A stretch of DNA of 64,000 nucleotides. Source: Fidelibacterota bacterium. GTDB lineage: Bacteria; Fidelibacterota; Marinisomatia; Marinisomatales; UBA1611. Below the pieces are notes generated by a model. The model saw nothing but the letters and a program-made list of their open reading frames with translations. It was not told the origin of the DNA and made no database searches. Made by a program: the position numbers and the translations under genes. Location: assembly GCA_016784605.1 (NCBI GenBank), contig JADHUI010000001.1, forward strand, positions 91,543 to 155,542, written 5' to 3'. The stretch's first letter is position 1. Each line of letters starts with the position of its first letter. This document shows, in pieces, positions 1-64,000 of the stretch.

Positions 1-1527
1 GACACTGAAGATGATTTTAACGAACCATCCATAATCAAAAATAAAACAAAAAGAATATTTCGCCATCCGGATGAAAAAATCATTGGGGGAGTTTGCGGCG
101 GACTGGGGGTGTATTTTAATGTGGATCCCGTCTTGTTCCGTCTGGGGTTTTTACTAACGTTGTTTTTAGGTGGATTTGGATTTTTTGTTTATCTGGTTCT
201 TTGGATAGCTGTTCCTGAAGCAGACAGTACAACTGATCGTTTGAAAATGGAGGGAAAACCCATCACAGCCAATGCGATTGGAAAGGCCATTTCAGAACAA
301 GTTGAAAAAGGACTTGAGCCGGGGCATGGAAAAAATGTGTTAAAAACAGTGTTTAGCTTTTTGGGTGTCATATTCAATTTTCTTTTTGATATTTTAAAAA
401 ATATCTTCACTATTTTGGGAAAAATTATTAAACCCCTAATCGGAGTTTTATTATTAGGGTTTGGTCTTGTTGCTGCCATCGCCTTATCTTTTTTTATCGT
501 AATCACATCTGGATTAGGGTTTGGTAGTGAATTCCAGGAAATGACTTATACATTAGAATCCTTTTTCAGTCATTTTCCACTGCCGCAAATTTTTATATTT
601 CTGGGTATCATCCTGTTTATTGGCATTCCATTATTTCAAATTATTTATTTGGGATTAAGATTAATGTTCAATACGGCAAAGCAGTCCAATACTGTGAAAG
701 GGAGTTTGTTAAGCTTATGGATTGTTGGACTCCTTTTTATGATTTTCTTCGGCTTTCGCAGTGCCGCATTATTTTCTGAATCCGCCAGGAAAGAAATAGA
801 TTATACGCTCCATCAAGTTTTGTCGGACACCTTGAATTTGAAACTTGCACCGCATGACTATTTTTACTGGAATGAACGAGATACAAAGATCATTGAATCA
901 GAAAATGGCGAGTACAGACTGGCATCAAATATCCGGTTGAATATCCGTCGTTCCCGAGATACCTTGTTTCATTTATACGTAAAAAAACGTGCTCATGCCA
1001 ACTCCTATTATGATGCGAAAGATTATGCAGAAAATATCTCTTATAACTTTCACGAAAATCAATCATCACTGTCCTTTGATCAATTCTTTAAAGTGCCTGC
1101 TGATTATCCCTACCAACAGCAAGAAGTGAAATTAACTCTGTTGGTGCCCACAGATAAATCCATTTATTTGGGTGAGCAGTTGAAATACTTTATTTATGAT
1201 ATTCGAAATGTACACAGGATGCACGATAGGGATATGATAGGTAATACATGGAAAATGACACGGAAAGGGTTGACGTGTCTTAGTTGTAATAATGTTGACA
1301 CCAGCTGGAATTTGGAAATAGATGTAGATATTGATGATGAAAATGAACAATTAAAAGACCTTGAAATAAAACTAAAATCGCTCCAAAAAAGCGGACTTGA
1401 TGAAAAACGCCAATTGTTAGAAGAATTTAAAATTAATCAAGAGTTGGACTTGTTACAAAAATCGTTCGCTAAAAAGAAAAGCGCCGAGAGACTCATTCGC
1501 CTCGAAACTATTGAACGGAAAAATTGA
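1..1527 (+). CDS. PspC-domain membrane protein, 5' end missing
   Basis: The frame is open from base 1 with no stop, so the gene starts upstream of the window. The in-frame GTG at 109 is not the true start, because bases 49-108 already encode conserved PspC residues (KRIFRHPDEKIIGGVCGGLG). The PspC domain (PF04024) is followed by LFRLGFLLTLFLGGFGFFVY and VLWIAVPEA, which are typical of the family. Three or four further hydrophobic segments follow, then a long soluble region, and the C-terminus (about the last 60 residues) is charged and probably coiled-coil, starting near DENEQLKDLEIKLKSL. PspC proteins act in envelope stress, but this long form with a large extra domain is not one whose role I know. 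A transcription terminator is not evident before the next gene, 111 bases on. Confidence 0.8.
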   Translation, partial: DTEDDFNEPSIIKNKTKRIFRHPDEKIIGGVCGGLGVYFNVDPVLFRLGFLLTLFLGGFGFFVYLVLWIAVPEADSTTDRLKMEGKPITANAIGKAISEQVEKGLEPGHGKNVLKTVFSFLGVIFNFLFDILKNIFTILGKIIKPLIGVLLLGFGLVAAIALSFFIVITSGLGFGSEFQEMTYTLESFFSHFPLPQIFIFLGIILFIGIPLFQIIYLGLRLMFNTAKQSNTVKGSLLSLWIVGLLFMIFFGFRSAALFSESARKEIDYTLHQVLSDTLNLKLAPHDYFYWNERDTKIIESENGEYRLASNIRLNIRRSRDTLFHLYVKKRAHANSYYDAKDYAENISYNFHENQSSLSFDQFFKVPADYPYQQQEVKLTLLVPTDKSIYLGEQLKYFIYDIRNVHRMHDRDMIGNTWKMTRKGLTCLSCNNVDTSWNLEIDVDIDDENEQLKDLEIKLKSLQKSGLDEKRQLLEEFKINQELDLLQKSFAKKKSAERLIRLETIERKN

Positions 1528-1638
1528 AAATTTATCCGAAATCTTTTTATTAGTTCAAAATTGATTTTAAAAAAGCATGACAACCATTTCATATTATTTT
1601 CAGTCTGAAGAGTGTACCAAAATAATTAAGGATGAAAA

Positions 1639-2304
1639 ATGACCAATCTGATTAAACAATTATCAATCACATTTTTATTATTTAGCCATACCATATTTGG
1701 TGAAAAAATGGAAATACTCAATAACCCGATTTTTGTTGCTGAGCGATTTCATTCCCCAATAACCGTTGATGGGAATCTGGAAGAACCGGGTTGGCTCCGA
1801 GCTATAGGAACCGATTATTTTGTTGAAATTGATCCCGGCGAAAATGTTAAGCCTGCTGAAGAAACTCTGGTGAAAGTGGGCTATGATGAAGAAAACCTGT
1901 ATGTAGCTTTTTGGGCTGATGCCAACCCGGAAGAAATCAGAGCATCTTACCAAAAGCGCGACCAACCTTGGGGGGATGATTTTGTCGCCATTTTTCTGGA
2001 TACCTACGGCGATGCCAATGTGGGGACTATGATTGGGTCTAATGCAATGGGGTTCAATTGGATGCAAAAAACGATGGCAATCGCGATGACGCTTCATTTG
2101 ATCTGGTTTATGATTCCCACGGTAAAATCACCGCAGATGGCTATCAGGTTGAAATGGCTATACCATTCTCCAGTCTGTCTTTTCCTGATAATGAAATTCA
2201 GGAATGGAAGGTTGGTTTTTACCGAAGTCTCCCTCGCGAAAAACGGGCTCAAATCACTTGGGGAGGCTATGACAGGACGGATCCCTGTTTCTTGTGTCAA
2301 TTAG
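1639..2304 (+). CDS. 5' fragment of a frameshifted DUF5916 protein (CBM9-like domain)
   Basis: ATG is preceded by AAGGATG, a reasonable ribosome binding site. Residues 1-21 are a signal peptide (hydrophobic core TFLLFSHTIFG). Then comes a CBM9-like beta-sandwich (ITVDGNLEEPGW, then DDFVAIFLDTYGD, GSNAMGF), which is the usual N-terminal half of DUF5916 proteins. The match ends abruptly at about base 2060. After that the frame encodes unrelated residues and stops at 2304, while the continuation of the family (DAKNDGNRDDASFDL) is found in the +3 frame. Restoring one G near 2059-2061 would rejoin the frames. It is either a real inactivating deletion or a sequencing or assembly error. Confidence 0.8.
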   Translation: MTNLIKQLSITFLLFSHTIFGEKMEILNNPIFVAERFHSPITVDGNLEEPGWLRAIGTDYFVEIDPGENVKPAEETLVKVGYDEENLYVAFWADANPEEIRASYQKRDQPWGDDFVAIFLDTYGDANVGTMIGSNAMGFNWMQKTMAIAMTLHLIWFMIPTVKSPQMAIRLKWLYHSPVCLFLIMKFRNGRLVFTEVSLAKNGLKSLGEAMTGRIPVSCVN

Positions 2305-3836
2305 GAACATTGACTGGAATTGAAGGCATCAAACAGAAGGGTAGCTTTGAATTTTTGCCCGCAATTGTAGGGTCCCGGGTTTCGGAATTAAACGAAAAAA
2401 ATATCCTTCTAAATAGTACCCCGAAAGGTGAAGCATCCCTGGGTGTAAAATATAGTTTTAGTTCCGACCAGTTTGCTGAAGTGACTATCAATCCGGATTT
2501 CAGCCAAGTAGAGGCTGATGAACAACAGATTGATGTGAATACTACTTATGCACTGTATTTTCAGGAAAAACGTCCCTTCTTTAATGCGGGGAATGACCTG
2601 ATTGATACCTGGATCAATTCAATATATACGCGATCCATAAATGATCCCATTGCCGCTGGACGAATTATCAACCGCGGACAAAAGCAATCCTGGTATTTAC
2701 TTTCTGCTGTGGATGAAAATTCTCCTTATACTATTCCAGGGGAAGAACAAAGTTTTTCTGCTTTAGGCGGTCAAAGTTTTTCAAATATATTTAGGATGAA
2801 ACGGTCGATAAACACTGGTGGATTCTTTGGCGTTTTAGCTACAGATCGTCGCATGATAGGCAATAACGGGAGCGGTTCCACGGTTGGGTTTGACACACGG
2901 TATCGCTTCAATAAAACATATCAAATTGAATTTCAAGCGGTGTTTTCACGAACGCGAGAACCCAACGATTCTCTGGTGATAAGTTCTGAAACTTTTGGTA
3001 ATAATTACACCTTCACATTTGATAGAGAATCTTTTAATGGAAATGCAGTGGAATTAGAATTTCGCCGAGATACCGAACATTGGAATTTGGAGGCGGGGTA
3101 CGATCACAGTTCACCAACTTTCAGAGCAGAAAATGGTTTTGTCTCTAGCAATAACAACAGGCGGCTATATTTTGAAAGTGTATGGATATATTCTCCGAAT
3201 ACTTTTATTAATAAATTTGTTGCCGGGTTTTATACCGGTATAAATTTCAATTTTGAAGGGGAGCAAAAAAACCAAAGTATTTTTCTCTTTAGCAATCTGA
3301 ATTTGCCCAAGCAAACCAATATAAATACCAATGTGAGCTATAATTTATTTCGCCGATTTAAAAACATAACCCTTAAAGATCTGTGGCGAATCAGGTTGAA
3401 CGTTAGTAGCCAATTCACAAAATCAACATCACTATATATTGGCGGGAAATATGGAGTTCAAATGGCTACGTTTTTAGAAAACCCTGAAAAAGGAAGAGAT
3501 TTAACAGCCTATTTTGGCGGAGAACAAAAACTGTCGGATAGGTTTATTGCAGGCGCTTCATACAACTTGTTTCAAATGAGAACATTCGATAATACGGATG
3601 AATATTATTCCGGCTATTTGGCATCAATGCGTTTGAACTATCAATATAATAAGGCAATCAGTTTTCGGCTGATTGGACAGTATAATAATTTTGATCAATC
3701 CTTTCAAATTCAACCTTTGTTAAGTTATCAACCAAACCCTTTTACTCTTTTTTACATCGGCACAACCAATAATCAAATTGACTGGGAAGTGTCTCAATCT
3801 CAAGCTTATGTTAAATTTCAATATCTCATTAATTAA
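2058..3836 (+). CDS. 3' fragment of the frameshifted DUF5916 protein (outer-membrane barrel part)
   Basis: The frame opens at a TTG that is unlikely to be a genuine start, and it continues the domain begun at 1639. Residues near the start (ADGYQVEMAIPFSSLSFP) complete the carbohydrate-binding-like domain. The rest is the DUF5916 barrel, with the hallmark NPDFSQVEADEQQIDVNT, FQEKRPFFNAG and many alternating aromatic strands ending in an aromatic-rich C-terminus (SQAYVKFQYLIN). Family members are outer-membrane or secreted proteins of unknown substrate, often near TonB systems. With its partner at 1639 the intact protein would be about 730 residues, the usual family length. No ribosome binding site precedes the TTG. 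Confidence 0.82.
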   Translation: MDAKNDGNRDDASFDLVYDSHGKITADGYQVEMAIPFSSLSFPDNEIQEWKVGFYRSLPREKRAQITWGGYDRTDPCFLCQLGTLTGIEGIKQKGSFEFLPAIVGSRVSELNEKNILLNSTPKGEASLGVKYSFSSDQFAEVTINPDFSQVEADEQQIDVNTTYALYFQEKRPFFNAGNDLIDTWINSIYTRSINDPIAAGRIINRGQKQSWYLLSAVDENSPYTIPGEEQSFSALGGQSFSNIFRMKRSINTGGFFGVLATDRRMIGNNGSGSTVGFDTRYRFNKTYQIEFQAVFSRTREPNDSLVISSETFGNNYTFTFDRESFNGNAVELEFRRDTEHWNLEAGYDHSSPTFRAENGFVSSNNNRRLYFESVWIYSPNTFINKFVAGFYTGINFNFEGEQKNQSIFLFSNLNLPKQTNINTNVSYNLFRRFKNITLKDLWRIRLNVSSQFTKSTSLYIGGKYGVQMATFLENPEKGRDLTAYFGGEQKLSDRFIAGASYNLFQMRTFDNTDEYYSGYLASMRLNYQYNKAISFRLIGQYNNFDQSFQIQPLLSYQPNPFTLFYIGTTNNQIDWEVSQSQAYVKFQYLIN

Positions 3837-3963
3837 CCTAATTATTTGACATGAAGGATACCAAAGAACACAAAGCATTGATAAAATAAGGATATGGAAA
3901 TTTCAGAAGTATTTTTTTATTTACCCTTATTCATAATCGAAGGGACAATCCTTGCGTTCAGTG

Positions 3964-3985
3964 TCAGTCTGAGCTCGACGAAGAC
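3964..3985. repeat. dispersed intergenic repeat-like segment
   Basis: TCAGTCTGAGCTCGACGAAG within this stretch resembles the short 'TCGACGAAG...TCAGTCTGAG' type repeats scattered between genes in many environmental bacterial genomes. It sits in a 188-base non-coding gap directly before the 3985-4024 inverted repeat. The call is from memory of such repeats. Only one copy is visible here. Confidence 0.35.
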
Positions 3986-4024
3986 TAATAATGTTTTTAA
4001 TCTCACAATTAAAAACATTATTAG
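3985..4024. terminator. perfect 17-bp inverted repeat, probable bidirectional terminator
   Basis: CTAATAATGTTTTTAAT at 3985-4001 and its exact reverse complement at 4008-4024 flank a 6-base loop (CTCACA). The hairpin ends directly next to the stop codon of the minus-strand aldo/keto reductase (4025) and lies downstream of the plus-strand DUF5916 gene. It is AT-rich and contains T-runs on both strands, so it could end transcription from both sides. Confidence 0.6.
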
Positions 4025-4981
4025 TTAATACAGATTTTTCACCCAATCTGCATCTTCTTTAGCCAAAGCATCACCCAACAGTGCCGCCGCTTCAACTTGT
4101 TCCACATTTCTTTGCCCTAGCAAAACACACCCAGTTGGCGCATCAGAAAGAAGACTATCCACCAACCCACGCATTAACGGATTTGAATGGTTTGAAAATC
4201 GCTCTTCCAGCCGTGAACGGTTTTCCTTCATTTTCGCAATAACATCAGCACTTTGAAAGTCAGGAATACTTGTTCGAAAATCCCCTTTTTCAAATACGGG
4301 CGGCTTATCATATTTACCAGTTAATAATCCATGCTTGATTGGAGAAAAGAAACAAATACCAACATTATTAGATTCAATCCACTTTTTTAAGCCACTTGAT
4401 TTGTATGTATCATCCATTACATTTCGGTATGGCTGAACGACATCGGGGTTTACTCTATCTATAAATGTCATTATTTTAGGAGAAAACCAATCAGATAATC
4501 CAATGAACCTTGTTTTTCCTTCTTCTTGAAATCGTTTTACAATTTCAAGGGCATCATCAAACATTTCTTCTTGATTCCCGAAATTGCAATGGTGTAGATA
4601 CATTAAATCAACACAATCTGTTTTAAGGTTTTTCAAAGACCGTTCCATATTATTTTTCATATGATCTGGGTGATAAAACATTTTATGTGGCCCCTTATCC
4701 CACCCAACTTTTGTTGCTAGAAAAATATCATTTCGCGGAAGATCGTTCCACATGGATCCAATAATTGTTTCTGACCTGCCATTGCCATAAACATCTGCAG
4801 TGTCCCAATGAGTAATTCCTTTTGAATGGGCTGATTTTAAAGCATCAATAGAATCTTGATCTGATTGTCCGCCCCATCCAACAGGCATATTCGAGTTTGA
4901 GCTCACTCCGCCATAAGACCATGTTCCTAAACTTATAGTGGGTACTTCAGCTCCGGTGCGACCTAATACAATTTTATTCAT
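4025..4981 (-). CDS. aldo/keto reductase
   Basis: NAD(P)H-dependent oxidoreductase of the aldo/keto reductase superfamily, a (beta/alpha)8 barrel. The catalytic tetrad is visible: Asp60 and Tyr65 in WDTADVYG, Lys91 in FLATKVG, and His130 in LMYLHH. The C-terminal cofactor region has GLLTGKY and GCVLLGQRNVEQVEAA. I start at the ATG at 4981 because GGAAG lies six bases before it; the in-frame ATG four codons earlier (4993) has no such site. Length (318 residues) is normal for the family. The substrate cannot be told from sequence. It stands alone, transcribed opposite to the following RimB/RimK genes. Confidence 0.9.
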   Translation of the reverse strand: MNKIVLGRTGAEVPTISLGTWSYGGVSSNSNMPVGWGGQSDQDSIDALKSAHSKGITHWDTADVYGNGRSETIIGSMWNDLPRNDIFLATKVGWDKGPHKMFYHPDHMKNNMERSLKNLKTDCVDLMYLHHCNFGNQEEMFDDALEIVKRFQEEGKTRFIGLSDWFSPKIMTFIDRVNPDVVQPYRNVMDDTYKSSGLKKWIESNNVGICFFSPIKHGLLTGKYDKPPVFEKGDFRTSIPDFQSADVIAKMKENRSRLEERFSNHSNPLMRGLVDSLLSDAPTGCVLLGQRNVEQVEAAALLGDALAKEDADWVKNLY

Positions 4982-5088
4982 AATTCTTCCCATTTATTTA
5001 ATATGAAAAGCTACATTTAAATGAAATAAAAGGGTTAATTTTTTCAAGGGGAAACGGATGTTAATTCATGTAATATTCCCGCCGATTT

Positions 5089-5559
5089 ATGGTTACAAAA
5101 CAAAAAATATCACCCAAAAAACCTAAGAAAAAATTAGCGTTAATTGGGTGGAGAGAATTGATTTCTTTCCCCGATTATGACAATTTTTTATTAAAAGCAA
5201 AGATTGACACGGGCGCAAGGTCATCGGCCCTACACGCAACACACTTACTTCCTTATGAAAACGGAGAAGAAAAAAGAATCAAATTCCGGGTTTATCAATC
5301 AAAAATGTTTCATTATATCGATGCCCCGATTTTGGGTTATAAAAAAGTAAAAAATTCCTTTGGTGTATCTGAAATAAGGCCAATCATTCAAATGAAAATC
5401 AAATTAGGGAAAGAATCTTGGTATACCGAAATTACATTGGCGCGAAGATCGGGTATGTCTTACCCAATGCTTATTGGGCGAAATAGTCTGAAGAGAAAAC
5501 ATATTATTCACCCACATAAATCCTTTTTACAGGGCAAAATAAAAAAGAGTAAAAAATGA
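5089..5559 (+). CDS. RimK-associated retropepsin-like protease (RimB type, PF05618)
   Basis: Small aspartic-protease-fold protein of the 'ATP-dependent zinc protease' family. The defining motif [13 protein letters not shown] carries the retropepsin Asp-Thr-Gly (residues 40-42), and PMLIGRNSL near the C-terminus is the other conserved block. The N-terminus is unusually Lys-rich ([15 protein letters not shown]). Relatives are coded beside RimK and, in Pseudomonas, are reported to trim the poly-glutamate tails that RimK adds. Here the stop overlaps the rimK start by four bases (ATGA), so the two are translationally coupled, which supports the same pairing. The name RimB is by context. Confidence 0.82.
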
Positions 5560-6440
5560 ACATTTTAATTTTATCTAGAAATAAAAATCTTTATTCAACC
5601 AAGCGGCTATTTGAGGCCGGTGAGAAACGAGGGCATACAATCCGGGTGGTAGATTATTTGAGGTGTTTTATGAATATAACATCGAAAAAGCCAACAGTTT
5701 ACTATGGCGGCGAATCTTTAGGAAAGGTGGACGCCATTATACCCAGAATCGGTGCGCCACACACCTTTTATGGCACAGCCGTTGTGAGACAATTTGAAAC
5801 AATGAATACCTATTGTATTAACCCGTCAGACGCCATCTCTCGTTCCAGAGATAAATTAAGGTCATTGCAAATCTTAGCTATGGAAGGAATCCAAATGCCC
5901 GTCACAGGATATGCAAGTCACACAAAAGATATTGAAGGAGTGATAGAAACCGTAGGCAGTACACCTTTAGTGATGAAATTATTACAAGGAACCCAAGGAC
6001 AAGGCATCGTTTTAGCCGAAACAAGAAAAGCAGCTGAGTCGGTTATGAGTGCTTTTCGCCAATTAGACGCAGATATTTTAGTTCAGGAATTTATTAAAGA
6101 ATCAAGCGGAACAGATATTCGCGCATTTGTTGTTGGAGATAAAGTTGTGGCATCCATGCGTCGAGTGGCGCCAGAGGGAGAATTTCGCTCTAACGTTCAT
6201 CGAGGTGGCCGTACAGAACAAGTTGAATTAACAGAAGAAGAAATAATAACAGCCGTTAAGGCGGCGCATTGTTTGGGTTTATCTGTTGCGGGTGTAGATT
6301 TAATGAGATCTAATAGAGGGCCGCTTGTGTTGGAAGTGAATTCATCTCCTGGGCTTCAGGGTATAGAAAACTGTTCAGGTGTAAATATTGCAGATGAAAT
6401 TATTTCATTCACAGAAAAGGCAATATCAACAAAAGAATGA
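5556..6440 (+). CDS. rimK: RimK-type ATP-grasp glutamate ligase
   Basis: ATP-grasp ligase predicted to add glutamates to a protein C-terminus (ribosomal protein S6 in E. coli). It starts with [18 protein letters not shown] and contains [20 protein letters not shown], the ATP-binding lysine region [37 protein letters not shown], and the Mg-binding [15 protein letters not shown]. Its 294 residues match E. coli RimK (300). The start overlaps the upstream protease gene by four bases and the stop is seven bases before the Smr gene start, so these three form one operon. Confidence 0.92.
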
Positions 6441-6447
6441 TTCTAGA

Positions 6448-6786
6448 ATGAAGAAAAACTCTAAAATGAAAATTGTTGATATTGGACATACAACAAATAA
6501 TTTATTTCACGCAATGACCCTATTAGAAACAGCTGTAAGCGAAGCATCTTTTGGAGGAAGTATTCGAGCTGTAAAAATAATTACAGGACACGGTACTGGC
6601 CAATTACGAGACGCCGTTCGAGAATGGTGCATGGAACAAGAAGGGAGATTTAAGGCGGTTATACCAGGCGAAGATTATGATATGTTTCATTCTGATGCGG
6701 TAGATATGCGCGAAGAATGCAACCAACCTTATGATGTAGATTATGGGAGAAAAAACAGAGCCATTATTTATATTTGGCTTTGGTAA
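6448..6786 (+). CDS. Smr-domain protein
   Basis: Stand-alone Smr (MutS2-type) domain of about 100 residues. MKIVDIGHTTNNLFHAMTLL begins the domain, and the catalytic or nucleic-acid-binding motif KIITGHGTGQLRDAVREW is clear; YGRKNRAIIYIWLW ends it. Smr domains act as endonucleases or RNA-binding modules. I start at the ATG at 6448; an in-frame ATG at 6466 is the alternative, and the frame extends further upstream into rimK without a convincing start. It follows rimK by seven bases, so it is probably co-transcribed. No functional link between the two is established. Confidence 0.8.
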   Translation: MKKNSKMKIVDIGHTTNNLFHAMTLLETAVSEASFGGSIRAVKIITGHGTGQLRDAVREWCMEQEGRFKAVIPGEDYDMFHSDAVDMREECNQPYDVDYGRKNRAIIYIWLW

Positions 6787-6815
6787 ATAATCATCAATAA
6801 ATAAGCGAAAAAAAT

Positions 6816-7748
6816 ATGGTGTCACAATCCACAAAATATGATCATTTGTTTTATAATATTATCCCAAATGCTGTTGGGGGAATTAAAATATTTACCAAAA
6901 AAGATCAATATATAAAACAACAAAAGTATAATGATATTACAAACCTAGAAAATAAACTCTGGGCGGAACTATATCAAAATTTAGAATTTTTATTAAACCA
7001 GTATGCTTCTAGGGAATATTTATTAGGAATTAGGTCACTTCCAATTCCCAATAATATGTTTCCAGAGTTTGACGCTATTTCTCCAATTATAAAAAATGCT
7101 ACCGGGTGGCAGCTGACGCCTGTCGCGGGTTTTGTTGATGAAGAATTATTTTTTCAGTTAAATAAAAACAGACAATTCCCCGTGACTGACATAATTCGAA
7201 ACTCCCCTCGATTTGAAGATAAATACACAGGGGTAAATATTCAAAATGACGAAGGTTACACACCCGAACCGGATATATTTCATGATATTCAAGGCCATAT
7301 TCCCTTTTTAATGAATAAAGAATATGCTGGATTTTTAGCGGAAATGGGCGAGTTAGGGTTTGAGCTTATTAATGATGAAAAAGGATTGGGTGTAGACCTT
7401 GTGGCTCATAATTTAAAACGCCTTCAAAACTTTGCGTGGTGGACATATGAATTTGGTGTAATTAAAAATAATGGTGAAACGGATACTTTTCGTCGAGTAG
7501 CAAATGATATGGATTATGAAATCTATGGAGCTGGAATTATTTCAAGCTTAGATGAAACAAAAAGTGTGGTTGCATGTTCTAAAGGAGAGTCAAGTTTTTC
7601 TGAATTTAAGCCATTTGATATAGAAGAAATTATCATGACAAGATTTGACTATAGCACCATACAAGATCGATATTTTGTTGCAAACTCAATGGAAGATATG
7701 TATCAAGAATTCAGAGATAATAAAAATTTATTTAATTTTGAAGGATAA
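6816..7748 (+). CDS. phhA: phenylalanine 4-hydroxylase (biopterin-dependent)
   Basis: Member of the tetrahydropterin-dependent aromatic amino acid hydroxylases, which convert phenylalanine to tyrosine with O2. The iron-binding motif YTPEPDIFHDIQGHIP gives ligands His156 and His161, and Glu212 in WWTYEFGVI is the third ligand. Its 310 residues fit the bacterial catalytic-domain-only form, without the ACT regulatory domain of the animal enzyme. The pterin recycling enzyme (PhhB) is not nearby. It is separated from the TPR lipoprotein gene by one base, so the two are probably co-transcribed. Tryptophan or tyrosine hydroxylase activity cannot be excluded, but PAH is the usual bacterial activity. 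Confidence 0.9.
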   Translation: MVSQSTKYDHLFYNIIPNAVGGIKIFTKKDQYIKQQKYNDITNLENKLWAELYQNLEFLLNQYASREYLLGIRSLPIPNNMFPEFDAISPIIKNATGWQLTPVAGFVDEELFFQLNKNRQFPVTDIIRNSPRFEDKYTGVNIQNDEGYTPEPDIFHDIQGHIPFLMNKEYAGFLAEMGELGFELINDEKGLGVDLVAHNLKRLQNFAWWTYEFGVIKNNGETDTFRRVANDMDYEIYGAGIISSLDETKSVVACSKGESSFSEFKPFDIEEIIMTRFDYSTIQDRYFVANSMEDMYQEFRDNKNLFNFEG

Positions 7749-7749
7749 C

Positions 7750-8319
7750 ATGAAAATATTTTTTACAACCATTATAGTCTTGTTTTTAATGGGCTGCGCA
7801 GGAACAAATTATACTTCATTAGCCACAAACGAACCCAAAAAACTTCTCGCAATGCAGGATTCGTTAATTGAAAAAGGGGCAAACAATCAACGATTAATCC
7901 AAGCCTTGACTAAAGCGCATAATAATGTTGGTTTAGAAGCTTTATATATAAATGACCTTAAAACCGCAAATAAGCATTTTCAAGAATCTTTATCTCTTTC
8001 GCCAAAAGATAGTACAGCCCAATATTATACACGGATTACACAAGGGCGAATATTGATTAAGACCGGGAAGAAAAATAAAATTTGGGATGCGATAGAGTTA
8101 TTTGGAAAATGTGATAGACTTATGGTTGAAAATGGGGAACATCATTATTGGACAGGTAAAGCCTATTATAAAATTGGAGACACTGATTTTGATTTAATTT
8201 TAGAAGCTTTTTTATTAGCCACTGAAAAAAACCTACCACCTCATTTGGTTGAAAAAGCTGAATTAGAATTAAAAAAACAGTTAGCCAGAAAAAAGAAATT
8301 AGACGATTTTTGGAGGTAA
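7750..8319 (+). CDS. TPR lipoprotein
   Basis: Predicted lipoprotein: MKIFFTTIIVLFLMGCAG has a short hydrophobic core and a lipobox with Cys16. Residues about 45-185 form TPR-like helical pairs (EALYINDLKTANKHFQESL with the LSP turn, and YWTGKAYYKIGD). The C-terminus is Lys-rich (LKKQLARKKKLDDFWR). I chose the ATG at 7750 because GAAGG lies just upstream and because it creates the signal peptide; the open frame extends further upstream into phhA. It lies just before the promoter of the motor operon and ends 52 bases before its -35 box, so it is probably not part of that unit. Function unknown. Confidence 0.75.
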   Translation: MKIFFTTIIVLFLMGCAGTNYTSLATNEPKKLLAMQDSLIEKGANNQRLIQALTKAHNNVGLEALYINDLKTANKHFQESLSLSPKDSTAQYYTRITQGRILIKTGKKNKIWDAIELFGKCDRLMVENGEHHYWTGKAYYKIGDTDFDLILEAFLLATEKNLPPHLVEKAELELKKQLARKKKLDDFWR

Positions 8320-8370
8320 GTTTCTCAAAATCCAACTGAAAACAACTTTTTATCCAATTTCATTTGGTTC

Positions 8371-8399
8371 TTGACACATTTTGTATTTCGAGCTAAAAT
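8371..8399 (+). promoter_or_regulatory. sigma70-type promoter of the motor operon
   Basis: A perfect -35 box TTGACA (8371-8376), a 17-base spacer and a near-perfect -10 box TAAAAT (8394-8399) lie 55 bases before the first ATG (8455). It is the clearest promoter I see in the window. It marks the start of the 8455-15468 transcription unit. Confidence 0.75.
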
Positions 8400-8454
8400 C
8401 TCGAGCCTTTAGTGATGATAGTCATTGAGGTATTACAAATCCGAGGTAAAAACA

Positions 8455-9666
8455 ATGAAATCATATTATGGTCTAAATAGGCGAATTTTATTCGCTATCT
8501 GCGTCTTTTTTGTCGCTGGGACACTTGCGTTCTCGAAGGGAATTAAGCTTTCTGGGAAAATTACAGATGTTGATGATAAAAAAGTGAAAAAAGCAATTGT
8601 TCAACTTTTAGATATGAGCGGTGAAGAGGTTGGAGAAGAAAAAACGGGCGGAAACGGAAAATATTCGTTTAAAAAATTAGAACCAGGTGAATACACTTTA
8701 AAGGTGTCTCACGAGGAAAAAGGGAACGGTCAATCTTCTGTTGTTCTTGCTGATGGCGACAAAAAGAAAGAAGTAAACGTTACTATTTCTGTCGACGCTA
8801 CACCAGCTGTAACACAGGCTGCTACCGACGGGCAACCAACGTCTGGGTCTAGCTCATCACCTCTTGAGAAAAGACTCATTCAAGACGCCAATGCCATTCC
8901 AACAAAAATAAAATCCCCAACAGCAACTGGAGGCTCTGATAGGGATTTTGTTCTAAATGAATTGAATTTTGAAATAAAAAAGCTTACAGCTGAATTCAAA
9001 TATATTAGCCAAGAGCTAGACGATCTTAAAGCTTTAAGCAAAATGTGGATTAATCCATTAACGATTTATTCTAAAGAAATCATTTTAAAAAACGGAAGTA
9101 CTGTTTTTGGTAAAATTATTTATCAAGATGACAAAACATTAAAAGTAGAAACATTGGTTGGTTATCTTATTATTGAAAGAGACCAAGTGATTCGTATTAT
9201 TGATAATGTAATTACAGATGACTCGCAGGAATATATTCCGGAACAAATTCGAGACAGCTATACACCACCTCCAATGCCAAAATTAGCAGAGCCAAGATAC
9301 ACGTCGAATAATAATAGCGCTCGCAACAACGCTAAACATTTTTCAGCAAACTGTGTTTTAGTAGGCAACATTACCGAAAAGAAAGATAGTCGTGGAAATA
9401 TTATCTTTACGGGCGAATTAAAAAATATAGGTGGCCGTAGAGCAGATTTTACAAAGATTGATTTTGTATTTAGAAAAAATTGGAGCGGTGAAACAAAAAC
9501 GCTTACAACCTTTGCTAAGGGATCCTATAATACATTTGAGAGCGGTATTGTATCAGATGCAAGTTTACTTCCAGGTGCTGTTGGAAATTTTGAACTTTAT
9601 GTTCCATCAGAGTTTGGCACTTTTATTGGGTATTCTTACGTCATAGATTGGGAAGAATACGAATAA
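8455..9666 (+). CDS. secreted Cna-B-like / FxLYD-like envelope protein, first gene of the motor operon
   Basis: Predicted exported protein of 403 residues; the start at 8455 has GAGG eight bases upstream. Order of parts: signal peptide (10-27); a carboxypeptidase-regulatory or Cna-B-like beta sandwich at about 30-112 (LSGKITDVDDKKVKKAIVQL, GGNGKYSFKKLEPGEYTLKV); a Ser/Thr/Pro linker; a short helical stretch (ELNFEIKKLTAEFKYISQEL); a small SH3- or LSm-like barrel at about 206-250 (LKNGSTVFGKIIYQDDKTLK); and an FxLYD-like domain at about 295-403. The domain names are by pattern, not by search. Its place directly before a barrel protein, motA, motB and fliF/fliG-like genes suggests an envelope component of that machine. 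I do not know a characterised homologue. Confidence 0.75.
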   Translation: MKSYYGLNRRILFAICVFFVAGTLAFSKGIKLSGKITDVDDKKVKKAIVQLLDMSGEEVGEEKTGGNGKYSFKKLEPGEYTLKVSHEEKGNGQSSVVLADGDKKKEVNVTISVDATPAVTQAATDGQPTSGSSSSPLEKRLIQDANAIPTKIKSPTATGGSDRDFVLNELNFEIKKLTAEFKYISQELDDLKALSKMWINPLTIYSKEIILKNGSTVFGKIIYQDDKTLKVETLVGYLIIERDQVIRIIDNVITDDSQEYIPEQIRDSYTPPPMPKLAEPRYTSNNNSARNNAKHFSANCVLVGNITEKKDSRGNIIFTGELKNIGGRRADFTKIDFVFRKNWSGETKTLTTFAKGSYNTFESGIVSDASLLPGAVGNFELYVPSEFGTFIGYSYVIDWEEYE

Positions 9667-9704
9667 TCGACTCACCGAGCTAATTAAGCAGAGATAATGA
9701 TATA

Positions 9705-11075
9705 ATGAAAAAAGTAAATACACACTTCTTAGCATTCCTATTATTGGCAAGCATAGGATACAGTTCAACGCGCGTTGTGTACACTCGCCCAGGTCTAATG
9801 ATGCGAGTTCCAACGACTAGCGTAGGAAAATCTCCATATTTATTTAGAGCCGGGTTTGGAACGGAGTTGCACAATTTTGATCCAATGAATACATCTAAAG
9901 GGGTGTATTTTGATATGGAATTATCTCGCGGATTCTCATTTGGATTCTCATCCGTGCAAGGTGGAGACACCACATCGCTTGCAATGTTAAGCGAATCTCT
10001 AGTGACACCGTCTGTTGAATTCGGCTTTCACTTTCAAAAGAAAGTTTACACTTATAACGACATATCGTTATCTGTAGGCATTCAGGATGTCGTTTTTAAG
10101 ACGGACCCAAATTCTGATAAAATGCTTAGTCTAAATACAGAATTATTATCTGCGTTTATGGTTTTGGGCAGTGAAAAAGATTTAGGCAAATACAAATTTA
10201 ATACTTACATGGGATTTGGGACCGGCGGTCTTGCTCCTATGGATACGATTGAAGTCATCGATACAACTAATTCTACAAAATCAGGTGTATTTTTAGGCTT
10301 TTTATTCAAAACACCCTATTTGGCAAATTGGGGTGGATTAGATATAGTGGGTGAATTTGACGGAACGGGTGTCAATGTGGGACTCCGCATCCCCCTTACC
10401 TCGGATCACCGCCTGAACCTAGGGTTCACCCACTTAGATAAATTACCAGAATGGAAAACACGCTATTGGAAAGGTCACCCGGGGTTTACAATGGGGTTTG
10501 ATATGGTTGTGCCGCGAAAGGATAAAACAACCGTTCCAAGTCGCGGTCCGTCTGGAGAGCCATTACCCGGTTATGGCGTAAACGGTTTTGAAACAATCCC
10601 AATGCATTTAGACACGACTCTTTCGTTAGCTGATTTAATGGTAACAACTCTTAGAGATTCCATGTCTCTCATGAATAATGAAATGAGAAATATGATGATA
10701 CGGCTTGCGTCAATGGAACAACAATCTAAATTTCTAAATGATTCATTGAAATCCGTCACATTAAAACAAAATGTAGCCGAAGATAATATGAACGAGGCAA
10801 TGAGGTATTTATCGAGGTCTCTTAGATATTTTTATGCAGGAGATTATAGAGAAGCATTAAAAGAGATTGACCTTGCTTTGGAATTAAATCCAAACATGGC
10901 GTTAGCTTATGCGCGACGAGGATCAATATATTATAAATTAGGCGACGTTCAGCGTGCTACAATTAATTGGAATCTAGCCTTAAGACTAGATCCAGAGTAT
11001 GATGATGTTCGAAATATTTTAAAAGCATTACATGAAAATAGGCTGAAATCAACCAGCTTATTTGAGGAGGAATAA
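9705..11075 (+). CDS. outer-membrane-barrel-like protein with coiled coil and TPR tail
   Basis: Signal peptide (FLAFLLLASIGYSS), then about 240 residues of alternating polar and aromatic strands (for example FHFQKKVYTYNDISLSVGIQ) that look like an outer-membrane beta-barrel. After a Pro/Gly linker (PSRGPSGEPLPGYG) comes a helical region (about 305-365) likely to form a coiled coil. It ends with TPR motifs (YFYAGDYREALKEIDLALEL, AYARRGSIYYKLGDVQRATI) before a charged end. A barrel joined to a periplasmic TPR would link the outer membrane to periplasmic partners. The gene ends three bases before motA, so it is surely co-transcribed with the motor genes. I do not recognise the family. Confidence 0.75.
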   Translation: MKKVNTHFLAFLLLASIGYSSTRVVYTRPGLMMRVPTTSVGKSPYLFRAGFGTELHNFDPMNTSKGVYFDMELSRGFSFGFSSVQGGDTTSLAMLSESLVTPSVEFGFHFQKKVYTYNDISLSVGIQDVVFKTDPNSDKMLSLNTELLSAFMVLGSEKDLGKYKFNTYMGFGTGGLAPMDTIEVIDTTNSTKSGVFLGFLFKTPYLANWGGLDIVGEFDGTGVNVGLRIPLTSDHRLNLGFTHLDKLPEWKTRYWKGHPGFTMGFDMVVPRKDKTTVPSRGPSGEPLPGYGVNGFETIPMHLDTTLSLADLMVTTLRDSMSLMNNEMRNMMIRLASMEQQSKFLNDSLKSVTLKQNVAEDNMNEAMRYLSRSLRYFYAGDYREALKEIDLALELNPNMALAYARRGSIYYKLGDVQRATINWNLALRLDPEYDDVRNILKALHENRLKSTSLFEEE

Positions 11076-11078
11076 ATA

Positions 11079-11861
11079 ATGGATTTAGCAATTCTCATAG
11101 GTCTTATTTTAGGCATTGGGTCAATCTTTGCTGGAATATATCTAGCCGCTGCTGCATCTGGCGCAAGTATGGGAGGGTTTATCTCAGGCTCTAGTTTCGC
11201 TATTGTTTTTGGAGGTATGATTGCATCCTTAGCGGTTGCGTTTCCTTTAAAAGACGTGATTGGCTTAGGGGCAGCAATTGGAGCTGTTATGAAGGGCGAT
11301 GGACCTCCATTAGGAGGGTTAGTTGACGATGCTGTGAATGTAGCAGACGTTGGAAGAAAAGGCGCCGCAGATTTAGAAAAAAATCTAGATTCTATCCGAA
11401 ACTACTTTTTTAAAGATGGCTGTCAAATGGTTGTAGATGGGTATTCTCTAGATGAATTAACAGATATATTAGAAACGCGCATTGAATATCGCGAACAAAG
11501 AGAAAAAACACAGGCTGATATGTTCAAATCTATGGGCGAGATGGCTCCAGCATGGGGGATGATTGGAACGTTGATTGGTTTAGTTATTATGTTAGCAGGA
11601 TTCGGTGGTGCGGGCGGTGCAGATGCTCTTGGACCGGGTATGTCAGCTGCATTAATCACTACTTTTTATGGCGCTGTTTTTGCGAATTTATTTTTCCTAC
11701 CTATGGCTGCAAAATTAAACCAAAAACAAATTGCATCCACCACAGCACAGGCATTACTTGTGGAAGCGGCTCGACTAATTCACCAAAGAAAACATCCTAT
11801 TATTGTGCGGGAAAAACTAAATTCATTTATACCTCCAAAAGAATGGAAGCGAGAAGGATAA
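11079..11861 (+). CDS. motA: MotA-family stator proton/sodium channel subunit
   Basis: Inner-membrane stator subunit of the MotA/PomA family. Four hydrophobic segments are visible: near 1-24, 33-52, and the paired TM3/TM4 block MAPAWGMIGTLIGLVIMLAG and TTFYGAVFANLFFLPMAAKL. The two prolines important in MotA (in MAPAWGMIGT and FFLPMA) are present. A cytoplasmic charged loop lies between TM2 and TM3, where MotA contacts the FliG rotor. Length (260) is that of true MotA rather than ExbB or TolQ, although TolQ-like is the alternative. A strong ribosome binding site (GAGGAGG) overlaps the end of the upstream gene, three bases away; motB follows after five bases. Confidence 0.9.
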   Translation: MDLAILIGLILGIGSIFAGIYLAAAASGASMGGFISGSSFAIVFGGMIASLAVAFPLKDVIGLGAAIGAVMKGDGPPLGGLVDDAVNVADVGRKGAADLEKNLDSIRNYFFKDGCQMVVDGYSLDELTDILETRIEYREQREKTQADMFKSMGEMAPAWGMIGTLIGLVIMLAGFGGAGGADALGPGMSAALITTFYGAVFANLFFLPMAAKLNQKQIASTTAQALLVEAARLIHQRKHPIIVREKLNSFIPPKEWKREG

Positions 11862-11866
11862 ATTAA

Positions 11867-12706
11867 ATGGCAACGGCCGGAGAAAAAAAAGCCTGGAAAG
11901 CAGGTTATAAAAAAGGAGTTGATTCAGTTGCTGAAGGATTGCCGGGTTGGTTTGGTACATTCGCTGATATGATGACCCTCCTATTTGCTTTCTTTGTGCT
12001 TCTTGCAGCTTTATCCACGATGGATCCAGTCAAAATACAAGAAATGGCAAATTCAACAGGAAAATCGCTAGGAAGTAAAATCAAAATGGACGGCGCTGCT
12101 GAGCTTGAAGGTGAGTTTGAAAAAAAGTTGGATAACCTTTTAGACGTTAGAGACTCTCTTCAAGAGATGGTTGAAAAAATCAAAGAAGATATGCAAAAAG
12201 AAGGGAAAGAAGGCGACCCACCCATTGATGTAACGACGAGCCCAAAAGGTGTGACTTTAAATGTCAGTGGTGATTTTAGTTTTAAATCTGGTTCAGCAAA
12301 TTTGAAAAAAGAATTAAAAGATTTATTAAAAAATGAAATAGCATCAAAAATAACAAATAGTATATTTCAAATTGAGGTAGCAGGCCATTCTGACAATGAT
12401 AAGCTACCTAGAAGTATTCGTAAAAAGTTTCCAAGTAACTGGGAATTATCCGCGTCTCGCGGGGCAGCAGTCATAAGACATATAACAACTGAATTGGGTG
12501 ATAATAATGTTGATCCTAGAAGATTGATAGCCGCAGGATATGCCCAGTATGTACCTCGAGAAAAAGGTGAATTTAAAGATTTAACTGAAGAATATTTAGC
12601 AGAACTCAATGCAACGAATGAACAAAAAGGAAAAAACCGACGCATTGAAATTACTTTTCTAAAACCATCTCATCATAAAGCCGATTTTGTTGAAGGTGAG
12701 AAATAA
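11867..12706 (+). CDS. motB: MotB-family stator subunit with OmpA-like peptidoglycan-binding domain
   Basis: Partner of MotA. The single transmembrane helix TFADMMTLLFAFFVLLAAL carries the ion-binding Asp34 in the typical MotB context. A plug/linker region of about 90 residues follows, with a probable coiled coil (FEKKLDNLLDVRDSLQEMVE). The OmpA/MotB domain is at about 125-268, with IEVAGHSDN, WELSASRGAAVIRHI, GYAQYVP and KGKNRRIEITFL. That domain binds peptidoglycan and fixes the stator. The N-terminal cytoplasmic part is Lys-rich, as in MotB. It follows motA by five bases and precedes the FliF-like gene by 23. Confidence 0.92.
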   Translation: MATAGEKKAWKAGYKKGVDSVAEGLPGWFGTFADMMTLLFAFFVLLAALSTMDPVKIQEMANSTGKSLGSKIKMDGAAELEGEFEKKLDNLLDVRDSLQEMVEKIKEDMQKEGKEGDPPIDVTTSPKGVTLNVSGDFSFKSGSANLKKELKDLLKNEIASKITNSIFQIEVAGHSDNDKLPRSIRKKFPSNWELSASRGAAVIRHITTELGDNNVDPRRLIAAGYAQYVPREKGEFKDLTEEYLAELNATNEQKGKNRRIEITFLKPSHHKADFVEGEK

Positions 12707-12729
12707 AAGAATTTTACAAGGAGTGAATA

Positions 12730-14529
12730 ATGAAAAAAGGGTATAGGAACAAACGCGCCATATTGGGATTATTCCTTTTTCTAGGCATGTCTATTGGGCA
12801 AGAAAGTTATATAGCTCAAAAACTCATGGTTGAAAATAATATTCGGTCACGCATAAAAGACGCACTGTCTAAGATTGTTGATGAATATAAATATGTTATA
12901 AATGTGGATGTTGAACTAGAGATTAGCGATGAAGTAAACGAGCAGTTTACCATGCAACAACCAAAAACTAATGGTGTTCCAAAAGCAGAATCAACCTCGC
13001 CATATCAGACCACAACACAAGTAACTGAACCCACAAAATCTAAAAACAAATCTGGTGGTGGGGGTATGTATTCAATTGGATTGCCAATACCTGGTTTTGA
13101 AATAGAAATGGCAGACGGTAAAAAGAAAACATTTGAAACAAATTCTCACGAACCCGTTAAGGAAACGATCGTTGTTGTACCGGAAAACAGTGCATCTAAC
13201 CAAAGTCAGGCTTTCCAAAAAACGGATATAATTAAATCAAGAAAACGCCCAAGTAGAGCAGAAGTAAATAGAGTCGATATTAGTTTAATATTACAAGAAG
13301 GCGCTGCGCCCGAACTCATTGAAAATATACGGCAACTCACAATGGCCGCTGCAAACTTTAACCGAAATCGCGGGGATAAACTCACGATAATGACAGCAAG
13401 CTTTAAAGAAAGAAGAGACCAGCGATCAGCTGAAACAATCTTACTGAAAAATATTGCTGAAAAAATTGAACTACTTGAGAATAAACGCGTCGTAGATACA
13501 GATTCTCGAGAAGAAAGCTGGAGAGAAGAATTACAACGATATAGAGATGAAGAAACAGCAAGGATTACATCGGTAGAAGATTTACTTAAAAGTGAAATTG
13601 CCCAATTAAAAATAGAAGCAAGAGAGCGCGCATTTCAAGAAGAAAAAAATGCCATGCTTAAAAATGATTCCCTTAAGTTGAAAAAATTAAACGACGAAAT
13701 CCAAGCGCTCAAGGATATGCAATATTCAGCTCAAGATAAAGAGTCAGTCAAGCAGTCATCTGTTGACTCAGTTAAATATTCCAATTTAGATACAAAACTA
13801 AAATCATTACAGGGTATGTTGTTATCAGCGATGATGAAAGATTCTTTGGCTGCGAAAAAAATTGCTGAAGAAAAAATCGCTAAAGAATTGGCAATAAAAG
13901 AGAAAGAAAAAGCATCTAGAGATTCACTAATTGAAGAAAAACTTGCTATGCTTGAAGCGACTCAAACAGAATTAGATCAAATTCAAACAGAAATTGAAAA
14001 TGCTGGCCCAGATATGAAGACTATATTATTGGCGCTTGTAAGTGGCGTAGCAGTACTTCTTTTAGTTGTTTTACTTATGAATAAATCTAAGCAGCCACCT
14101 GCGCCGCCTTGGATGTATCCTCCACCGCCTCGCAGAAAGCCAAAACGTAAAAAGAAAAAGAAATCATCTGAGAAATCAAAAAAAGATGAAAAAGATGAAA
14201 AGGACGAAAAAGAAGTTGTTGAGGAAAAGAAACCATCTGAACCTGAAGTAATTGCAGAAGCATCTGAACCCGCTCCAGAGCCAACACCAGAAATAGAGCC
14301 ACATCAATCCCCAAAATCTATTGACGACGACCCAAGCGTTTTACAAAGCGAGGTAAATGATATTCGCAAATCTGTCATTTCAATGAGCGTTGGGCAACCA
14401 GACAAAACCACCCAGATTGTTAAGGATTGGATGGAAGCACCTGCGCCACCAGTACCGGAGCCAGAAGCACCTGCGCCAGAACCTGAATCAGGTGACGATG
14501 ATAATTCTGATAAGAAAAAGAAGAAATAG
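12730..14529 (+). CDS. FliF-like MS-ring protein with long coiled-coil insert
   Basis: 599 residues. Parts in order: first membrane helix or signal (10-22); an alpha/beta segment resembling the start of FliF ring-building motif 3 (about 30-68, VINVDVELEIS); a linker with Gly/Ser stretches corresponding to the beta-collar (69-175); the FliF-like conserved block at 176-226 (RVDISLILQEGAAPELIENI, then NRNRGDKLTIM); a long coiled coil (about 240-425); second membrane helix (430-450, TILLALVSGVAVLLLVVLL); Lys/Pro-rich cytoplasmic tail; and a FliG-binding-like helix at 536-570 (SEVNDIRKSVISMS, IVKDWMEA). FliF normally has motifs 1 and 2 as well and no such coiled coil. fliG follows after nine bases, as in flagellar operons. 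The FliF assignment is by motif and context. Confidence 0.72.
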   Translation: MKKGYRNKRAILGLFLFLGMSIGQESYIAQKLMVENNIRSRIKDALSKIVDEYKYVINVDVELEISDEVNEQFTMQQPKTNGVPKAESTSPYQTTTQVTEPTKSKNKSGGGGMYSIGLPIPGFEIEMADGKKKTFETNSHEPVKETIVVVPENSASNQSQAFQKTDIIKSRKRPSRAEVNRVDISLILQEGAAPELIENIRQLTMAAANFNRNRGDKLTIMTASFKERRDQRSAETILLKNIAEKIELLENKRVVDTDSREESWREELQRYRDEETARITSVEDLLKSEIAQLKIEARERAFQEEKNAMLKNDSLKLKKLNDEIQALKDMQYSAQDKESVKQSSVDSVKYSNLDTKLKSLQGMLLSAMMKDSLAAKKIAEEKIAKELAIKEKEKASRDSLIEEKLAMLEATQTELDQIQTEIENAGPDMKTILLALVSGVAVLLLVVLLMNKSKQPPAPPWMYPPPPRRKPKRKKKKKSSEKSKKDEKDEKDEKEVVEEKKPSEPEVIAEASEPAPEPTPEIEPHQSPKSIDDDPSVLQSEVNDIRKSVISMSVGQPDKTTQIVKDWMEAPAPPVPEPEAPAPEPESGDDDNSDKKKKK

Positions 14530-14538
14530 AGGCAAAAT

Positions 14539-15468
14539 ATGATAACAGATTATAGTCGATTATCCGGCCTTCAAAAAGTTGCCATTTTATTTTCAATTCT
14601 AGGTGAAAGTTTGGCTATGAATTTAATTCAAGACCTTTCAAAGACAGATATTCGAAAAATTAGATCAACAGCTAGAGACATAGGTGAAATTTCATTTGCA
14701 GTCAAAAAACGCATAATGGAAGAATTTTATTTTAGTTTTTTAAGTGAAGAGTATCAAACAAAAGATGATGGGCCTCTAAAACCATTTGACTTTTTAGAAC
14801 ACCTTAATGATGAACAAATGATTGCCCTCGTTTCTAAAGAAGATACACGAGTTGTCGCCATTGTGATGGCGCAGCTTGAATCTGACAAAAGAATGAATAT
14901 ATTAAACCGGATGGCGCCCGAAGATAAAGGTGCTATTTTATTAGAACTTGGCGGATTAGATAATGTGCCCTTAGAAGGAATTATTGAAGTAGCCAACAAA
15001 CTTCGTGAAAAATCGCACTTTTTACCAAAAACAGTTGACTTTTCACGTGGCGGTGGAAAAGAGATTGCTGAAATAATTGGCTCAATGAGTTCTGAAGAAG
15101 AAGAAAAATATTTAGCCGCAATTCAAAATGATGATCCGGAATTATATAAAGAAGTCAAAAAGTATTACCTGACGTTTGAGGATATTTTCGAATTTTTCCC
15201 AGATAATATTATTCGAGATCTAATGAATTCAGTAGAATTAGATTCTCTTGCAATGGCCATGAAAGGCATGGAACAAGAAAAGGTAGATCGTGTAATTGAA
15301 AACCTCCCACAAAAGAAACAAGCCATGTATGAACCCGTTGAAGGGGCTGTCGCTAAACGCGAAGTGGATGGTGCGCGAAAAGCTATTGTAACCGCCGCCA
15401 AAAAGATGGAAGAAGATGGCGCCATTAATTTAGCAGATATGCTTGGTGGTGGAGAAATGATTGAATAA
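14539..15468 (+). CDS. fliG: FliG-like rotor (switch) protein
   Basis: Cytoplasmic C-ring protein that receives torque from MotA and binds FliF. All three FliG regions are seen: N-domain (SGLQKVAILFSILGESLA), middle domain (about 85-160, VVAIVMAQLESDKRMNILNR; the usual Glu-His-Pro-Gln is replaced by EDTR), and the Gly-Gly linker with the C-domain (GGGKEIAEIIGSMS, TFEDIFEFFPDNIIRDLM, SLAMAMKGMEQEKVDRVIEN, KAIVTAAKKMEEDGAI). The Lys in AMKG aligns with E. coli Lys264 of the torque helix. Length 309 versus about 330. It is the last gene of the unit and is followed 20 bases later by an intrinsic terminator. Confidence 0.88.
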   Translation: MITDYSRLSGLQKVAILFSILGESLAMNLIQDLSKTDIRKIRSTARDIGEISFAVKKRIMEEFYFSFLSEEYQTKDDGPLKPFDFLEHLNDEQMIALVSKEDTRVVAIVMAQLESDKRMNILNRMAPEDKGAILLELGGLDNVPLEGIIEVANKLREKSHFLPKTVDFSRGGGKEIAEIIGSMSSEEEEKYLAAIQNDDPELYKEVKKYYLTFEDIFEFFPDNIIRDLMNSVELDSLAMAMKGMEQEKVDRVIENLPQKKQAMYEPVEGAVAKREVDGARKAIVTAAKKMEEDGAINLADMLGGGEMIE

Positions 15469-15488
15469 TTTACACCCCATATTTTAAC

Positions 15489-15520
15489 AAAAAGCCTTCA
15501 TGTTTCATGGAGGCTTTTTT
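15489..15520 (+). terminator. intrinsic terminator of the motor operon
   Basis: AAAAAGCCTTCATG (15489-15502) pairs with CATGGAGGCTTTTT (15506-15519) around a TTT loop, with one G-U pair, and ends in a T-run. It closes the unit that begins at the 8371 promoter. Confidence 0.85.
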
Positions 15521-15544
15521 ATTTTTCAAGGATTAATATAAAAC

Positions 15545-16948
15545 ATGAAACAAAAAGAATCGATTTTTAGAACAGTCATTGAACCGTTTATTATTAAATC
15601 AATTGAACCTATCGTAATGACAACAAGAGCAGAGCGCGAAGAAATTATAAAGAAAGCTCATTATAATCTTTTTAAGGTAAACGCTCAAGATGTATTGATT
15701 GATTTATTAACGGATAGCGGAACAGGTGCAATGAGTTCTGAGCAATGGGCAGCCATTATGCGAGGCGATGAGTCTTATGCTGGAAGTCAAAGCTTTCAAC
15801 GATTTGAAACATCAGTCAAGGATATATTTGGATTCAAACATGTCATTCCAACACATCAAGGACGCGCTGCGGAAAGAATACTTTTTTCTGTCATGTGCAA
15901 AAAAGGATCAATTGTACCAAACAATACTCACTTTGATACAACAAGAGCTAATGTTGAATATCAAGGCGCCCAAGCATTAGACTTAGTTATTGAAGAAGGA
16001 AAAGATCCAAAAAATCTCCATCCATTCAAAGGAAATATGGATGTTGAAAAATTAAAAAACACCCTAAGTAAATTTGGATCAGAAAACATACCATTATGTA
16101 TGATAACCATCACCAATAATTCAGGTGGAGGTCAACCCGTATCAATGGAAAATGTAAAACAAGTAAAGGCTGTTCTTTCTAACCACAATATTCCCCTTTA
16201 TTTTGATGCGGCTCGTTTTGCAGAAAATGCATATTTTATAAAAGAACGTGAAGCGGGATATAAGAATAAAACGATAAAAGAAATTGTTCATGAAATGATG
16301 TCATATGGCGATGGCTGTACCATGAGTGCGAAAAAAGATGGTATGGCGAATATAGGTGGCTTTTTATGTACAAACGACGATTTAGCGGCACAAAAACAAA
16401 AAGACTTACTTATTTTAACTGAAGGGTTTCCTACATACGGCGGTTTAGCCGGAAGAGATCTTGATGCGCTTGCCGTAGGCTTACAAGAAGTTTTAGATGA
16501 AAGTTATTTACACTATCGCATTTCAGAGACACGTTATTTAGGCGAACATCTAACTGAGATTGGATATCCAATTTTACAACCTCCTGGCGGACATGCGATA
16601 TATATTGATGCGAAAGAATTGTTTCCTCACATTCAGCCATTACAATACCCCGGACAGGCACTCTCGGTTGAAATGTATATTGTAGGAGGTATCCGAACGG
16701 TCGAGATCGGATCCGTTATGTTTGGGCGAATTGATAGAAAAACAGGACAAGAAACACCGTCAGAGATGGAGTTAGTTCGCCTAGCGTTACCACGAAGAAC
16801 GCACACCCAAAGTCATATTGATTATGTAATTGAAGTAATGAGAGAAATATATGATTCAAGAAATGAACTAAACGGGTATAAAATAACAAAACAGCCACCG
16901 TTTTTAAGACACTTTACAGCAGATTTTGAACCCATTAGTGATTATTAA
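15545..16948 (+). CDS. tnaA: tryptophanase (tryptophan indole-lyase)
   Basis: PLP-dependent beta-eliminating lyase that splits tryptophan to indole, pyruvate and ammonia. Signature blocks are IDLLTDSGTGAMS, IPTHQGRAAER, DAARFAENAYFIKEREAGYK and the Schiff-base lysine 264 in TMSAKKDGMANIGG. Tryptophanase is favoured over tyrosine phenol-lyase by two positions I aligned from memory: TVEIG (Ile388, where the phenol-lyase has Arg in MERG) and LRHFTAD (His456, where the phenol-lyase has Phe). Its 467 residues are normal. It starts 25 bases after the preceding terminator. No TnaC-like leader is present in the short upstream gap. With phhA it points to aromatic amino acid catabolism. Confidence 0.88.
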   Translation: MKQKESIFRTVIEPFIIKSIEPIVMTTRAEREEIIKKAHYNLFKVNAQDVLIDLLTDSGTGAMSSEQWAAIMRGDESYAGSQSFQRFETSVKDIFGFKHVIPTHQGRAAERILFSVMCKKGSIVPNNTHFDTTRANVEYQGAQALDLVIEEGKDPKNLHPFKGNMDVEKLKNTLSKFGSENIPLCMITITNNSGGGQPVSMENVKQVKAVLSNHNIPLYFDAARFAENAYFIKEREAGYKNKTIKEIVHEMMSYGDGCTMSAKKDGMANIGGFLCTNDDLAAQKQKDLLILTEGFPTYGGLAGRDLDALAVGLQEVLDESYLHYRISETRYLGEHLTEIGYPILQPPGGHAIYIDAKELFPHIQPLQYPGQALSVEMYIVGGIRTVEIGSVMFGRIDRKTGQETPSEMELVRLALPRRTHTQSHIDYVIEVMREIYDSRNELNGYKITKQPPFLRHFTADFEPISDY

Positions 16949-17026
16949 CTCCGATCAAATCTCCCACAATAAGAATCATAATTACATTGAAAATATTCTT
17001 AATTCATAAATCCAAATAAATCTTAT

Positions 17027-18301
17027 ATGAAAAATAATAAATACATACTCATAAATATTATCATTCTAGTGACATCGTTTCTTTTTGCTTCCGATCATTT
17101 GTCAGACGGCTTTTATCATAATTTAGAAAAAACGGATTCGCTTACTATTTCAGGAAAGGGGAATTATCTCTCTCTCTCCAGCGACAATGGAGCAAATTAC
17201 ACTTTTCAAAAAATAGATGGTTCTTACCGAACAGGTAAATTGTCTGGAGATGGCTTTTTTATTATTAAAATAAAGGATAATAATAATTTTGAAATAATCG
17301 ATGGTAAATCAAATATATCATCGGGCCTTTATACACTTTATGCTAAACCCGGATTGTTTAAAAAGCTATTATCAATACTCGTATCGAGTGCTCTTTTATT
17401 TTCGGTGATGCAAGCTTATTTAAAAGTGAATAAAATTTGGAAACGCCGAAAAAATGAAGAAGTTGCTAATAGTATTTCAATTGTTGCTGCCATGTTAGGC
17501 TTTGTTGTAGGTGTTCCATTCTTATTAAATAATATATTTATTACACATGATTTTTTCTCTGCAGGGAAAGTTGTGTTAGGATTATCGCTTGCGGTCATTT
17601 TCACCTTAATTGGTGCAGGTTTTTTCGTAGATGCCAACCGCGACATTGGGTTTATTAAACTATTTATTAAAGCATTAAATCTTGAGAAAAAGGAATCGGG
17701 AGAATTATTAAGCGCAATGCTTAGACCAACGGGCGCTAGAAAAATTATTGATATTTTGACTAAGCTTGCAGCAATTGACGACGATATAGCTCAAGAAGAA
17801 ATTGATTTAATTAACGAATTTGCAGATCGATGGCATATTGATATTCCCGAATTAAAATCAGGCAAGCCAGAGCAAGTTACTAATTTGATGGAACTAAAGG
17901 GGCTAGTTCAATCCTATTTAGACGATAAGCCAGATATAGATGTTGCATCTGGGTTAACAGATTTAATTAATCTAATGGCTGAAGCGGATGATGAAGTTAC
18001 AGAGGAAGAAGTGATGGCAATCGCTGAATTTACAGGTATGATTTCTCATTACATCAGCGTAGAGAAAGGTGGAGATATAACCATTTTTGATGTAAATATT
18101 GTTCCTCAAGGCGAAGACCAAATTCAATCAGTAAAAGAATTACTACCGGAATTAGATCCAATACAAGAGCGTGGCGGAAACGTCTTTAAAGTTGGTTCCT
18201 TTTTCTCTGAAGAATATGCGGACGCCGTTTGCCGTAAATATATAGCACTAGGCTTATATACAGATACGAATAAGGCAATTATTTCTTCTAACGACACTTA
18301 A
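17027..18301 (+). CDS. membrane protein with TerB-like repeats and SPOR-like C-terminus
   Basis: Signal peptide (INIIILVTSFLFAS), then a small beta-rich extracytoplasmic domain to about residue 105, then three hydrophobic segments at about 110-205 (LLSILVSSALLFSVMQAYL, VAAMLGFVVGVPFLLNNIFI, VVLGLSLAVIFTLIGAGFFV). Next are two TerB-like acidic helical segments (about 240-275, LAAIDDDIAQEEIDLINEFA; about 310-345, LINLMAEADDEVTEEEVMAI). It ends in a SPOR-like unit (FKVGSFFSEEYADAVCRKYI). TerB segments bind metal in tellurite-resistance proteins and SPOR domains bind peptidoglycan, but the TerB-like parts here would be cytoplasmic or not depending on topology. I know no characterised relative. 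It ends 12 bases from the convergent asnB. Confidence 0.7.
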   Translation: MKNNKYILINIIILVTSFLFASDHLSDGFYHNLEKTDSLTISGKGNYLSLSSDNGANYTFQKIDGSYRTGKLSGDGFFIIKIKDNNNFEIIDGKSNISSGLYTLYAKPGLFKKLLSILVSSALLFSVMQAYLKVNKIWKRRKNEEVANSISIVAAMLGFVVGVPFLLNNIFITHDFFSAGKVVLGLSLAVIFTLIGAGFFVDANRDIGFIKLFIKALNLEKKESGELLSAMLRPTGARKIIDILTKLAAIDDDIAQEEIDLINEFADRWHIDIPELKSGKPEQVTNLMELKGLVQSYLDDKPDIDVASGLTDLINLMAEADDEVTEEEVMAIAEFTGMISHYISVEKGGDITIFDVNIVPQGEDQIQSVKELLPELDPIQERGGNVFKVGSFFSEEYADAVCRKYIALGLYTDTNKAIISSNDT

Positions 18302-18313
18302 TTCATTACCGAA

Positions 18314-19903
18314 TCATTCCTTATAACCAGATAATTCTCTTGCTGAAGGGTCTATAACATCTGTCCACCTTGGCATCCAAAATTTTGGAATTAAATGATC
18401 GTTTGTTCCAAAAAACGATTGAAACACTTTTCTATAATAATAACTTTCTTTTAACATTGGCGTGCAATGATGAATAGATTTTGCGGATTGAAAAAACTCT
18501 TTATCTGAAATTTGCTTGTCCACAAATTCTTGTATGACGGTATGCCAAGATGTTTTTTGTGAACTTACACCATCAGAAAAGGCGCACTTTCGTCTCCATA
18601 AAACATTATCGGGGATAATGTCTAACCCATCAAATGCTTTTCTAAGAAGATGTTTTTCAAGTCGCAACTCTCCATCAAACTGTTTTAATTCTGGTTTAAT
18701 AGATAAATAATATTTTACAAATGATTTATCTAAAAATGGCGTCCTCGCCTCGAGTCCGTTAGAGCTTATACTGCGATCCGATCGAAGTACATCATATAAA
18801 TATATTTCTTCAACTAGTCGCTCACTTTCTTCTTGAAGATCCAATGGCGAAGGAGCGTTTTTTAAATAAACATAACCACAGCAAACTTCATCCGCGCCAT
18901 CTCCGTTGAAAATGACTTTACAGTCGGAATTTTCAGAAATAAATTTAGAAACCAAATAATTTCCAACGCTTGCTCGAACGGTTGTGGTGTCATATGATTC
19001 AATATTATAAATGACCATTTCTATTGCTTCAAGAAATTCATTTTGCGATAACTCAATTTGATGATGATTTGACCCTAAAAAATCAGCAACACCTTTTGCA
19101 TATTCAAGGTCAACGCTTCCAGTCATCCCAACAGTAAATGTGTTTAAACCTCGACCATTATATTTTTTTGCCACCAATCCCGTTATAAGGCTTGAATCTA
19201 ACCCTCCTGAAAGAAGGCAACCAATTTCTCGATCAGCCATGAGTCTTTTATCCACAGCTGAAGTGAGATAATGTCTAATAGACTCACAAATTTTATCTTC
19301 ATCCGTCTCGGTGTTTATGGGTGTTGAATATGTAAAATACCGGTTAAATGTTTCGGGGGATTTAGATGTCCACCATGTCCCTGGCTTAAAGGGTGTTATT
19401 GTATCACAAAGATCTGTTAATACCTTTGCTTCTGATGAAATAAAAATATTATCGTCCATTTTCCCGATAAACCCCGGGCGAACACCCATTGGGTCCCTTC
19501 CGGAAATGAGTTCGTTTTTTAATTCATCATAAATAACAAACATAAAGACGCCATCAAGTTCTTGGATTGTTTTTTCTATCCCAAACTCTTTATACATAAA
19601 TAAAATGATTTCACAATCACTACCAGAATGGAGTTCAAAATTGTATTTTTCTGCTAAATATTGATAATTATAAATTTCACCATTACAAATTAAAGTAATC
19701 AAATCATCCTTTGGGTGTTTCATAGGTTGGTTTCCCTCATCTGATAAACCCATAATTGCTAATCGATGAAAAATAAAATGTATATCCTGTGATACACTTT
19801 CATAATGAGAGTTGTCAGGCCCTCTGTATTGAATTTTATCTACATGAGTTTTTATATCTTCAATTGAATAGGTTGATCCGGCGTAAGATACGATTCCGCA
19901 CAT
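18314..19903 (-). CDS. asnB: asparagine synthetase B (glutamine-hydrolysing)
   Basis: Makes asparagine from aspartate, ATP and glutamine. The N-terminal Ntn glutaminase domain starts with the catalytic Cys2 (MCGIVSYAG) and has IQYRGPD, CNGEIYNY and SGSDCEII. The synthetase domain has the ATP-binding SGGLDSS at 232-238, FTVGMTG, FNGDGADEVCCGY and the C-terminal LEARTPFLDKSFVKYYLS. Its 529 residues are close to E. coli AsnB (554). The gene is preceded on its own strand by an Asn-rich leader peptide and an intrinsic terminator that starts 28 bases from the start codon, so it is very likely controlled by transcription attenuation. Confidence 0.94.
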   Translation of the reverse strand: MCGIVSYAGSTYSIEDIKTHVDKIQYRGPDNSHYESVSQDIHFIFHRLAIMGLSDEGNQPMKHPKDDLITLICNGEIYNYQYLAEKYNFELHSGSDCEIILFMYKEFGIEKTIQELDGVFMFVIYDELKNELISGRDPMGVRPGFIGKMDDNIFISSEAKVLTDLCDTITPFKPGTWWTSKSPETFNRYFTYSTPINTETDEDKICESIRHYLTSAVDKRLMADREIGCLLSGGLDSSLITGLVAKKYNGRGLNTFTVGMTGSVDLEYAKGVADFLGSNHHQIELSQNEFLEAIEMVIYNIESYDTTTVRASVGNYLVSKFISENSDCKVIFNGDGADEVCCGYVYLKNAPSPLDLQEESERLVEEIYLYDVLRSDRSISSNGLEARTPFLDKSFVKYYLSIKPELKQFDGELRLEKHLLRKAFDGLDIIPDNVLWRRKCAFSDGVSSQKTSWHTVIQEFVDKQISDKEFFQSAKSIHHCTPMLKESYYYRKVFQSFFGTNDHLIPKFWMPRWTDVIDPSARELSGYKE

Positions 19904-19930
19904 TTTATGTATTTCCTTTTCTTTTTTAGT

Positions 19931-19967
19931 AAAAAAAAACCCTCACAAGCTTTCGCTGTGAGGGTTT
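19931..19967 (-). terminator. attenuator terminator in front of asnB
   Basis: On the minus strand, AAACCCTCACA (19967 down to 19957) pairs perfectly with TGTGAGGGTTT (19947 down to 19937) around a 9-base loop, followed by nine T (19939-19931, partly within the stem). This is a full intrinsic terminator lying between the leader peptide and asnB, where it could only reduce asnB expression. Confidence 0.9.
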
Positions 19968-20010
19968 GTGTAATTTTAATTGGCGATCTAGATTACACAA
20001 CATCCCCCAC
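19958..20010 (-). promoter_or_regulatory. antiterminator hairpin of the asnB attenuator
   Basis: On the minus strand GTGGGGG-ATG-TTGTGTAAT (20010 down to 19992, spanning the last leader codons and the stop) can pair with ATTACACAA-A-CCCTCAC (19974 down to 19958): 9 plus 7 base pairs, one G-U pair, a 3x1 internal loop and a 17-base loop. The second arm includes most of the 5' arm of the terminator, so the two structures exclude each other. A ribosome that reaches the leader stop codon would cover the first arm and allow the terminator to form. Confidence 0.8.
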
Positions 20011-20076
20011 GCTTATATTATTAGCGTTATTATTGTTATTATTAACAAAGATGTTGATGTAATTCAGATGCTTCAT
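19993..20076 (-). CDS. Asn-rich leader peptide of asnB
   Basis: A 27-codon frame starting with ATG at 20076 and ending with TAA at 19995-19993. Ten of 27 residues are Asn (positions 5, 8, 12-17, 19 and 20), with a run of six Asn codons (NNNNNN). It is followed at the right spacing by an antiterminator/terminator pair and then asnB. This is the classical layout of leader-peptide attenuation, as for trp, his and leu operons, with asparagine as the sensed amino acid. No clear ribosome binding site precedes the ATG; a promoter-like pair upstream would place the transcript start about 3-4 bases before it, so the leader may be translated as a leaderless message. Confidence 0.85.
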   Translation of the reverse strand: MKHLNYINIFVNNNNNNANNISVGDVV

Positions 20077-20086
20077 AACTATAATA

Positions 20087-20115
20087 AGTATAAACATATA
20101 TAGCATAGTTGAAAA
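20087..20115 (-). promoter_or_regulatory. possible promoter of the asnB leader
   Basis: On the minus strand TTTTCA (20115-20110), 17 bases, then TATACT (20092-20087). The -10 box matches five of six consensus bases, the -35 box four of six. The -10 box ends 10 bases before the leader ATG, which implies a near-leaderless transcript. Confidence 0.45.
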
Positions 20116-20189
20116 GCAATTTATTTGAATTTCTAATATTATATTTCACCTGGGTTAATTATTCTACACATACAAAAGAGAGGGAAATA

Positions 20190-20423
20190 ATGAAGAAAGA
20201 GAAAAATCAACCAATCGTAGTTATGTCGGAAGCGGGCAAAACATACGCATGGTGTTCATGTGGACTAACCGAAAAAGAACCTTTTTGTGATGGGGCACAT
20301 AAAAAGACAGATTTTAAACCTATCGTGCTAAAGTGCACTCAAGAAAAAAAATTAGCTTGGTGTGGGTGTAAACACTCAAATAACAAACCTTACTGCGATG
20401 GGTCGCATTCAGGTTTGTTATAA
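20190..20423 (+). CDS. CDGSH iron-sulfur domain protein (two domains)
   Basis: Small 77-residue protein with two complete CDGSH motifs: CSCGLTEKEPFCDGAH and CGCKHSNNKPYCDGSH. Each Cys-Cys-Cys-His set would bind one [2Fe-2S] cluster, as in mitoNEET-type and MiNT-like tandem proteins. No membrane segment is present, so it is probably a soluble redox or cluster-transfer protein. I start at the ATG at 20190, which has GAGAGGG upstream; the open frame reaches back to 20109 without a good site. It diverges from the asnB leader, about 110 bases away, and converges on ppdK, 14 bases away. Confidence 0.9.
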   Translation: MKKEKNQPIVVMSEAGKTYAWCSCGLTEKEPFCDGAHKKTDFKPIVLKCTQEKKLAWCGCKHSNNKPYCDGSHSGLL

Positions 20424-20437
20424 TATAGGTACTTATT

Positions 20438-23140
20438 TTATTTTCTCAAATTTGCTTGCGCTGCAGCAAGTCTTGCAATAGGAACCCTAAAAGGAGAACA
20501 AGAAACATAATCTAAACCAACGCGATGGCAAAATTCAACAGAACTTGGTTCCCCTCCATGCTCTCCGCAAATGCCGAGTTTTATTCCAGGGCGAGCTTGT
20601 CGTCCTTTTTCGCAAGCCATTTCAACTAATTGCCCTACACCCTCTTGATCTAACACTTCAAATGGATCATTTTTTAAAATACCCTTTTCAAGATAAACGG
20701 GTAAAAATTTCCCCGCATCATCTCTTGAATAACCAAAGGCCATTTGAGTTAAATCGTTTGTTCCAAATGAAAAGAATTCTGCATATTTTGCGATTTTATC
20801 CGCCGTTAGTGCAGCTCTAGGAATCTCGATCATAGTACCGACTAAATGATCGATTGAATTATTCTTTTCATCAAATAAAGTTTGAATAGTATCCCGAACA
20901 ACAGACTCTTGCATTTCCATTTCAGAGACTGTTCCAGTTAAAGGAATCATGATTTCAGGAACAGCAGTAATGCCTCGCTCTTTTAATGCTAATGCAGCAC
21001 CCATAATTGCCCGCGTTTGCATAATGGTAATTTCAGGATAAGTATTCCCTAAACGACATCCGCGATGACCCAACATTGGATTAATCTCAGACAAGTCTTC
21101 TACTTTTTCTTTAATAACATCGATCGAGACACCCATCACATCAGCCATTTCCTGTTGGCCTTTTTCTTCGTGTGGTACAAATTCGTGTAATGGAGGGTCT
21201 AAAAGTCTGACTGTTACTGGCAACCCTTCCATGGCTTCAAATATGCCTTCAAAATCTTTCTGTTGAATTGGGAGTAATTTTTCTAAAGCCATTTCACGAC
21301 CAGCCTTATCTTCAGCCAAAATCATTTCACGCATAGCAACAATTTTTTCTCCTTCGAAAAACATATGTTCTGTACGACAAAGACCAATTCCTTTTGCGCC
21401 AAATTCTCGAGCAACGCGACTATCATGAGGCGTGTCCGCATTCGTCCGTACCGACATGCGAGCATATTTGCTCGTTAAATCCATGAGCTTGCCAAAATCT
21501 CCAGACAATTCAGGATCAATTGTTTTTATTTTTCCTTCAAATATTCGCCCGCTTGAGCCATTAAGTGAAACCCAGTCACCTTCATTGAAAACTTCACCCT
21601 TAACAACCATTTTTCTTGTTTTGTAATTGATTTTTAAATCACCGGCACCGGAGACACAACATTTTCCCATTCCGCGAGCGACTACAGCGGCGTGAGACGT
21701 CATACCTCCGCGAGCTGTTAAAATACCATTTGCTATATTCATACCCTCAAGGTCTTCGGGAGATGTTTCAATTCGGGCTAATATGGCATTATCGTACTTA
21801 TGAGCTTCATCTGCAAAAAAGACGAGTTGACCTGTAGCGGCACCCGGGGAAGCAGGGAGACCTTTTGTTAATACACGTGCATCTTCCATTGCTTTTTTAT
21901 CAAAGACAGGGTGAAGTAATTCATCTAATTTATTAGGCTCCATTCTTAATAAAGCGTCTTTCTCGTCAATTTCATTATTTTCCAACATTTCAATAGCAAT
22001 ACGGACCATAGCAAACCCCGTACGTTTACCTGACCGTGTTTGGAGCATCCATAATTTCCCGTCTTGCATTGTAAATTCAACATCTTGCATATCTTTATAA
22101 TGATTTTCAAGTTTATTTTGGATTTCATCTAATTCAGAATATATATCCGGCATCAATTCTTCGAGGGATGGATAAATATTTTTTCTTACATCTTCTTCAA
22201 CACCAGCTAAAGTCGCCCATCGTTCAGAGCCAACTTTTGTAATTTGTTGAGGTGTTCGCACTCCCGCAACAACATCCTCTCCTTGCGCGTTAATAAGATA
22301 TTCACCGTTGAAAATATTTTCACCTGTTCCAGCATCTCGCGTAAAGGCAACACCTGTTCCAGAATTATTGCCCATATTACCAAATACCATCGCTTGAACA
22401 TTTACAGCCGTTCCCCAATCATCTGGGATTTTATTAAGTTTTCTATAATAGACAGCCCGAGGCGTTTCCCATGAATCAAATACAGCCATTACAGAACCCC
22501 AAAGTTGGTCCCAAGGATTATCAGGGAATTCCTTCCCTGTTTGCGCTGTTACGGCAGATTTAAATTTATAAACAAGTTCTTTTAAATCTTCAATGGTGAA
22601 ATCTGTATCAAGTTCAATGCCGCGACTTTCTTTTAATTCATCCATAATAGCTTCAAAAGGATCAATATCTTCTTTGGATTCTGGTTTCATTCCCAGAACA
22701 ACATCTCCATACATTTGAACAAATCGACGGTAAGAATCCCAAGCAAATCGCTCATCACCTGATTTTTTAGCAATAGCTTCAACCGCTAAATCGTTCAAGC
22801 CAAGATTTAAAACAGTATCCATCATGCCGGGCATTGAAACACGCGCGCCTGATCGAACAGATAGCAATAAGGGATTTTCTGTCCCTCCAAAATCAGCCTC
22901 CATGATATTTTCAATATTTTTAACACCCAGCTCTACTTCTTCCTTAATCATCTGAACCGTCTGTTCTTGACCCACTTTATTGTATTCAGTACAAACATCA
23001 GTTGTTATAGTAAATCCTGGCGGGACCGGAACGTCCAATAAATTCATTTCCGCGAGGTTGGCGCCTTTTCCGCCAAGTAAATTTTTCATATCTGCTTTAC
23101 CGTCTGCTTGACCATTTCCAAATTGATAAACGTGTTTCAT
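20438..23140 (-). CDS. ppdK: pyruvate, phosphate dikinase
   Basis: Interconverts pyruvate, ATP and phosphate with PEP, AMP and pyrophosphate. The N-terminal nucleotide-binding domain is present (GGKGANLAEMNLLDVPVPPG, SVRSGARVSMPGMMDTVLNL). The central phosphohistidine domain has the catalytic His in GGMTSHAAVVARGMGKCCVS. The C-terminal PEP/pyruvate TIM barrel has GIGLCRTEHMFF, MLGHRGCRLG, FSFGTNDLTQMAFGYSRDD and GICGEHGGEP with the catalytic Cys in DYVSCSPFRVPIARLAAAQA. At 900 residues it is full length. It stands alone and may serve gluconeogenesis or glycolysis with pyrophosphate. Confidence 0.95.
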   Translation of the reverse strand: MKHVYQFGNGQADGKADMKNLLGGKGANLAEMNLLDVPVPPGFTITTDVCTEYNKVGQEQTVQMIKEEVELGVKNIENIMEADFGGTENPLLLSVRSGARVSMPGMMDTVLNLGLNDLAVEAIAKKSGDERFAWDSYRRFVQMYGDVVLGMKPESKEDIDPFEAIMDELKESRGIELDTDFTIEDLKELVYKFKSAVTAQTGKEFPDNPWDQLWGSVMAVFDSWETPRAVYYRKLNKIPDDWGTAVNVQAMVFGNMGNNSGTGVAFTRDAGTGENIFNGEYLINAQGEDVVAGVRTPQQITKVGSERWATLAGVEEDVRKNIYPSLEELMPDIYSELDEIQNKLENHYKDMQDVEFTMQDGKLWMLQTRSGKRTGFAMVRIAIEMLENNEIDEKDALLRMEPNKLDELLHPVFDKKAMEDARVLTKGLPASPGAATGQLVFFADEAHKYDNAILARIETSPEDLEGMNIANGILTARGGMTSHAAVVARGMGKCCVSGAGDLKINYKTRKMVVKGEVFNEGDWVSLNGSSGRIFEGKIKTIDPELSGDFGKLMDLTSKYARMSVRTNADTPHDSRVAREFGAKGIGLCRTEHMFFEGEKIVAMREMILAEDKAGREMALEKLLPIQQKDFEGIFEAMEGLPVTVRLLDPPLHEFVPHEEKGQQEMADVMGVSIDVIKEKVEDLSEINPMLGHRGCRLGNTYPEITIMQTRAIMGAALALKERGITAVPEIMIPLTGTVSEMEMQESVVRDTIQTLFDEKNNSIDHLVGTMIEIPRAALTADKIAKYAEFFSFGTNDLTQMAFGYSRDDAGKFLPVYLEKGILKNDPFEVLDQEGVGQLVEMACEKGRQARPGIKLGICGEHGGEPSSVEFCHRVGLDYVSCSPFRVPIARLAAAQANLRK

Positions 23141-23265
23141 TGTATTGTATGCTTTCTATTTAATAAAATTGTAAGATAATAAGGTGCCGAATTTAGAAAG
23201 AAAATAGTGCATCGTTCTAAAGTTTCAGAAGGAAAGACAGATAAAATTAGTTATTTAGGGAATCT

Positions 23266-24828
23266 TTATTTTAGCAGGATGCACTTACCCATTCGAGAAG
23301 CATTTTCAGTTGAAATTTTATAAATATACATCCCAGAGGCGTAGTCTTTTGCATTCCAACTAATTTCATGATATCCAGAATGATATAATGCTTGGTCTAA
23401 TACATCAATTAATTGTCCTGTTAAATTATAAATGGAAATATCTAAAAATGAATCGCGATTTAACTCAAAAGATAGGGTTGTAGTTGGGTTAAATGGATTT
23501 GGAAAATTGGGGTGTATAATAAAGGATTCCGGTAGGTGTTTTGTTTCAGAAATACTTGCGAAATTTTGATTGTAATAATTTCGGATTAAACCAATTTTTT
23601 CTTTCAAATTGCTAATACCATGTGCAAGCGAATCGCCAGAACTAGCGGTTAATGCAAAAATGACTTCCTGAGAATCGCCAGCCGCTAAATTAAATTTTCC
23701 TGTGGATACCATATAGCCAGCCATACCACCACCAGTACTTACACCTTGCCACCCACCGCCGGTTATAGGGTCTCCCGTGAACGTAAAAGATGTTTCATCT
23801 CCGGAAACTGGATTCACAATTGGAGAACCGTCATGACGTAACCCAGTAGAAAAATTGTAAACATGTTCAAGCGTTACAGGACTTCCTCCAAAGTTTTGAG
23901 GTGGATTTGAATCATCAGAGATGCCCCAAAAAGCACTCGTTCCTAGATTGTAATATCCAATCTTTTGTTCACCAAAAGAATATCCAACGAATGCATCTGA
24001 CGGCGCAAGAACTAAAGGCCCTTGCAATAAAAAATAGCTAGCAGTCATTGGAGCGTCTGCTGGAATTGAATCAAGGTCATAATACATATATCCAAAATCC
24101 ATTTCCAAATCATACGCTGGCATATTACTCAAAGCCATCCACAAATCAATATCATTCCAATGGGTTATAACCATACTGTCTAAACTGTCATCGCCTTTGT
24201 TAAAAATTTGCCATTTAAAAAATAATACATCTGCCAAAAAGCTGGATTCATTATACCCCCAAACAGTTTCACGAACTTCTAAATGAGTATTTGCGTTAGA
24301 CTCAGAATTGTTTTCAATCCATCCGTGAACATCCGGATGAGCATCATTATACACATGCCACATCGTAACATCGCCTAGAAGCATAGGCGTTCCATCTTCG
24401 TGTGCTGGCGCTCCCCAATGAGACGGCCATTCATCATAATCTAAATCACCAGGTCCAGATTCGGATGTAATGATATAACCCCGATAAAGTGCAGAATCTT
24501 CAGGAGAAGCAATAATGGCTGCTTGGCCATCGATCATAGGTCCGGGTGTATAGTTGGCATCCCAAAACGGAGTAACGCCAATTAATGATTCATTTTGGTA
24601 TCCAGTCAGCCATAAACCATGCTGAAAAACAATTGTTGATTCATTTTCTTTTGGCCAAAAAATACTACCACTTCCTCCCCAAGGGTATGGAGATTGATAC
24701 CACAATCGGCCATCATTGGTAAATGCCGCATAGATTTCATTTGTCTCAAAGGCGGAATAGTTTATAAATGATTCTGATTGGCCATTTACCGCCAAATGAA
24801 ACAAAATGACGAATAAGAGTTTTTTCAT
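23266..24828 (-). CDS. secreted protein with C-terminal sorting domain
   Basis: Signal peptide (LLFVILFHLAVNGQ), then about 410 residues rich in Trp, Tyr and Gly with no family I recognise, and a C-terminal Por-secretion-like sorting domain of about 80 residues (IHPNFPNPFNPTTTLSFELN, LDISIYNLTGQLIDVL, YHEISWNAKDYASGMYIYKI). Such domains direct proteins through the type IX system in Bacteroidota; whether Marinimicrobia-like organisms use the same route is not shown here. The next gene on the same strand upstream is the large MORN-like gene (84 bases away), so they may be co-expressed. Function unknown. Confidence 0.85.
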   Translation of the reverse strand: MKKLLFVILFHLAVNGQSESFINYSAFETNEIYAAFTNDGRLWYQSPYPWGGSGSIFWPKENESTIVFQHGLWLTGYQNESLIGVTPFWDANYTPGPMIDGQAAIIASPEDSALYRGYIITSESGPGDLDYDEWPSHWGAPAHEDGTPMLLGDVTMWHVYNDAHPDVHGWIENNSESNANTHLEVRETVWGYNESSFLADVLFFKWQIFNKGDDSLDSMVITHWNDIDLWMALSNMPAYDLEMDFGYMYYDLDSIPADAPMTASYFLLQGPLVLAPSDAFVGYSFGEQKIGYYNLGTSAFWGISDDSNPPQNFGGSPVTLEHVYNFSTGLRHDGSPIVNPVSGDETSFTFTGDPITGGGWQGVSTGGGMAGYMVSTGKFNLAAGDSQEVIFALTASSGDSLAHGISNLKEKIGLIRNYYNQNFASISETKHLPESFIIHPNFPNPFNPTTTLSFELNRDSFLDISIYNLTGQLIDVLDQALYHSGYHEISWNAKDYASGMYIYKISTENASRMGKCILLK

Positions 24829-24912
24829 AATGAAACTCCTTTAAAGAATAATTACAGAGTGTCTAAACCTACCCACGAAGCAGGTTGTAGCGCAACAGCT
24901 GGTGTATTTAGG

Positions 24913-27900
24913 CTATTTAAAAGATGGAGAGAAGTATCGAACTTCTTTTAAGTTTCCGTCAACATTGTAGAAATACCATTTATCCACCATTTTACCTTCG
25001 CGATAAGTTCCCTGCATTTCTTTTCTTCCGCGCTCTGCATCCCACCAACTAATCCAAATATCATGTTTTTTCCCGTTGGAATAATATCCTTCTGTCGTAC
25101 GGCCATCATCAAACCAAGCTACCCATTGTCCGTTTTTTATACCATTACTAAAAGAGCCTTGTTGTACTTTTCGACCTTCGCGGTCCCAAAAATCCCACAC
25201 GCCATGCGCATTTCCTTCTACCAATTGACCCTTCTTTTCAATAGCGCCATTGTCAAACCAAAAAGCCCATTCACCCGTCATGATACCTTCATTATATTCG
25301 CCATGTGATTTTACATGTTCATTTCCATACCATTCGGTCCACATGCCGTGTTTTTTACCATTTTTATAGGAACCTTGCTCTTCTTTATTTCCGCTCCAAG
25401 GTTTAAAAGGTTCAGGTTCGGGTATTTCTGTAATAGTTACCTCAGGTACTTTTTTCCCACCAGGATACCATTTAATCCACGGGCCATCTTTTTGCCCGTT
25501 TTTCACAGCGCCTAAAAATAAATACCCAGCTGTTTCAATATCATCTACTATAACACCTGTAAATGGAGTTTCGTCTCCCAATTTATAGAAAAGCCCTTCA
25601 TTTTCATTGATTTGAGCTATTTCAATTTGTTCTAAATTGTTTCCAAAGTCGAAGTCAAAATCTTTATCGCCTTTTGTATTCCAATAGGACCAAACTGCTT
25701 CAGGCTTTCCTTTACTGTAATATCCTTCTTTTTGCTTAACGCTATCGGAATACCAATAGGTTGTTAAACCGCTTCGTTTGCCATTTTGGTTAAAACCTTG
25801 TTCTTTTATTTGCGTATCGTTTGGATACCAAATAACCCAAGGGCCTTCAGGTATATCATTATTGTAAGATGTCATCGTCATACGATAACCATTTGACCAG
25901 TAGGTGCTCGGCCCGTCTAGTTTTCCATTTTTGAAAAACTTCTCCCATTCTTTTTCTTCAGCATTTAACCACTTAGAAGATTGTCCGTGGCGTTCGCCCA
26001 TTTTGAATGAAATTTCTTCAACAACCACCTCATCTTCTGTGTAATAAAGCCATAAACCATCAGGTTCACCGGATGTATAATTTCCTTCAGATTCTTTTGT
26101 GCCATTATTGTACCACCAGGTCCAATGACCGTGTTCGATCCCATTAAGATAAAATCCTTCTTTCTTTTTATTATCATTATGGTACCACCACCAATTCCAT
26201 AATTCTTCACCATCTTCTAGGCGGTAGGTGTCACCACGATAACTCCAACTTCCTTCTGAAAACTTTAAATCATGATCGTGTTTATACCACTCAGTCCATT
26301 TTCCGTTTTTTATACCACGGCTATATTGTTCTTCTCGCCATAAATGACCATTTGGATACCAATATTTATAAACACTGTCTACTTTTCCGTTAGAAAAATA
26401 ACCCTGTTCTTTCCGGTATGTATCCTCGTCCCAATATTTAAATGTCCCACCACTATATTCCCCTACGGTAAAAGCTTCCATTTTTTGCATCTCATCTTCA
26501 CGATACCATAAAGTCCATTCACCCTGTTTTTGTCCATATCGATAAGACCCATGAATTGATTTTTGACCATTCCGATGCCACTGAATCCATTTTCCGTGCT
26601 TTAAGCCTTTTTCAAACCGACCAAGAAGTAAGTATTTTCTAGCACCACCTGTTTCAACAATAATACCTGTAAATGGTTTTGCTTTCCCAATTTTATAGTA
26701 AACACTATCTCTTTGTTCTAGCCCAGCAATAACAGATCTATCCAATCCTTTTCCATAGTCAAAAGTATAATCAATGGTTCCATCGGGATTCCAGTACGAC
26801 CAAACGCCTTCATTTTCACCATTTATAAAAATACCCTCGCGCTGTTTATTCCCATTATTAAACCAGGTCGTTAATTTTCCATCTAATTTTCCGTTGACAA
26901 ATGTTTCTTCTAACTTTTTATGATCTGCTGTATTCCAGTGAATCCATATGCCGTGTTTAATATCATTAATATATGTTCCTTCTAAATCTTTAATACCATC
27001 AATACGCCACCAGATCCATTTCCCATTTTTATTTCCATCTATGTAATTCTCTTGTTTCTCTTTTAGTCCATTGTCATAGAAGTAAACCCATTCGCCATCT
27101 TTTTCTGATTTTTTAAAATGCCCCTCTAATACCTTATCACCGAAAGAATTCCACTGAACCCACGGGCCACTTTTTGTGCCATTGTCATATGTAATTTCTT
27201 CTGTTTTTCTACCTTTTTTTGACCATGTTGTCCAAAGAGAGTGCAATTTATTTACATTATATTCACCACTTTTTTCCTTAAAAATTCCATCTTCATACCA
27301 AGAAATCCATGGGCCGGTTAATTTACCACCAACATAAGTTACAAGAGATTTTCTATTTCCATTTGGATACCAAACAACCCAAGTACTATCTTTTTCTCCA
27401 TTCACATATTTTCGAACTTCTTTTTTAGTCCCATCTTCGTACCAAAAAGTCCATTTTCCTTCTTGCTCTCCATCGGAGAAAAAAGCTTCTTCTTCTTTTA
27501 TTCCATTTTCATAAAACCAAGTCCAAACACTATCTTGGACCCCGCCAACATAAACACCACCCTCTTTTCGATTTCCATTTTCAAACCATTTATTCAGGTG
27601 TCCGCTTAATTTTCCGTTTTGATAAAAGGCTCGTTCTTTTTTATTTCCATTTGGATACCAAAAAACCCACAGACTGTCTCTATTACCAGACACATAGAAT
27701 CCTTGGGTGGCTAGTTGGGGCGCATCATAAATACCGTTATTATTTAAGTCAAGCGTGATGGTTTCTGTTGAATCCCATACTCCATTTCCTTCACCTTCGT
27801 CTTGAGTGTTTGGTTGGCCGTCGGTCCCAAAATCTTCATAAACTTCACCCTCAAACCATTCGGTCCATAAACCATCACGAACGCCTTCGGTATAAAATCC

Positions 27901-28002
27901 TAAAGATTTTTGTGCACCACTTGAGTAAAAAGTGGATACAAGACTGTCATTCTGGCCATAAACCAGACTAAATAATGCGATTACGCATAGGTATCTGCGC
28001 AT
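24913..28002 (-). CDS. giant secreted MORN/YwqK-like repeat protein
   Basis: 1029 residues with a signal peptide (LCVIALFSLVYGQ) and then an almost unbroken array of roughly 40 repeats of about 23 residues, consensus G-x-W-x-x-W-Y-x-N-G-x-K-x-x-E-x-x-Y-x-x-G (for example GKLSGHLNKWFENGNRKEGG and GEKDSTWVVWYPNGNRKSLV). This is the MORN-variant or YwqK-type repeat (beta-hairpin solenoid). A D-x-N-x-N-G-x-x-D stretch (DLNNNGIYDAPQ) near residues 55-95 looks like a calcium-binding insert. Two larger non-repeat inserts (PFTGIIVETGG and PFTGVIVDDIE regions) are homologous to each other. It has no C-terminal sorting domain. 'Antitoxin YwqK' annotations of this family should not be read as function. 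Confidence 0.85.
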   Translation of the reverse strand: MRRYLCVIALFSLVYGQNDSLVSTFYSSGAQKSLGFYTEGVRDGLWTEWFEGEVYEDFGTDGQPNTQDEGEGNGVWDSTETITLDLNNNGIYDAPQLATQGFYVSGNRDSLWVFWYPNGNKKERAFYQNGKLSGHLNKWFENGNRKEGGVYVGGVQDSVWTWFYENGIKEEEAFFSDGEQEGKWTFWYEDGTKKEVRKYVNGEKDSTWVVWYPNGNRKSLVTYVGGKLTGPWISWYEDGIFKEKSGEYNVNKLHSLWTTWSKKGRKTEEITYDNGTKSGPWVQWNSFGDKVLEGHFKKSEKDGEWVYFYDNGLKEKQENYIDGNKNGKWIWWRIDGIKDLEGTYINDIKHGIWIHWNTADHKKLEETFVNGKLDGKLTTWFNNGNKQREGIFINGENEGVWSYWNPDGTIDYTFDYGKGLDRSVIAGLEQRDSVYYKIGKAKPFTGIIVETGGARKYLLLGRFEKGLKHGKWIQWHRNGQKSIHGSYRYGQKQGEWTLWYREDEMQKMEAFTVGEYSGGTFKYWDEDTYRKEQGYFSNGKVDSVYKYWYPNGHLWREEQYSRGIKNGKWTEWYKHDHDLKFSEGSWSYRGDTYRLEDGEELWNWWWYHNDNKKKEGFYLNGIEHGHWTWWYNNGTKESEGNYTSGEPDGLWLYYTEDEVVVEEISFKMGERHGQSSKWLNAEEKEWEKFFKNGKLDGPSTYWSNGYRMTMTSYNNDIPEGPWVIWYPNDTQIKEQGFNQNGKRSGLTTYWYSDSVKQKEGYYSKGKPEAVWSYWNTKGDKDFDFDFGNNLEQIEIAQINENEGLFYKLGDETPFTGVIVDDIETAGYLFLGAVKNGQKDGPWIKWYPGGKKVPEVTITEIPEPEPFKPWSGNKEEQGSYKNGKKHGMWTEWYGNEHVKSHGEYNEGIMTGEWAFWFDNGAIEKKGQLVEGNAHGVWDFWDREGRKVQQGSFSNGIKNGQWVAWFDDGRTTEGYYSNGKKHDIWISWWDAERGRKEMQGTYREGKMVDKWYFYNVDGNLKEVRYFSPSFK

Positions 28003-28124
28003 AGTCAGATCCTTTCTTTGAAATAATGTTTATAAGGGAGAGAATATAAAAAGAATGCCTTATTCTCCCTCGGATTACCTTATGTTCGGTAAAGTTAAGA
28101 ATACCCATTGGAAAAATCAAAAAA

Positions 28125-28943
28125 TCAATTTTTATTAATTCGAATCCAAAAACTCTGCCCAAACTTGTCATTTAAGTTAATGAGCCCTTCATTTGAATTA
28201 TTTGTGCCTAAAAATGCGGTTTCAGTTTCAAACTTATTATTGGTTCTTAAATAGCCACCACCATCAGCACCCGTTCCTAAGAAAGATGTCAATTTACCAA
28301 ACTGATTATATGTACGGAAATATCCATTCCCGACGAAACTAGCTGTTTCTCCAGCATTGTCATAAATACGAATTTGTCCAGTGCTATCAGCGCCCGTTCC
28401 AAGATAAACACTTTCTCGCCCATCAAAATTATAGGTGCGCATATAGCCACCACCCGTTTTTCCTGTTCCTAGAAATAAAGTGCGCTCACCGTATTGATTA
28501 TAAAACTGAACATATCCATCGCCAAGATATGAAGATGTTTCCCCGCCTTTACTATAAATACGAACTTGTCCCGCATTATCGGAGCCAGTTCCTAAATAAG
28601 TTGTTTCTTTTCCACTATTATTATAGGTGCGCATATAACCTCCGCCAAGGCGCCCCGTGCCAACATAAGCAGACTCATCACCATTTCCATTATAGGTGCG
28701 CATATAACCACCACCATCTTTCCCTGTCCCAGCAAATAATGTGGATTCGCCATATTGGTTATATGTTTGTACATATCCATTGCCAATATAGGTCATAATA
28801 ACGCCACGGTCATCTTCAATGGTTAAACTTTTAACCACAAGGTTACCTAATTCATCAGTTTCTGTTCTAAAGCCATACGTAGATAAAATGAGCAGTGTAA
28901 ACAATACACCAATCAATAAGCTTTTAATGTCTATGGTTTTCAT
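28125..28943 (-). CDS. membrane-anchored YLGTG-repeat protein
   Basis: 272 residues. One N-terminal membrane helix (IKSLLIGVLFTLLILSTYGF) and then about ten repeats of 20-23 residues with consensus G-G-G-Y-M-R-T-Y-N-x-x-G-x-E-x-x-Y-L-G-T-G (for example GGGYMRTYNFDGRESVYLGT). Every third repeat is a Q-V/I-R-I-Y variant (GQVRIYSKGGE), so there is a higher-order unit of about three repeats. A beta-solenoid fold is likely. I start at the ATG at 28943, which follows AGGAGG by six bases; the frame extends eight codons further. Same strand as the MORN-like gene downstream. No function known. Confidence 0.8.
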   Translation of the reverse strand: MKTIDIKSLLIGVLFTLLILSTYGFRTETDELGNLVVKSLTIEDDRGVIMTYIGNGYVQTYNQYGESTLFAGTGKDGGGYMRTYNGNGDESAYVGTGRLGGGYMRTYNNSGKETTYLGTGSDNAGQVRIYSKGGETSSYLGDGYVQFYNQYGERTLFLGTGKTGGGYMRTYNFDGRESVYLGTGADSTGQIRIYDNAGETASFVGNGYFRTYNQFGKLTSFLGTGADGGGYLRTNNKFETETAFLGTNNSNEGLINLNDKFGQSFWIRINKN

Positions 28944-28985
28944 GAGACCTCCTAAATTATTCGGCATGATACCGAAGGCTTGAAT

Positions 28986-30062
28986 TTAATCATATTCAAA
29001 GATGGAAACGTTAAGTGGAATTTTATCATTTGTCCGGTTGGGATGATTAGGGTTGAATTTTCGAATCATAAATAATCGGTCATTTTCCGAGTAAGAATAA
29101 ATTTGTTTAAATAACAAATTTCCCACACCGTCATAGTGTCTTTCTTTTAATAATTTTATATGGGAATCAAAATCATAAATGAATTGCCTATGAATATACC
29201 CCATTTCATTATAATGTGTTGAAATAGCTTGATTTTGTTTATAGACCCATTTAATAGAATCTTGAACAAGTCCATCTTCATTAAATGTAATTGTTTTATT
29301 TTGGCGACCAAAGCCGTCGTAAGAAAATGTGATTGATTTTACAGATATACCCTGATTTTCAACGATTAATTGATGTTTTATTTTTTCCAATTCATTGAAT
29401 TTATAAATACTTTTTTGAATAAGAGATGGGTCATAATATTCTTGAAGTAGTGTCTGTTTACCAGATTCGCTTAATCGATAAGTCGTACGTTCAATTAAAA
29501 ATTCATCATAGAATTCTTGATGCTCCATCATTGTTCCTGTTGTATCATAAACAAATGCTTCGGTCCATGAGCTTATTTGGTTTTGTTTTTTTAAACGAAC
29601 CATGCTTTGTTGTGGTTCAGCCTTGTCCGGGTTAAAGCGAATTGTTTTTAACAAAACTCCATTAGGCGAATATTTGTAAAATTCTTTCCAAAGGATTTGA
29701 TTTGTTTTACCTGTACAAATAATATTTTCCAGCACGCCATCCAAGTTATATTCATATAGATAGCGATCAATAATTTCTTTATCCATTTTTCTTAAGAGCT
29801 GAAGCCCTTCTTCGGATCCGCCTACATAAGCATACTTTTCACTTAAAGGAGTTACATAAGAATAGTTTGTTGAATCTAAAATAGAGCCATCCGATAAATA
29901 ACGAATTTGCGCCAACCCCGTTAACTCTTTTACCTGATTGTTGTCACTCACTACAACATGGTAATGTTTAATTATTTTTTGTTGAATGGGCTGTTGTGCA
30001 AAAATTGTGCCCATGGAAACAAAAATAAGGATACAACATTTAATTTTCTCTAAGAGGTACAT
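28986..30062 (-). CDS. secreted YD/RHS-like repeat protein
   Basis: 358 residues with a signal peptide (CCILIFVSMGTIFAQ). The body has irregular repeats of the type Y-x-Y-x-x-x-G-x-x-x-x-x-x-x-F-N (FYKYSPNGVLLKTIRFN, FSYDGFGRQNKTITFNEDG), which look like YD or RHS wedge repeats. It has no toxin domain or RHS core, and is too short for a polymorphic toxin. With the two downstream genes it makes a run of three minus-strand proteins built from short aromatic beta-hairpin repeats. The first codon chosen gives a good signal peptide. Function unknown. Confidence 0.72.
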   Translation of the reverse strand: MYLLEKIKCCILIFVSMGTIFAQQPIQQKIIKHYHVVVSDNNQVKELTGLAQIRYLSDGSILDSTNYSYVTPLSEKYAYVGGSEEGLQLLRKMDKEIIDRYLYEYNLDGVLENIICTGKTNQILWKEFYKYSPNGVLLKTIRFNPDKAEPQQSMVRLKKQNQISSWTEAFVYDTTGTMMEHQEFYDEFLIERTTYRLSESGKQTLLQEYYDPSLIQKSIYKFNELEKIKHQLIVENQGISVKSITFSYDGFGRQNKTITFNEDGLVQDSIKWVYKQNQAISTHYNEMGYIHRQFIYDFDSHIKLLKERHYDGVGNLLFKQIYSYSENDRLFMIRKFNPNHPNRTNDKIPLNVSIFEYD

Positions 30063-30193
30063 CTACGTATTTTAGCCGTCTTTTAATTTATTTCAAATGT
30101 TCAAATAGGCTTTCTTTTTGGCCGACGATTCGTAAGTTAAACAAGGCAAATTCTAAACAATTATCAAAACATGGATTTATCAAACAGTTTACA

Positions 30194-31489
30194 ATGTCCT
30201 TAAACGAACGTATCCAATCAGTCATTTTATCCAACCTAACCGATCCTGAAAATAGAAGAATTGGGGTCGAAATTGAATGTTTTTTTTACGACGCAAACCT
30301 GAAGCGAATCCCCGTGAATAAAACGGATCGATTTTCCGCTATGGATTTTATTGAAGAAATAAATGAATTAGCTACAGGAGAATCTCCAAGATCAATTTAT
30401 TCGTTAGAGCCGGGCGGACAGTTAGAGTGGGCATCGTCGCCCTACACAAACCTTCATCTGATTCACAGGCAAATGTTAGCTCATTTTAATCGAGTGAAGA
30501 AAATTGTTCAAAAACATAATTTAGTTCATATGGATTTTGCCTTAGAGCCTCTTTACGCACCCGATGAAATTGATTTGATAAAGCAAAATAAATATCAATT
30601 AATGGATCAGCGTTTTAGGCAAGTTGGGAATCATGGACCCTGGATGATGCGAAACACGACAAGCGTTCAAGTTAATTTAGACATTTCATCTAAAGAAGAA
30701 GCAGAAACGATGGCATGGCTATCAGATGTATTAGAACCATTCTGTGCGCTTCTTTTTGCCAATAGCCCGTTTATGAATGGACAACCAACCGGCAATAAAA
30801 ATAAGCGATATGATATATGGAATGATACTGATAATGCCCGATGTGGAAATTTAGTAGATCACGACATTACTTCACCGAACGGGTTGTTAGAAAAATTTAG
30901 TTCTGTTGTGTTAAATACACCTGCAATTTTTATATATAAAAATGATGGAAGCGCTGAAGGATATAATGGCTCCCTAGGTAAATACTTAAAAGAAATGGAT
31001 ACCAAAAAATCCATAAATAACGAACATATAATGGCGGCATTACATCAAGTTTTTACTCATGTGCGATTCAAAAATGTACTAGAAGTACGTGGCGCTGATC
31101 GTCCACCACGAGGGTTTGAAATGGCACCGGCTGCCTTTTGGATGGGATTATTATCTGAACCAACCATTCAAGAAAAACTAGTGGAAATCTTTTTACCATT
31201 CACATTAGAAGACAGGAAACAACTTAATCAAGCAGCTAAAACATTAGACTTAAATCAGCCGGGCCCTCAATCAAAAACTATGGGAGAGTGGATTCGAATT
31301 ATTTGTGAGTTGGCGCAAAAAGGGTTAGATATAAGAAGCAAATCACTAAAAATTGAAAATGAACGCGTTTTTTTAGATCCGTACTTAGAGTTGTTTTATT
31401 CCTCGGGGTTTATGAGTATTCAAACACAAAATCTGTTTAAAGAAAGTAAGAGTGATTTAAAAACATTTTTGTTAGGCAAAAATGGTTAA
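30194..31489 (+). CDS. glutamate-cysteine ligase-like protein (GCS2 family)
   Basis: 431 residues of the carboxylate-amine ligase GCS2 type (plant/EgtA-like). RRIGVEIECFFYD is the ATP/Mg-binding start of the fold; SLEPGGQLEWASSPYTNL, MMRNTTSVQVNLDISSKEEA and VRFKNVLEVRGADRPPRGFE are its characteristic blocks. It should join glutamate to cysteine or another amine through the gamma-carboxyl. No glutathione synthetase lies nearby. Its stop overlaps the start of the next gene by eight bases, so the two are translationally coupled. Confidence 0.85.
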   Translation: MSLNERIQSVILSNLTDPENRRIGVEIECFFYDANLKRIPVNKTDRFSAMDFIEEINELATGESPRSIYSLEPGGQLEWASSPYTNLHLIHRQMLAHFNRVKKIVQKHNLVHMDFALEPLYAPDEIDLIKQNKYQLMDQRFRQVGNHGPWMMRNTTSVQVNLDISSKEEAETMAWLSDVLEPFCALLFANSPFMNGQPTGNKNKRYDIWNDTDNARCGNLVDHDITSPNGLLEKFSSVVLNTPAIFIYKNDGSAEGYNGSLGKYLKEMDTKKSINNEHIMAALHQVFTHVRFKNVLEVRGADRPPRGFEMAPAAFWMGLLSEPTIQEKLVEIFLPFTLEDRKQLNQAAKTLDLNQPGPQSKTMGEWIRIICELAQKGLDIRSKSLKIENERVFLDPYLELFYSSGFMSIQTQNLFKESKSDLKTFLLGKNG

Positions 31490-32210
31490 ACCGCTAATTG
31501 GTATTAATCCATATTATTTTTATCACAATAGTTCGTGGTGGAATGGCACAAAAGAAAACTACTATAATGCGGTCTGGTTAGGCGGTGGCGTTCCCATGAC
31601 CATACACCATTCAGCAAATGAATCGTTTGTTGATGAAATTATTCAACATATAGATGGTTTACTAATGGTTGGCGGGCCAGACTTACCTATTCAAACATAT
31701 TCTGGAAATCAGCCGGAGTTATTAGATGACGATGTTATGCATCAAAACCGAGAAAGCTTTGACCGTGCAATTTTTAAATCTGCCTTAAAATTAAACAAGC
31801 CTATTTTGGCTATTTGTGCAGGGTTTCAACATATAAATATCATTTATGGAGGAACACTCTATGAGGATATTCCAACTCAAGTGGAAAGAAATGTATTTCA
31901 TGGTGATTTCAATGGGGATTGGGCTGAGCATACCGTTCATTTAGAAGAAGGAAGTCTTATATCTCGTGTCATGGGGCATAATGATCCAATAGTAGCAAGT
32001 ACACACCACCAAGGCATTCGAAAATTAGGCAAAGGATTGCAATCCGTAGGTCGGGCAAGCGACGGACTTATTGAAGCGGTTGAAGATACGGAAAACCCTG
32101 AAGCATTTATTGCTGTGCAATGGCATCCTGAATTATCAACGGATACCTCCAACCATTTGAATTTATTCAAATGGTTAACATTAAAAAGTTTAGAAAGAAA
32201 AAATACATAA
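31482..32210 (+). CDS. peptidase C26 / class I glutamine amidotransferase-like hydrolase
   Basis: 242 residues, similar to gamma-glutamyl-GABA hydrolase PuuD and gamma-glutamyl hydrolases. The oxyanion region LLMVGGPDL, the nucleophile Cys112 in LAICAGFQHINIIYGGTLYE, and His215 and Glu217 in AVQWHPE form the triad. The usual Cys-Arg-Gly of PuuD is Cys-Ala-Gly here. It should remove gamma-glutamyl groups. Its coupling with the GCS2 ligase suggests a make-and-remove gamma-glutamyl protection pathway, as EgtA/EgtC do for ergothioneine with a different hydrolase family. The substrate is unknown. Confidence 0.82.
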   Translation: MVKPLIGINPYYFYHNSSWWNGTKENYYNAVWLGGGVPMTIHHSANESFVDEIIQHIDGLLMVGGPDLPIQTYSGNQPELLDDDVMHQNRESFDRAIFKSALKLNKPILAICAGFQHINIIYGGTLYEDIPTQVERNVFHGDFNGDWAEHTVHLEEGSLISRVMGHNDPIVASTHHQGIRKLGKGLQSVGRASDGLIEAVEDTENPEAFIAVQWHPELSTDTSNHLNLFKWLTLKSLERKNT

Positions 32211-32305
32211 TAGCCAAAATTCATTTGTATTTTGAAATACAGCCATTTTAATTAAGACTGTTCTGTCATAAATTAAGATATGTTTTTTAGTCTATCGAGG
32301 TTGAC

Positions 32306-32974
32306 ATGAGCTGGTTTTCTACATTTACGAATTCGTCCATTGGCAAAAAGATATTTATGGCCCTATCGGGTCTTTTTTTGTCATTATTTCTAATTATACA
32401 TTTAATCGGAAATCTGACCCTTTTTGGCGGTCCAGATCTTTTCAATGGCTATGTTTCTGTTTTATCGAGCATGAAACCGTTGGTGCGATTTATAGAAGCA
32501 ATATTAACGATGATATTTTTAGTACATATCGTTAACGGCATTCGAATAACCCTTGAAAATAGGAAAGCAACTCCAAACAAATATTTATCGGATAAAGCAA
32601 ATGAAAATAGTTCCTTTTTCTCAAGAAATATGGGATTGACCGGAAGTATAATTTTTATTTTTCTTATCGTTCACCTTCAAACATTTTGGTATCAATTCCA
32701 AGTGCAGCACGATGATGGCCAGTTTTTTAATATTGTTATTGATAATACTATCGGATTTGGAAACATATTTGTAACGCTTCTATATAGTATAGCAATGGTT
32801 TTATTATCGTTTCATCTTCGACATGGGTTTCAATCTGCATTTCAAACATTTGGTATACGATACAATAAATATGGCAAATTAATAGAATGGGTTTCAGTAT
32901 TTTTTTGGTTAATCATCCCCTTGGGCTTTTTAACTATTCCTGTTTATTTTGGATTTATTAAAGGAGGATTCTAA
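32306..32974 (+). CDS. sdhC: succinate dehydrogenase cytochrome b558 subunit
   Basis: Membrane anchor of complex II or fumarate reductase, of the single-polypeptide b558 type (B. subtilis/Bacteroidota-like). Five hydrophobic helices are visible, beginning [20 protein letters not shown]. Conserved His residues in [23 protein letters not shown] and LSFHLRHG are suitable for two haems. Its 222 residues fit the family. It is the first gene of sdhCAB, and the flavoprotein start follows one base after its stop. Confidence 0.9.
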
Positions 32975-32975
32975 T

Positions 32976-34889
32976 ATGTTTCCTGATTCAAAAATTCCTT
33001 CCGGACCTTTAGCTGAAAAATGGACAAAACATCAATTTGATTTAAAATTGGTCAATCCATCTAATCGACGAAAATATGATATTATTGTTGTTGGCACCGG
33101 TTTAGGTGGCGCTGCCGCTGCCGCATCTTTTGCAGAAATGGGGTATAATGTAAAAGCATTCTCCTTCCATGAATCACCGCGAAGAGCTCACAGTATTGCA
33201 GCTCAAGGCGGAATAAATGCAGCAAAAAATTATCCCAATGATGGCGATAGTGTATTTCGATTATTTTATGATACGATTAAAGGCGGCGATTATCGTTCGA
33301 GAGAAGCGAATGTTTATCGGTTAGCAGAAGTTAGCAACGCTATTATTGATCAATGCGTTGCGCAAGGAATCCCTTTTGCTCGAGAATATGGAGGGTTATT
33401 AGACAATCGATCGTTTGGTGGCGCACAAGTGTCTCGAACTTTTTATGCTAGAGGACAAACAGGGCAACAGCTTTTATTAGGCGCATATTCTTCTTTAGTC
33501 CGGCAAATGCATAAAGGAAAAGTTCAATTTTTTCCTCGACATGAGATGCTAGAACCGGTTCTGATCGACGGAGAAGCAAAAGGAATTATAACACGAAACT
33601 TAGTTACAGGTGAAATATCATCTCATTCCGCTAATGCAGTTGTATTGGCAACGGGTGGTTATGGTAATGTCTTTTTCCTTTCAACGAATGCAATGGCGAG
33701 TAATGGAACAGCAGCTTGGAGAGCATATAAAAAAGGCGCATATTTTGCAAATCCTAGTTTTACGCAAATCCATCCAACGTGTATTCCAGTTGCAAGTGAA
33801 CATCAATCTAAATTAACACTTATGAGTGAAAGCTTAAGAAATGATGGTCGCGTCTGGGTTCCGAAAAAAGTAGGAGACGATCGACATCCAAATGATATTC
33901 CAGAAGACGATCGAGATTATTATTTAGAAAGATTATATCCATCTTTTGGAAACTTGGTCCCAAGAGATGTGGCTAGTCGTCGCGCAAAAGAAATGTGCGA
34001 TGAAGGACGTGGTGTTGGACCAACAAAATTGGCCGTTTATTTAGATTTTGAAGATGCGATTAACCGCATGGGAAAAGATCAGGTAACAGCAAAATACGGT
34101 AATTTATTTGATATGTATCAACAAATCACCGGTGAAGACCCCTATAAAGTACCAATGCGTATTTACCCCGCTGTCCATTATACAATGGGCGGTATTTGGG
34201 TTGATTATAACTTAATGACAACGGTACCCGGATTATACGTTCTTGGTGAAGCTAATTTTTCAGATCACGGAGCAAACCGCCTCGGGGCAAGTGCGCTTAT
34301 GCAAGGATTGGCAGATGGATATTTTGTAATTCCCTATACAATTGGTGATTATTTATCAAAAAAATTAGGCGAGGAAGTTTCTACGGACCACGATGCATTT
34401 AAAGAAGCGACGTCTAATGTAAATGAAAGATTAAATAAATTAATCTCTATCAATGGGAATAGGACTGTGGATCGTATCCATAAAGAATTAGGTCTAATTA
34501 TGTGGGATCATGTTGGAATGGCAAGAGATAAAGGTGGATTAGAAACGGCCATTGAGAAAATCCCAACCCTTCGAGAAGAATTTTGGTCAAATGTTAAAAT
34601 ATCTGGAAAGCTCGACGAGTTAAATCCGGAGCTTGAAAAAGCTGGCAGACTTGCCGATTTCCTCGAATTAGGTGAATTGATGGCCAGAGACGGATTAAAT
34701 AGAGAAGAATCTTGCGGTGGCCATTTTAGAACTGAATATCAAACGGAAGACAATGAAGCATTACGAGACGATGAGAATTTCACATATGTAGCTGCTTGGG
34801 AACACAAAGGAGACACAAGTTCACCCGAATTACATAAAGAAGAATTGGAGTTTGAAAATGTTGAACTCACAACGAGGAGTTATAAGTAA
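32976..34889 (+). CDS. sdhA: succinate dehydrogenase / fumarate reductase flavoprotein subunit
   Basis: Catalytic subunit oxidising succinate to fumarate. It has the FAD-binding [18 protein letters not shown], the covalent-flavin histidine in [15 protein letters not shown], the active-site block [13 protein letters not shown] and [20 protein letters not shown]. The start at 32976 follows AAGGAGG; the frame extends nine codons further into sdhC. At 637 residues it matches the long form found with b558-type anchors. Its stop overlaps the sdhB start (TAATG). Confidence 0.95.
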
Positions 34890-35629
34890 TGAAAATTCAA
34901 ATTAAAGTCTGGCGTCAATCAAATGCTAAATCTGAAGGAAAATTTTCAACTTATCCTCTTGATGGTGTTTCTGAAGATATGTCATTTTTTGAAATGTTAG
35001 ATAGTTTAAACGATAATCTTGTAATGGGCGGAAAAGATCCCATAGCATTTGACCATGATTGCCGAGAAGGTATTTGTGGTACATGCGGTATATTTATAAA
35101 CGGGAGAGCTCATGGTCCAATTCGAGGGGTAACAACCTGTCAGCTTCATATGCGAAGCTTTCAGAATGGCGAAACAATTGTTGTAGAACCTTGGCGAGCA
35201 AAAGCCTTTCCTATTATCCGCGATTTGATTGTGGATCGCCAATCATTTGATCGTGTTATGGAATCGGGCGGATACATTTCTATTAACGCAGGAAACGCTC
35301 AAGACGCCAACGTCATTCCAATAGCAAAAGAAAATTCAGACCTAGCAATGGATGCTGCTGCATGTATTGGTTGTGGTGCGTGCGCTGCAACATGTAAAAA
35401 TTCATCAGCGATGTTATTTGTTTCAGCTAAAGTATCCCAATTTGCCTTATTGCCACAAGGGCAACCAGAAAGATCTAATCGCGTAAAAAATATGGTAGAT
35501 CAAATGGATGAAGAAGGATTTGGAAATTGTACCAATACGGGTGCGTGTGAAGTAGAATGCCCAAAGGAAATATCACTGGTTAATATAGCTAGAATGAATC
35601 GTGAATTTTTAAAAGCATCTATAATGTAG
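34889..35629 (+). CDS. sdhB: succinate dehydrogenase / fumarate reductase iron-sulfur subunit
   Basis: 246 residues carrying three clusters. The [2Fe-2S] ferredoxin-like site is in [16 protein letters not shown] with the downstream TTCQLHMR Cys. The C-terminal clusters are in [15 protein letters not shown] and [15 protein letters not shown]. It starts within the sdhA stop codon and is followed 19 bases later by a strong terminator, so it ends the operon. Confidence 0.95.
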
Positions 35630-35648
35630 AAGTATTACTATATATAGT

Positions 35649-35680
35649 AAAAAAGCCCGCGTAATTACGTGGGCTTTTTT
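35649..35680 (+). terminator. intrinsic terminator after sdhCAB
   Basis: AAAAAAGCCCGCGT (35649-35662) pairs with ACGTGGGCTTTTTT (35667-35680), one G-U pair, loop AATT. It has a T-run on each strand, so it may also serve the minus-strand TonB operon that ends at 35703. Confidence 0.85.
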
Positions 35681-35702
35681 ACTTATTTAATGACGGTTGA
35701 GT

Positions 35703-36308
35703 TTATTTTAGTTTAAAATTGACAGGAATTGATATCCAAACACCCACAGGGCGTTCTCTTTGTTTTGCTGGTTTAAAACGCGTTTTTCTGATGGCTTCCA
35801 TAGCCGCTTCATCTAATCCGGTATTAGGAATACCTTTTAAAATGATGGTTTCTTTTACGCGACCTTTTTCATCGATAAATGCTTGGACAACGACAACACC
35901 TTCAATTCCAGCTTCTTGTGCGATTTCTGGATAGACTGGCCGAATACCAGATATTGCTTTGGGCGGATCATCATAAGGAATAAATTTTACTTTCGGCCCC
36001 GAAGGCGGCGGCGGTGGAGCTTCCCAATCTATTTCGTCAAAGTCCATTTCATCAATGGTTAAATCGTCTGCAATATCTTCATCATCGGAAGGAACTGGGA
36101 TAGATGGACGAGCAGGTGGTGGAGCTTGATCTATCTGTTGTGTTTGAGGTATATCAATTGAATCAATGACAATCTGATCAATATCATCAAATACAACAGT
36201 AGTTAAAAAACGCGGAAATATTAAAAACATTAGAATGACTAGAAAAACACCAATCAAGCTAGTTGCTCTAATAACAACTGGATATTTGAACTTTAATGGA
36301 TTAGCCAT
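35703..36308 (-). CDS. tonB: TonB-like energy transducer
   Basis: 201 residues. One membrane helix (IGVFLVILMFLIFPRFL), an Asp/Pro-rich periplasmic linker (QIDQAPPPARPSIPVPSDDE, WEAPPPPPSGPK) and the TonB C-terminal domain (GIRPVYPEIAQEAGIEGVVV, EAAMEAIRKTRFKPAKQRER). It passes proton-motive energy from ExbB/ExbD to outer-membrane receptors. The linker is short and unusually acidic. It follows exbD by one base and is the last gene of the minus-strand unit. Confidence 0.9.
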   Translation of the reverse strand: MANPLKFKYPVVIRATSLIGVFLVILMFLIFPRFLTTVVFDDIDQIVIDSIDIPQTQQIDQAPPPARPSIPVPSDDEDIADDLTIDEMDFDEIDWEAPPPPPSGPKVKFIPYDDPPKAISGIRPVYPEIAQEAGIEGVVVVQAFIDEKGRVKETIILKGIPNTGLDEAAMEAIRKTRFKPAKQRERPVGVWISIPVNFKLK

Positions 36309-36309
36309 A

Positions 36310-36720
36310 TTAATTAACCAATGTTTTTGTTGAGTAATTCAACTTTAAAGCATCTGCTTGGCGCAGTTCTTCGTGAATTCCTGAAATAAGTTCCATTTTA
36401 GCAGATTGATCTGCTTTGAGCGACACAGTAATCATTGGGTCAGAAACTCGTTTATCATACATAATATGTCGAATATCTGAAACATTGAAAAGTCTATCGT
36501 CGATGGATATTAGTCCTTCTCGAGAAACCCAGATTTGAGCAGTATGACGCCGAGATTTAAGTTTTTCTATCCGCTTTGCCTTCGGAAGTTCAACAGGAAG
36601 ACCAGACGATTCTCTTAAAACAGTTGTTACCATAAAAAAGATAAGTAACATAAAGATAATATCGGGCATGGAAGCCGTAGGGATTTCACTAGATATTTTT
36701 GTTTTACGTGTAAATTTCAT
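36310..36720 (-). CDS. exbD: ExbD/TolR-like biopolymer transporter (second copy)
   Basis: 136 residues with one N-terminal membrane helix whose Asp (ASMPDIIFMLLIFFMVTTVL) is the proton site of the family, then a small periplasmic domain. It lies three bases after the other exbD and one base before tonB. Two different ExbD copies in one operon are common in this assemblage and probably form a mixed channel core with ExbB. Confidence 0.9.
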   Translation of the reverse strand: MKFTRKTKISSEIPTASMPDIIFMLLIFFMVTTVLRESSGLPVELPKAKRIEKLKSRRHTAQIWVSREGLISIDDRLFNVSDIRHIMYDKRVSDPMITVSLKADQSAKMELISGIHEELRQADALKLNYSTKTLVN

Positions 36721-36723
36721 TTA

Positions 36724-37122
36724 TTAATTGGAGTTAGCTATGGAAATACGCATTGCATTTGCCATTTTAAGTTGATCAATAACCCGAACATAATCGCTAT
36801 ACTCTGTTTTTTTATGTGACTTAACAGATACAATTAAAAGCGGATTTTCTGCTAGACGCCTTTTTACAACCCCATTGATTTGATCTATAGGAGTTGGTTC
36901 TTCATCAAGCAAGACAGCGCCTTGAGAATTAATAAGGCAATTCATAATATTCTTCTTTTTAATTTCAATTTCTACGTCACCAGGTGGAGGAAGAACAATT
37001 CCCAATCCTTTATCGGTATCAATCGTTGTTGTTACTAGAAAGAAGATTAATAGAAGAAAAGCAATATCCGCCATTGAGGACGTGGGGATTTCTCCGCTTT
37101 TAAATCGGCGTTTATTTTTCAT
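36724..37122 (-). CDS. exbD: ExbD/TolR-like biopolymer transporter (first copy)
   Basis: 132 residues: the membrane helix SSMADIAFLLLIFFLVTTTI holds the conserved Asp, followed by a periplasmic domain (LGIVLPPPGD, LIVSVKSHKK). It is 15 bases from exbB and three bases from the second exbD, so one transcript is likely. Confidence 0.9.
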   Translation of the reverse strand: MKNKRRFKSGEIPTSSMADIAFLLLIFFLVTTTIDTDKGLGIVLPPPGDVEIEIKKKNIMNCLINSQGAVLLDEEPTPIDQINGVVKRRLAENPLLIVSVKSHKKTEYSDYVRVIDQLKMANAMRISIANSN

Positions 37123-37137
37123 CGAAGAATGTGTGCC

Positions 37138-37752
37138 TTATTTTTTTGTTTCGTTTTCGTATAAATGATCCATGATTTTAACGGATTGTTCTTCCATGTC
37201 GAGGATTAATTTATCAATGCGCGCCACAAAAACATTTTGAAATGTTTGGATAATCATAGCTACAATTAAACCAAACGCTGTCGTTAATAATGCTTTAGAA
37301 ATACCACCAGCAACCACTGCGGGTGAAATATCATTAGCAGCTTTAATAGCGTCAAATGCATCAATCATACCAACAACCGTTCCAGTAAAGCCAAGCATAG
37401 GCGCAATTGTAATTACCGCATTTAGCCAAATCATATTTCTTTCTAAAAAAGCCATTTCAATGGATCCTGCATTTTGGATAGCTTTTTCAACTTCGCCTAA
37501 ACCTCTATGGATTCTAGAAAGTCCTGCGTGAATAATTGATGCAACGGGTCCTGCTGTTGTATTACACAATTCTAATGCAGAAGCTGGATCATCCTCATCT
37601 ATTTTTTCAATAATTTCATCAAAAAATTTCCTTGAATCAATACTAGACAACATTAATGAATAAAAGCGTTCAATAGCAAATCCCAACCCAAATAAAAGGG
37701 ATATAAGGATTGGCCACATGAAGTCTCCACCGTTGATAAAATATTGTACCAT
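37138..37752 (-). CDS. exbB: ExbB/TolQ/MotA-family proton channel
   Basis: 204 residues with three membrane helices: FMWPILISLLFGLGFAIERF, then AVITIAPMLGFTGTVVGMID and ISKALLTTAFGLIVAMIIQT, the typical ExbB/TolQ pattern. The preceding loop (GLGEVEKAIQNAGSIEMAFL) is the usual cytoplasmic connector. It forms the proton channel of the TonB system with the two ExbD. It is distinct from the MotA of the motor operon, which is longer and has four helices. Confidence 0.9.
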   Translation of the reverse strand: MVQYFINGGDFMWPILISLLFGLGFAIERFYSLMLSSIDSRKFFDEIIEKIDEDDPASALELCNTTAGPVASIIHAGLSRIHRGLGEVEKAIQNAGSIEMAFLERNMIWLNAVITIAPMLGFTGTVVGMIDAFDAIKAANDISPAVVAGGISKALLTTAFGLIVAMIIQTFQNVFVARIDKLILDMEEQSVKIMDHLYENETKK

Positions 37753-37818
37753 TTTGTTCCTCCGTTAATCTGTTTAGTATGTATGAATTAAATTATTTAT
37801 CTGTAAAAGGCACTAAAT

Positions 37819-39432
37819 TTAATGCGAAGTTTGCAGGAATGCATCTGCTTCCTTAAAAAAATCTAACGCACCCATTACTTGGTTATCTGTTTGTATTCTA
37901 ATCGCCGCAGATTCATCTTTTCCAAATGCAACACCGGAAATTTCTGCTTTAATTCTATTCTGTATATAAGATAAATCAATCAAAAGTGAATCGCGACTCA
38001 CTTCGATTGAGTCAGTTGCTAAATACTCATAAAAAGAGTTAAATACATCATTTGAAACAACCCATTCTTTTTTAAAAGTTTGAGCGTTGCTTATTTCCAA
38101 CGAATGATTTGATGCGTAGTTAGACCCAAAATTGAATATAGGTCTTTTGGCGCTTCTTATGACTTTTTGTGTATCCCTTGTTAATTTGTTTTTAAATGGT
38201 AAATATATATCAGGAGTTATTCCACCTCCGCCATAAACTATTCGCCCGCCTTTTGTTAAATATTTCGGTCTCAATTCTTTTAATGAGTCCATTTTAGCTT
38301 CTCGGTCTTTATCATACAATTCTCGGTAATATGCATGGTCTTTTCCGTCTTCGTATGGCCGTTGAATTAATCGTCCTGTTGGTGTATAATAACGCGCAAT
38401 TGTTACTCTAAGCGCCGAACCGCCTTCTAGGGGGAGTTGGCGCTGAACTAATCCCTTTCCGAAACTAGTTTCCCCAATGACTAAACCGCGATCTAAATCT
38501 TGTACAGCACCAGCAACAATTTCACTCGCACTTGCAGATCCGCGATTGATTAATACAATTAATGAAAAATCATTACGTCCTTTTTTTGGGTTAGCCATAA
38601 AGACTTGATTTGATTCTCGAATTTTTCCTTTAGTAAAAACTAATGTATCGGGTGTAGTGATAAACAAATTTGATATTGCAGCCGCTTGTTCAAGAAAACC
38701 TCCACTATTTCCTCTTAGATCAAAAACGAGGCGCTTCATTCCACTTGCATCTAATTTATCTAGAGCTTTTTTAACTTCAATATCTGTTGTAGCGGAAAAG
38801 CGTCTTAGGAAAATATAACCCGTTGAATCGTCAATCATCGAAGCAGCAGCTACACTATAAATTGGAATATCGTCTCGAATTATTGTAACGTCAAAAGGTT
38901 TAGGAACGCCGATTCTTTGAATAGACAAATCAACCGAAGATCCTTTCTTGCCGCGTAATTTTTTAAAAACCTCATCCTTAGTTATTTTATAAGCATCTTC
39001 TTCATTGATTGAAATAATTTTATCACCCGACTGTAATCCAACATGATCTGATGGACTATCAGGGATAGGAGAAATAACAGTAATATATCCCTGAAGAATA
39101 TCAAATTCGATACCAATACCCTGAAACTTTCCTCGAAATAATTCGTCTATATTTTCTTGGTCTTTCGCTGGAATATATGTTGAATGCGGGTCTAATTCCT
39201 CCATTAAACCATGGAAAGCTCCATCCATTATTTTCTCTAAATCCACATCATCGAAATAAAAATGATTCACATAAGTTATAATTTGGTTTAATACATTAAC
39301 CTTTTCTTTTAAAATGCGATAAACATTTTGATTGCTCGAAAAAGCATAGGACGCCATTAATACTATTGCGAGCAAGAACCCAAGTAACCCCGACCCCAAT
39401 AAGGGAAGTTTTCTTTTTAGTTTAAAATTCAC
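37819..39432 (-). CDS. C-terminal processing protease (S41 family)
   Basis: 537 residues. N-terminal membrane anchor (LGSGLLGFLLAIVLMASYAF), then the leading region MDGAFHGLMEELDPHSTYIP, a PDZ domain (about 90-170, GIGIEFDILQGYITV, DHVGLQSGDKIISINEEDA), and the S41 core with catalytic Ser in LINRGSASASEIVAGAVQDL and Lys in GETSFGKGLVQRQLPL. The last 150 residues are an extra C-terminal domain. It is an envelope protease that cuts protein C-termini. It lies between an outer-membrane protein gene (21 bases) and exbB (66 bases) on the same strand. Confidence 0.92.
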   Translation of the reverse strand: MNFKLKRKLPLLGSGLLGFLLAIVLMASYAFSSNQNVYRILKEKVNVLNQIITYVNHFYFDDVDLEKIMDGAFHGLMEELDPHSTYIPAKDQENIDELFRGKFQGIGIEFDILQGYITVISPIPDSPSDHVGLQSGDKIISINEEDAYKITKDEVFKKLRGKKGSSVDLSIQRIGVPKPFDVTIIRDDIPIYSVAAASMIDDSTGYIFLRRFSATTDIEVKKALDKLDASGMKRLVFDLRGNSGGFLEQAAAISNLFITTPDTLVFTKGKIRESNQVFMANPKKGRNDFSLIVLINRGSASASEIVAGAVQDLDRGLVIGETSFGKGLVQRQLPLEGGSALRVTIARYYTPTGRLIQRPYEDGKDHAYYRELYDKDREAKMDSLKELRPKYLTKGGRIVYGGGGITPDIYLPFKNKLTRDTQKVIRSAKRPIFNFGSNYASNHSLEISNAQTFKKEWVVSNDVFNSFYEYLATDSIEVSRDSLLIDLSYIQNRIKAEISGVAFGKDESAAIRIQTDNQVMGALDFFKEADAFLQTSH

Positions 39433-39453
39433 TATTTAATAAATAAAGGTTGT

Positions 39454-40320
39454 TTATAAGCCTAGATATAGCATTGTTCTAAAAGTAACACCTTGTATAG
39501 TCGTCTTAGGTGAATCACTTATTGGAACGCGCCCATTCAAATACCACCTTCCTGCTTGAATAGTTCCCTTATTAAAACCAACACTTATTCGCAACCCCAT
39601 TCGATCGAGAAATTGCCATTTTACAGCCAAGTAAGGTTGAAAATTGAAGAATAAACCACTTAAATCTGTCATTACACCGGGCATATTTGCAGCGCTAAAC
39701 CCTCCAGATTGAGCGCCATCAATATCCGTTACTTTGTAATAAAAAGTCCCAGTTGAATCCACATCGCCATAAACACTACTAAATGCATTTTCCCATTTTG
39801 GGGTTCCTGTGTGTTGATCTACGGTAATATTTACGTGGCCCAATCCTAACAACGCTCCAGCAGATAATTCTAAATCTTGTAAAACAGGCATAACATACTC
39901 CACCGTTGCTGCCCCAAGTGAAAAACTAAACTTTGCCTCTAATGATGGAGAAAAATCGCCCTTATAACTAACGGATGTATCTGCGGCTGTGAAGGTTCCT
40001 GTACTGTCTCTGTCAATATATAATTTAATATCGGGTACAGTACTAATCCTTGAAGTACCAAGTCCGGCATAACCTCCAATCCTCCAGCGTCCTGTTATAT
40101 GCGCAAAACCTTCACCGCCGTGTAAAACAAAAGGTGTTGTGAAATTTGTAGGATCTAACCCCAGCTTAGTTAGGGATGCAGATCCCGGAATTGAATCCAA
40201 AGAGATATACATCGGACTATATCCGATTCCTCCGCCAAAAAAGTCTTCAACGGGGTACAGGTCCATTTGGGCTGTTGCCAAAGATGCACCAAAAATGATG
40301 TAGAGCAGTTTTTTCTTCAC
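39454..40320 (-). CDS. outer-membrane-like hypothetical protein
   Basis: 288 residues with a signal peptide (LLYIIFGASLATAQ) and Gly- and aromatic-rich alternating strands (FAHITGRWRIGGYAGLG, FQPYLAVKWQFLDRMGLRIS) ending in MLYLGL, consistent with an outer-membrane beta-barrel. I do not recognise the family. It is the first gene of the minus-strand run through ctp, exbB, exbD, exbD and tonB. Confidence 0.7.
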   Translation of the reverse strand: MKKKLLYIIFGASLATAQMDLYPVEDFFGGGIGYSPMYISLDSIPGSASLTKLGLDPTNFTTPFVLHGGEGFAHITGRWRIGGYAGLGTSRISTVPDIKLYIDRDSTGTFTAADTSVSYKGDFSPSLEAKFSFSLGAATVEYVMPVLQDLELSAGALLGLGHVNITVDQHTGTPKWENAFSSVYGDVDSTGTFYYKVTDIDGAQSGGFSAANMPGVMTDLSGLFFNFQPYLAVKWQFLDRMGLRISVGFNKGTIQAGRWYLNGRVPISDSPKTTIQGVTFRTMLYLGL

Positions 40321-40546
40321 GATGTTAGGAGTCTCCGCATTGATTAACCTAAAAATTTAGACCACATTCAAAAAATACAAAAGAAATTATACGTTTTAAT
40401 TGAGAATTCAATGATATAGTATTTATAGGTCTTTTTCTTGATTATATAACGTATGAACACCTATATTTGTCGAGACAACTAACCGAGGTAAGGGAGGTCA
40501 ATCGTATATTCTCTCCCTATAAAAAGTATATCTATTAGGACTTAAC

Positions 40547-42862
40547 ATGAGCAGACGTGCGTACATGCGGAGGAATTCACGTGCTGAAAGCAAGGCTTTT
40601 AGCGTCGGACTCCTATTTTTTCTGACTATTGCAATAGCAAGCGGCCCTTATCACATGCAAGGTGTATATGACTTTGATGGCGACGGGAAAAAAGAGTCGA
40701 TCGTCCAGAATTTCTCGTCAGGACCCACACTTAGTCTATTGGAATTTTCTTCAAGAGGCGCATCTCAATTAATATGGTCATGGGAAATGGATCATAGTGG
40801 TGTCGTTATGGATTTTGAAGTGATGGATGTAAATCAAGATGGTTTTAATGATTTAATTGTTATTTCTAATCGCCTTCCCGGGGAGGTAATCCAACCGTGG
40901 TTATATGTATTTGTTGGAAATGGTACTGGACTTGCGGAAAAGCCTCTCAAATTATATCCATCTGAACTTGGCCTTTCTAGTGTTAGGCCAACAACAATTT
41001 CATCTTTAACGGGTTCGACAGGAAAAATGGCCGTTTCTCTTGGATCGCCTGTTAGAAAGACAGCAATATTTTCCTTAAGTATAAATGAATCTATACTTAA
41101 AGTTGAGAATATTATTTATGTTGGGACCAGTTTAATCGAAAATGGTTATGGAAAGTTGGCGTCGAATATTTACCGTTATAATAATCAAGATTATGTTATA
41201 CAGCTATCATTGGAAAATAACACCATTAAAGCTGGCATTTTTGATGATGTTAATTTTTCGGAAATCTCATCAGATGTATTAGTGTCTGATGCAAGAGGAA
41301 GTCTATTAAGTTCGAGTTTGTCATTCTTTTCGGCTAGAACCGCCAAAGAAGAGGGTTTGTTATTGCCGTTTGATTCCGGAGACGTAGAACGTATCTTTTT
41401 TGATGGAAAGAACTTAAAATTAAGTTCATCTCTTTATACGGGTAAAAAGCTATTCATCGAAAAAGACCCAATTAAACGACACAAACTATGGTCTCAAGAG
41501 AGATTATATCCTATGTCTGGGCCAACGTTATCTGATTTTATACAAAAAGCAAAAAAGGATATTGTACTAGAAAAAGAGTTATTACCCATTAATCAAATTC
41601 CAAGTATTTCCACCGAAATGGCTTCAGATTTGTTGGTGATTAATGGTGCTGGCAAAAATGTAAAAATTGTTGAGGCGGATCTTATTCCAGAACACCCAAT
41701 TTTACCTCCAGACGAAAAAGATAAAATACCAGGCATTGACAGCGGTGTGTCAGTTTTCTCTGAAGCAATAAAAGATACAATCGTAAAACAATCTACTCCA
41801 GATACAACAGTTAATATTGAGTTAGAAACTAAATTTGTACCTATTGATTTATACTATGCTCAAGTGATGACGCCGATGGAGAAAACACCCAGCCGATTCG
41901 TTTTTGATGGTGAATCACCTTTTGGTGTGGGTGTCAATCAAATGCCACTCATCGGCGACCCTACCCACATACAGCATAGCATTTCTGCTAACTTAGCCCA
42001 CTTAAATAGAGGTTCAGTATATGATTATGCTTATTCCATTCGAAATGCTAGATTGGATAGTATAACCACTATTTCTATGGTACACGATATGCAAACAAAC
42101 GTGGTGTTCCTTTCAATTTCTCCTTTAAAAGACTCCTTAAGCCAATCATATCAACCAGTATCATTTGACCCAACGCTTTTTGAGTTTCCAGATTATTTTT
42201 TCGAAGGATTTCCATCGTCACTTGGAATGGATTTTACAGATCAGTTAATACGGTTTTCATTTGATGGCGATTCAACAAATGCTCCCGAGACACATGGAAT
42301 TTATTTATCAGCAACAAGTCCGTCAAATCCCGCGCAATCTTTAGCGGTTTTTCTTGACCAAGGCGAGTTACAAGCTATACGAGGTGAAGTTAAAGTTCGA
42401 GAAAATGGATCCAAAAAAATCACAACAGAATTTGATTTAGTTGGACAAGTAGAACCTGCCGTCATGTTTTCGAGATTAATAGAAGAAGTTTTCCCAGATT
42501 CATTAAAAGTAAGACTTCTTCAAGGAGGCACTTTTGAAGAGCCACTCTGGAGATCTGCGGGACAGTTCCCTGAAATCTTAATGAAAAAAAGACTCCCAAC
42601 AGAATTAAAAGAACAAAGTAACCCAATTGTGCCGATTAAAGCGGCGCAAAGTCACGTTCCCGAAAAAGATTCCCTCAATGTAGAATCGCCATCTGGACCG
42701 AAGCCTGCGGAAATGTCAAGTGAGGAAGCGATGCTAGAAGAGCCCGCCCTCCCATCTGAACAATCCCCAACGGATAAAGTGGAAGATGAACCAAAAAATC
42801 AGATAGATATTATTGAACCAGATGTCCAGGATTCAACCAACCAAACACCAGCGCCTAATTAA
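40547..42862 (+). CDS. secreted FG-GAP/VCBS-like repeat protein
   Basis: 771 residues. The N-terminus is basic, then hydrophobic (FSVGLLFFLTIAIASG), an export signal. Calcium-binding FG-GAP-like motifs follow (GVYDFDGDGKKESIV, VMDVNQDGFNDLIVIS), suggesting an N-terminal beta-propeller. A long middle region has no recognised domain, and the C-terminal 120 residues are a Pro/Glu/Ser-rich tail (EEPALPSEQSPTDKVEDEPK). GGAC before the ATG is a plausible ribosome binding site. The next, related gene starts inside its last 50 bases. Surface function is likely but unknown. Confidence 0.75.
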   Translation: MSRRAYMRRNSRAESKAFSVGLLFFLTIAIASGPYHMQGVYDFDGDGKKESIVQNFSSGPTLSLLEFSSRGASQLIWSWEMDHSGVVMDFEVMDVNQDGFNDLIVISNRLPGEVIQPWLYVFVGNGTGLAEKPLKLYPSELGLSSVRPTTISSLTGSTGKMAVSLGSPVRKTAIFSLSINESILKVENIIYVGTSLIENGYGKLASNIYRYNNQDYVIQLSLENNTIKAGIFDDVNFSEISSDVLVSDARGSLLSSSLSFFSARTAKEEGLLLPFDSGDVERIFFDGKNLKLSSSLYTGKKLFIEKDPIKRHKLWSQERLYPMSGPTLSDFIQKAKKDIVLEKELLPINQIPSISTEMASDLLVINGAGKNVKIVEADLIPEHPILPPDEKDKIPGIDSGVSVFSEAIKDTIVKQSTPDTTVNIELETKFVPIDLYYAQVMTPMEKTPSRFVFDGESPFGVGVNQMPLIGDPTHIQHSISANLAHLNRGSVYDYAYSIRNARLDSITTISMVHDMQTNVVFLSISPLKDSLSQSYQPVSFDPTLFEFPDYFFEGFPSSLGMDFTDQLIRFSFDGDSTNAPETHGIYLSATSPSNPAQSLAVFLDQGELQAIRGEVKVRENGSKKITTEFDLVGQVEPAVMFSRLIEEVFPDSLKVRLLQGGTFEEPLWRSAGQFPEILMKKRLPTELKEQSNPIVPIKAAQSHVPEKDSLNVESPSGPKPAEMSSEEAMLEEPALPSEQSPTDKVEDEPKNQIDIIEPDVQDSTNQTPAPN

Positions 42863-45800
42863 TTTACGAATTGATATTGTTTTGAATTATTTTCAAAAAA
42901 TTGCAGCAATTTTTATTTTGGTTACCCAAATGGTGATAGGGCAATCGCAAAAGATTGTTCATTTAGAAGGGTCCTATGATCTTGATGGTGATAAGCGACA
43001 AGAGTTTATTGCTCTGGAATTAAACCCGTCTGAAGAATATTTTCCATCATCCGTACACTACTATGAGGTAGACAATGATGGATATCAGACTAAGACATGG
43101 GAATTTTCCCCACCCGATGAATTAGAAGGCTATTTTGTAAATGCCATTATAGGTGACATTCAAGGTGACGGCTCACCAGATCTCATTACCGTAATGAATC
43201 TATCTCGTTTTGGAGATAATTCATCACCTCATGTTTTTATAGCTATTTATTCTTGGGGAGGTGAAACATTTTCAGAGCTTCCGTTTGCCACATTGGATGT
43301 TGGAAAGCAAGGTCAATCATTAAGGTGTAATAATTTTGCTTTATTAGATATGAATGCTGATGGGACTCAAGAAATAGTCCTTTCTTTAGGAAGTCCATTT
43401 AGAGGCTTTGCTTTTATTGGTATTGGAGAAGATGATCAATTATCTGTTAAAAAGAAAATTCGCCCAGATGATCTTTTGGTCGGTTCTGGATTGTTATATG
43501 CCGGTGTTGTGGATTATGATATGGACGGATATGATGATTTAATCGCAATTAGCCCCGAAGGAAATATTCTCAAAGCACAACCATTTTATAATGTGGGAGG
43601 TGTTTTTGATTCAGGCGCATTAATTAAAAAGACATTTCAAGGATTAAGTGGAATTATCCACCGCTCTATTGTTTTAACAGACTGGGACGCGGATGGTTTT
43701 CAAGATCTCGTGTTGCCCTTCCGCTCCGGCGATTTAGTTGCATTAACCCTTACACCCGCAACTCTTGTGATCGATAAATTACCGATTTCTGGCGGCCCAT
43801 TAAGTCAAGTTGTCACTACGGACTTTGATCAAGATACTTTTGATGATTTATTAATTCTTTCTACAGATATTAATAATTTATCTCTTTATTCTGGGAAATC
43901 AGCTGTTGTAGAAAATATTTCAACAACAATCGATAATGCTATTGATGGATTTCAGATTTCAAATATACTTCCATTGATACAGCAAGGACATTATACCGGA
44001 ACAGTACTTGTCGCTGGATGGGACGGAACAGAGAGCGCAGTATATATGATGAATGTTGGACAAAAGTCTGAAGATTTTGACCAAGGTTTTATTGTAAGCT
44101 CAGATTTTATCGCTAATAATCTTCCTGAAATGCTTTCAAATGCTCAAAAAGAAGACGAACCTGTTCCGGAGGTATATATTGAAGTATTACCTGATAGGGA
44201 ACCTCAACTACCTCAACCTGAAATTGAAATCATTACAGACTTAGGAGAAAAACCAAGAAAAAGACTCCCTAAGGCATTAGAGCCAGAAAGAGATGAAGTT
44301 GATGTATTAAAAGAGCAACCGAGATCTCAATCCCCCAAAAAAATTACGCGTACCTTAGAATCACCCAAACAACCAAGGCCCGTGGAAACAGTTGGTCAGA
44401 GGCTTCCTAAACATGTACTACCGCGCTATGTTCTTTCAAGTAATGCTCAATTCGAATATGAATTACATCGCGATAGCACAGAACAGTTTCACAGTTTTAG
44501 ATGGGAATTAACGCCACCAAGAGGCATGTTTTTTCATTATGAAACACGTTCAATCCGATGGGTGCCAAACGAAAAACAACTTGACGCCTTCCCTTTATCG
44601 TTTCATGTGAGAATGAAGGTAGATGAAATGATGGAGCCAGAATCTGCAAGCGGTGAAAGGACGCAATCCTACAAAGTTGTTCCAGTGTTAGAAGGCCGAG
44701 ATGAAGAAATGTGGATATATGTCAATGACCCGCCAGTCTTCTTAAGCGAACCAGCTGGAATAGAATTTGTTGCCGGAGATTTATTTAGATATCAACCGTT
44801 AGTGCAAGATAGAAACAGAGATGCAATGCTCCAATTTGAGCTAGAAAAAGCCCCTAAAGGAATGACGCTAAAAGACGGAATTATATCATGGAAGACAGAT
44901 AGCTCTCATGTAGATGTATATGATGTTAGAGTTGTGGTTTCGGATGGCTTCGATCGTACAGCGCAAGAGTTTAAACTATTCGCCCAAGCGGGGGTTAAAA
45001 TTTTATCAGATGCTCCCAAAGAGGCAAAAGTTGGGCAGGATTATTCATACGAAGTAAAGCTTTGGCGTCAACAAAAAGATAAACCGGTTCAATATAAATT
45101 ATTACAAGGACCCGACGGAATGGTTCTTAATAATAAGGGGGTACTAAACTGGACGCCAAACCCAGTTCAAATTGATACAATGCCATTTGCTATTATGGTT
45201 TCTCACGGAGTTGCATCTGATACGCAATATGTTAATCTTTTTGTAAATCATCCTCCTATTATTAAAAAAGCACCTCCACCCATGAATTTGATAACTTTAG
45301 GAGATACGTGGGATTTTCAATTGATGGTTGACGATCCAAATGCTGGCGATCAACTCGTTTACACAGCTCACAAGATGCCAGAAGGTATGCGTATGGATGC
45401 GTATTTAGGTCGGCTAAAATGGGATCCCACATCACAAAACCTTGATTTTTCTGAATTGAAAATTGAAATATCAGACGGACATGAATCTAGAATTATTGAA
45501 AGTGAATTTTTTGTAAATGCGCCAACAAGAATCGTTTCCATACCGCCCATGAGCGCTACAGTTGGCGATGAATATAAATATGAAATGATGATTGTTGATC
45601 AAAATAAAGGCGCATTACTTCCTTTTGACAGGGTGGTTAAAGTAGAAAATGTAAATAGTATCCGTATTTATTCAATTAATATATCTGATGATGTGTATCT
45701 CGAGAACATCCATCGTTATATCAGCGAATGGCAAAATGCAGATGCAATTTATAAAGTCAATAAAGATTATCCAGCCGATACGTTATTGTCTCGATTAAAT

Positions 45801-46748
45801 CTAAAAAAATATGTTCATTCTATTTTCTTTGAAGACGATAGGCTTTACGCCATCTTAGAAACCATTGACGATCGTACTATCAAAATGAAAGATTTTCTTT
45901 GGGAGTTTTTCCAAGGCAATAAAGGGAAGCCTCCAAGAGTTGTTGTTGAGCGAGTCAGCCCTTTCAAATATACGCTAACAGAGTTTCCAGAAGGCATGGT
46001 TGTTGATGATCCTTCGGGAACAATGTATTGGACCCCCAATAAAGATCAAGTTGACAGACATCGGATTTCTGTGGTTGTTTCAGATGGATATTCTCACGAT
46101 GAACAGACGTACGAATTATATTCCAATCATTTACCCACAATCGTTTCCAATCCACCTAGAATGGGTCTCGTGGGTGAGTTGTATAAATACCAACTGAGAG
46201 TTGAAGATAGAAATACAGATGCAAATCTAGAATACACATTAATTCGCGGACCTCACGGAATGCAAATGGATAAACATGGACGCATTTTATGGGTGCCTAA
46301 AGCCGCACAGATTAATTATAGCACATTTGAAGTACAAGTTTCTGATGGGTATGGTAAAGACATTCAATCTGGTAAAATGTATATTAATATGCCGCCAAAT
46401 ATTTTATCAACACCTAAACCTGTTGGTTTAACAGGCCATACTTGGCGTTATAAACTTGCAGCAGAAGATTTAAATAGCGATAAAATAACATTTCGACCGG
46501 TTCGGCTACCCAAATATGCCCGCTTCAATAAAAAGAAAGGGTTTGTAGAATGGACGCCCAAAAAGAATCAAACAGGTCCAAATGATTTCATTTTTATGGC
46601 TATTGACGAACATGGCGCTACAACGGCTCACGAATTTCAAGTACATGTTTTTTATGACCCAAGCGCAAAGCAACTCATTAATACCGGTTGGCCTTTAATG
46701 TTAACCTTTGTTGGTGTCGTTTTTGCTTGGGGTATGGCTCAGATTTAA
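42822..46748 (+). CDS. large FG-GAP and putative-Ig repeat surface protein
   Basis: About 1308 residues. N-terminal export signal (YFQKIAAIFILVTQMVIGQ). An FG-GAP-like propeller at about 35-400 has repeated D-x-D-x-D-G or similar loops (GSYDLDGDKRQEFIALE, DYDMDGYDDLIAIS, DWDADGFQDLVLPF). A Pro/Lys/Glu-rich linker follows, then several He_PIG-type Ig-like domains (GIISWKTDSSHVDVYDVRVV, GVLNWTPNPVQID, GTMYWTPNKDQ, GRILWVPKAAQI), then a C-terminal hydrophobic helix (WPLMLTFVGVVFAWGMAQI). The start is unsure: the ATG at 42822 and the TTG at 42813 both overlap the previous gene, and no clear ribosome binding site is seen. The stop overlaps the lpxK stop by four bases. Confidence 0.78.
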   Translation: MSRIQPTKHQRLINLRIDIVLNYFQKIAAIFILVTQMVIGQSQKIVHLEGSYDLDGDKRQEFIALELNPSEEYFPSSVHYYEVDNDGYQTKTWEFSPPDELEGYFVNAIIGDIQGDGSPDLITVMNLSRFGDNSSPHVFIAIYSWGGETFSELPFATLDVGKQGQSLRCNNFALLDMNADGTQEIVLSLGSPFRGFAFIGIGEDDQLSVKKKIRPDDLLVGSGLLYAGVVDYDMDGYDDLIAISPEGNILKAQPFYNVGGVFDSGALIKKTFQGLSGIIHRSIVLTDWDADGFQDLVLPFRSGDLVALTLTPATLVIDKLPISGGPLSQVVTTDFDQDTFDDLLILSTDINNLSLYSGKSAVVENISTTIDNAIDGFQISNILPLIQQGHYTGTVLVAGWDGTESAVYMMNVGQKSEDFDQGFIVSSDFIANNLPEMLSNAQKEDEPVPEVYIEVLPDREPQLPQPEIEIITDLGEKPRKRLPKALEPERDEVDVLKEQPRSQSPKKITRTLESPKQPRPVETVGQRLPKHVLPRYVLSSNAQFEYELHRDSTEQFHSFRWELTPPRGMFFHYETRSIRWVPNEKQLDAFPLSFHVRMKVDEMMEPESASGERTQSYKVVPVLEGRDEEMWIYVNDPPVFLSEPAGIEFVAGDLFRYQPLVQDRNRDAMLQFELEKAPKGMTLKDGIISWKTDSSHVDVYDVRVVVSDGFDRTAQEFKLFAQAGVKILSDAPKEAKVGQDYSYEVKLWRQQKDKPVQYKLLQGPDGMVLNNKGVLNWTPNPVQIDTMPFAIMVSHGVASDTQYVNLFVNHPPIIKKAPPPMNLITLGDTWDFQLMVDDPNAGDQLVYTAHKMPEGMRMDAYLGRLKWDPTSQNLDFSELKIEISDGHESRIIESEFFVNAPTRIVSIPPMSATVGDEYKYEMMIVDQNKGALLPFDRVVKVENVNSIRIYSINISDDVYLENIHRYISEWQNADAIYKVNKDYPADTLLSRLNLKKYVHSIFFEDDRLYAILETIDDRTIKMKDFLWEFFQGNKGKPPRVVVERVSPFKYTLTEFPEGMVVDDPSGTMYWTPNKDQVDRHRISVVVSDGYSHDEQTYELYSNHLPTIVSNPPRMGLVGELYKYQLRVEDRNTDANLEYTLIRGPHGMQMDKHGRILWVPKAAQINYSTFEVQVSDGYGKDIQSGKMYINMPPNILSTPKPVGLTGHTWRYKLAAEDLNSDKITFRPVRLPKYARFNKKKGFVEWTPKKNQTGPNDFIFMAIDEHGATTAHEFQVHVFYDPSAKQLINTGWPLMLTFVGVVFAWGMAQI

Positions 46749-47776
46749 TCGAGTATTTGATTAAACGTTAATCCGTTCGGTAGTTTCATTTTTACAGGCA
46801 AATAAAATATAGGCAATTCTTTCCACCCATTGCCTAGCTTAACAATATCTTTTTCAGTTGTTATAATAAAGTCTGATTCAGTTTGATTAAACTGAGATTC
46901 AATTAAGGTATAGTCCGTTTTTGTATATTTATGATGATCTGGAAATGAGGTCGTTCCGCCAATTTTTATACCCAGATCTTTGGCTAATTTGAAAAATCCC
47001 CGATTATCACCAAGGCCTGAAAACAAAAATGCTCTTCCATTTTCGAATTCTGATATATCTTTATTCTCACCATCAAGGCTTCTTAATTGATTCTCGAATA
47101 GAAATTTACTTGATAAAACAGGGCATTTAACTGATTTCAATTTTCGATTCAAATAGGGCGTTACTTGGTTTTGATTGTTTTTAGTTGTTATAATAAAGTC
47201 TGCCCTAACGATTTGATCCCAAGGTTCTCTGAGTAAACCGTAGGGTAAAAGTTTGTGATCGCTTTGTGTGTCTTTACTATTTATTAAAACAATATCTAAG
47301 TCCCGATACAATGCTCGGTGTTGGAACCCATCATCCAGTATAAAAACATTAGGCTTATATTTATGGTATAATACCATCCCTCCTCGAAACCTATCTTCAT
47401 CAACAACAATGGGGATATTATAAGTGTTTCGAGCCATTAAAGACGGTTCGTCGCCTATTTTGTCCCAAGATGGCGGAGGCGTTACTCCGTCGGTTACTAT
47501 CATGGTCCCTGTTGTTTTACGGCCATAACCTCGACTAATGATAGCTGGGCGATAACCATCTTTTTGAAGTTTATTAGCAATAGAAATAACAGTAGGTGTT
47601 TTCCCTGTTCCGCCAACGGAAATATTCCCAACACTAATCACAGGAACCGGAAGCTTTTTTATCACGAAAAAACCAAACTTATAAAATATATTTCTCCAAT
47701 AAATCATTCCCCAATAAAACAGCGCCAAGGGGAAGAGTATCCAAACGAGGTACTCTTTATTATGATTTGTTTGCAT
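46745..47776 (-). CDS. lpxK: tetraacyldisaccharide 4'-kinase
   Basis: Phosphorylates the lipid A disaccharide at 4'. N-terminal membrane helix (YLVWILFPLALFYWGMIYW), then VPVISVGNISVGGTGKTPTV with the Walker A loop, AIISRGYGRKTTG, GDEPSLMARN and NVFILDDGFQHRAL with the catalytic Asp region. I start at the ATG at 47776; the frame opens earlier at a TTG (47803) with nothing to recommend it. The start overlaps the upstream acyltransferase by 17 bases. At 343 residues it is normal length. Confidence 0.92.
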   Translation of the reverse strand: MQTNHNKEYLVWILFPLALFYWGMIYWRNIFYKFGFFVIKKLPVPVISVGNISVGGTGKTPTVISIANKLQKDGYRPAIISRGYGRKTTGTMIVTDGVTPPPSWDKIGDEPSLMARNTYNIPIVVDEDRFRGGMVLYHKYKPNVFILDDGFQHRALYRDLDIVLINSKDTQSDHKLLPYGLLREPWDQIVRADFIITTKNNQNQVTPYLNRKLKSVKCPVLSSKFLFENQLRSLDGENKDISEFENGRAFLFSGLGDNRGFFKLAKDLGIKIGGTTSFPDHHKYTKTDYTLIESQFNQTESDFIITTEKDIVKLGNGWKELPIFYLPVKMKLPNGLTFNQILD

Positions 47777-48395
47777 AATGCAAATTATTCTTTTCAAGTT
47801 CAATCATACTCTGAGTAAGTATATTTATACAGCTTTCCATGGATTCTTCTTCTGAAAAATAAATGGGTTTGCCATATTCAATCCAAATTTTCCCAAATGG
47901 TTTTTCCATAAAGAAAGTGTCCCAATTTGTGAATGCCCAATTACGCGACGAATGAACCGTAACGGGGACCACAGGTGCACCTGTTTTTTGAGAAGCACGA
48001 ATGACGCCGGGTTTTGGAACTCTTGCTGGGCCGCTGGGTCCGTCAGGGGTAATGGCCAATAATGTTGATTTCGATGTTAAGATATCTACTATTTCAGAAA
48101 AAGCCTCCTTTCCTCTTTCTTTGCTAGATCCACGCAGGAAAGTCCATTTCATTTTATTTCCAATTTGAGAAATAAGTTCAGCATCTTTGTGCATCCCCGT
48201 TAATCCGTAATAATTATTACCGGACAAGTGCATAAAGACAGCTAACAACTGCCCGTGCCAACAAGATATAATGACAGATTGGTTAGAGGATAATACATTT
48301 AAATAATGGTTAGTCCCTCTTATGTCCCAGCGATTGAGACCATAAAATAATTTTAATGTCCATTTCCCGAAAAAGGATAATAATGATATTTTCAT
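47760..48395 (-). CDS. DUF374 lysophospholipid acyltransferase-like protein
   Basis: 211 residues. SVIISCWHGQLLAVF is the H-x4-D-like DUF374 motif region, LRGSSKERGKEAFSEIV and LAITPDGPSGPARVPKPGVI are the other family blocks. DUF374 proteins are thought to act on lipid A or Kdo-lipid A. The position between lpxB and lpxK, overlapping both (4 and 17 bases), strongly supports a lipid A acylation or processing role. The exact acyl donor is unknown. Confidence 0.85.
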   Translation of the reverse strand: MKISLLSFFGKWTLKLFYGLNRWDIRGTNHYLNVLSSNQSVIISCWHGQLLAVFMHLSGNNYYGLTGMHKDAELISQIGNKMKWTFLRGSSKERGKEAFSEIVDILTSKSTLLAITPDGPSGPARVPKPGVIRASQKTGAPVVPVTVHSSRNWAFTNWDTFFMEKPFGKIWIEYGKPIYFSEEESMESCINILTQSMIELEKNNLHYANKS

Positions 48396-49504
48396 TTTTG
48401 GCGAGAACTAGCGATTATTGCCTGAGCAGCGCGGTCGTATACACCAGGCAATCCAAGAGATCTTCTAACTTCATTAAAACCATCTAGCATTACTTTCCTT
48501 TCGGCGGATTTTGTTTTTAATAAAGGGATTAAAGCGGATGAAAGGTTTTTAGGCGTCATATTTGATTGTAAATACTCAGACACGATTTCTCTGTTCAAAA
48601 TAAGGTTGACCATTGATGCGTATTTCACTTTAGTAGCGTGTTTAATAATTAACCACGACAATGCAGAAAACTTGTAACATACAATTAAAGGAATGTCTTC
48701 CACGGCACATTCAAGGGTAGCTGTTCCAGATGCTGTTATTGCCGCCGTACCAAAAGCCATTGCTAGTCGAGCATCGGGCTCAGTTTTAATATAATCTGGA
48801 CACGGTTCAAGTTTAATATGTGGACTTTTTCCTACAAGAAATTGAATTTGATCATTTGTTTGTTTTAATCTTTCTACAACATCTAAATAAATGGGCCAAT
48901 GGCGATCTATCTCTTGCTGTCGACTACCGGGTAGAAGTGTTAAAACGGGTTGTTCGGTAGAGAATCCAACAGTGTTATAATATGATTTTTTTGATACTTT
49001 CAATGGAGGTCGGTCCGCAAACGGATGTCCTACATAATTTGCTGGAATTCCCCGAGACTCAAACCACTCTTGTTCAAATGGGAATATGCACAATGATTGA
49101 TCAATAAATTTATTGATTGTCTTAACGCGGTTTTCTTTCCAAGCCCACACTTGAGGTAGAATAAAATAAGTTATTGGGATATTTAAATGATGAACATTTT
49201 TAGCGAGTCTTAAATTAAATCCAGGATAATCAATTAAAATAATTCTATCAGGTTTTTCGATTTGTATTGTTTTAATAGTTTCACCCATTATTTTTAACAT
49301 TTTTGGTAAATGTTTTAAAACCTCTGTAAACCCCATTATAGATAAAGTATCAATATGTTCAATGATTAACATACCTTCATTAGACATTTTATTTCCACCG
49401 TGTCCAATAAAAGTAGCATCAGATTGAAGTAATTTTATAGCACGAATTAAGTGAGCCCCATGAAGATCACCAGAGGGTTCGCCAGCAATGATAAAATATT
49501 TCAT
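48392..49504 (-). CDS. lpxB: lipid-A-disaccharide synthase
   Basis: GT19 glycosyltransferase joining two lipid A precursors. It has FIIAGEPSGDLHGAHLI, GFTEVLKHLPKMLKIM, DRIILIDYPGFNLRLA, ITYFILPQVWAWKENRVKTI, FPFEQEWFES, YVGHPFAD, TLLPGSRQQEI and the C-terminal AAITASGTATLECAVEDIPL. Its 370 residues are typical. It starts 12 bases after the preceding ICMT-like gene and overlaps the DUF374 gene by four bases. Confidence 0.95.
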   Translation of the reverse strand: MKYFIIAGEPSGDLHGAHLIRAIKLLQSDATFIGHGGNKMSNEGMLIIEHIDTLSIMGFTEVLKHLPKMLKIMGETIKTIQIEKPDRIILIDYPGFNLRLAKNVHHLNIPITYFILPQVWAWKENRVKTINKFIDQSLCIFPFEQEWFESRGIPANYVGHPFADRPPLKVSKKSYYNTVGFSTEQPVLTLLPGSRQQEIDRHWPIYLDVVERLKQTNDQIQFLVGKSPHIKLEPCPDYIKTEPDARLAMAFGTAAITASGTATLECAVEDIPLIVCYKFSALSWLIIKHATKVKYASMVNLILNREIVSEYLQSNMTPKNLSSALIPLLKTKSAERKVMLDGFNEVRRSLGLPGVYDRAAQAIIASSRQK

Positions 49505-49516
49505 TTTATTACAAGA

Positions 49517-50092
49517 CTATAAATATTGACTTTTTAAAAGAAGAATTAAAATGATGACTGCAAGATTTTGAAGTGTTCTTCGTTCGGTCTTTAGTGTTTT
49601 TATAATGGATGACGGAATTCGATTATCATTGTTTTTCCATGAGGAAAACCTTGGAAATAATCGAGGTACATTATTTTGGTAATCGATATATGGTTGACCA
49701 AAAAGCTCGTAAAGCGTTGATTCTTCTAATTGCACAATTAGAGTATATTGTATAGAGAAAAATAAAAAACTAATCAAAAGCAATAACCACATATGGGGTC
49801 CAGCTGCAGCAATAATCACTCCAGAATAAATAATCATATTTCCAATATAAAGCGGGTTCCTAGTTCGAGCATATGGTCCAGCCGTACACAATGCAGGAGC
49901 GCCCACCTTAATGGTCCTTGTTTCTCCACCAGCATATTGGACGGCATTTAATCGAATAAATTCACCAATGGCTATGATAATGCCTCCAAACATACATTCT
50001 GGATAGGAAATATTCGAATAATATAAAATGGATAAAACGAGCGGGATCGGAGTAAAACTTCTGTATTTGAAAAAAAAGTTATGAATTGGCAT
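49517..50092 (-). CDS. isoprenylcysteine carboxyl methyltransferase-like membrane protein
   Basis: 191 residues, mostly membrane helices. The ICMT/phospholipid methyltransferase signature GPYARTRNPLYIGNMI and the later LEESTLYELFGQPYIDYQNN with VPRLFPRF are clear. Bacteria lack isoprenylated proteins in general, so the substrate is more likely a lipid or small molecule. It sits within the lipid A cluster between a Gfo/Idh oxidoreductase (22 bases) and lpxB (12 bases). Confidence 0.85.
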   Translation of the reverse strand: MPIHNFFFKYRSFTPIPLVLSILYYSNISYPECMFGGIIIAIGEFIRLNAVQYAGGETRTIKVGAPALCTAGPYARTRNPLYIGNMIIYSGVIIAAAGPHMWLLLLISFLFFSIQYTLIVQLEESTLYELFGQPYIDYQNNVPRLFPRFSSWKNNDNRIPSSIIKTLKTERRTLQNLAVIILILLLKSQYL

Positions 50093-50114
50093 TTGATTTA
50101 GGTGGTTTAGGTGG

Positions 50115-51098
50115 TTAGTGGATATCTTGAATAATCATATCTTGAATTTTAATTGCAATCTCTAGGGCGTCGCGCCCAGCTTGTCCATCAACAATCGGCG
50201 TAGCATTTCCTAAAATTGATTGAATGAAATTACTTAATTCATCTCTTAAAGCATCATTTTGAACAACAGGCGGTTTTGTATATGAAATAATTCGTTTTCT
50301 CCCGTGATACTCGAATGGGGCTGTGGTTGGCGATATTTCATCATTTGATTCATCGTTAACTTGATACACTTCGGTCAACCCTAATAATAAATCCAAGGTA
50401 GCATAAAAATCTTTTTGGAATAATTTTATTTTACGAACTTTATCTTGAGCAACACGGCTAGAAACTATGCTAGCCACAGTTCCATTTTCAAAACGAAGAC
50501 GAGCATGCGCTATATCAACGGAATCGGTTAAAATAGATACGCCAGTTGCTCTAATATTTGCTACAGGAGAATTAACAATAGAAAGTAGTATGTCTATATC
50601 ATGAATCATTAAATCTAGCACGACCGGAACGTCTGTACCACGCACGGTATAGGGGGCTAATCGTTGAATTTCCACAAACTTAGGAGAAATTGAAAATGGT
50701 TTTAAGGCTAAAATAGCTGGGTTTAGCCGCTCTATATGTCCAACTTGAATTAATATATTATTTTCATTTGCGATACGAACAAGTCGTTCAGCTTCTTTAA
50801 TATCTTTTGTTATAGGCTTTTCAATAAAAACGTGTTTTCCTAATTCGATACACTTTTCAGCCACGATGGCATGTGTTTCAGTAGGCGTTACAACAGACAG
50901 CGCATCACAGGACATTATCAATTTTTCCATTGAAGAAAAAGATTTAACTGGATATGTTTTTTGAATAATATCCATCTGTCTTGGATTAACATCGTGGATG
51001 CCAACAAGATTCACATTGGGTAGTCCCAAGTAATGTTTTACATGGTATTGGCCTAAATGGCCCGTGCCGATAATACCGATATTTATTTGTTTGTTCAT
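50115..51098 (-). CDS. Gfo/Idh/MocA-family oxidoreductase
   Basis: 327 residues. N-terminal Rossmann NAD(P) motif GIIGTGHLGQYHVKHYLGL, the family lysine in HVFIEKPITKDIKEAERLV, and the C-terminal domain with VVLDLMIHDIDILLSIV. Sugar-nucleotide dehydrogenation is the common job. In bacteria with diamino-sugar lipid A, GnnA of this family oxidises UDP-GlcNAc and lies near lpx genes, so GnnA is a reasonable guess here. Its aminotransferase partner GnnB is not in the cluster. The assignment beyond family is inference. Confidence 0.85.
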   Translation of the reverse strand: MNKQINIGIIGTGHLGQYHVKHYLGLPNVNLVGIHDVNPRQMDIIQKTYPVKSFSSMEKLIMSCDALSVVTPTETHAIVAEKCIELGKHVFIEKPITKDIKEAERLVRIANENNILIQVGHIERLNPAILALKPFSISPKFVEIQRLAPYTVRGTDVPVVLDLMIHDIDILLSIVNSPVANIRATGVSILTDSVDIAHARLRFENGTVASIVSSRVAQDKVRKIKLFQKDFYATLDLLLGLTEVYQVNDESNDEISPTTAPFEYHGRKRIISYTKPPVVQNDALRDELSNFIQSILGNATPIVDGQAGRDALEIAIKIQDMIIQDIH

Positions 51099-51249
51099 TC
51101 TAGATATAAAATTAGGGATGGGAAGTTACATCCTCGATATGGAAACGTGAAAATAATGAAAAATAAACCTTTTTTGAAAAATCTTGATTTTACTGTAAAA
51201 AAATGCCAATTTGTCGAGCAGTAATCCGAAATTAACTAGAGTTTTAACT

Positions 51250-51897
51250 ATGTCAAATGATATAAAGTCTGGAGTGGGGTATATGATCCCTGCATCTGCG
51301 GTAATTGGGTTTTTCGCATCTCTATTCGCAGGATCATATGTTTTAAGCATTGCAGTAGCCGTATTTGGTATACTGGGATGGTTTGTTTACATGTTAGTTG
51401 TGGAGAGTAAACCTCCTTCACTTCTTGGCAACCTCATTATTCTTTTTGGGGTTTTACTTGCTGTGGGTGTTTTTATGGCTTACGGTATTACCCAGAATAT
51501 GTGGGGGGGCATGGAGTTTAAAACAGAAGGTCTTCTTATATCCTTAGTTGTTTTATTCTTTTCAATTTTAACAGGCATGTTATTTCGAGGTCAATTTTCA
51601 TCCGATTCAGCTGGTGCTTTGAGCTCAAATGAAAAAGAGTTAGTTCGTCAGGCGATTGAATCATCCGAAAATACAACTACAGCAGATCCTCGCGTAATTG
51701 TGGTGAAACAAGAAAGTGCACCCGTTCCTGTTGTTGAGAAAGAAGAAGAAAAAACACCTGAATATCCTTATGGCTATGATCCTTATGCATATGCTTATCC
51801 ACCCGATTATGATGAAGATGACGAGGAAGAATATGACGAAGATGATGAATGGGAAGATGACGAATATGACGAATATGACGAGGATGAAGACGAATAA
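51250..51897 (+). CDS. membrane protein with Asp/Glu/Tyr-rich tail
   Basis: 215 residues. Four hydrophobic segments (about 11-31, YVLSIAVAVFGILGWFVYML, LGNLIILFGVLLAVGVFMAY, LLISLVVLFFSILTGMLF), then a soluble part and an extreme C-terminus of Pro/Tyr and then almost only Asp, Glu and Tyr (YDEDDEWEDDEYDEYDEDED). I take the ATG at 51250; the open frame starts earlier at a TTG. The acidic tail could bind cations or a basic partner. No family recognised. It diverges from the lipid A cluster, about 150 bases away, and is followed by a strong terminator. Confidence 0.75.
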   Translation: MSNDIKSGVGYMIPASAVIGFFASLFAGSYVLSIAVAVFGILGWFVYMLVVESKPPSLLGNLIILFGVLLAVGVFMAYGITQNMWGGMEFKTEGLLISLVVLFFSILTGMLFRGQFSSDSAGALSSNEKELVRQAIESSENTTTADPRVIVVKQESAPVPVVEKEEEKTPEYPYGYDPYAYAYPPDYDEDDEEEYDEDDEWEDDEYDEYDEDEDE

Positions 51898-51919
51898 ATC
51901 TTCATTAAATTTATTTTAA

Positions 51920-51948
51920 AAAAAAGGGCAGATTTTCTGCCCTTTTTT
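51920..51948. terminator. bidirectional intrinsic terminator
   Basis: AAAAAAGGGCAG (51920-51931) pairs with CTGCCCTTTTTT (51937-51948), loop ATTTT, with a T-run on each strand. It lies between the convergent acidic-tail gene (end 51897) and ychF (end 51958). Confidence 0.85.
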
Positions 51949-51957
51949 ATTTAATTA

Positions 51958-53058
51958 TTAAACATTGAATTTGAAGAAAATACAATCGCCATCTTTGACG
52001 ATATAATCCTTTCCTTCTTGTCGAATTAATCCTTTATCAGATAAGATTGATTCAGAACCGTATTGATTAATTTGATTGAAGGAAAATATTTCTGCCTTTA
52101 TAAAACCTCGTTTAAAATCTGTATGGATTTCCCCGGCGGCTTCGGGCGCAGTTGATCCTTTTTTAATTGTCCAAGCTCTTACTTCCGTTGGCCCTCCAGT
52201 GAAAAAAGTTTCTAATCCTAATAAATCAAAACCAGCATGAATTACTTTATTTAAGCCAGGTTCACTGAGATCATACTCAGCTAAAAAGAGCTGCTTTTCC
52301 TCAGAGTCAAGTAATGCAATTTCTTGTTCTAATTTTCCACAGATCCGTATGGCGCTATTTCCTTCTTTTTCCGCATAATCGAATAATGACTGGACAAGTT
52401 CATTTCTTTCCGTGTTAACAATTTCATCCTCATCCACATTTGCTATATAAAGTATAGGCTTTTGAGTGAGCAGGTGTAATGTATTTATAACGGATAATTC
52501 TTCTTTAGTTGCTTTAAACGTTCTCGCTCGGTGCCCATTAGAACAATGATCTAAAAGTCTATTGATGATTTCTAATTCAACTTGCATTTGACGATCACCA
52601 GATCTAGATAATTTTTCTGTTTTTCGGTGACGTTTTTCAAGCGTTTCCAAATCTGCAAATAGGAGTTCAGCCTCAATGGTATCTGCGTCTCTTACAGGAT
52701 TAACGCTCCCGTCTACATGCGTTACACTATCATCTTCAAAACAGCGAACAACATGAAGAATTGCAGAAACTTGCCTAATATTACCTAAAAATTTATTTCC
52801 TTTACCTTCACCTTTACTCGCTCCACGAACTAATCCTGCAATGTCCAAAAATTCCACCGTTGCAGGTGTAATTTTTTCTGGATGGTAAATTTCAGCTAAG
52901 CCGTTAAGGCGGTTATCTGGAAGGTTGACAATTCCAAGATTAGGTTCAATCGTGCAAAAAGGATAATTCTCTGCCGGGATTGATAATTCAGTGAGCGCAT
53001 TGAAAATTGTGGATTTCCCAACATTGGGTAACCCTACGATTCCACATTGAAGTGCCAT
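51958..53058 (-). CDS. ychF: redox-regulated ATPase YchF
   Basis: Obg-family ATPase/GTPase. P-loop CGIVGLPNVGKSTIFNALT, G3-like VEFLDIAGLVRGASKGEGKG, LGNIRQVSAILHVVRCF, the ATP-favouring LYIANVDEDE and the C-terminal TGS-like block (GFIKAEIFSFNQI, KGLIRQEGKDYIVKDGDCI). 366 residues, standard. fabA lies 16 bases upstream on the same strand. Confidence 0.95.
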   Translation of the reverse strand: MALQCGIVGLPNVGKSTIFNALTELSIPAENYPFCTIEPNLGIVNLPDNRLNGLAEIYHPEKITPATVEFLDIAGLVRGASKGEGKGNKFLGNIRQVSAILHVVRCFEDDSVTHVDGSVNPVRDADTIEAELLFADLETLEKRHRKTEKLSRSGDRQMQVELEIINRLLDHCSNGHRARTFKATKEELSVINTLHLLTQKPILYIANVDEDEIVNTERNELVQSLFDYAEKEGNSAIRICGKLEQEIALLDSEEKQLFLAEYDLSEPGLNKVIHAGFDLLGLETFFTGGPTEVRAWTIKKGSTAPEAAGEIHTDFKRGFIKAEIFSFNQINQYGSESILSDKGLIRQEGKDYIVKDGDCIFFKFNV

Positions 53059-53074
53059 AGTGTATTTGCCTTAA

Positions 53075-53620
53075 CTAAAAAGTGTCTTGTGTGGGATCGC
53101 CACCAAAATCATAAGTTAAATTATCGAAGAGTCCGACTTGAAGATTTTTGGCAATATAAATTACACGATCGCCGATACTTAATTCCCCATCACCCCAAAT
53201 CATATAAACAGGTTTTGTAATGAGTTTTTTAACATCAATTTTGTAGGTGATTTTATCATGATAGGGGCGAACTTGGCCTTTGAATTTTAAATTGCCGACA
53301 CCGAGTGCCCGCCCGCGACCTTCGCCACCAACCCATGTTAAGAAAAAGCCAATAAGTTGCCATAAGCCATCCAACCCCAAACATCCGGGCATGACAGGGT
53401 CCCCTTTAAAGTGACAATGAAAAAACCACAACGATTCATCAATATCCATTTCTGCAATTATTTGCCCCTTACCATAAGTTCCGCCATCATCGTTGATGTT
53501 TAAGATGCGATCTACCATTAACATTGGCGCCTGTGGAAGTTTTCCGTTTTCTACTCCAAAAATTTCACCCTCGGAAACCTGGAGAATCTCTTCTTTTGTA
53601 TATGATGTTTTTTTATTCAT
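53075..53620 (-). CDS. fabA: 3-hydroxydecanoyl-ACP dehydratase/isomerase
   Basis: Hotdog-fold dehydratase, here 181 residues. It has LMVDRILNIND, the catalytic His70 in WFFHCHFKGDPVMPG, and Asp84 in CLGLDGLWQLIGFFL, the same numbering as E. coli FabA. GNLKFKGQVRP and KPVYMIWGDGELSI follow. FabA rather than FabZ is supported by the length and the GLDGLWQ block. It implies anaerobic unsaturated fatty acid synthesis if FabB is also present; FabB is not in the window. An enoyl reductase gene diverges from it. Confidence 0.92.
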   Translation of the reverse strand: MNKKTSYTKEEILQVSEGEIFGVENGKLPQAPMLMVDRILNINDDGGTYGKGQIIAEMDIDESLWFFHCHFKGDPVMPGCLGLDGLWQLIGFFLTWVGGEGRGRALGVGNLKFKGQVRPYHDKITYKIDVKKLITKPVYMIWGDGELSIGDRVIYIAKNLQVGLFDNLTYDFGGDPTQDTF

Positions 53621-53703
53621 GAATTCCTAATTATTATATGATTTAATAGTTGAAAGAGTACACAAATTATTCGGTAAATTGATATTTAATTTTTGGAGGA
53701 AAT

Positions 53704-54486
53704 ATGTCTAAATGGGTTTTAATTCTTGGCGCATCAACCGGACATGGTGGCGCAACTGCAAAAAAGCTTGCTGCTGAAGGCTATGGAATCATTGGGTTCC
53801 ACTTTGATCGCGGCGAGGCAAAACAAATTGCAAAAGAAACAATAGCTGAGGTCACAGAATTAACGAAGGGTCGCTGTCATTATTATAATACAAATGCCGC
53901 ATCTGAAGAAACAATGGAGAAATATATTCCTGAAATAAAGAGAATCACAGGCGGAGAACCATTAAAATTATTATTACATTCAATTGCATTTGGAACAACA
54001 ACGAACTTCTTTGGTGAAAAACCGGTTACTCAACGTCAAATGGATATGACTGTTCATGTCATGGGAAATTCACTTCTTTATTGGACTCAAAAACTATTTT
54101 TTGAAGGGTTACTTGGGGAAGGTTCCCGCGTAATGGGTTTAACGAGTGAAGGAAATTATTTAGCCATGGAAGGCTACGGCCCTGTTAGTGTCGCAAAGGT
54201 AGCCATGGAAGCAATTATTCGGCAAATCGGATGGGAGCTGGGTCAATTTGGGGTTACGGCAAATGCAGTTCAAGCCGGGATTACACCAACACGTGCTTTA
54301 ACAAAAATAACGGATAATTGGGAAATGTGGGTGGAAAATACAAAAAAACGTAACCCAATTCGCCGCACAACAACACCGGAAGATGTAGCGAATACGATTG
54401 CAATGCTTCTTCAGCCTGGAGCAGATTTTATTAATTGTTCTATCATTTATTGTGATGGCGGAGAACATCGTTCGGGTGCGTTTTAA
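53704..54486 (+). CDS. enoyl-ACP reductase, FabI-type SDR
   Basis: 260 residues. N-terminal GASTGHGGATAKKLAAEGY is a modified Rossmann motif; LLHSIAFGTTTNF corresponds to the FabI LVHSIAFA block. The catalytic pair is Tyr-x6-Lys (GYGPVSVAKVAMEAIIRQIG), the FabI/FabL spacing rather than the Tyr-x3-Lys of ordinary short-chain dehydrogenases. GGAGG lies four bases before the start. It should reduce the enoyl-ACP in fatty acid elongation and diverges from fabA by 83 bases, which fits. FabI versus FabL or another variant is not decided. Confidence 0.78.
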   Translation: MSKWVLILGASTGHGGATAKKLAAEGYGIIGFHFDRGEAKQIAKETIAEVTELTKGRCHYYNTNAASEETMEKYIPEIKRITGGEPLKLLLHSIAFGTTTNFFGEKPVTQRQMDMTVHVMGNSLLYWTQKLFFEGLLGEGSRVMGLTSEGNYLAMEGYGPVSVAKVAMEAIIRQIGWELGQFGVTANAVQAGITPTRALTKITDNWEMWVENTKKRNPIRRTTTPEDVANTIAMLLQPGADFINCSIIYCDGGEHRSGAF

Positions 54487-54514
54487 TTTTTAATATACTT
54501 TGGGCTGATTAAAA

Positions 54515-55585
54515 ATGGATCACCCATTTATATTTATTTTTATGAAAGGGGTAACGTTTTTTGGAAACGTGCCCCTTTATTTTATTTATATAGCTGTGTC
54601 GTTTCCCTTTCTTAAAAGAAAAGATTGGTTCTCTTTTGTGGGAATAATTGTACTATCTGGATTTATAAATGAATTGTTTAAACATGGCTTAGCGCTTCCT
54701 CGCCCTCCAATAGATAACCATAAAATATCTGTGGTGGGATATGGATTCCCAAGCGGTCACGCACAAATGGCTGTGGTTGTTTGGGGTTGGTTGGGATATC
54801 GGTATAAACAATTGGCGACAGCTTTAGTTGTAATTTTCCTGATCGGTTTTTCAAGAATCTATTTCGGCGTGCATTATCCAAGTCAAGTTTTTGGAGGTTG
54901 GTTTATAGGGTTTGCGATTCTTGGATTATGGATATGGAAAATAGAAAGTAAGCGCTCAAAAGCGTCAAGAGTTGAAGATGATTATGCAAAAGTTGCAAAA
55001 CGATATGATAACACGATTGAACCTTTAGTGCACCATATTCGAGAAGCGGTCGTTGAGCGAATTAAAATAAAAAATCCAATAGTTATTTTAGATATGTGTT
55101 GCGGAACAGGGAAACAACTATCAATGATTTCTCCAGATATTGACAGGCGGGGAATCGACAATTCACCCGCAATGCTTAAAAAAGCATTAAGCATTGGATT
55201 AACAGGCTGCATCCTTGGGGAAGCCAACGACACACCTTTTGATGATGATACTTTTGATATTGTTTTATCTCAGTTTGCCTTGCATGAAAAAGATTTTGGA
55301 ATGATCGAATCAGAATTAGGAGAAGTAAAGCGCATATTAAAAAAGGATGGCCGATTTATGGTTGTCGACTTTACTCATCCACCAAAAGTTTCTTTAAAAT
55401 CTTTTATTTATAAATTAGGCATTAAACAAATTGAACGGTTTGCAGGGAAAAAACATTTTGCTCATTATAAAATTTGGATGCAAAAAGGTGGATTAATTCC
55501 AATTTTAGAAAAAGCTGGTTGGCGTTTAGATCATTCTAAAGATTTTTTCTATGGTGCCATTCAATTATCTGAATTTAAAATATAA
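54515..55585 (+). CDS. PAP2 phosphatase-methyltransferase fusion
   Basis: 356 residues. Residues about 1-142 are a PAP2-type membrane domain: KX6RP at 56-64 (KHGLALPRPP), PSGH at 79-82 (GFPSGHAQ), and SR-x5-H at 113-120 (SRIYFGVHYPSQ). The final Asp of the third motif is Gln124 here, so phosphatase activity may be altered. Residues about 155-356 are a class I SAM methyltransferase (VILDMCCGTGKQLSMI, DTFDIVLSQFALHEKD, KRILKKDGRFMVVDFTHPP) of UbiE-like type. Both are in one uninterrupted frame. It follows the enoyl reductase by 28 bases. A lipid substrate is a reasonable guess only. Confidence 0.8.
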   Translation: MDHPFIFIFMKGVTFFGNVPLYFIYIAVSFPFLKRKDWFSFVGIIVLSGFINELFKHGLALPRPPIDNHKISVVGYGFPSGHAQMAVVVWGWLGYRYKQLATALVVIFLIGFSRIYFGVHYPSQVFGGWFIGFAILGLWIWKIESKRSKASRVEDDYAKVAKRYDNTIEPLVHHIREAVVERIKIKNPIVILDMCCGTGKQLSMISPDIDRRGIDNSPAMLKKALSIGLTGCILGEANDTPFDDDTFDIVLSQFALHEKDFGMIESELGEVKRILKKDGRFMVVDFTHPPKVSLKSFIYKLGIKQIERFAGKKHFAHYKIWMQKGGLIPILEKAGWRLDHSKDFFYGAIQLSEFKI

Positions 55586-55587
55586 AT

Positions 55588-55611
55588 AAAAAACCCCCGG
55601 AATTCGGGGGC
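55588..55611 (-). terminator. intrinsic terminator of the TPR lipoprotein gene
   Basis: CCCCCG (55594-55599) and CGGGGG (55605-55610) form a short GC-rich stem, and on the minus strand it is followed by a T-run (55593-55588). It serves the minus-strand gene ending at 55635; the plus strand lacks a T-run. Confidence 0.7.
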
Positions 55612-55634
55612 GCATGAAAAAAACTTAAATTGAA

Positions 55635-56000
55635 TTAATTTGAATTGAGCTTTATTTCTATTAATTCAACTAAATCGTGATTTTCTTTTCCAGGTTGTAG
55701 TTCAAAACTTGTTTGAGCTTCCTTTAAAGCAAACTTCCACCAACCTTTTTTTGTATAAGCCAAAGCAAGATTGAAATGAGCTTTACTTAATATTTGAAAT
55801 TCTTCTCGTGTTAATTCACCAAAATCATTTGGATAGAGGCGAGGCACTTCTCGAAATTCGAGAATAGCTTCGTCAACTAAATCTTTTTGGAGATACCAAC
55901 TTCCAAGTTTCAAGTGACGCTCGGGGTCTTCTTGGCAGCCCACGATAAAAAGGCCGATTAAGAAAACAATGAATAATTTTGTGTGATGAGGTTTATACAT
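55635..56000 (-). CDS. small TPR lipoprotein
   Basis: 121 residues. The signal ends in a lipobox with Cys22 (LFIVFLIGLFIVGCQED). The mature part has TPR-like helix pairs (RHLKLGSWYLQKDLVDEAIL, SKAHFNLALAYTKKGWWKFA). Function unknown. It is followed by its own terminator and is followed upstream by the MFS gene on the same strand. Confidence 0.8.
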   Translation of the reverse strand: MYKPHHTKLFIVFLIGLFIVGCQEDPERHLKLGSWYLQKDLVDEAILEFREVPRLYPNDFGELTREEFQILSKAHFNLALAYTKKGWWKFALKEAQTSFELQPGKENHDLVELIEIKLNSN

Positions 56001-56044
56001 CTTTATCTAGTCAGTATAGAATTTTCAAGGTTATCAGTGGAAAA

Positions 56045-57307
56045 TCAAGAAGAAAATCTTTCAATTTGTCTTTTTGTTCCCGGGTCTTTTACAACGAAAA
56101 TTAGTAGAAACAATCCAACACCGAGCATACCAGATACACTTATGAGTACAGATTTAGGCCCAAAGGATGATGAAAGTGTAGCAGAAGCGATAATAATGAG
56201 TACAACAAAGGGCGCTAAAATAGTATCAATGAGCGCCATGTACGTTTTTGTGTCTCGATCTCCTGCGAAATCATATACTAAATTCATGGATGCTGGCATG
56301 AAGGAACCAATTCCAATCCCTAAAAAGAAAAATATGCCATATACCCATAACATGGACTGGGAGAAAATGGCTAATAAAACAGCTATTAAGTGGCCAGAAT
56401 AAGATAAAATGATAGATGATTTATGTCCATATTTATCTCCTAATTTTCCTGTTATATAAGCAGCGCCACCACCCGCAATTACATTTAATACCGTAAAAAC
56501 ACCTGCCTCACTAATTTCGAACCCAAACTTATCTTGGCAATACACGGCATATAAACTCATAGCGGGGAAAGTAGCCGTGCAAAAAATACGAGCTAATAAA
56601 TATTTTTGGAAATTCCGATGTCCCACAATAATATCTTTCGTGTCGGCAATAAATTGTTTCACGGTTTTATGAGGAATATCCAAACGCCTTTCTTTCATGC
56701 GAAACCAGTAAAACAATGCTGACCCAATGGTAATTGAAAAGAAAAATATATAAAAGCCAACTCCAAAGTTTTGTGGAAAAGGAATTGAGCTGTCCAAAAC
56801 CCATTTTACTGTTAAGCCGCCGATAAAACCCCCAACACTATTTATAGCAAACGAAATCCCTAAAAACCGTCCCCGTTCTTCTTTTAAAGTTGCATGTTCT
56901 AAAAATTCAACCCAGATAGGAAGTAAATATCCAATCGCTAGAGCATACCCAATAAATCCTGTATAAAAATAGAGCCACGCATTTGGCCCGGTAGGTATAT
57001 AAAATGTGTAAATCGTTCCCATCATAAAAACAACAGATATTGGAATGCCGTGTATTAATAAAGATGCTCGTTTAATGTTCTTTATGTTGCGACCCATTAA
57101 GGCGGAAAATAATTGTGGTATGGCTACAAGAATGGCAAAAAGACCCGCTGTAGAAACAATAATAATGTCAGGGGCACCCAAGGATTTTAAAAATAAAGGT
57201 ACTGTGGCATACACAGTATGGAAGGCAATTCCGAACCCCCATGTAAATTCATGAAATAAATTTAAGATCAAATTATGACGATGATCTTTCCGTGTAAAAT
57301 TATCCAT
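56045..57307 (-). CDS. MFS transporter
   Basis: 420 residues with about 12 membrane helices. The MFS loop-2/3-like region and the second-half motif (GKLGDKYGHKSSIILSYSGH) fit the major facilitator superfamily. The substrate is unknown. It overlaps the preceding EamA transporter gene by eight bases, so the two are co-translated. Confidence 0.85.
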   Translation of the reverse strand: MDNFTRKDHRHNLILNLFHEFTWGFGIAFHTVYATVPLFLKSLGAPDIIIVSTAGLFAILVAIPQLFSALMGRNIKNIKRASLLIHGIPISVVFMMGTIYTFYIPTGPNAWLYFYTGFIGYALAIGYLLPIWVEFLEHATLKEERGRFLGISFAINSVGGFIGGLTVKWVLDSSIPFPQNFGVGFYIFFFSITIGSALFYWFRMKERRLDIPHKTVKQFIADTKDIIVGHRNFQKYLLARIFCTATFPAMSLYAVYCQDKFGFEISEAGVFTVLNVIAGGGAAYITGKLGDKYGHKSSIILSYSGHLIAVLLAIFSQSMLWVYGIFFFLGIGIGSFMPASMNLVYDFAGDRDTKTYMALIDTILAPFVVLIIIASATLSSSFGPKSVLISVSGMLGVGLFLLIFVVKDPGTKRQIERFSS

Positions 57308-58199
57308 AGGTTGTTTTTTCTCGGGTAAGCATCATGATAGAACCTAATAGTATTGTTGCGCCTAAAAACTGAATGGGAACTAGGCTTTTTTCTCGAATCA
57401 CCCAATCAAATATTAAAGCAGAAATTGGCCAAAATAATTCATAAATCGCCGTATGAGATGCGGGCAATCTTTGTAACCCATAATAATAAATGAAAAGAGC
57501 AACAGAACCCGTTGAAAATACAATAATCAGTAAAGCTTTCCATTGTGAGCCGGACAATTGAATATCCGTTACATTCCCTTGTGTGTAAAGTAATACTATG
57601 CCCGCCACAGCTGCCGTCAACGCTAAACGCAAGGCTGTTACAACTGTAAATGAAAGGCGATTTAAAGCATGCTTTCCCAAGACCGTGGAGCTTCCCCAGC
57701 TAAAGGCAGCTAGGAGCGCCAATAAGGCAGCGATAATCATTTTATCATTCCATTGAGCTATGGAATTGTTTCCAAAAGTGACTAAATATCCTCCCACCAT
57801 GGCTAACCCAGCTAAAGATAGAAATCGTTTAGTGATAGGTTCTTTTAAAATGATAGACGCAAGGGCAATAGCGAAGAATGGTTGAAATTTTTGAAGTAAG
57901 ACAACCACAGATAAATTGATATAATCAATATAGCTTAATGCTTTTGTGTAGAAAAATGTGCCTAAAATTCCTCCACAAATACTAATCCACAATACAGAAA
58001 CCCATCCACGTTGATTCATTTTTTTTATATCACCCCATCCTTTAATTAAGAAGGGGAGAAATAATAATGCTCCGATTGCGTGTTCAATTGTGATAATTAG
58101 AAAAGAAGAAACAGAATGCAGCTCTTGGCGAAGAAACCCGTCAAAACTCCAAAGGAGCGCTGCGGTAATAACCGCTAAAGGTGGGATGATTTTTTTCAC
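57300..58199 (-). CDS. EamA/DMT-family permease
   Basis: 299 residues forming ten membrane helices as two EamA repeats (IIPPLAVITAALLWSFDGFL; IIAALLALLAAFSWGSSTVL), with the typical ending VIREKSLVPIQFLGATILLG. Drug/metabolite transporter superfamily; substrate unknown. It overlaps the following MFS gene. Confidence 0.88.
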   Translation of the reverse strand: MKKIIPPLAVITAALLWSFDGFLRQELHSVSSFLIITIEHAIGALLFLPFLIKGWGDIKKMNQRGWVSVLWISICGGILGTFFYTKALSYIDYINLSVVVLLQKFQPFFAIALASIILKEPITKRFLSLAGLAMVGGYLVTFGNNSIAQWNDKMIIAALLALLAAFSWGSSTVLGKHALNRLSFTVVTALRLALTAAVAGIVLLYTQGNVTDIQLSGSQWKALLIIVFSTGSVALFIYYYGLQRLPASHTAIYELFWPISALIFDWVIREKSLVPIQFLGATILLGSIMMLTREKTTYG

Positions 58200-58257
58200 C
58201 CCTTAAATTACAAGAATCAGATAATCAAAAAGGAAAGAGAATCTATGTTTTTTATGA

Positions 58258-59139
58258 TTATAATTTCTTTTTCAGTAATTCCACGTCTTCTTGAAGTTTT
58301 TTCACATCTTCAAAAAGTTTTTCCATTTCTTTTTTGTGGCGCATCATTCCAGGCATTATTTTCTTGGGAGCATCAAAAGGCGGATGATTACCCTCTTGCA
58401 TTTTAAACATCATCATTCCGTGTTCGTCACCATCAAAATCAAAATCCATATTGTGGTCCATTTCAACATTAAAGTTTGAATCTTTTGATTTCCCCAATTT
58501 GACAGTAATTTTTTTAGATCGGTTTTTTCTTAGAATGGATAATTTTACCTTTGTTCCCGGCTCAAATGAAGAAATAGTCTTTTTAAGATCTTTAGGCGTT
58601 TTTATATTTATATTATCCACTTTAATAACCACGTCTCCCGCCTTCATTCCCGCTTTATTTGCCGGGCTTTTGTCCATTACATCCGTTATTAAAACACCTC
58701 CATTTTTCGCTCCAAAATAATGAGCCATTTGGCCTTCTAATGCATCAATCCCGACACCAAGAAAACCGCCTTTGCCGTGATGAGACATTTTCATCATTTT
58801 ATGAGCTTTATCCATATTGCCTTTCCCATGACCCATTTTCCCACCCATGAGTTGATGAATATCAATGTCAATATCCAACTCATCTAATTCTTCTTTTAAC
58901 ACATGCATAGCATCCATATTGCCCAAGGGGATTTCAAACTGATGGTTTTCACCATTCTTTGTAATGGAGAGAGTTAACATATCATCATTAACAGATGCGT
59001 TAACATTTATATCAATGGATTCATCGTTATCAGAATCTGCCTTTACAATCATCATTTTTTTGACAATTTTTTTATCAGAGGGCATTTCAGCTACCAAGAA
59101 TGAAAAAAGTAAACCGAGGGATAAAATTATTTTTAACAT
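58258..59139 (-). CDS. periplasmic PDZ protein, Met/His/Asp-rich
   Basis: 293 residues. Signal peptide (LKIILSLGLLFSFLVAEMP). A middle section is unusually rich in Met, His, Gly and Lys (GKMGHGKGNMDKAHKMMKMS). A PDZ domain at about 125-215 (GGFLGVGIDALEGQM, SPANKAGMKAGDVVIKVDNI, ILRKNRSKKITVKL) follows, and the tail again has Met, Asp and His (NMDFDFDGDEHGMMMFKMQE) and a final coiled coil (KKEMEKLFEDVKKLQEDVEL). It has no protease domain. It may be a chaperone-like or metal-handling protein; function unknown. Confidence 0.8.
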   Translation of the reverse strand: MLKIILSLGLLFSFLVAEMPSDKKIVKKMMIVKADSDNDESIDINVNASVNDDMLTLSITKNGENHQFEIPLGNMDAMHVLKEELDELDIDIDIHQLMGGKMGHGKGNMDKAHKMMKMSHHGKGGFLGVGIDALEGQMAHYFGAKNGGVLITDVMDKSPANKAGMKAGDVVIKVDNINIKTPKDLKKTISSFEPGTKVKLSILRKNRSKKITVKLGKSKDSNFNVEMDHNMDFDFDGDEHGMMMFKMQEGNHPPFDAPKKIMPGMMRHKKEMEKLFEDVKKLQEDVELLKKKL

Positions 59140-59220
59140 ATGATTACATCTCCTTTATTGTAATTGATTTACCAATAAAAAAATAAAAAGTTCCTTATTG
59201 AAAATTTTTATAATTGGGGT

Positions 59221-59250
59221 TTGAAATTTACGGATAGAATGTTGTAGGAT
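59221..59250 (+). promoter_or_regulatory. possible promoter of the metallo-hydrolase gene
   Basis: TTGAAA (59221-59226), 18 bases, then TAGGAT (59245-59250), ending seven bases before the ATG at 59258. The boxes are weak matches, and a transcript from here would be nearly leaderless. Confidence 0.3.
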
Positions 59251-59257
59251 AGACGAT

Positions 59258-60412
59258 ATGATTCAATCGATTCTTTTTCTTTCACTGTCTATTTTATTTG
59301 GGCAGTCAAGCCACCTGCTCCCTTATCATATTTCTTACAAGGGTATTTTAGGTTATGATTCAAAAAAAAGCGCGATATATGAATGGCACGAAGTTTCGCG
59401 ATTTTCATCAGCGGTAAAGGTAAAAAGGTCAACAAAGGCGCCTTATGGATTGTCAATTCGCTGGTTAGGAACATTTGGATTTGAATTAACGGATGGGAAA
59501 ACATCCATTGTGATTGACCCGTTCGTTTCAAGGCCAACTCCAACAGACCACTTTAAACCGTTACGAATAGATACGGATGCGGTTGATCATTATGTGCTTA
59601 AACAGAATAAAACATCTGACCAAAAAGCTATTTTAGTTACGCACAGCCATTACGACCACATTCAAGATGTTCCTTATATTTTATCTCATTATCTTAATAA
59701 TGAAACTCATCCTATTTTAATTGGAGATAGAAATACAAAACACATTATTTATTCCTATAATAAATCTGATATTTCTTGGAAAAACCAAAACAAACCACTA
59801 GAAAATGCAATCATATATGTTACCAATTTTTCATCTAAAGAGAATAATAATCAGTGGAAGGTGGGCCGGTTTAAAATAACAGCATTCCAGGGGCAACATC
59901 CGAAATATGATTTTTTCCCGTGGCGCGGACCAAGCGGACCCATTAAATCAACACCACCATTCTATGTTTGGGATTATAAATTAAACCACAATGAATCCAT
60001 CGGTTTTTTAATCGAATATGGCGGGCTTAAAATATATTTTTCTGATTCTCCTTTTATTCAAAACCCAGAGAAAATTGGAAAGGTGGATATATTAATTCAA
60101 ACGATTGCTTCTAGGGAAATGGAAAACAATATTGCTGAATGTATACAAGCGATGGAACCGACATATTATATTCCAGCACACTATGATAATTTCTTTAAAT
60201 CATTAGATGCGTTTTCTATATTTGATCCTGTTATTGGTTTTGGATTCCAAGAAAATATTTTTGGAGATAATGAAACGCCCCTTATTGATTTTGCTCAATT
60301 TGATTCATTCATAACTGAATTTGAAAATGAGTACAAAACACCATCCACAGAATTGAGATTGTTAAAATTATTGTATTATTATTCTATAGAAAGTTTGGTG
60401 CTAAAAAAATAA
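59258..60412 (+). CDS. metallo-beta-lactamase-fold hydrolase
   Basis: 384 residues. A hydrophobic N-terminus (IQSILFLSLSILFGQSS) suggests export. The MBL-fold metal site His-x-His-x-Asp-His is in ILVTHSHYDHIQDVPYIL, preceded by RWLGTFGFELTDGKTSIVID; further ligands may lie in GGLKIYFSDSP and TYYIPAHYDNF. The arrangement resembles the NAPE-PLD/UlaG branch of lipid or phosphoester hydrolases. The substrate is unknown. Confidence 0.85.
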   Translation: MIQSILFLSLSILFGQSSHLLPYHISYKGILGYDSKKSAIYEWHEVSRFSSAVKVKRSTKAPYGLSIRWLGTFGFELTDGKTSIVIDPFVSRPTPTDHFKPLRIDTDAVDHYVLKQNKTSDQKAILVTHSHYDHIQDVPYILSHYLNNETHPILIGDRNTKHIIYSYNKSDISWKNQNKPLENAIIYVTNFSSKENNNQWKVGRFKITAFQGQHPKYDFFPWRGPSGPIKSTPPFYVWDYKLNHNESIGFLIEYGGLKIYFSDSPFIQNPEKIGKVDILIQTIASREMENNIAECIQAMEPTYYIPAHYDNFFKSLDAFSIFDPVIGFGFQENIFGDNETPLIDFAQFDSFITEFENEYKTPSTELRLLKLLYYYSIESLVLKK

Positions 60413-60413
60413 A

Positions 60414-61112
60414 CTATACATTACGATGAATAGCTTTTAATCCTTCACGCTTACTAAGATTTGACAATCGCCCATCCCATTTATCAACAAAATCTATAAC
60501 AGCATCCGGGTCAATATAACTGTATTGTCGCAATACCCACCCAATCGCCTTTCGAATAAAAAATTCACTGTCATCCATTCGCAATTCACAATATCTGAAC
60601 AATCGATCTTGGTTCGTTTTTTCTTTATATTGAAGTTGATATAAAAGAGCCGTGCGGCGAATCCACATATTTTCATCTTCAATCCATTGATCCATTAGAG
60701 ATATTAATTCTGGATGGTGTTGCACAATCATTCCAATTGGGTGTGCTGCCAAAGCATCAACTGTATCCCACCAAGATTTAGTTCGAATACAATATTCTAA
60801 TGTTGGGATACTTTTTGGTGTGAGTTTTCGTTTATTTTTTTTAGCAATATCACTCCCAATATATTGGAATTCGCGTTGATTTTTCCCCCAAAGCAATTTC
60901 AATACATCGCATGTATCTGTTTCATTTACTATTGGATGATTTTTTAACCATTGTCTGGAAATATGGCGCCTAGGCGTTGATTGAATTCCGTAGAAAGGAA
61001 ATTGGTTTTTCATATACTGAGCCATACGGACAGAATATTCGCGATTTCCGTTCTTAGCCAGAGTGTGTTGGAGTTCTGTTATTGCAAATGATTCCACAAT
61101 AGAATCTGCCAA
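60414..61112 (-). CDS. DNA alkylation repair protein (AlkD-like)
   Basis: 232 residues of alpha-helical HEAT-like repeats. KNQFPFYGIQSTPRRHISRQ, REFQYIGSDIAKKNKRKLTP, SWWDTVDALAAHPIG, DENMWIRRTALLYQLQYKEK and FFIRKAIGWVLRQYSYIDPD are the blocks of the AlkC/AlkD family, DNA glycosylases for alkylated bases. The stop meets the convergent metallo-hydrolase, one base apart. Confidence 0.88.
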   Translation of the reverse strand: MADSIVESFAITELQHTLAKNGNREYSVRMAQYMKNQFPFYGIQSTPRRHISRQWLKNHPIVNETDTCDVLKLLWGKNQREFQYIGSDIAKKNKRKLTPKSIPTLEYCIRTKSWWDTVDALAAHPIGMIVQHHPELISLMDQWIEDENMWIRRTALLYQLQYKEKTNQDRLFRYCELRMDDSEFFIRKAIGWVLRQYSYIDPDAVIDFVDKWDGRLSNLSKREGLKAIHRNV

Positions 61113-61146
61113 GAATATTTTATTTCAACAAGGATACCTTTGTGAA

Positions 61147-61458
61147 TTACTCAATTTCAAGAATAAATATTCTATCCATTTCAGATGGGCCAGCAAATCC
61201 GCAGATATATTCTACAGGTTCAATAGATAATTCGTATACTATGAATACATTCATATTTTCGGATGATTGAAAACGATCGGGAATGACAGATTCATTCTCC
61301 GGTTTATATTCTTTTTCTCCAATAGTGATAAAAAATCCACACCCATCCACGGCATAATTCCCTGTCCAACTTAAAATGGCACTTTCTTCTAAAATGTCAT
61401 TATTTTGATCTTTATCACAACCCATAAAAAGAACGAATAATAATAAGGCATATTTCAT
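61147..61458 (-). CDS. small lipoprotein
   Basis: 103 residues with a lipobox (YALLLFVLFMGCDKD, Cys14). The mature part is a short beta-rich domain without a family I recognise (LSWTGNYAVDGCGFFITIGE). It has an even number of Cys and may be disulphide bonded. It lies nine bases downstream of the sorting-domain gene at 61468 on the same strand. Confidence 0.7.
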   Translation of the reverse strand: MKYALLLFVLFMGCDKDQNNDILEESAILSWTGNYAVDGCGFFITIGEKEYKPENESVIPDRFQSSENMNVFIVYELSIEPVEYICGFAGPSEMDRIFILEIE

Positions 61459-61467
61459 ATAGATCTC

Positions 61468-62463
61468 CTATTTCATTAATACGATTTTTTGTGTTTGAGT
61501 AAAATCACTAGAAATCATTTTTACAAAATAAATCCCGCTTGGGTGATTTCCGGCATTCCATTTGATTTCATGTATTCCCGGTTCAATTATATCGTCTACC
61601 AATGTTTCCACAACACGCCCGGTAATATCAAATATACGTAGAGACGTTACATGTAACGTCTCTACCGGAATATTAAACCGGATCGTGGTTGTTGGATTAA
61701 ATGGATTGGGGAAAGGTGATTCAAGTTTGAATGATTGAGGGAATAGAGTTTCCTCATTGACGTTTACCCAATAACACGCACTTTGAAACTCAGATAATGT
61801 GGAAATTGTTTCTTCAATAATGAATGTTGGTTGGTCTGGCCACCCGGCTAAATCTAAAACATATACACTGGGCTGGAAGGGGCCAAAAATGGCAGTTAAC
61901 ATAATAGAACATTCACAATCACAGGGTGCACCAATATCAATCATGCTAACATAAAATGTATCGGCGACGAGTTCTGTCTCCCAAGCAGATTCAATACAGC
62001 AATTAGTATGTAATGCCCAATCTAACACAAGGTTTTGACCCTCTGTATTAAGCCATAATGTTTCATTTGGATCATCTACAAATCCGCAATTTGATTCTGT
62101 CGCTTCAATAAGCCAGTCGGGTTGAATGGTAAAATCGACACTTCCATAATACGTTGTATCTCCAAATTGATCTTGATCTAATGCGTAAATATGAGCGGTC
62201 CAAACTCCGGGAGAAAAACCATCAAGTGATACAGATAAATCAAACGTACAATTACACCATAGCATATCACCCGTATCTATTTCAGTAATGGTTAAAGAAT
62301 GGTTTTCTCCGATTTGAATATCGTAGGTATAGAGTGCGCCACAATTTCGATATGTTTCATCATGATGAAATGTGACAGAATCACCCGATACATTTGTCCA
62401 TAAAAAATCAGATTGAGCTAAGGAGAACTGAACAAATATTAGAATGAAACTGAAGTATTTCAT
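61468..62463 (-). CDS. secreted Cys-rich protein with C-terminal sorting domain
   Basis: 331 residues. Signal peptide (YFSFILIFVQFSLAQ). The mature part has several Cys pairs (LWCNCTFDL, CDCECSIML, HTNCCIESAW). It ends with a Por-like sorting domain (SPFPNPFNPTTTIRFNIP, LRIFDITGRVVETLV, IKWNAGNHPSGIYFVKMISS). The coding sequence for VETLHVTSLR contains a 28-base perfect palindrome (61638-61665). Function unknown. Confidence 0.82.
   Translation of the reverse strand: MKYFSFILIFVQFSLAQSDFLWTNVSGDSVTFHHDETYRNCGALYTYDIQIGENHSLTITEIDTGDMLWCNCTFDLSVSLDGFSPGVWTAHIYALDQDQFGDTTYYGSVDFTIQPDWLIEATESNCGFVDDPNETLWLNTEGQNLVLDWALHTNCCIESAWETELVADTFYVSMIDIGAPCDCECSIMLTAIFGPFQPSVYVLDLAGWPDQPTFIIEETISTLSEFQSACYWVNVNEETLFPQSFKLESPFPNPFNPTTTIRFNIPVETLHVTSLRIFDITGRVVETLVDDIIEPGIHEIKWNAGNHPSGIYFVKMISSDFTQTQKIVLMK
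61638..61665. repeat. 28-bp perfect palindrome inside a coding sequence
   Basis: GTAGAGACGTTACA followed by its exact reverse complement TGTAACGTCTCTAC. It lies inside the 61468-62463 gene and stays in frame (it adds residues around VETLHVTSLR). Palindromes of this GTAGAGACGTT type are scattered in many bacterial genomes, from memory. Confidence 0.7.
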
Positions 62464-62471
62464 ACGGCACC

Positions 62472-62558
62472 TTATTGGGAATTATTTGTTTTCCTTTTTT
62501 TCAAATACACAACAATAAACCCAACAACAAAACCGATTATAATATATTTGAATTCCAT
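62472..62558 (-). CDS. possible small single-helix membrane protein
   Basis: 28 codons: ATG at 62558, preceded by AGGAGA, encoding one hydrophobic helix (MEFKYIIIGFVVGFIVVYLK) and a basic tail (KRKTNN). Small membrane proteins like this are easily missed, but the evidence is only the frame, the start site and the helix. It sits between the sorting-domain gene and the relic at 62571. Confidence 0.4.
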   Translation of the reverse strand: MEFKYIIIGFVVGFIVVYLKKRKTNNSQ

Positions 62559-62570
62559 TATTTATATCTC

Positions 62571-62756
62571 CTAATTCAATAAAATAAGTTTTTGTGTTAG
62601 AGTGAAGTCACTAGAAATCATTTTTACAAAATAAATCCCGCTGGGGTGATTGCCAATAGCCCGCTCTGACGTCCATTCCGCATCTGTAGAAAGGGTATCT
62701 TGGGAAGAGCCAAACCACCCAATAAAGGCAACCATTAAAATGTAATATTTCTTCAT
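62571..62756 (-). pseudogene. relic of a sorting-domain protein (signal peptide joined to C-terminal tail)
   Basis: 61 residues: a signal peptide (YYILMVAFIGWFGSSQD), a 15-residue junction, then only the last 28 residues of a sorting domain (GNHPSGIYFVKMISSDFTLT). The DNA of the tail is identical over 35 bases (62608-62642) to the gene at 61468 (61505-61539). This looks like an internal deletion that removed the body of a second sorting-domain gene. If translated, the product would have no functional domain. Confidence 0.65.
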
Positions 62757-62855
62757 TTTATCCTCCTTTTTTGGGGATAAAGAAATGATTTATATGAACG
62801 AAAGAAAGATTACAAAGAAGATTGATTTATATCAATTAAAATCAATATAAATTTT

Positions 62856-63410
62856 TTAGGCGTGTCCGCCAATACCGGAACTATGGCCTAAATCCATTCC
62901 GAGAGAGCCTGCAGCTTGTTTCCACATTTGTTCTGGTGGCATTTTAAAGACAAAATCGGATGTAGTGGATTGCAGAAGCCAATCACCATTTTCAATTTCA
63001 CGCTCCAATTGTCCAGACCCCCAACCTGCATGGCCTAACATTAATTTATAGGGGATATTATCTGTTTTACGTAATTCAGATAATATTTGTTTTTGACTCG
63101 TAATGGCAAAATCATCTGAAACTTTTACAGTGCCTTCCGATTCAAATGATCCTGCATGAAGAACAATTCCACGCTCGAGTAAAACAGGTCCACCAAAGAA
63201 AATTTCCGGAACAGCTTCGAGTAAATTATCTTCTCCCACATATAATTGTTCAAATAAGTCCATCAAATCGGGTTGTTGAAATCGTTTGTTTATAACAAGG
63301 CCCATAGCACCATCCTTGGAATGTTCACAAATAAATACCACAGAACTAGCAAAGAAAGGGTCTTGCATGTGGGGCATGGAAATAAGGATATGATTTTGAA
63401 GGGATGCCAT
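62856..63410 (-). CDS. yqgE: YqgE/AlgH family protein
   Basis: 184 residues of UPF0301/DUF179. HILISMPHMQDPFFASSVVF, DGAMGLVINKRFQQPD, FFGGPVLLERGIVLHAGSFE and MLGHAGWGSGQLEREIENGD are conserved blocks. The family's biochemical role is poorly known; AlgH affects alginate regulation in Pseudomonas. Single gene next to the repeat island. Confidence 0.9.
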   Translation of the reverse strand: MASLQNHILISMPHMQDPFFASSVVFICEHSKDGAMGLVINKRFQQPDLMDLFEQLYVGEDNLLEAVPEIFFGGPVLLERGIVLHAGSFESEGTVKVSDDFAITSQKQILSELRKTDNIPYKLMLGHAGWGSGQLEREIENGDWLLQSTTSDFVFKMPPEQMWKQAAGSLGMDLGHSSGIGGHA

Positions 63411-63798
63411 GAAAAAAAGTACCGCTTCTAATGATTCAAGTCAAGATGAAGAATGTTTCTTTTCCAAATATTTTTTGATTTTGGAATCCACTTATACCAG
63501 TGATAAACCAAAGCATGGATTCCTGGTCGAAGCCAGAAATGACACTTATTTTTTAAAGTCACTGCGAGTCCTGCGAAAAGCGGGATGGAGTTGAAAATCC
63601 CGTCGAATGACGGGACAATCTCCTTGAATGGGTCGGGATTTAACCTAGGAGCTGATGAGATTACCATGTCGCAAGCTCCTCGTAATGACTTGTTTGTTTT
63701 GAACGTCATTCAGGAACCTACTTCTGTAGGCAATACATCAAAGATTGGATTCCAGATCAGCGCTAGGAATAACTCTTTTTTTATTCAAAAGGATGATT
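63411..63798. repeat. island of dispersed repeats in a non-coding gap
   Basis: About 390 bases without a credible gene. Stretches resemble well-known intergenic repeats: GGATTCCTGGTCGAAGCCAG before GAAATGAC (63517-63543), a CGGGATGG/ATCCCG hairpin-like segment with ATGACGGGACAATCTCC (63581-63623), ACCATGTCGCAAGCTCCTCG before TAATGAC (63663-63689), and GGATTCCAGATCAGCGCTAG followed by GAATAAC (63747-63773). Several short frames run through it but only as translated repeat. The repeat identity is from memory; copies elsewhere would confirm it. Confidence 0.55.
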
Positions 63799-63993
63799 TC
63801 AATTTTTAATATATTGGGACAATCCAAAAAAGGATAAACTTCCTGTTAATAGAGTAGCAACGAGTCTCACTGAAGTCGGTAATGTATATCCACCAAATAC
63901 AATGGTATTATTCCCGAATAAAGTGGACGCATAAAGCAAACAGACGCATCCAAAGAGTATGCCTGAAATGAGGAAATAGAGTTTTGAATTCAT
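63799..63993 (-). CDS. small membrane protein
   Basis: 64 residues starting at ATG 63993, with two hydrophobic helices (LYFLISGILFGCVCLLYAST; SVRLVATLLTGSLSFFGLSQ). No family recognised. The frame is clean and the composition is normal for the window, but the evidence is limited to that. It lies next to the repeat island and the window end. Confidence 0.55.
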   Translation of the reverse strand: MNSKLYFLISGILFGCVCLLYASTLFGNNTIVFGGYTLPTSVRLVATLLTGSLSFFGLSQYIKN

Positions 63994-64000
63994 AGGCTAA

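Follow-up and report, generated by a model that had tools for sequence, protein, structure and literature searches.

Asparagine genes of Firmicutes are known to carry T-box riboswitches that sense tRNA-Asn. The amino acids classically sensed through leader peptides are those of the his, trp, leu, thr, phe and ilv systems (PMC1183508), and leader peptides for cys, leu and trp have been described in Actinobacteria (PMC1262725). In 2010, leader-peptide systems were stated to be known only in Proteobacteria and Actinobacteria, to which Firmicutes were then added (PMC2965389). No asparagine leader is named in these three papers. The locus described here lies upstream of an asnB gene on the minus strand of the window, i.e., the whole 64,000-nt stretch of DNA that was analysed, which belongs to a genome of Ca. 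Neomarinimicrobiota. No Rfam family reached its own cut-off in the window. The best amino-acid leader in a permissive scan was His_leader (RF00514), whose 24.8 bits (E 0.042) did not reach the gathering cut-off of 49. The T-box model (RF00230) gave no match at gathering score in the window and none at E up to 10 in positions 19880–20200, and a T-box reading of the leader was accordingly rejected.

Organisation of the asnB leader

The features of the locus, in the order of transcription, are as follows.

20087–20115, minus strand: candidate promoter, TTTTCA (20115–20110), 17 nt, TATACT (20092–20087); consensus scan only
19993–20076, minus strand: leader peptide ORF MKHLNYINIFVNNNNNNANNISVGDVV; read from the sequence, with an Asn-rich ORF equally placed in 22 of 22 loci
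20050–20064, minus strand: arm 1, AATTACATCAACATC, in the 5′ portion of the leader ORF, partner of the antiterminator 5′ arm (1:2 pairing); minimum free energy (MFE) fold and arm swap between genera
20026–20043, minus strand: run of six Asn codons, proposed stalling site; sole (AAY)6 in window and genome
20009–20027, minus strand: small hairpin at the last Asn codons, ACGCU..AGCGU; two-sided changes and arm swap between genera
19992–20010, minus strand: arm 2, antiterminator 5′ arm GTGGGGG-ATG-TTGTGTAAT, containing the leader stop codon; sequence, with the G-run kept in 22 of 22 loci
19958–19974, minus strand: arm 3, antiterminator 3′ arm ATTACACAA-ACCCTCAC; sequence, folds of all 22 loci and covariation
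19931–19967, minus strand: intrinsic terminator (arms 3:4) with nine T; terminator scan, 22 of 22 loci and covariation
18314–19903, minus strand: asnB, glutamine-hydrolysing asparagine synthetase of 529 aa, the regulated gene; TIGR01536 and structure matches

By sequence inspection, the leader ORF runs from an ATG at 20076 to a TAA at 19995–19993. Ten of its 27 codons specify Asn, and codons 12–17 are Asn without interruption. An (AAY)6 run occurs once in the window (0 of 100 shuffles) and once in the entire 2.17-Mb genome, namely in this ORF before asnB, and a chance origin of the run was rejected on these grounds. A second, longer in-frame ORF begins at an upstream ATG at 20106; the start at 20076 is preferred because it lies downstream of the likely −10 box. 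No Shine-Dalgarno sequence is found upstream of the leader ATG in the window. The candidate promoter would place the start of transcription approximately 0–8 nt upstream of this ATG, leaving the leader ORF nearly leaderless.

The antiterminator consists of 9+7 pairs between 20010–19992 and 19974–19958, G-U pairs counted, and the CCCTCAC of its 3′ arm doubles as the 5′ arm of the terminator. The terminator stem has 12 pairs (19967–19937); its T's run to 19931, and it ends 27 nt upstream of asnB. The preliminary description of this DNA had recognised the 27-codon leader with ten Asn codons, six of them consecutive, the stop codon within the first arm of a 9+7 antiterminator, and an overlapping terminator with nine T before asnB. 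The leader and the antiterminator are borne out by the sequence, the terminator was recovered by the terminator scan, and every coordinate given there is correct. Folding of the leader, proposed in that description as a check, gives a z-score of −6.9 (0 of 200 shuffles equally stable). The MFE fold contains the terminator together with the 1:2 pairing and lacks the antiterminator, as is expected of a kinetic switch. The small hairpin at the last Asn codons could possibly serve as an RNA polymerase pause hairpin.

Judged by its sequence, the downstream gene encodes a true AsnB, a glutamine-hydrolysing asparagine synthetase. The protein scores 359.7 bits against TIGR01536 (cut-off 267.1), and it matches human ASNS (6gq3; E 2.4e-126) and E. 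coli AsnB (1ct9; E 5e-89) over most of its length. An AsnB 90% identical to it is encoded on contig JABHGY010000034.1. An asparaginyl-tRNA synthetase (AsnRS) is encoded in the same genome, and asparagine made by AsnB could thus be charged directly onto tRNA-Asn. Upstream on the same strand is a pyruvate phosphate dikinase gene (20438–23140, minus strand), which ends at 20438 and is separated from the leader by a divergent CDGSH gene. A dikinase gene is likewise upstream of asnB in L038 and L040–L042; in genus g30, it directly precedes the leader and ends approximately 100 nt before it.

Conservation and covariation among relatives

When asnB orthologues were gathered from the order and the phylum, the same order of parts was found before 22 of them. 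These come from six genera, g1 and g8 in family f1 and g18, g27, g30 and g36 in family f8. The shared layout comprises an Asn-rich ORF, a G-run, a stop codon, a variable antiterminator stem, a C-run and a terminator. Each of the 22 leaders (e.g., MRYIISLNNNNNNNVNGVGAPV, MGYTINNNNNNNNNANNNGVGALV and MELQNIFWRKPTNKVNQFNSLFNNNNMSGGEAL) has 6–12 Asn codons, and in each the G-run begins 12–15 nt before the stop codon. The U-tract ends 60–67 nt past the start of the stop codon, and a strong stem with 6–9 T is present throughout. The gap between terminator and asnB is 11–28 nt in 21 loci. The exception is L036, with 194 nt, where extra DNA containing a long inverted repeat (GGGAAATGCTGTTAATAGCA..TGCTATTAACAGCATTTCCC) separates the attenuator from asnB. 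Outside its Asn codons, the leader peptide is poorly conserved. Both Asn codons are used (AAU 133, AAC 57). Among codon changes, those at Asn sites are synonymous in 33% of cases and those elsewhere in 26%, and a difference this slight says little, taken by itself, in favour of translation.

The element is absent upstream of asnB in g5 and g10 (f1), g37 (f8) and g40 (f16), and is therefore dispensable for asnB within the phylum. It was likewise not found upstream of the E. coli-like AsnB genes (approximately 40% identity) of 19 other phylum genomes. On the AsnB tree, its presence requires three changes, e.g., one gain and two losses. Genera g8 (f1) and g18 (f8) are intermixed on this tree, a sign either that asnB and its leader have passed together from one family to another or that the tree has reached its limits. 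The asnB leaders of genus g30 (L014, L038–L041) have a TAnnTTT(G/A) box with a TTG approximately 20 nt upstream, and the leader ATG follows only approximately 8 nt behind the box. From these motifs, genus g30 probably uses a Bacteroidetes-type promoter and a nearly leaderless leader ORF.

Across the 22 loci, the inner antiterminator stem varies by genus, and complementarity to its own partner is always kept. The stems found are CTTCCGT/ACGGAAG, TCCCGT/ACGGGA, CTGTGT/ACACAG, AAGCTT/AAGCTT, TCTCA/TGAGA, CTCGT/ACGAG and, in the window, TTGTGTAAT/ATTACACAA. In an arm-swap test, 5′ arms of one genus were set against 3′ arms of another over 720 genus arrangements. The true arrangement ranked second of 720 for the antiterminator and first for both the Asn hairpin and the 1:2 pairing, the last being weak in g27; this genus-level ranking preserves relatedness within genera and is coarse at six genera. 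Genera g8 and g18 share an antiterminator stem, and their arms are almost interchangeable. Direct counts in eight g27 and g30 sequences give changes from C-G to U-A at antiterminator columns 43/60 and 44/59 and from G-C to A-U at columns 46/57. The Asn hairpin occurs as ACGCU..AGCGU, ACGUC..GACGU and UGCC..GGCA, with two-sided changes at some positions; in the hairpin and the terminator combined, 6 of 15 pairs have changed on both sides, a number reached in none of 500 shuffles. The supported helices are the 1:2, 2:3 and 3:4 set of a trp-type attenuator. The preliminary description had left its reading to be judged on close relatives, and what it looked for is present there: all elements, from the leader frame with its Asn codons and the position of its stop to the two hairpins, are kept before the 22 orthologues of six genera, and the hairpins have changed in a compensatory manner, as seen in both the arm swaps and the two-sided changes.

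Proposed mechanism and alternative explanations

The element is most probably a ribosome-mediated transcription attenuator, with which asparagine synthetase would be made only under a shortage of charged tRNA-Asn (probability approximately 0.88). What is inferred here is that the ribosome stalls, that transcription and translation are coupled and suitably timed, and that the switch responds to asparagine, the last because the leader codon matches the product of the enzyme. RNA polymerase would transcribe the leader with a ribosome trailing behind it. When Asn-tRNA(Asn) is scarce, the ribosome would stall in the Asn codon run and disrupt arm 1 and the small hairpin, so that arm 2, made up of the G-run and the stop-codon segment, stays unpaired. 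It could then pair with arm 3 as soon as the latter is made, the terminator would form too late, and asnB would be transcribed. When Asn-tRNA is plentiful, the ribosome would reach the stop codon in arm 2 and cover this arm; arm 3 would pair with arm 4, and transcription would stop in the U-tract upstream of asnB. In the window leader, a ribosome stalled at the last two Asn codons would already sit over the G-run, and the earlier Asn codons would be the useful ones. Without translation, the 1:2 pairing may also favour termination in some species. In free RNA, this pairing strongly blocks the antiterminator only in L001, L034 and L036 of the 22 loci, so that an untranslated leader is not generally predicted to terminate.

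In simulations with the ribosome placed at the first Asn codon of the run, before synthesis of the terminator 3′ arm, the antiterminator G/C helix forms with a probability of 0.98–1.00 in 22 of 22 loci. For a ribosome at the stop codon, the footprint was assumed to lie over the G-run, and the terminator-only outcome is thus built in. The terminator prevails at equilibrium in the full leader, even with a stalled ribosome, and the switch must therefore be kinetic and decided during transcription.

The hairpin could instead be a mere terminator of the upstream pyruvate phosphate dikinase gene, beside which the Asn-rich frame would be incidental. Intergenic terminators are common, the dikinase gene is on the same strand, and its proximity to the leader in g30 would suit such a role. 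This explanation nevertheless has to bridge the divergent CDGSH gene in the window, and it accounts neither for a conserved antiterminator that destroys the terminator, nor for an Asn-rich frame whose stop keeps its place in 22 loci, nor for the covariation of the other helices; it is considered extremely improbable. Leader peptides often control translation, as those of the erm type do, or act through Rho, and the present leader might likewise work mainly through translation of asnB or through Rho or mRNA stability rather than through intrinsic termination. The strong stem followed by 6–9 T in all loci, close to asnB in every locus bar one, speaks against this, as does the use of the terminator 5′ arm by the alternative helix. 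Moreover, the likely ribosome-binding region of asnB in the window, AAAAGGAAAT, is not within any helix, and an effect mainly at these other levels is judged very unlikely.

Transcription attenuation could also respond to another cue, such as a general slowdown of translation or the modification of tRNA-Asn. Queuosine-modified tRNA reads AAU and AAC in many bacteria, and both codons are used in these leaders. Against such a cue, the sensed codon specifies the amino acid made by the regulated gene, which is the signature of amino-acid attenuators, and the Asn codons stay constant while the rest of the leader varies; the chance that the leader senses something other than charged tRNA-Asn appears slender indeed. 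Attenuation by asparagine supply, the reading preferred here, would mean that the ribosome itself probably gauges this supply and decides on the transcription of asnB.

Similar leaders in the phylum and comparison with known systems

A first covariance model (R1) built from all 22 sequences was discarded, since RNAalifold gave an odd helix and the antiterminator registers differed by genus; it was replaced by R2, built from 12 sequences with a prescribed structure. Over 245 phylum genomes, R2 recovers the asnB loci (E 3e-22 to 3e-5), and it also finds leaders of the same plan: L099, a Trp leader ahead of trpE, and L095, which is Lys-rich and precedes a lysX operon. The weak matches L103–L105 were rejected as attenuators, being terminators behind a long ORF.

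The trpE leader (L099; G122:C19:18846–18968, minus strand) encodes MKLILKSIKTTNQLIWWYNYGGTL and is followed by a G-run, a stop codon, a CTTGT/ACAAG stem and a C-run terminator a few nt from trpE. In L095 (G053:C157:504–616), a Lys/Arg-rich leader, MSKKNNRPLARNKNIARRAKMLSVGVTV, with the G-run/stop/C-run plan stands before lysine-pathway (lysW/lysX) genes. These two leaders thus have the G-run, stop and C-run layout in common with the asnB leader. The same plan is found before lysW/lysX genes in L100 and L101 (G085, G086), whose leaders contain few Lys codons. In L106 (G198:C1:58595–58701, minus strand), a Met- and Cys-rich frame (..MGIMMCLMCMYSSDTVGVEWLL) is followed by a terminator and a gene resembling threonine synthase, which a ThiS/MoaD-like ORF adjoins; the frame is possibly a Met/Cys leader.

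A search of the genome to which the window belongs found no trpE. This genome has a His leader, MNIRRRHNHHHRPFTLKGRSGLAT (L125; G000:C10:844–938, minus strand), whose terminator lies approximately 20 nt upstream of hisG and whose ATG is preceded at approximately 10 nt by a Bacteroidetes-like −7 box, TATTTTTG. Just upstream of ilvD in the same genome (L129:9065–9210; G000:C1) is a Leu/Ile/Val-rich frame, MILNNNKQSIIAAELPVVQSIDLYLFSLVNISLLLNILVLIIIGLVV, ending in SLLLNILVLIIIGLVV, with GTCGTC/GACGAC pairing around and after the stop codon. From its sequence, this frame is likely a branched-chain leader attenuator. The presence of the His and Leu/Ile/Val leaders makes ribosome-mediated attenuation appear at home in this lineage. 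The His, Leu/Ile/Val, Trp and Lys-rich leaders of Neomarinimicrobiota follow the same plan as the asnB leader, with other amino acids. It is conceivable, although somewhat doubtful at this breadth, that leader-peptide attenuation is a general control of amino-acid synthesis in Neomarinimicrobiota. It would then extend to amino acids hardly or not known for it (Asn, probably Lys, and Met/Cys) and make use of nearly leaderless leader ORFs, Bacteroidetes-like promoters and one layout (a G-run, a stop codon 12–15 nt later and a C-run terminator) reused by swapping the codon run.

The preliminary description knew of no asparagine leader peptide of this type outside T-box systems. This stands in the literature searched, which yielded no asparagine leader peptide or attenuator and whose scope lay outside the main comparative reviews (Vitreschak 2004; Lopatovskaya 2010); novelty for asparagine is thus likely. 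If the proposed mechanism is true, asparagine joins the few amino acids for which sensing through a leader peptide is known, and an uncultured marine phylum joins the Proteobacteria, Actinobacteria and Firmicutes in the use of such attenuation (PMC2965389). The Asn codon runs and covarying helices lend themselves to easy testing in a surrogate host and to easy searching in other genomes.

Among systems with a similar output, AsnC-controlled asnA of E. coli likewise raises asparagine synthesis under asparagine shortage, through a DNA-binding protein and a different enzyme and without an RNA switch. T-boxes for tRNA-Asn respond to the same signal, uncharged tRNA-Asn, and likewise either end transcription ahead of an asparagine gene or let it through. 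Unlike the asnB leader, they bind the tRNA directly, through the specifier loop and the T-box sequence, and have no leader peptide. The closest likeness is to attenuators of the trp/his type, whose hallmarks are found here: a leader ORF rich in the product amino acid, an intrinsic terminator, a covarying antiterminator that overlaps the end of the ORF, and a 1:2 pairing. With the his (RF00514), trp, thr and phe leaders of enterobacteria, the asnB leader shares the short ORF rich in the product amino acid, the 1:2, 2:3 and 3:4 helices, a stop codon near arm 2 and a terminator immediately ahead of the first structural gene. The earlier statement that its structures exclude each other exactly as in the trp and his leaders is fair as to architecture. 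Unlike those leaders, it concerns asparagine, belongs to another phylum, precedes one gene rather than a long operon, and has an ORF that probably begins near the RNA 5′ end without a Shine-Dalgarno sequence. The proposed mechanism is a textbook one, and it is the amino acid and the phylum that are apparently new.
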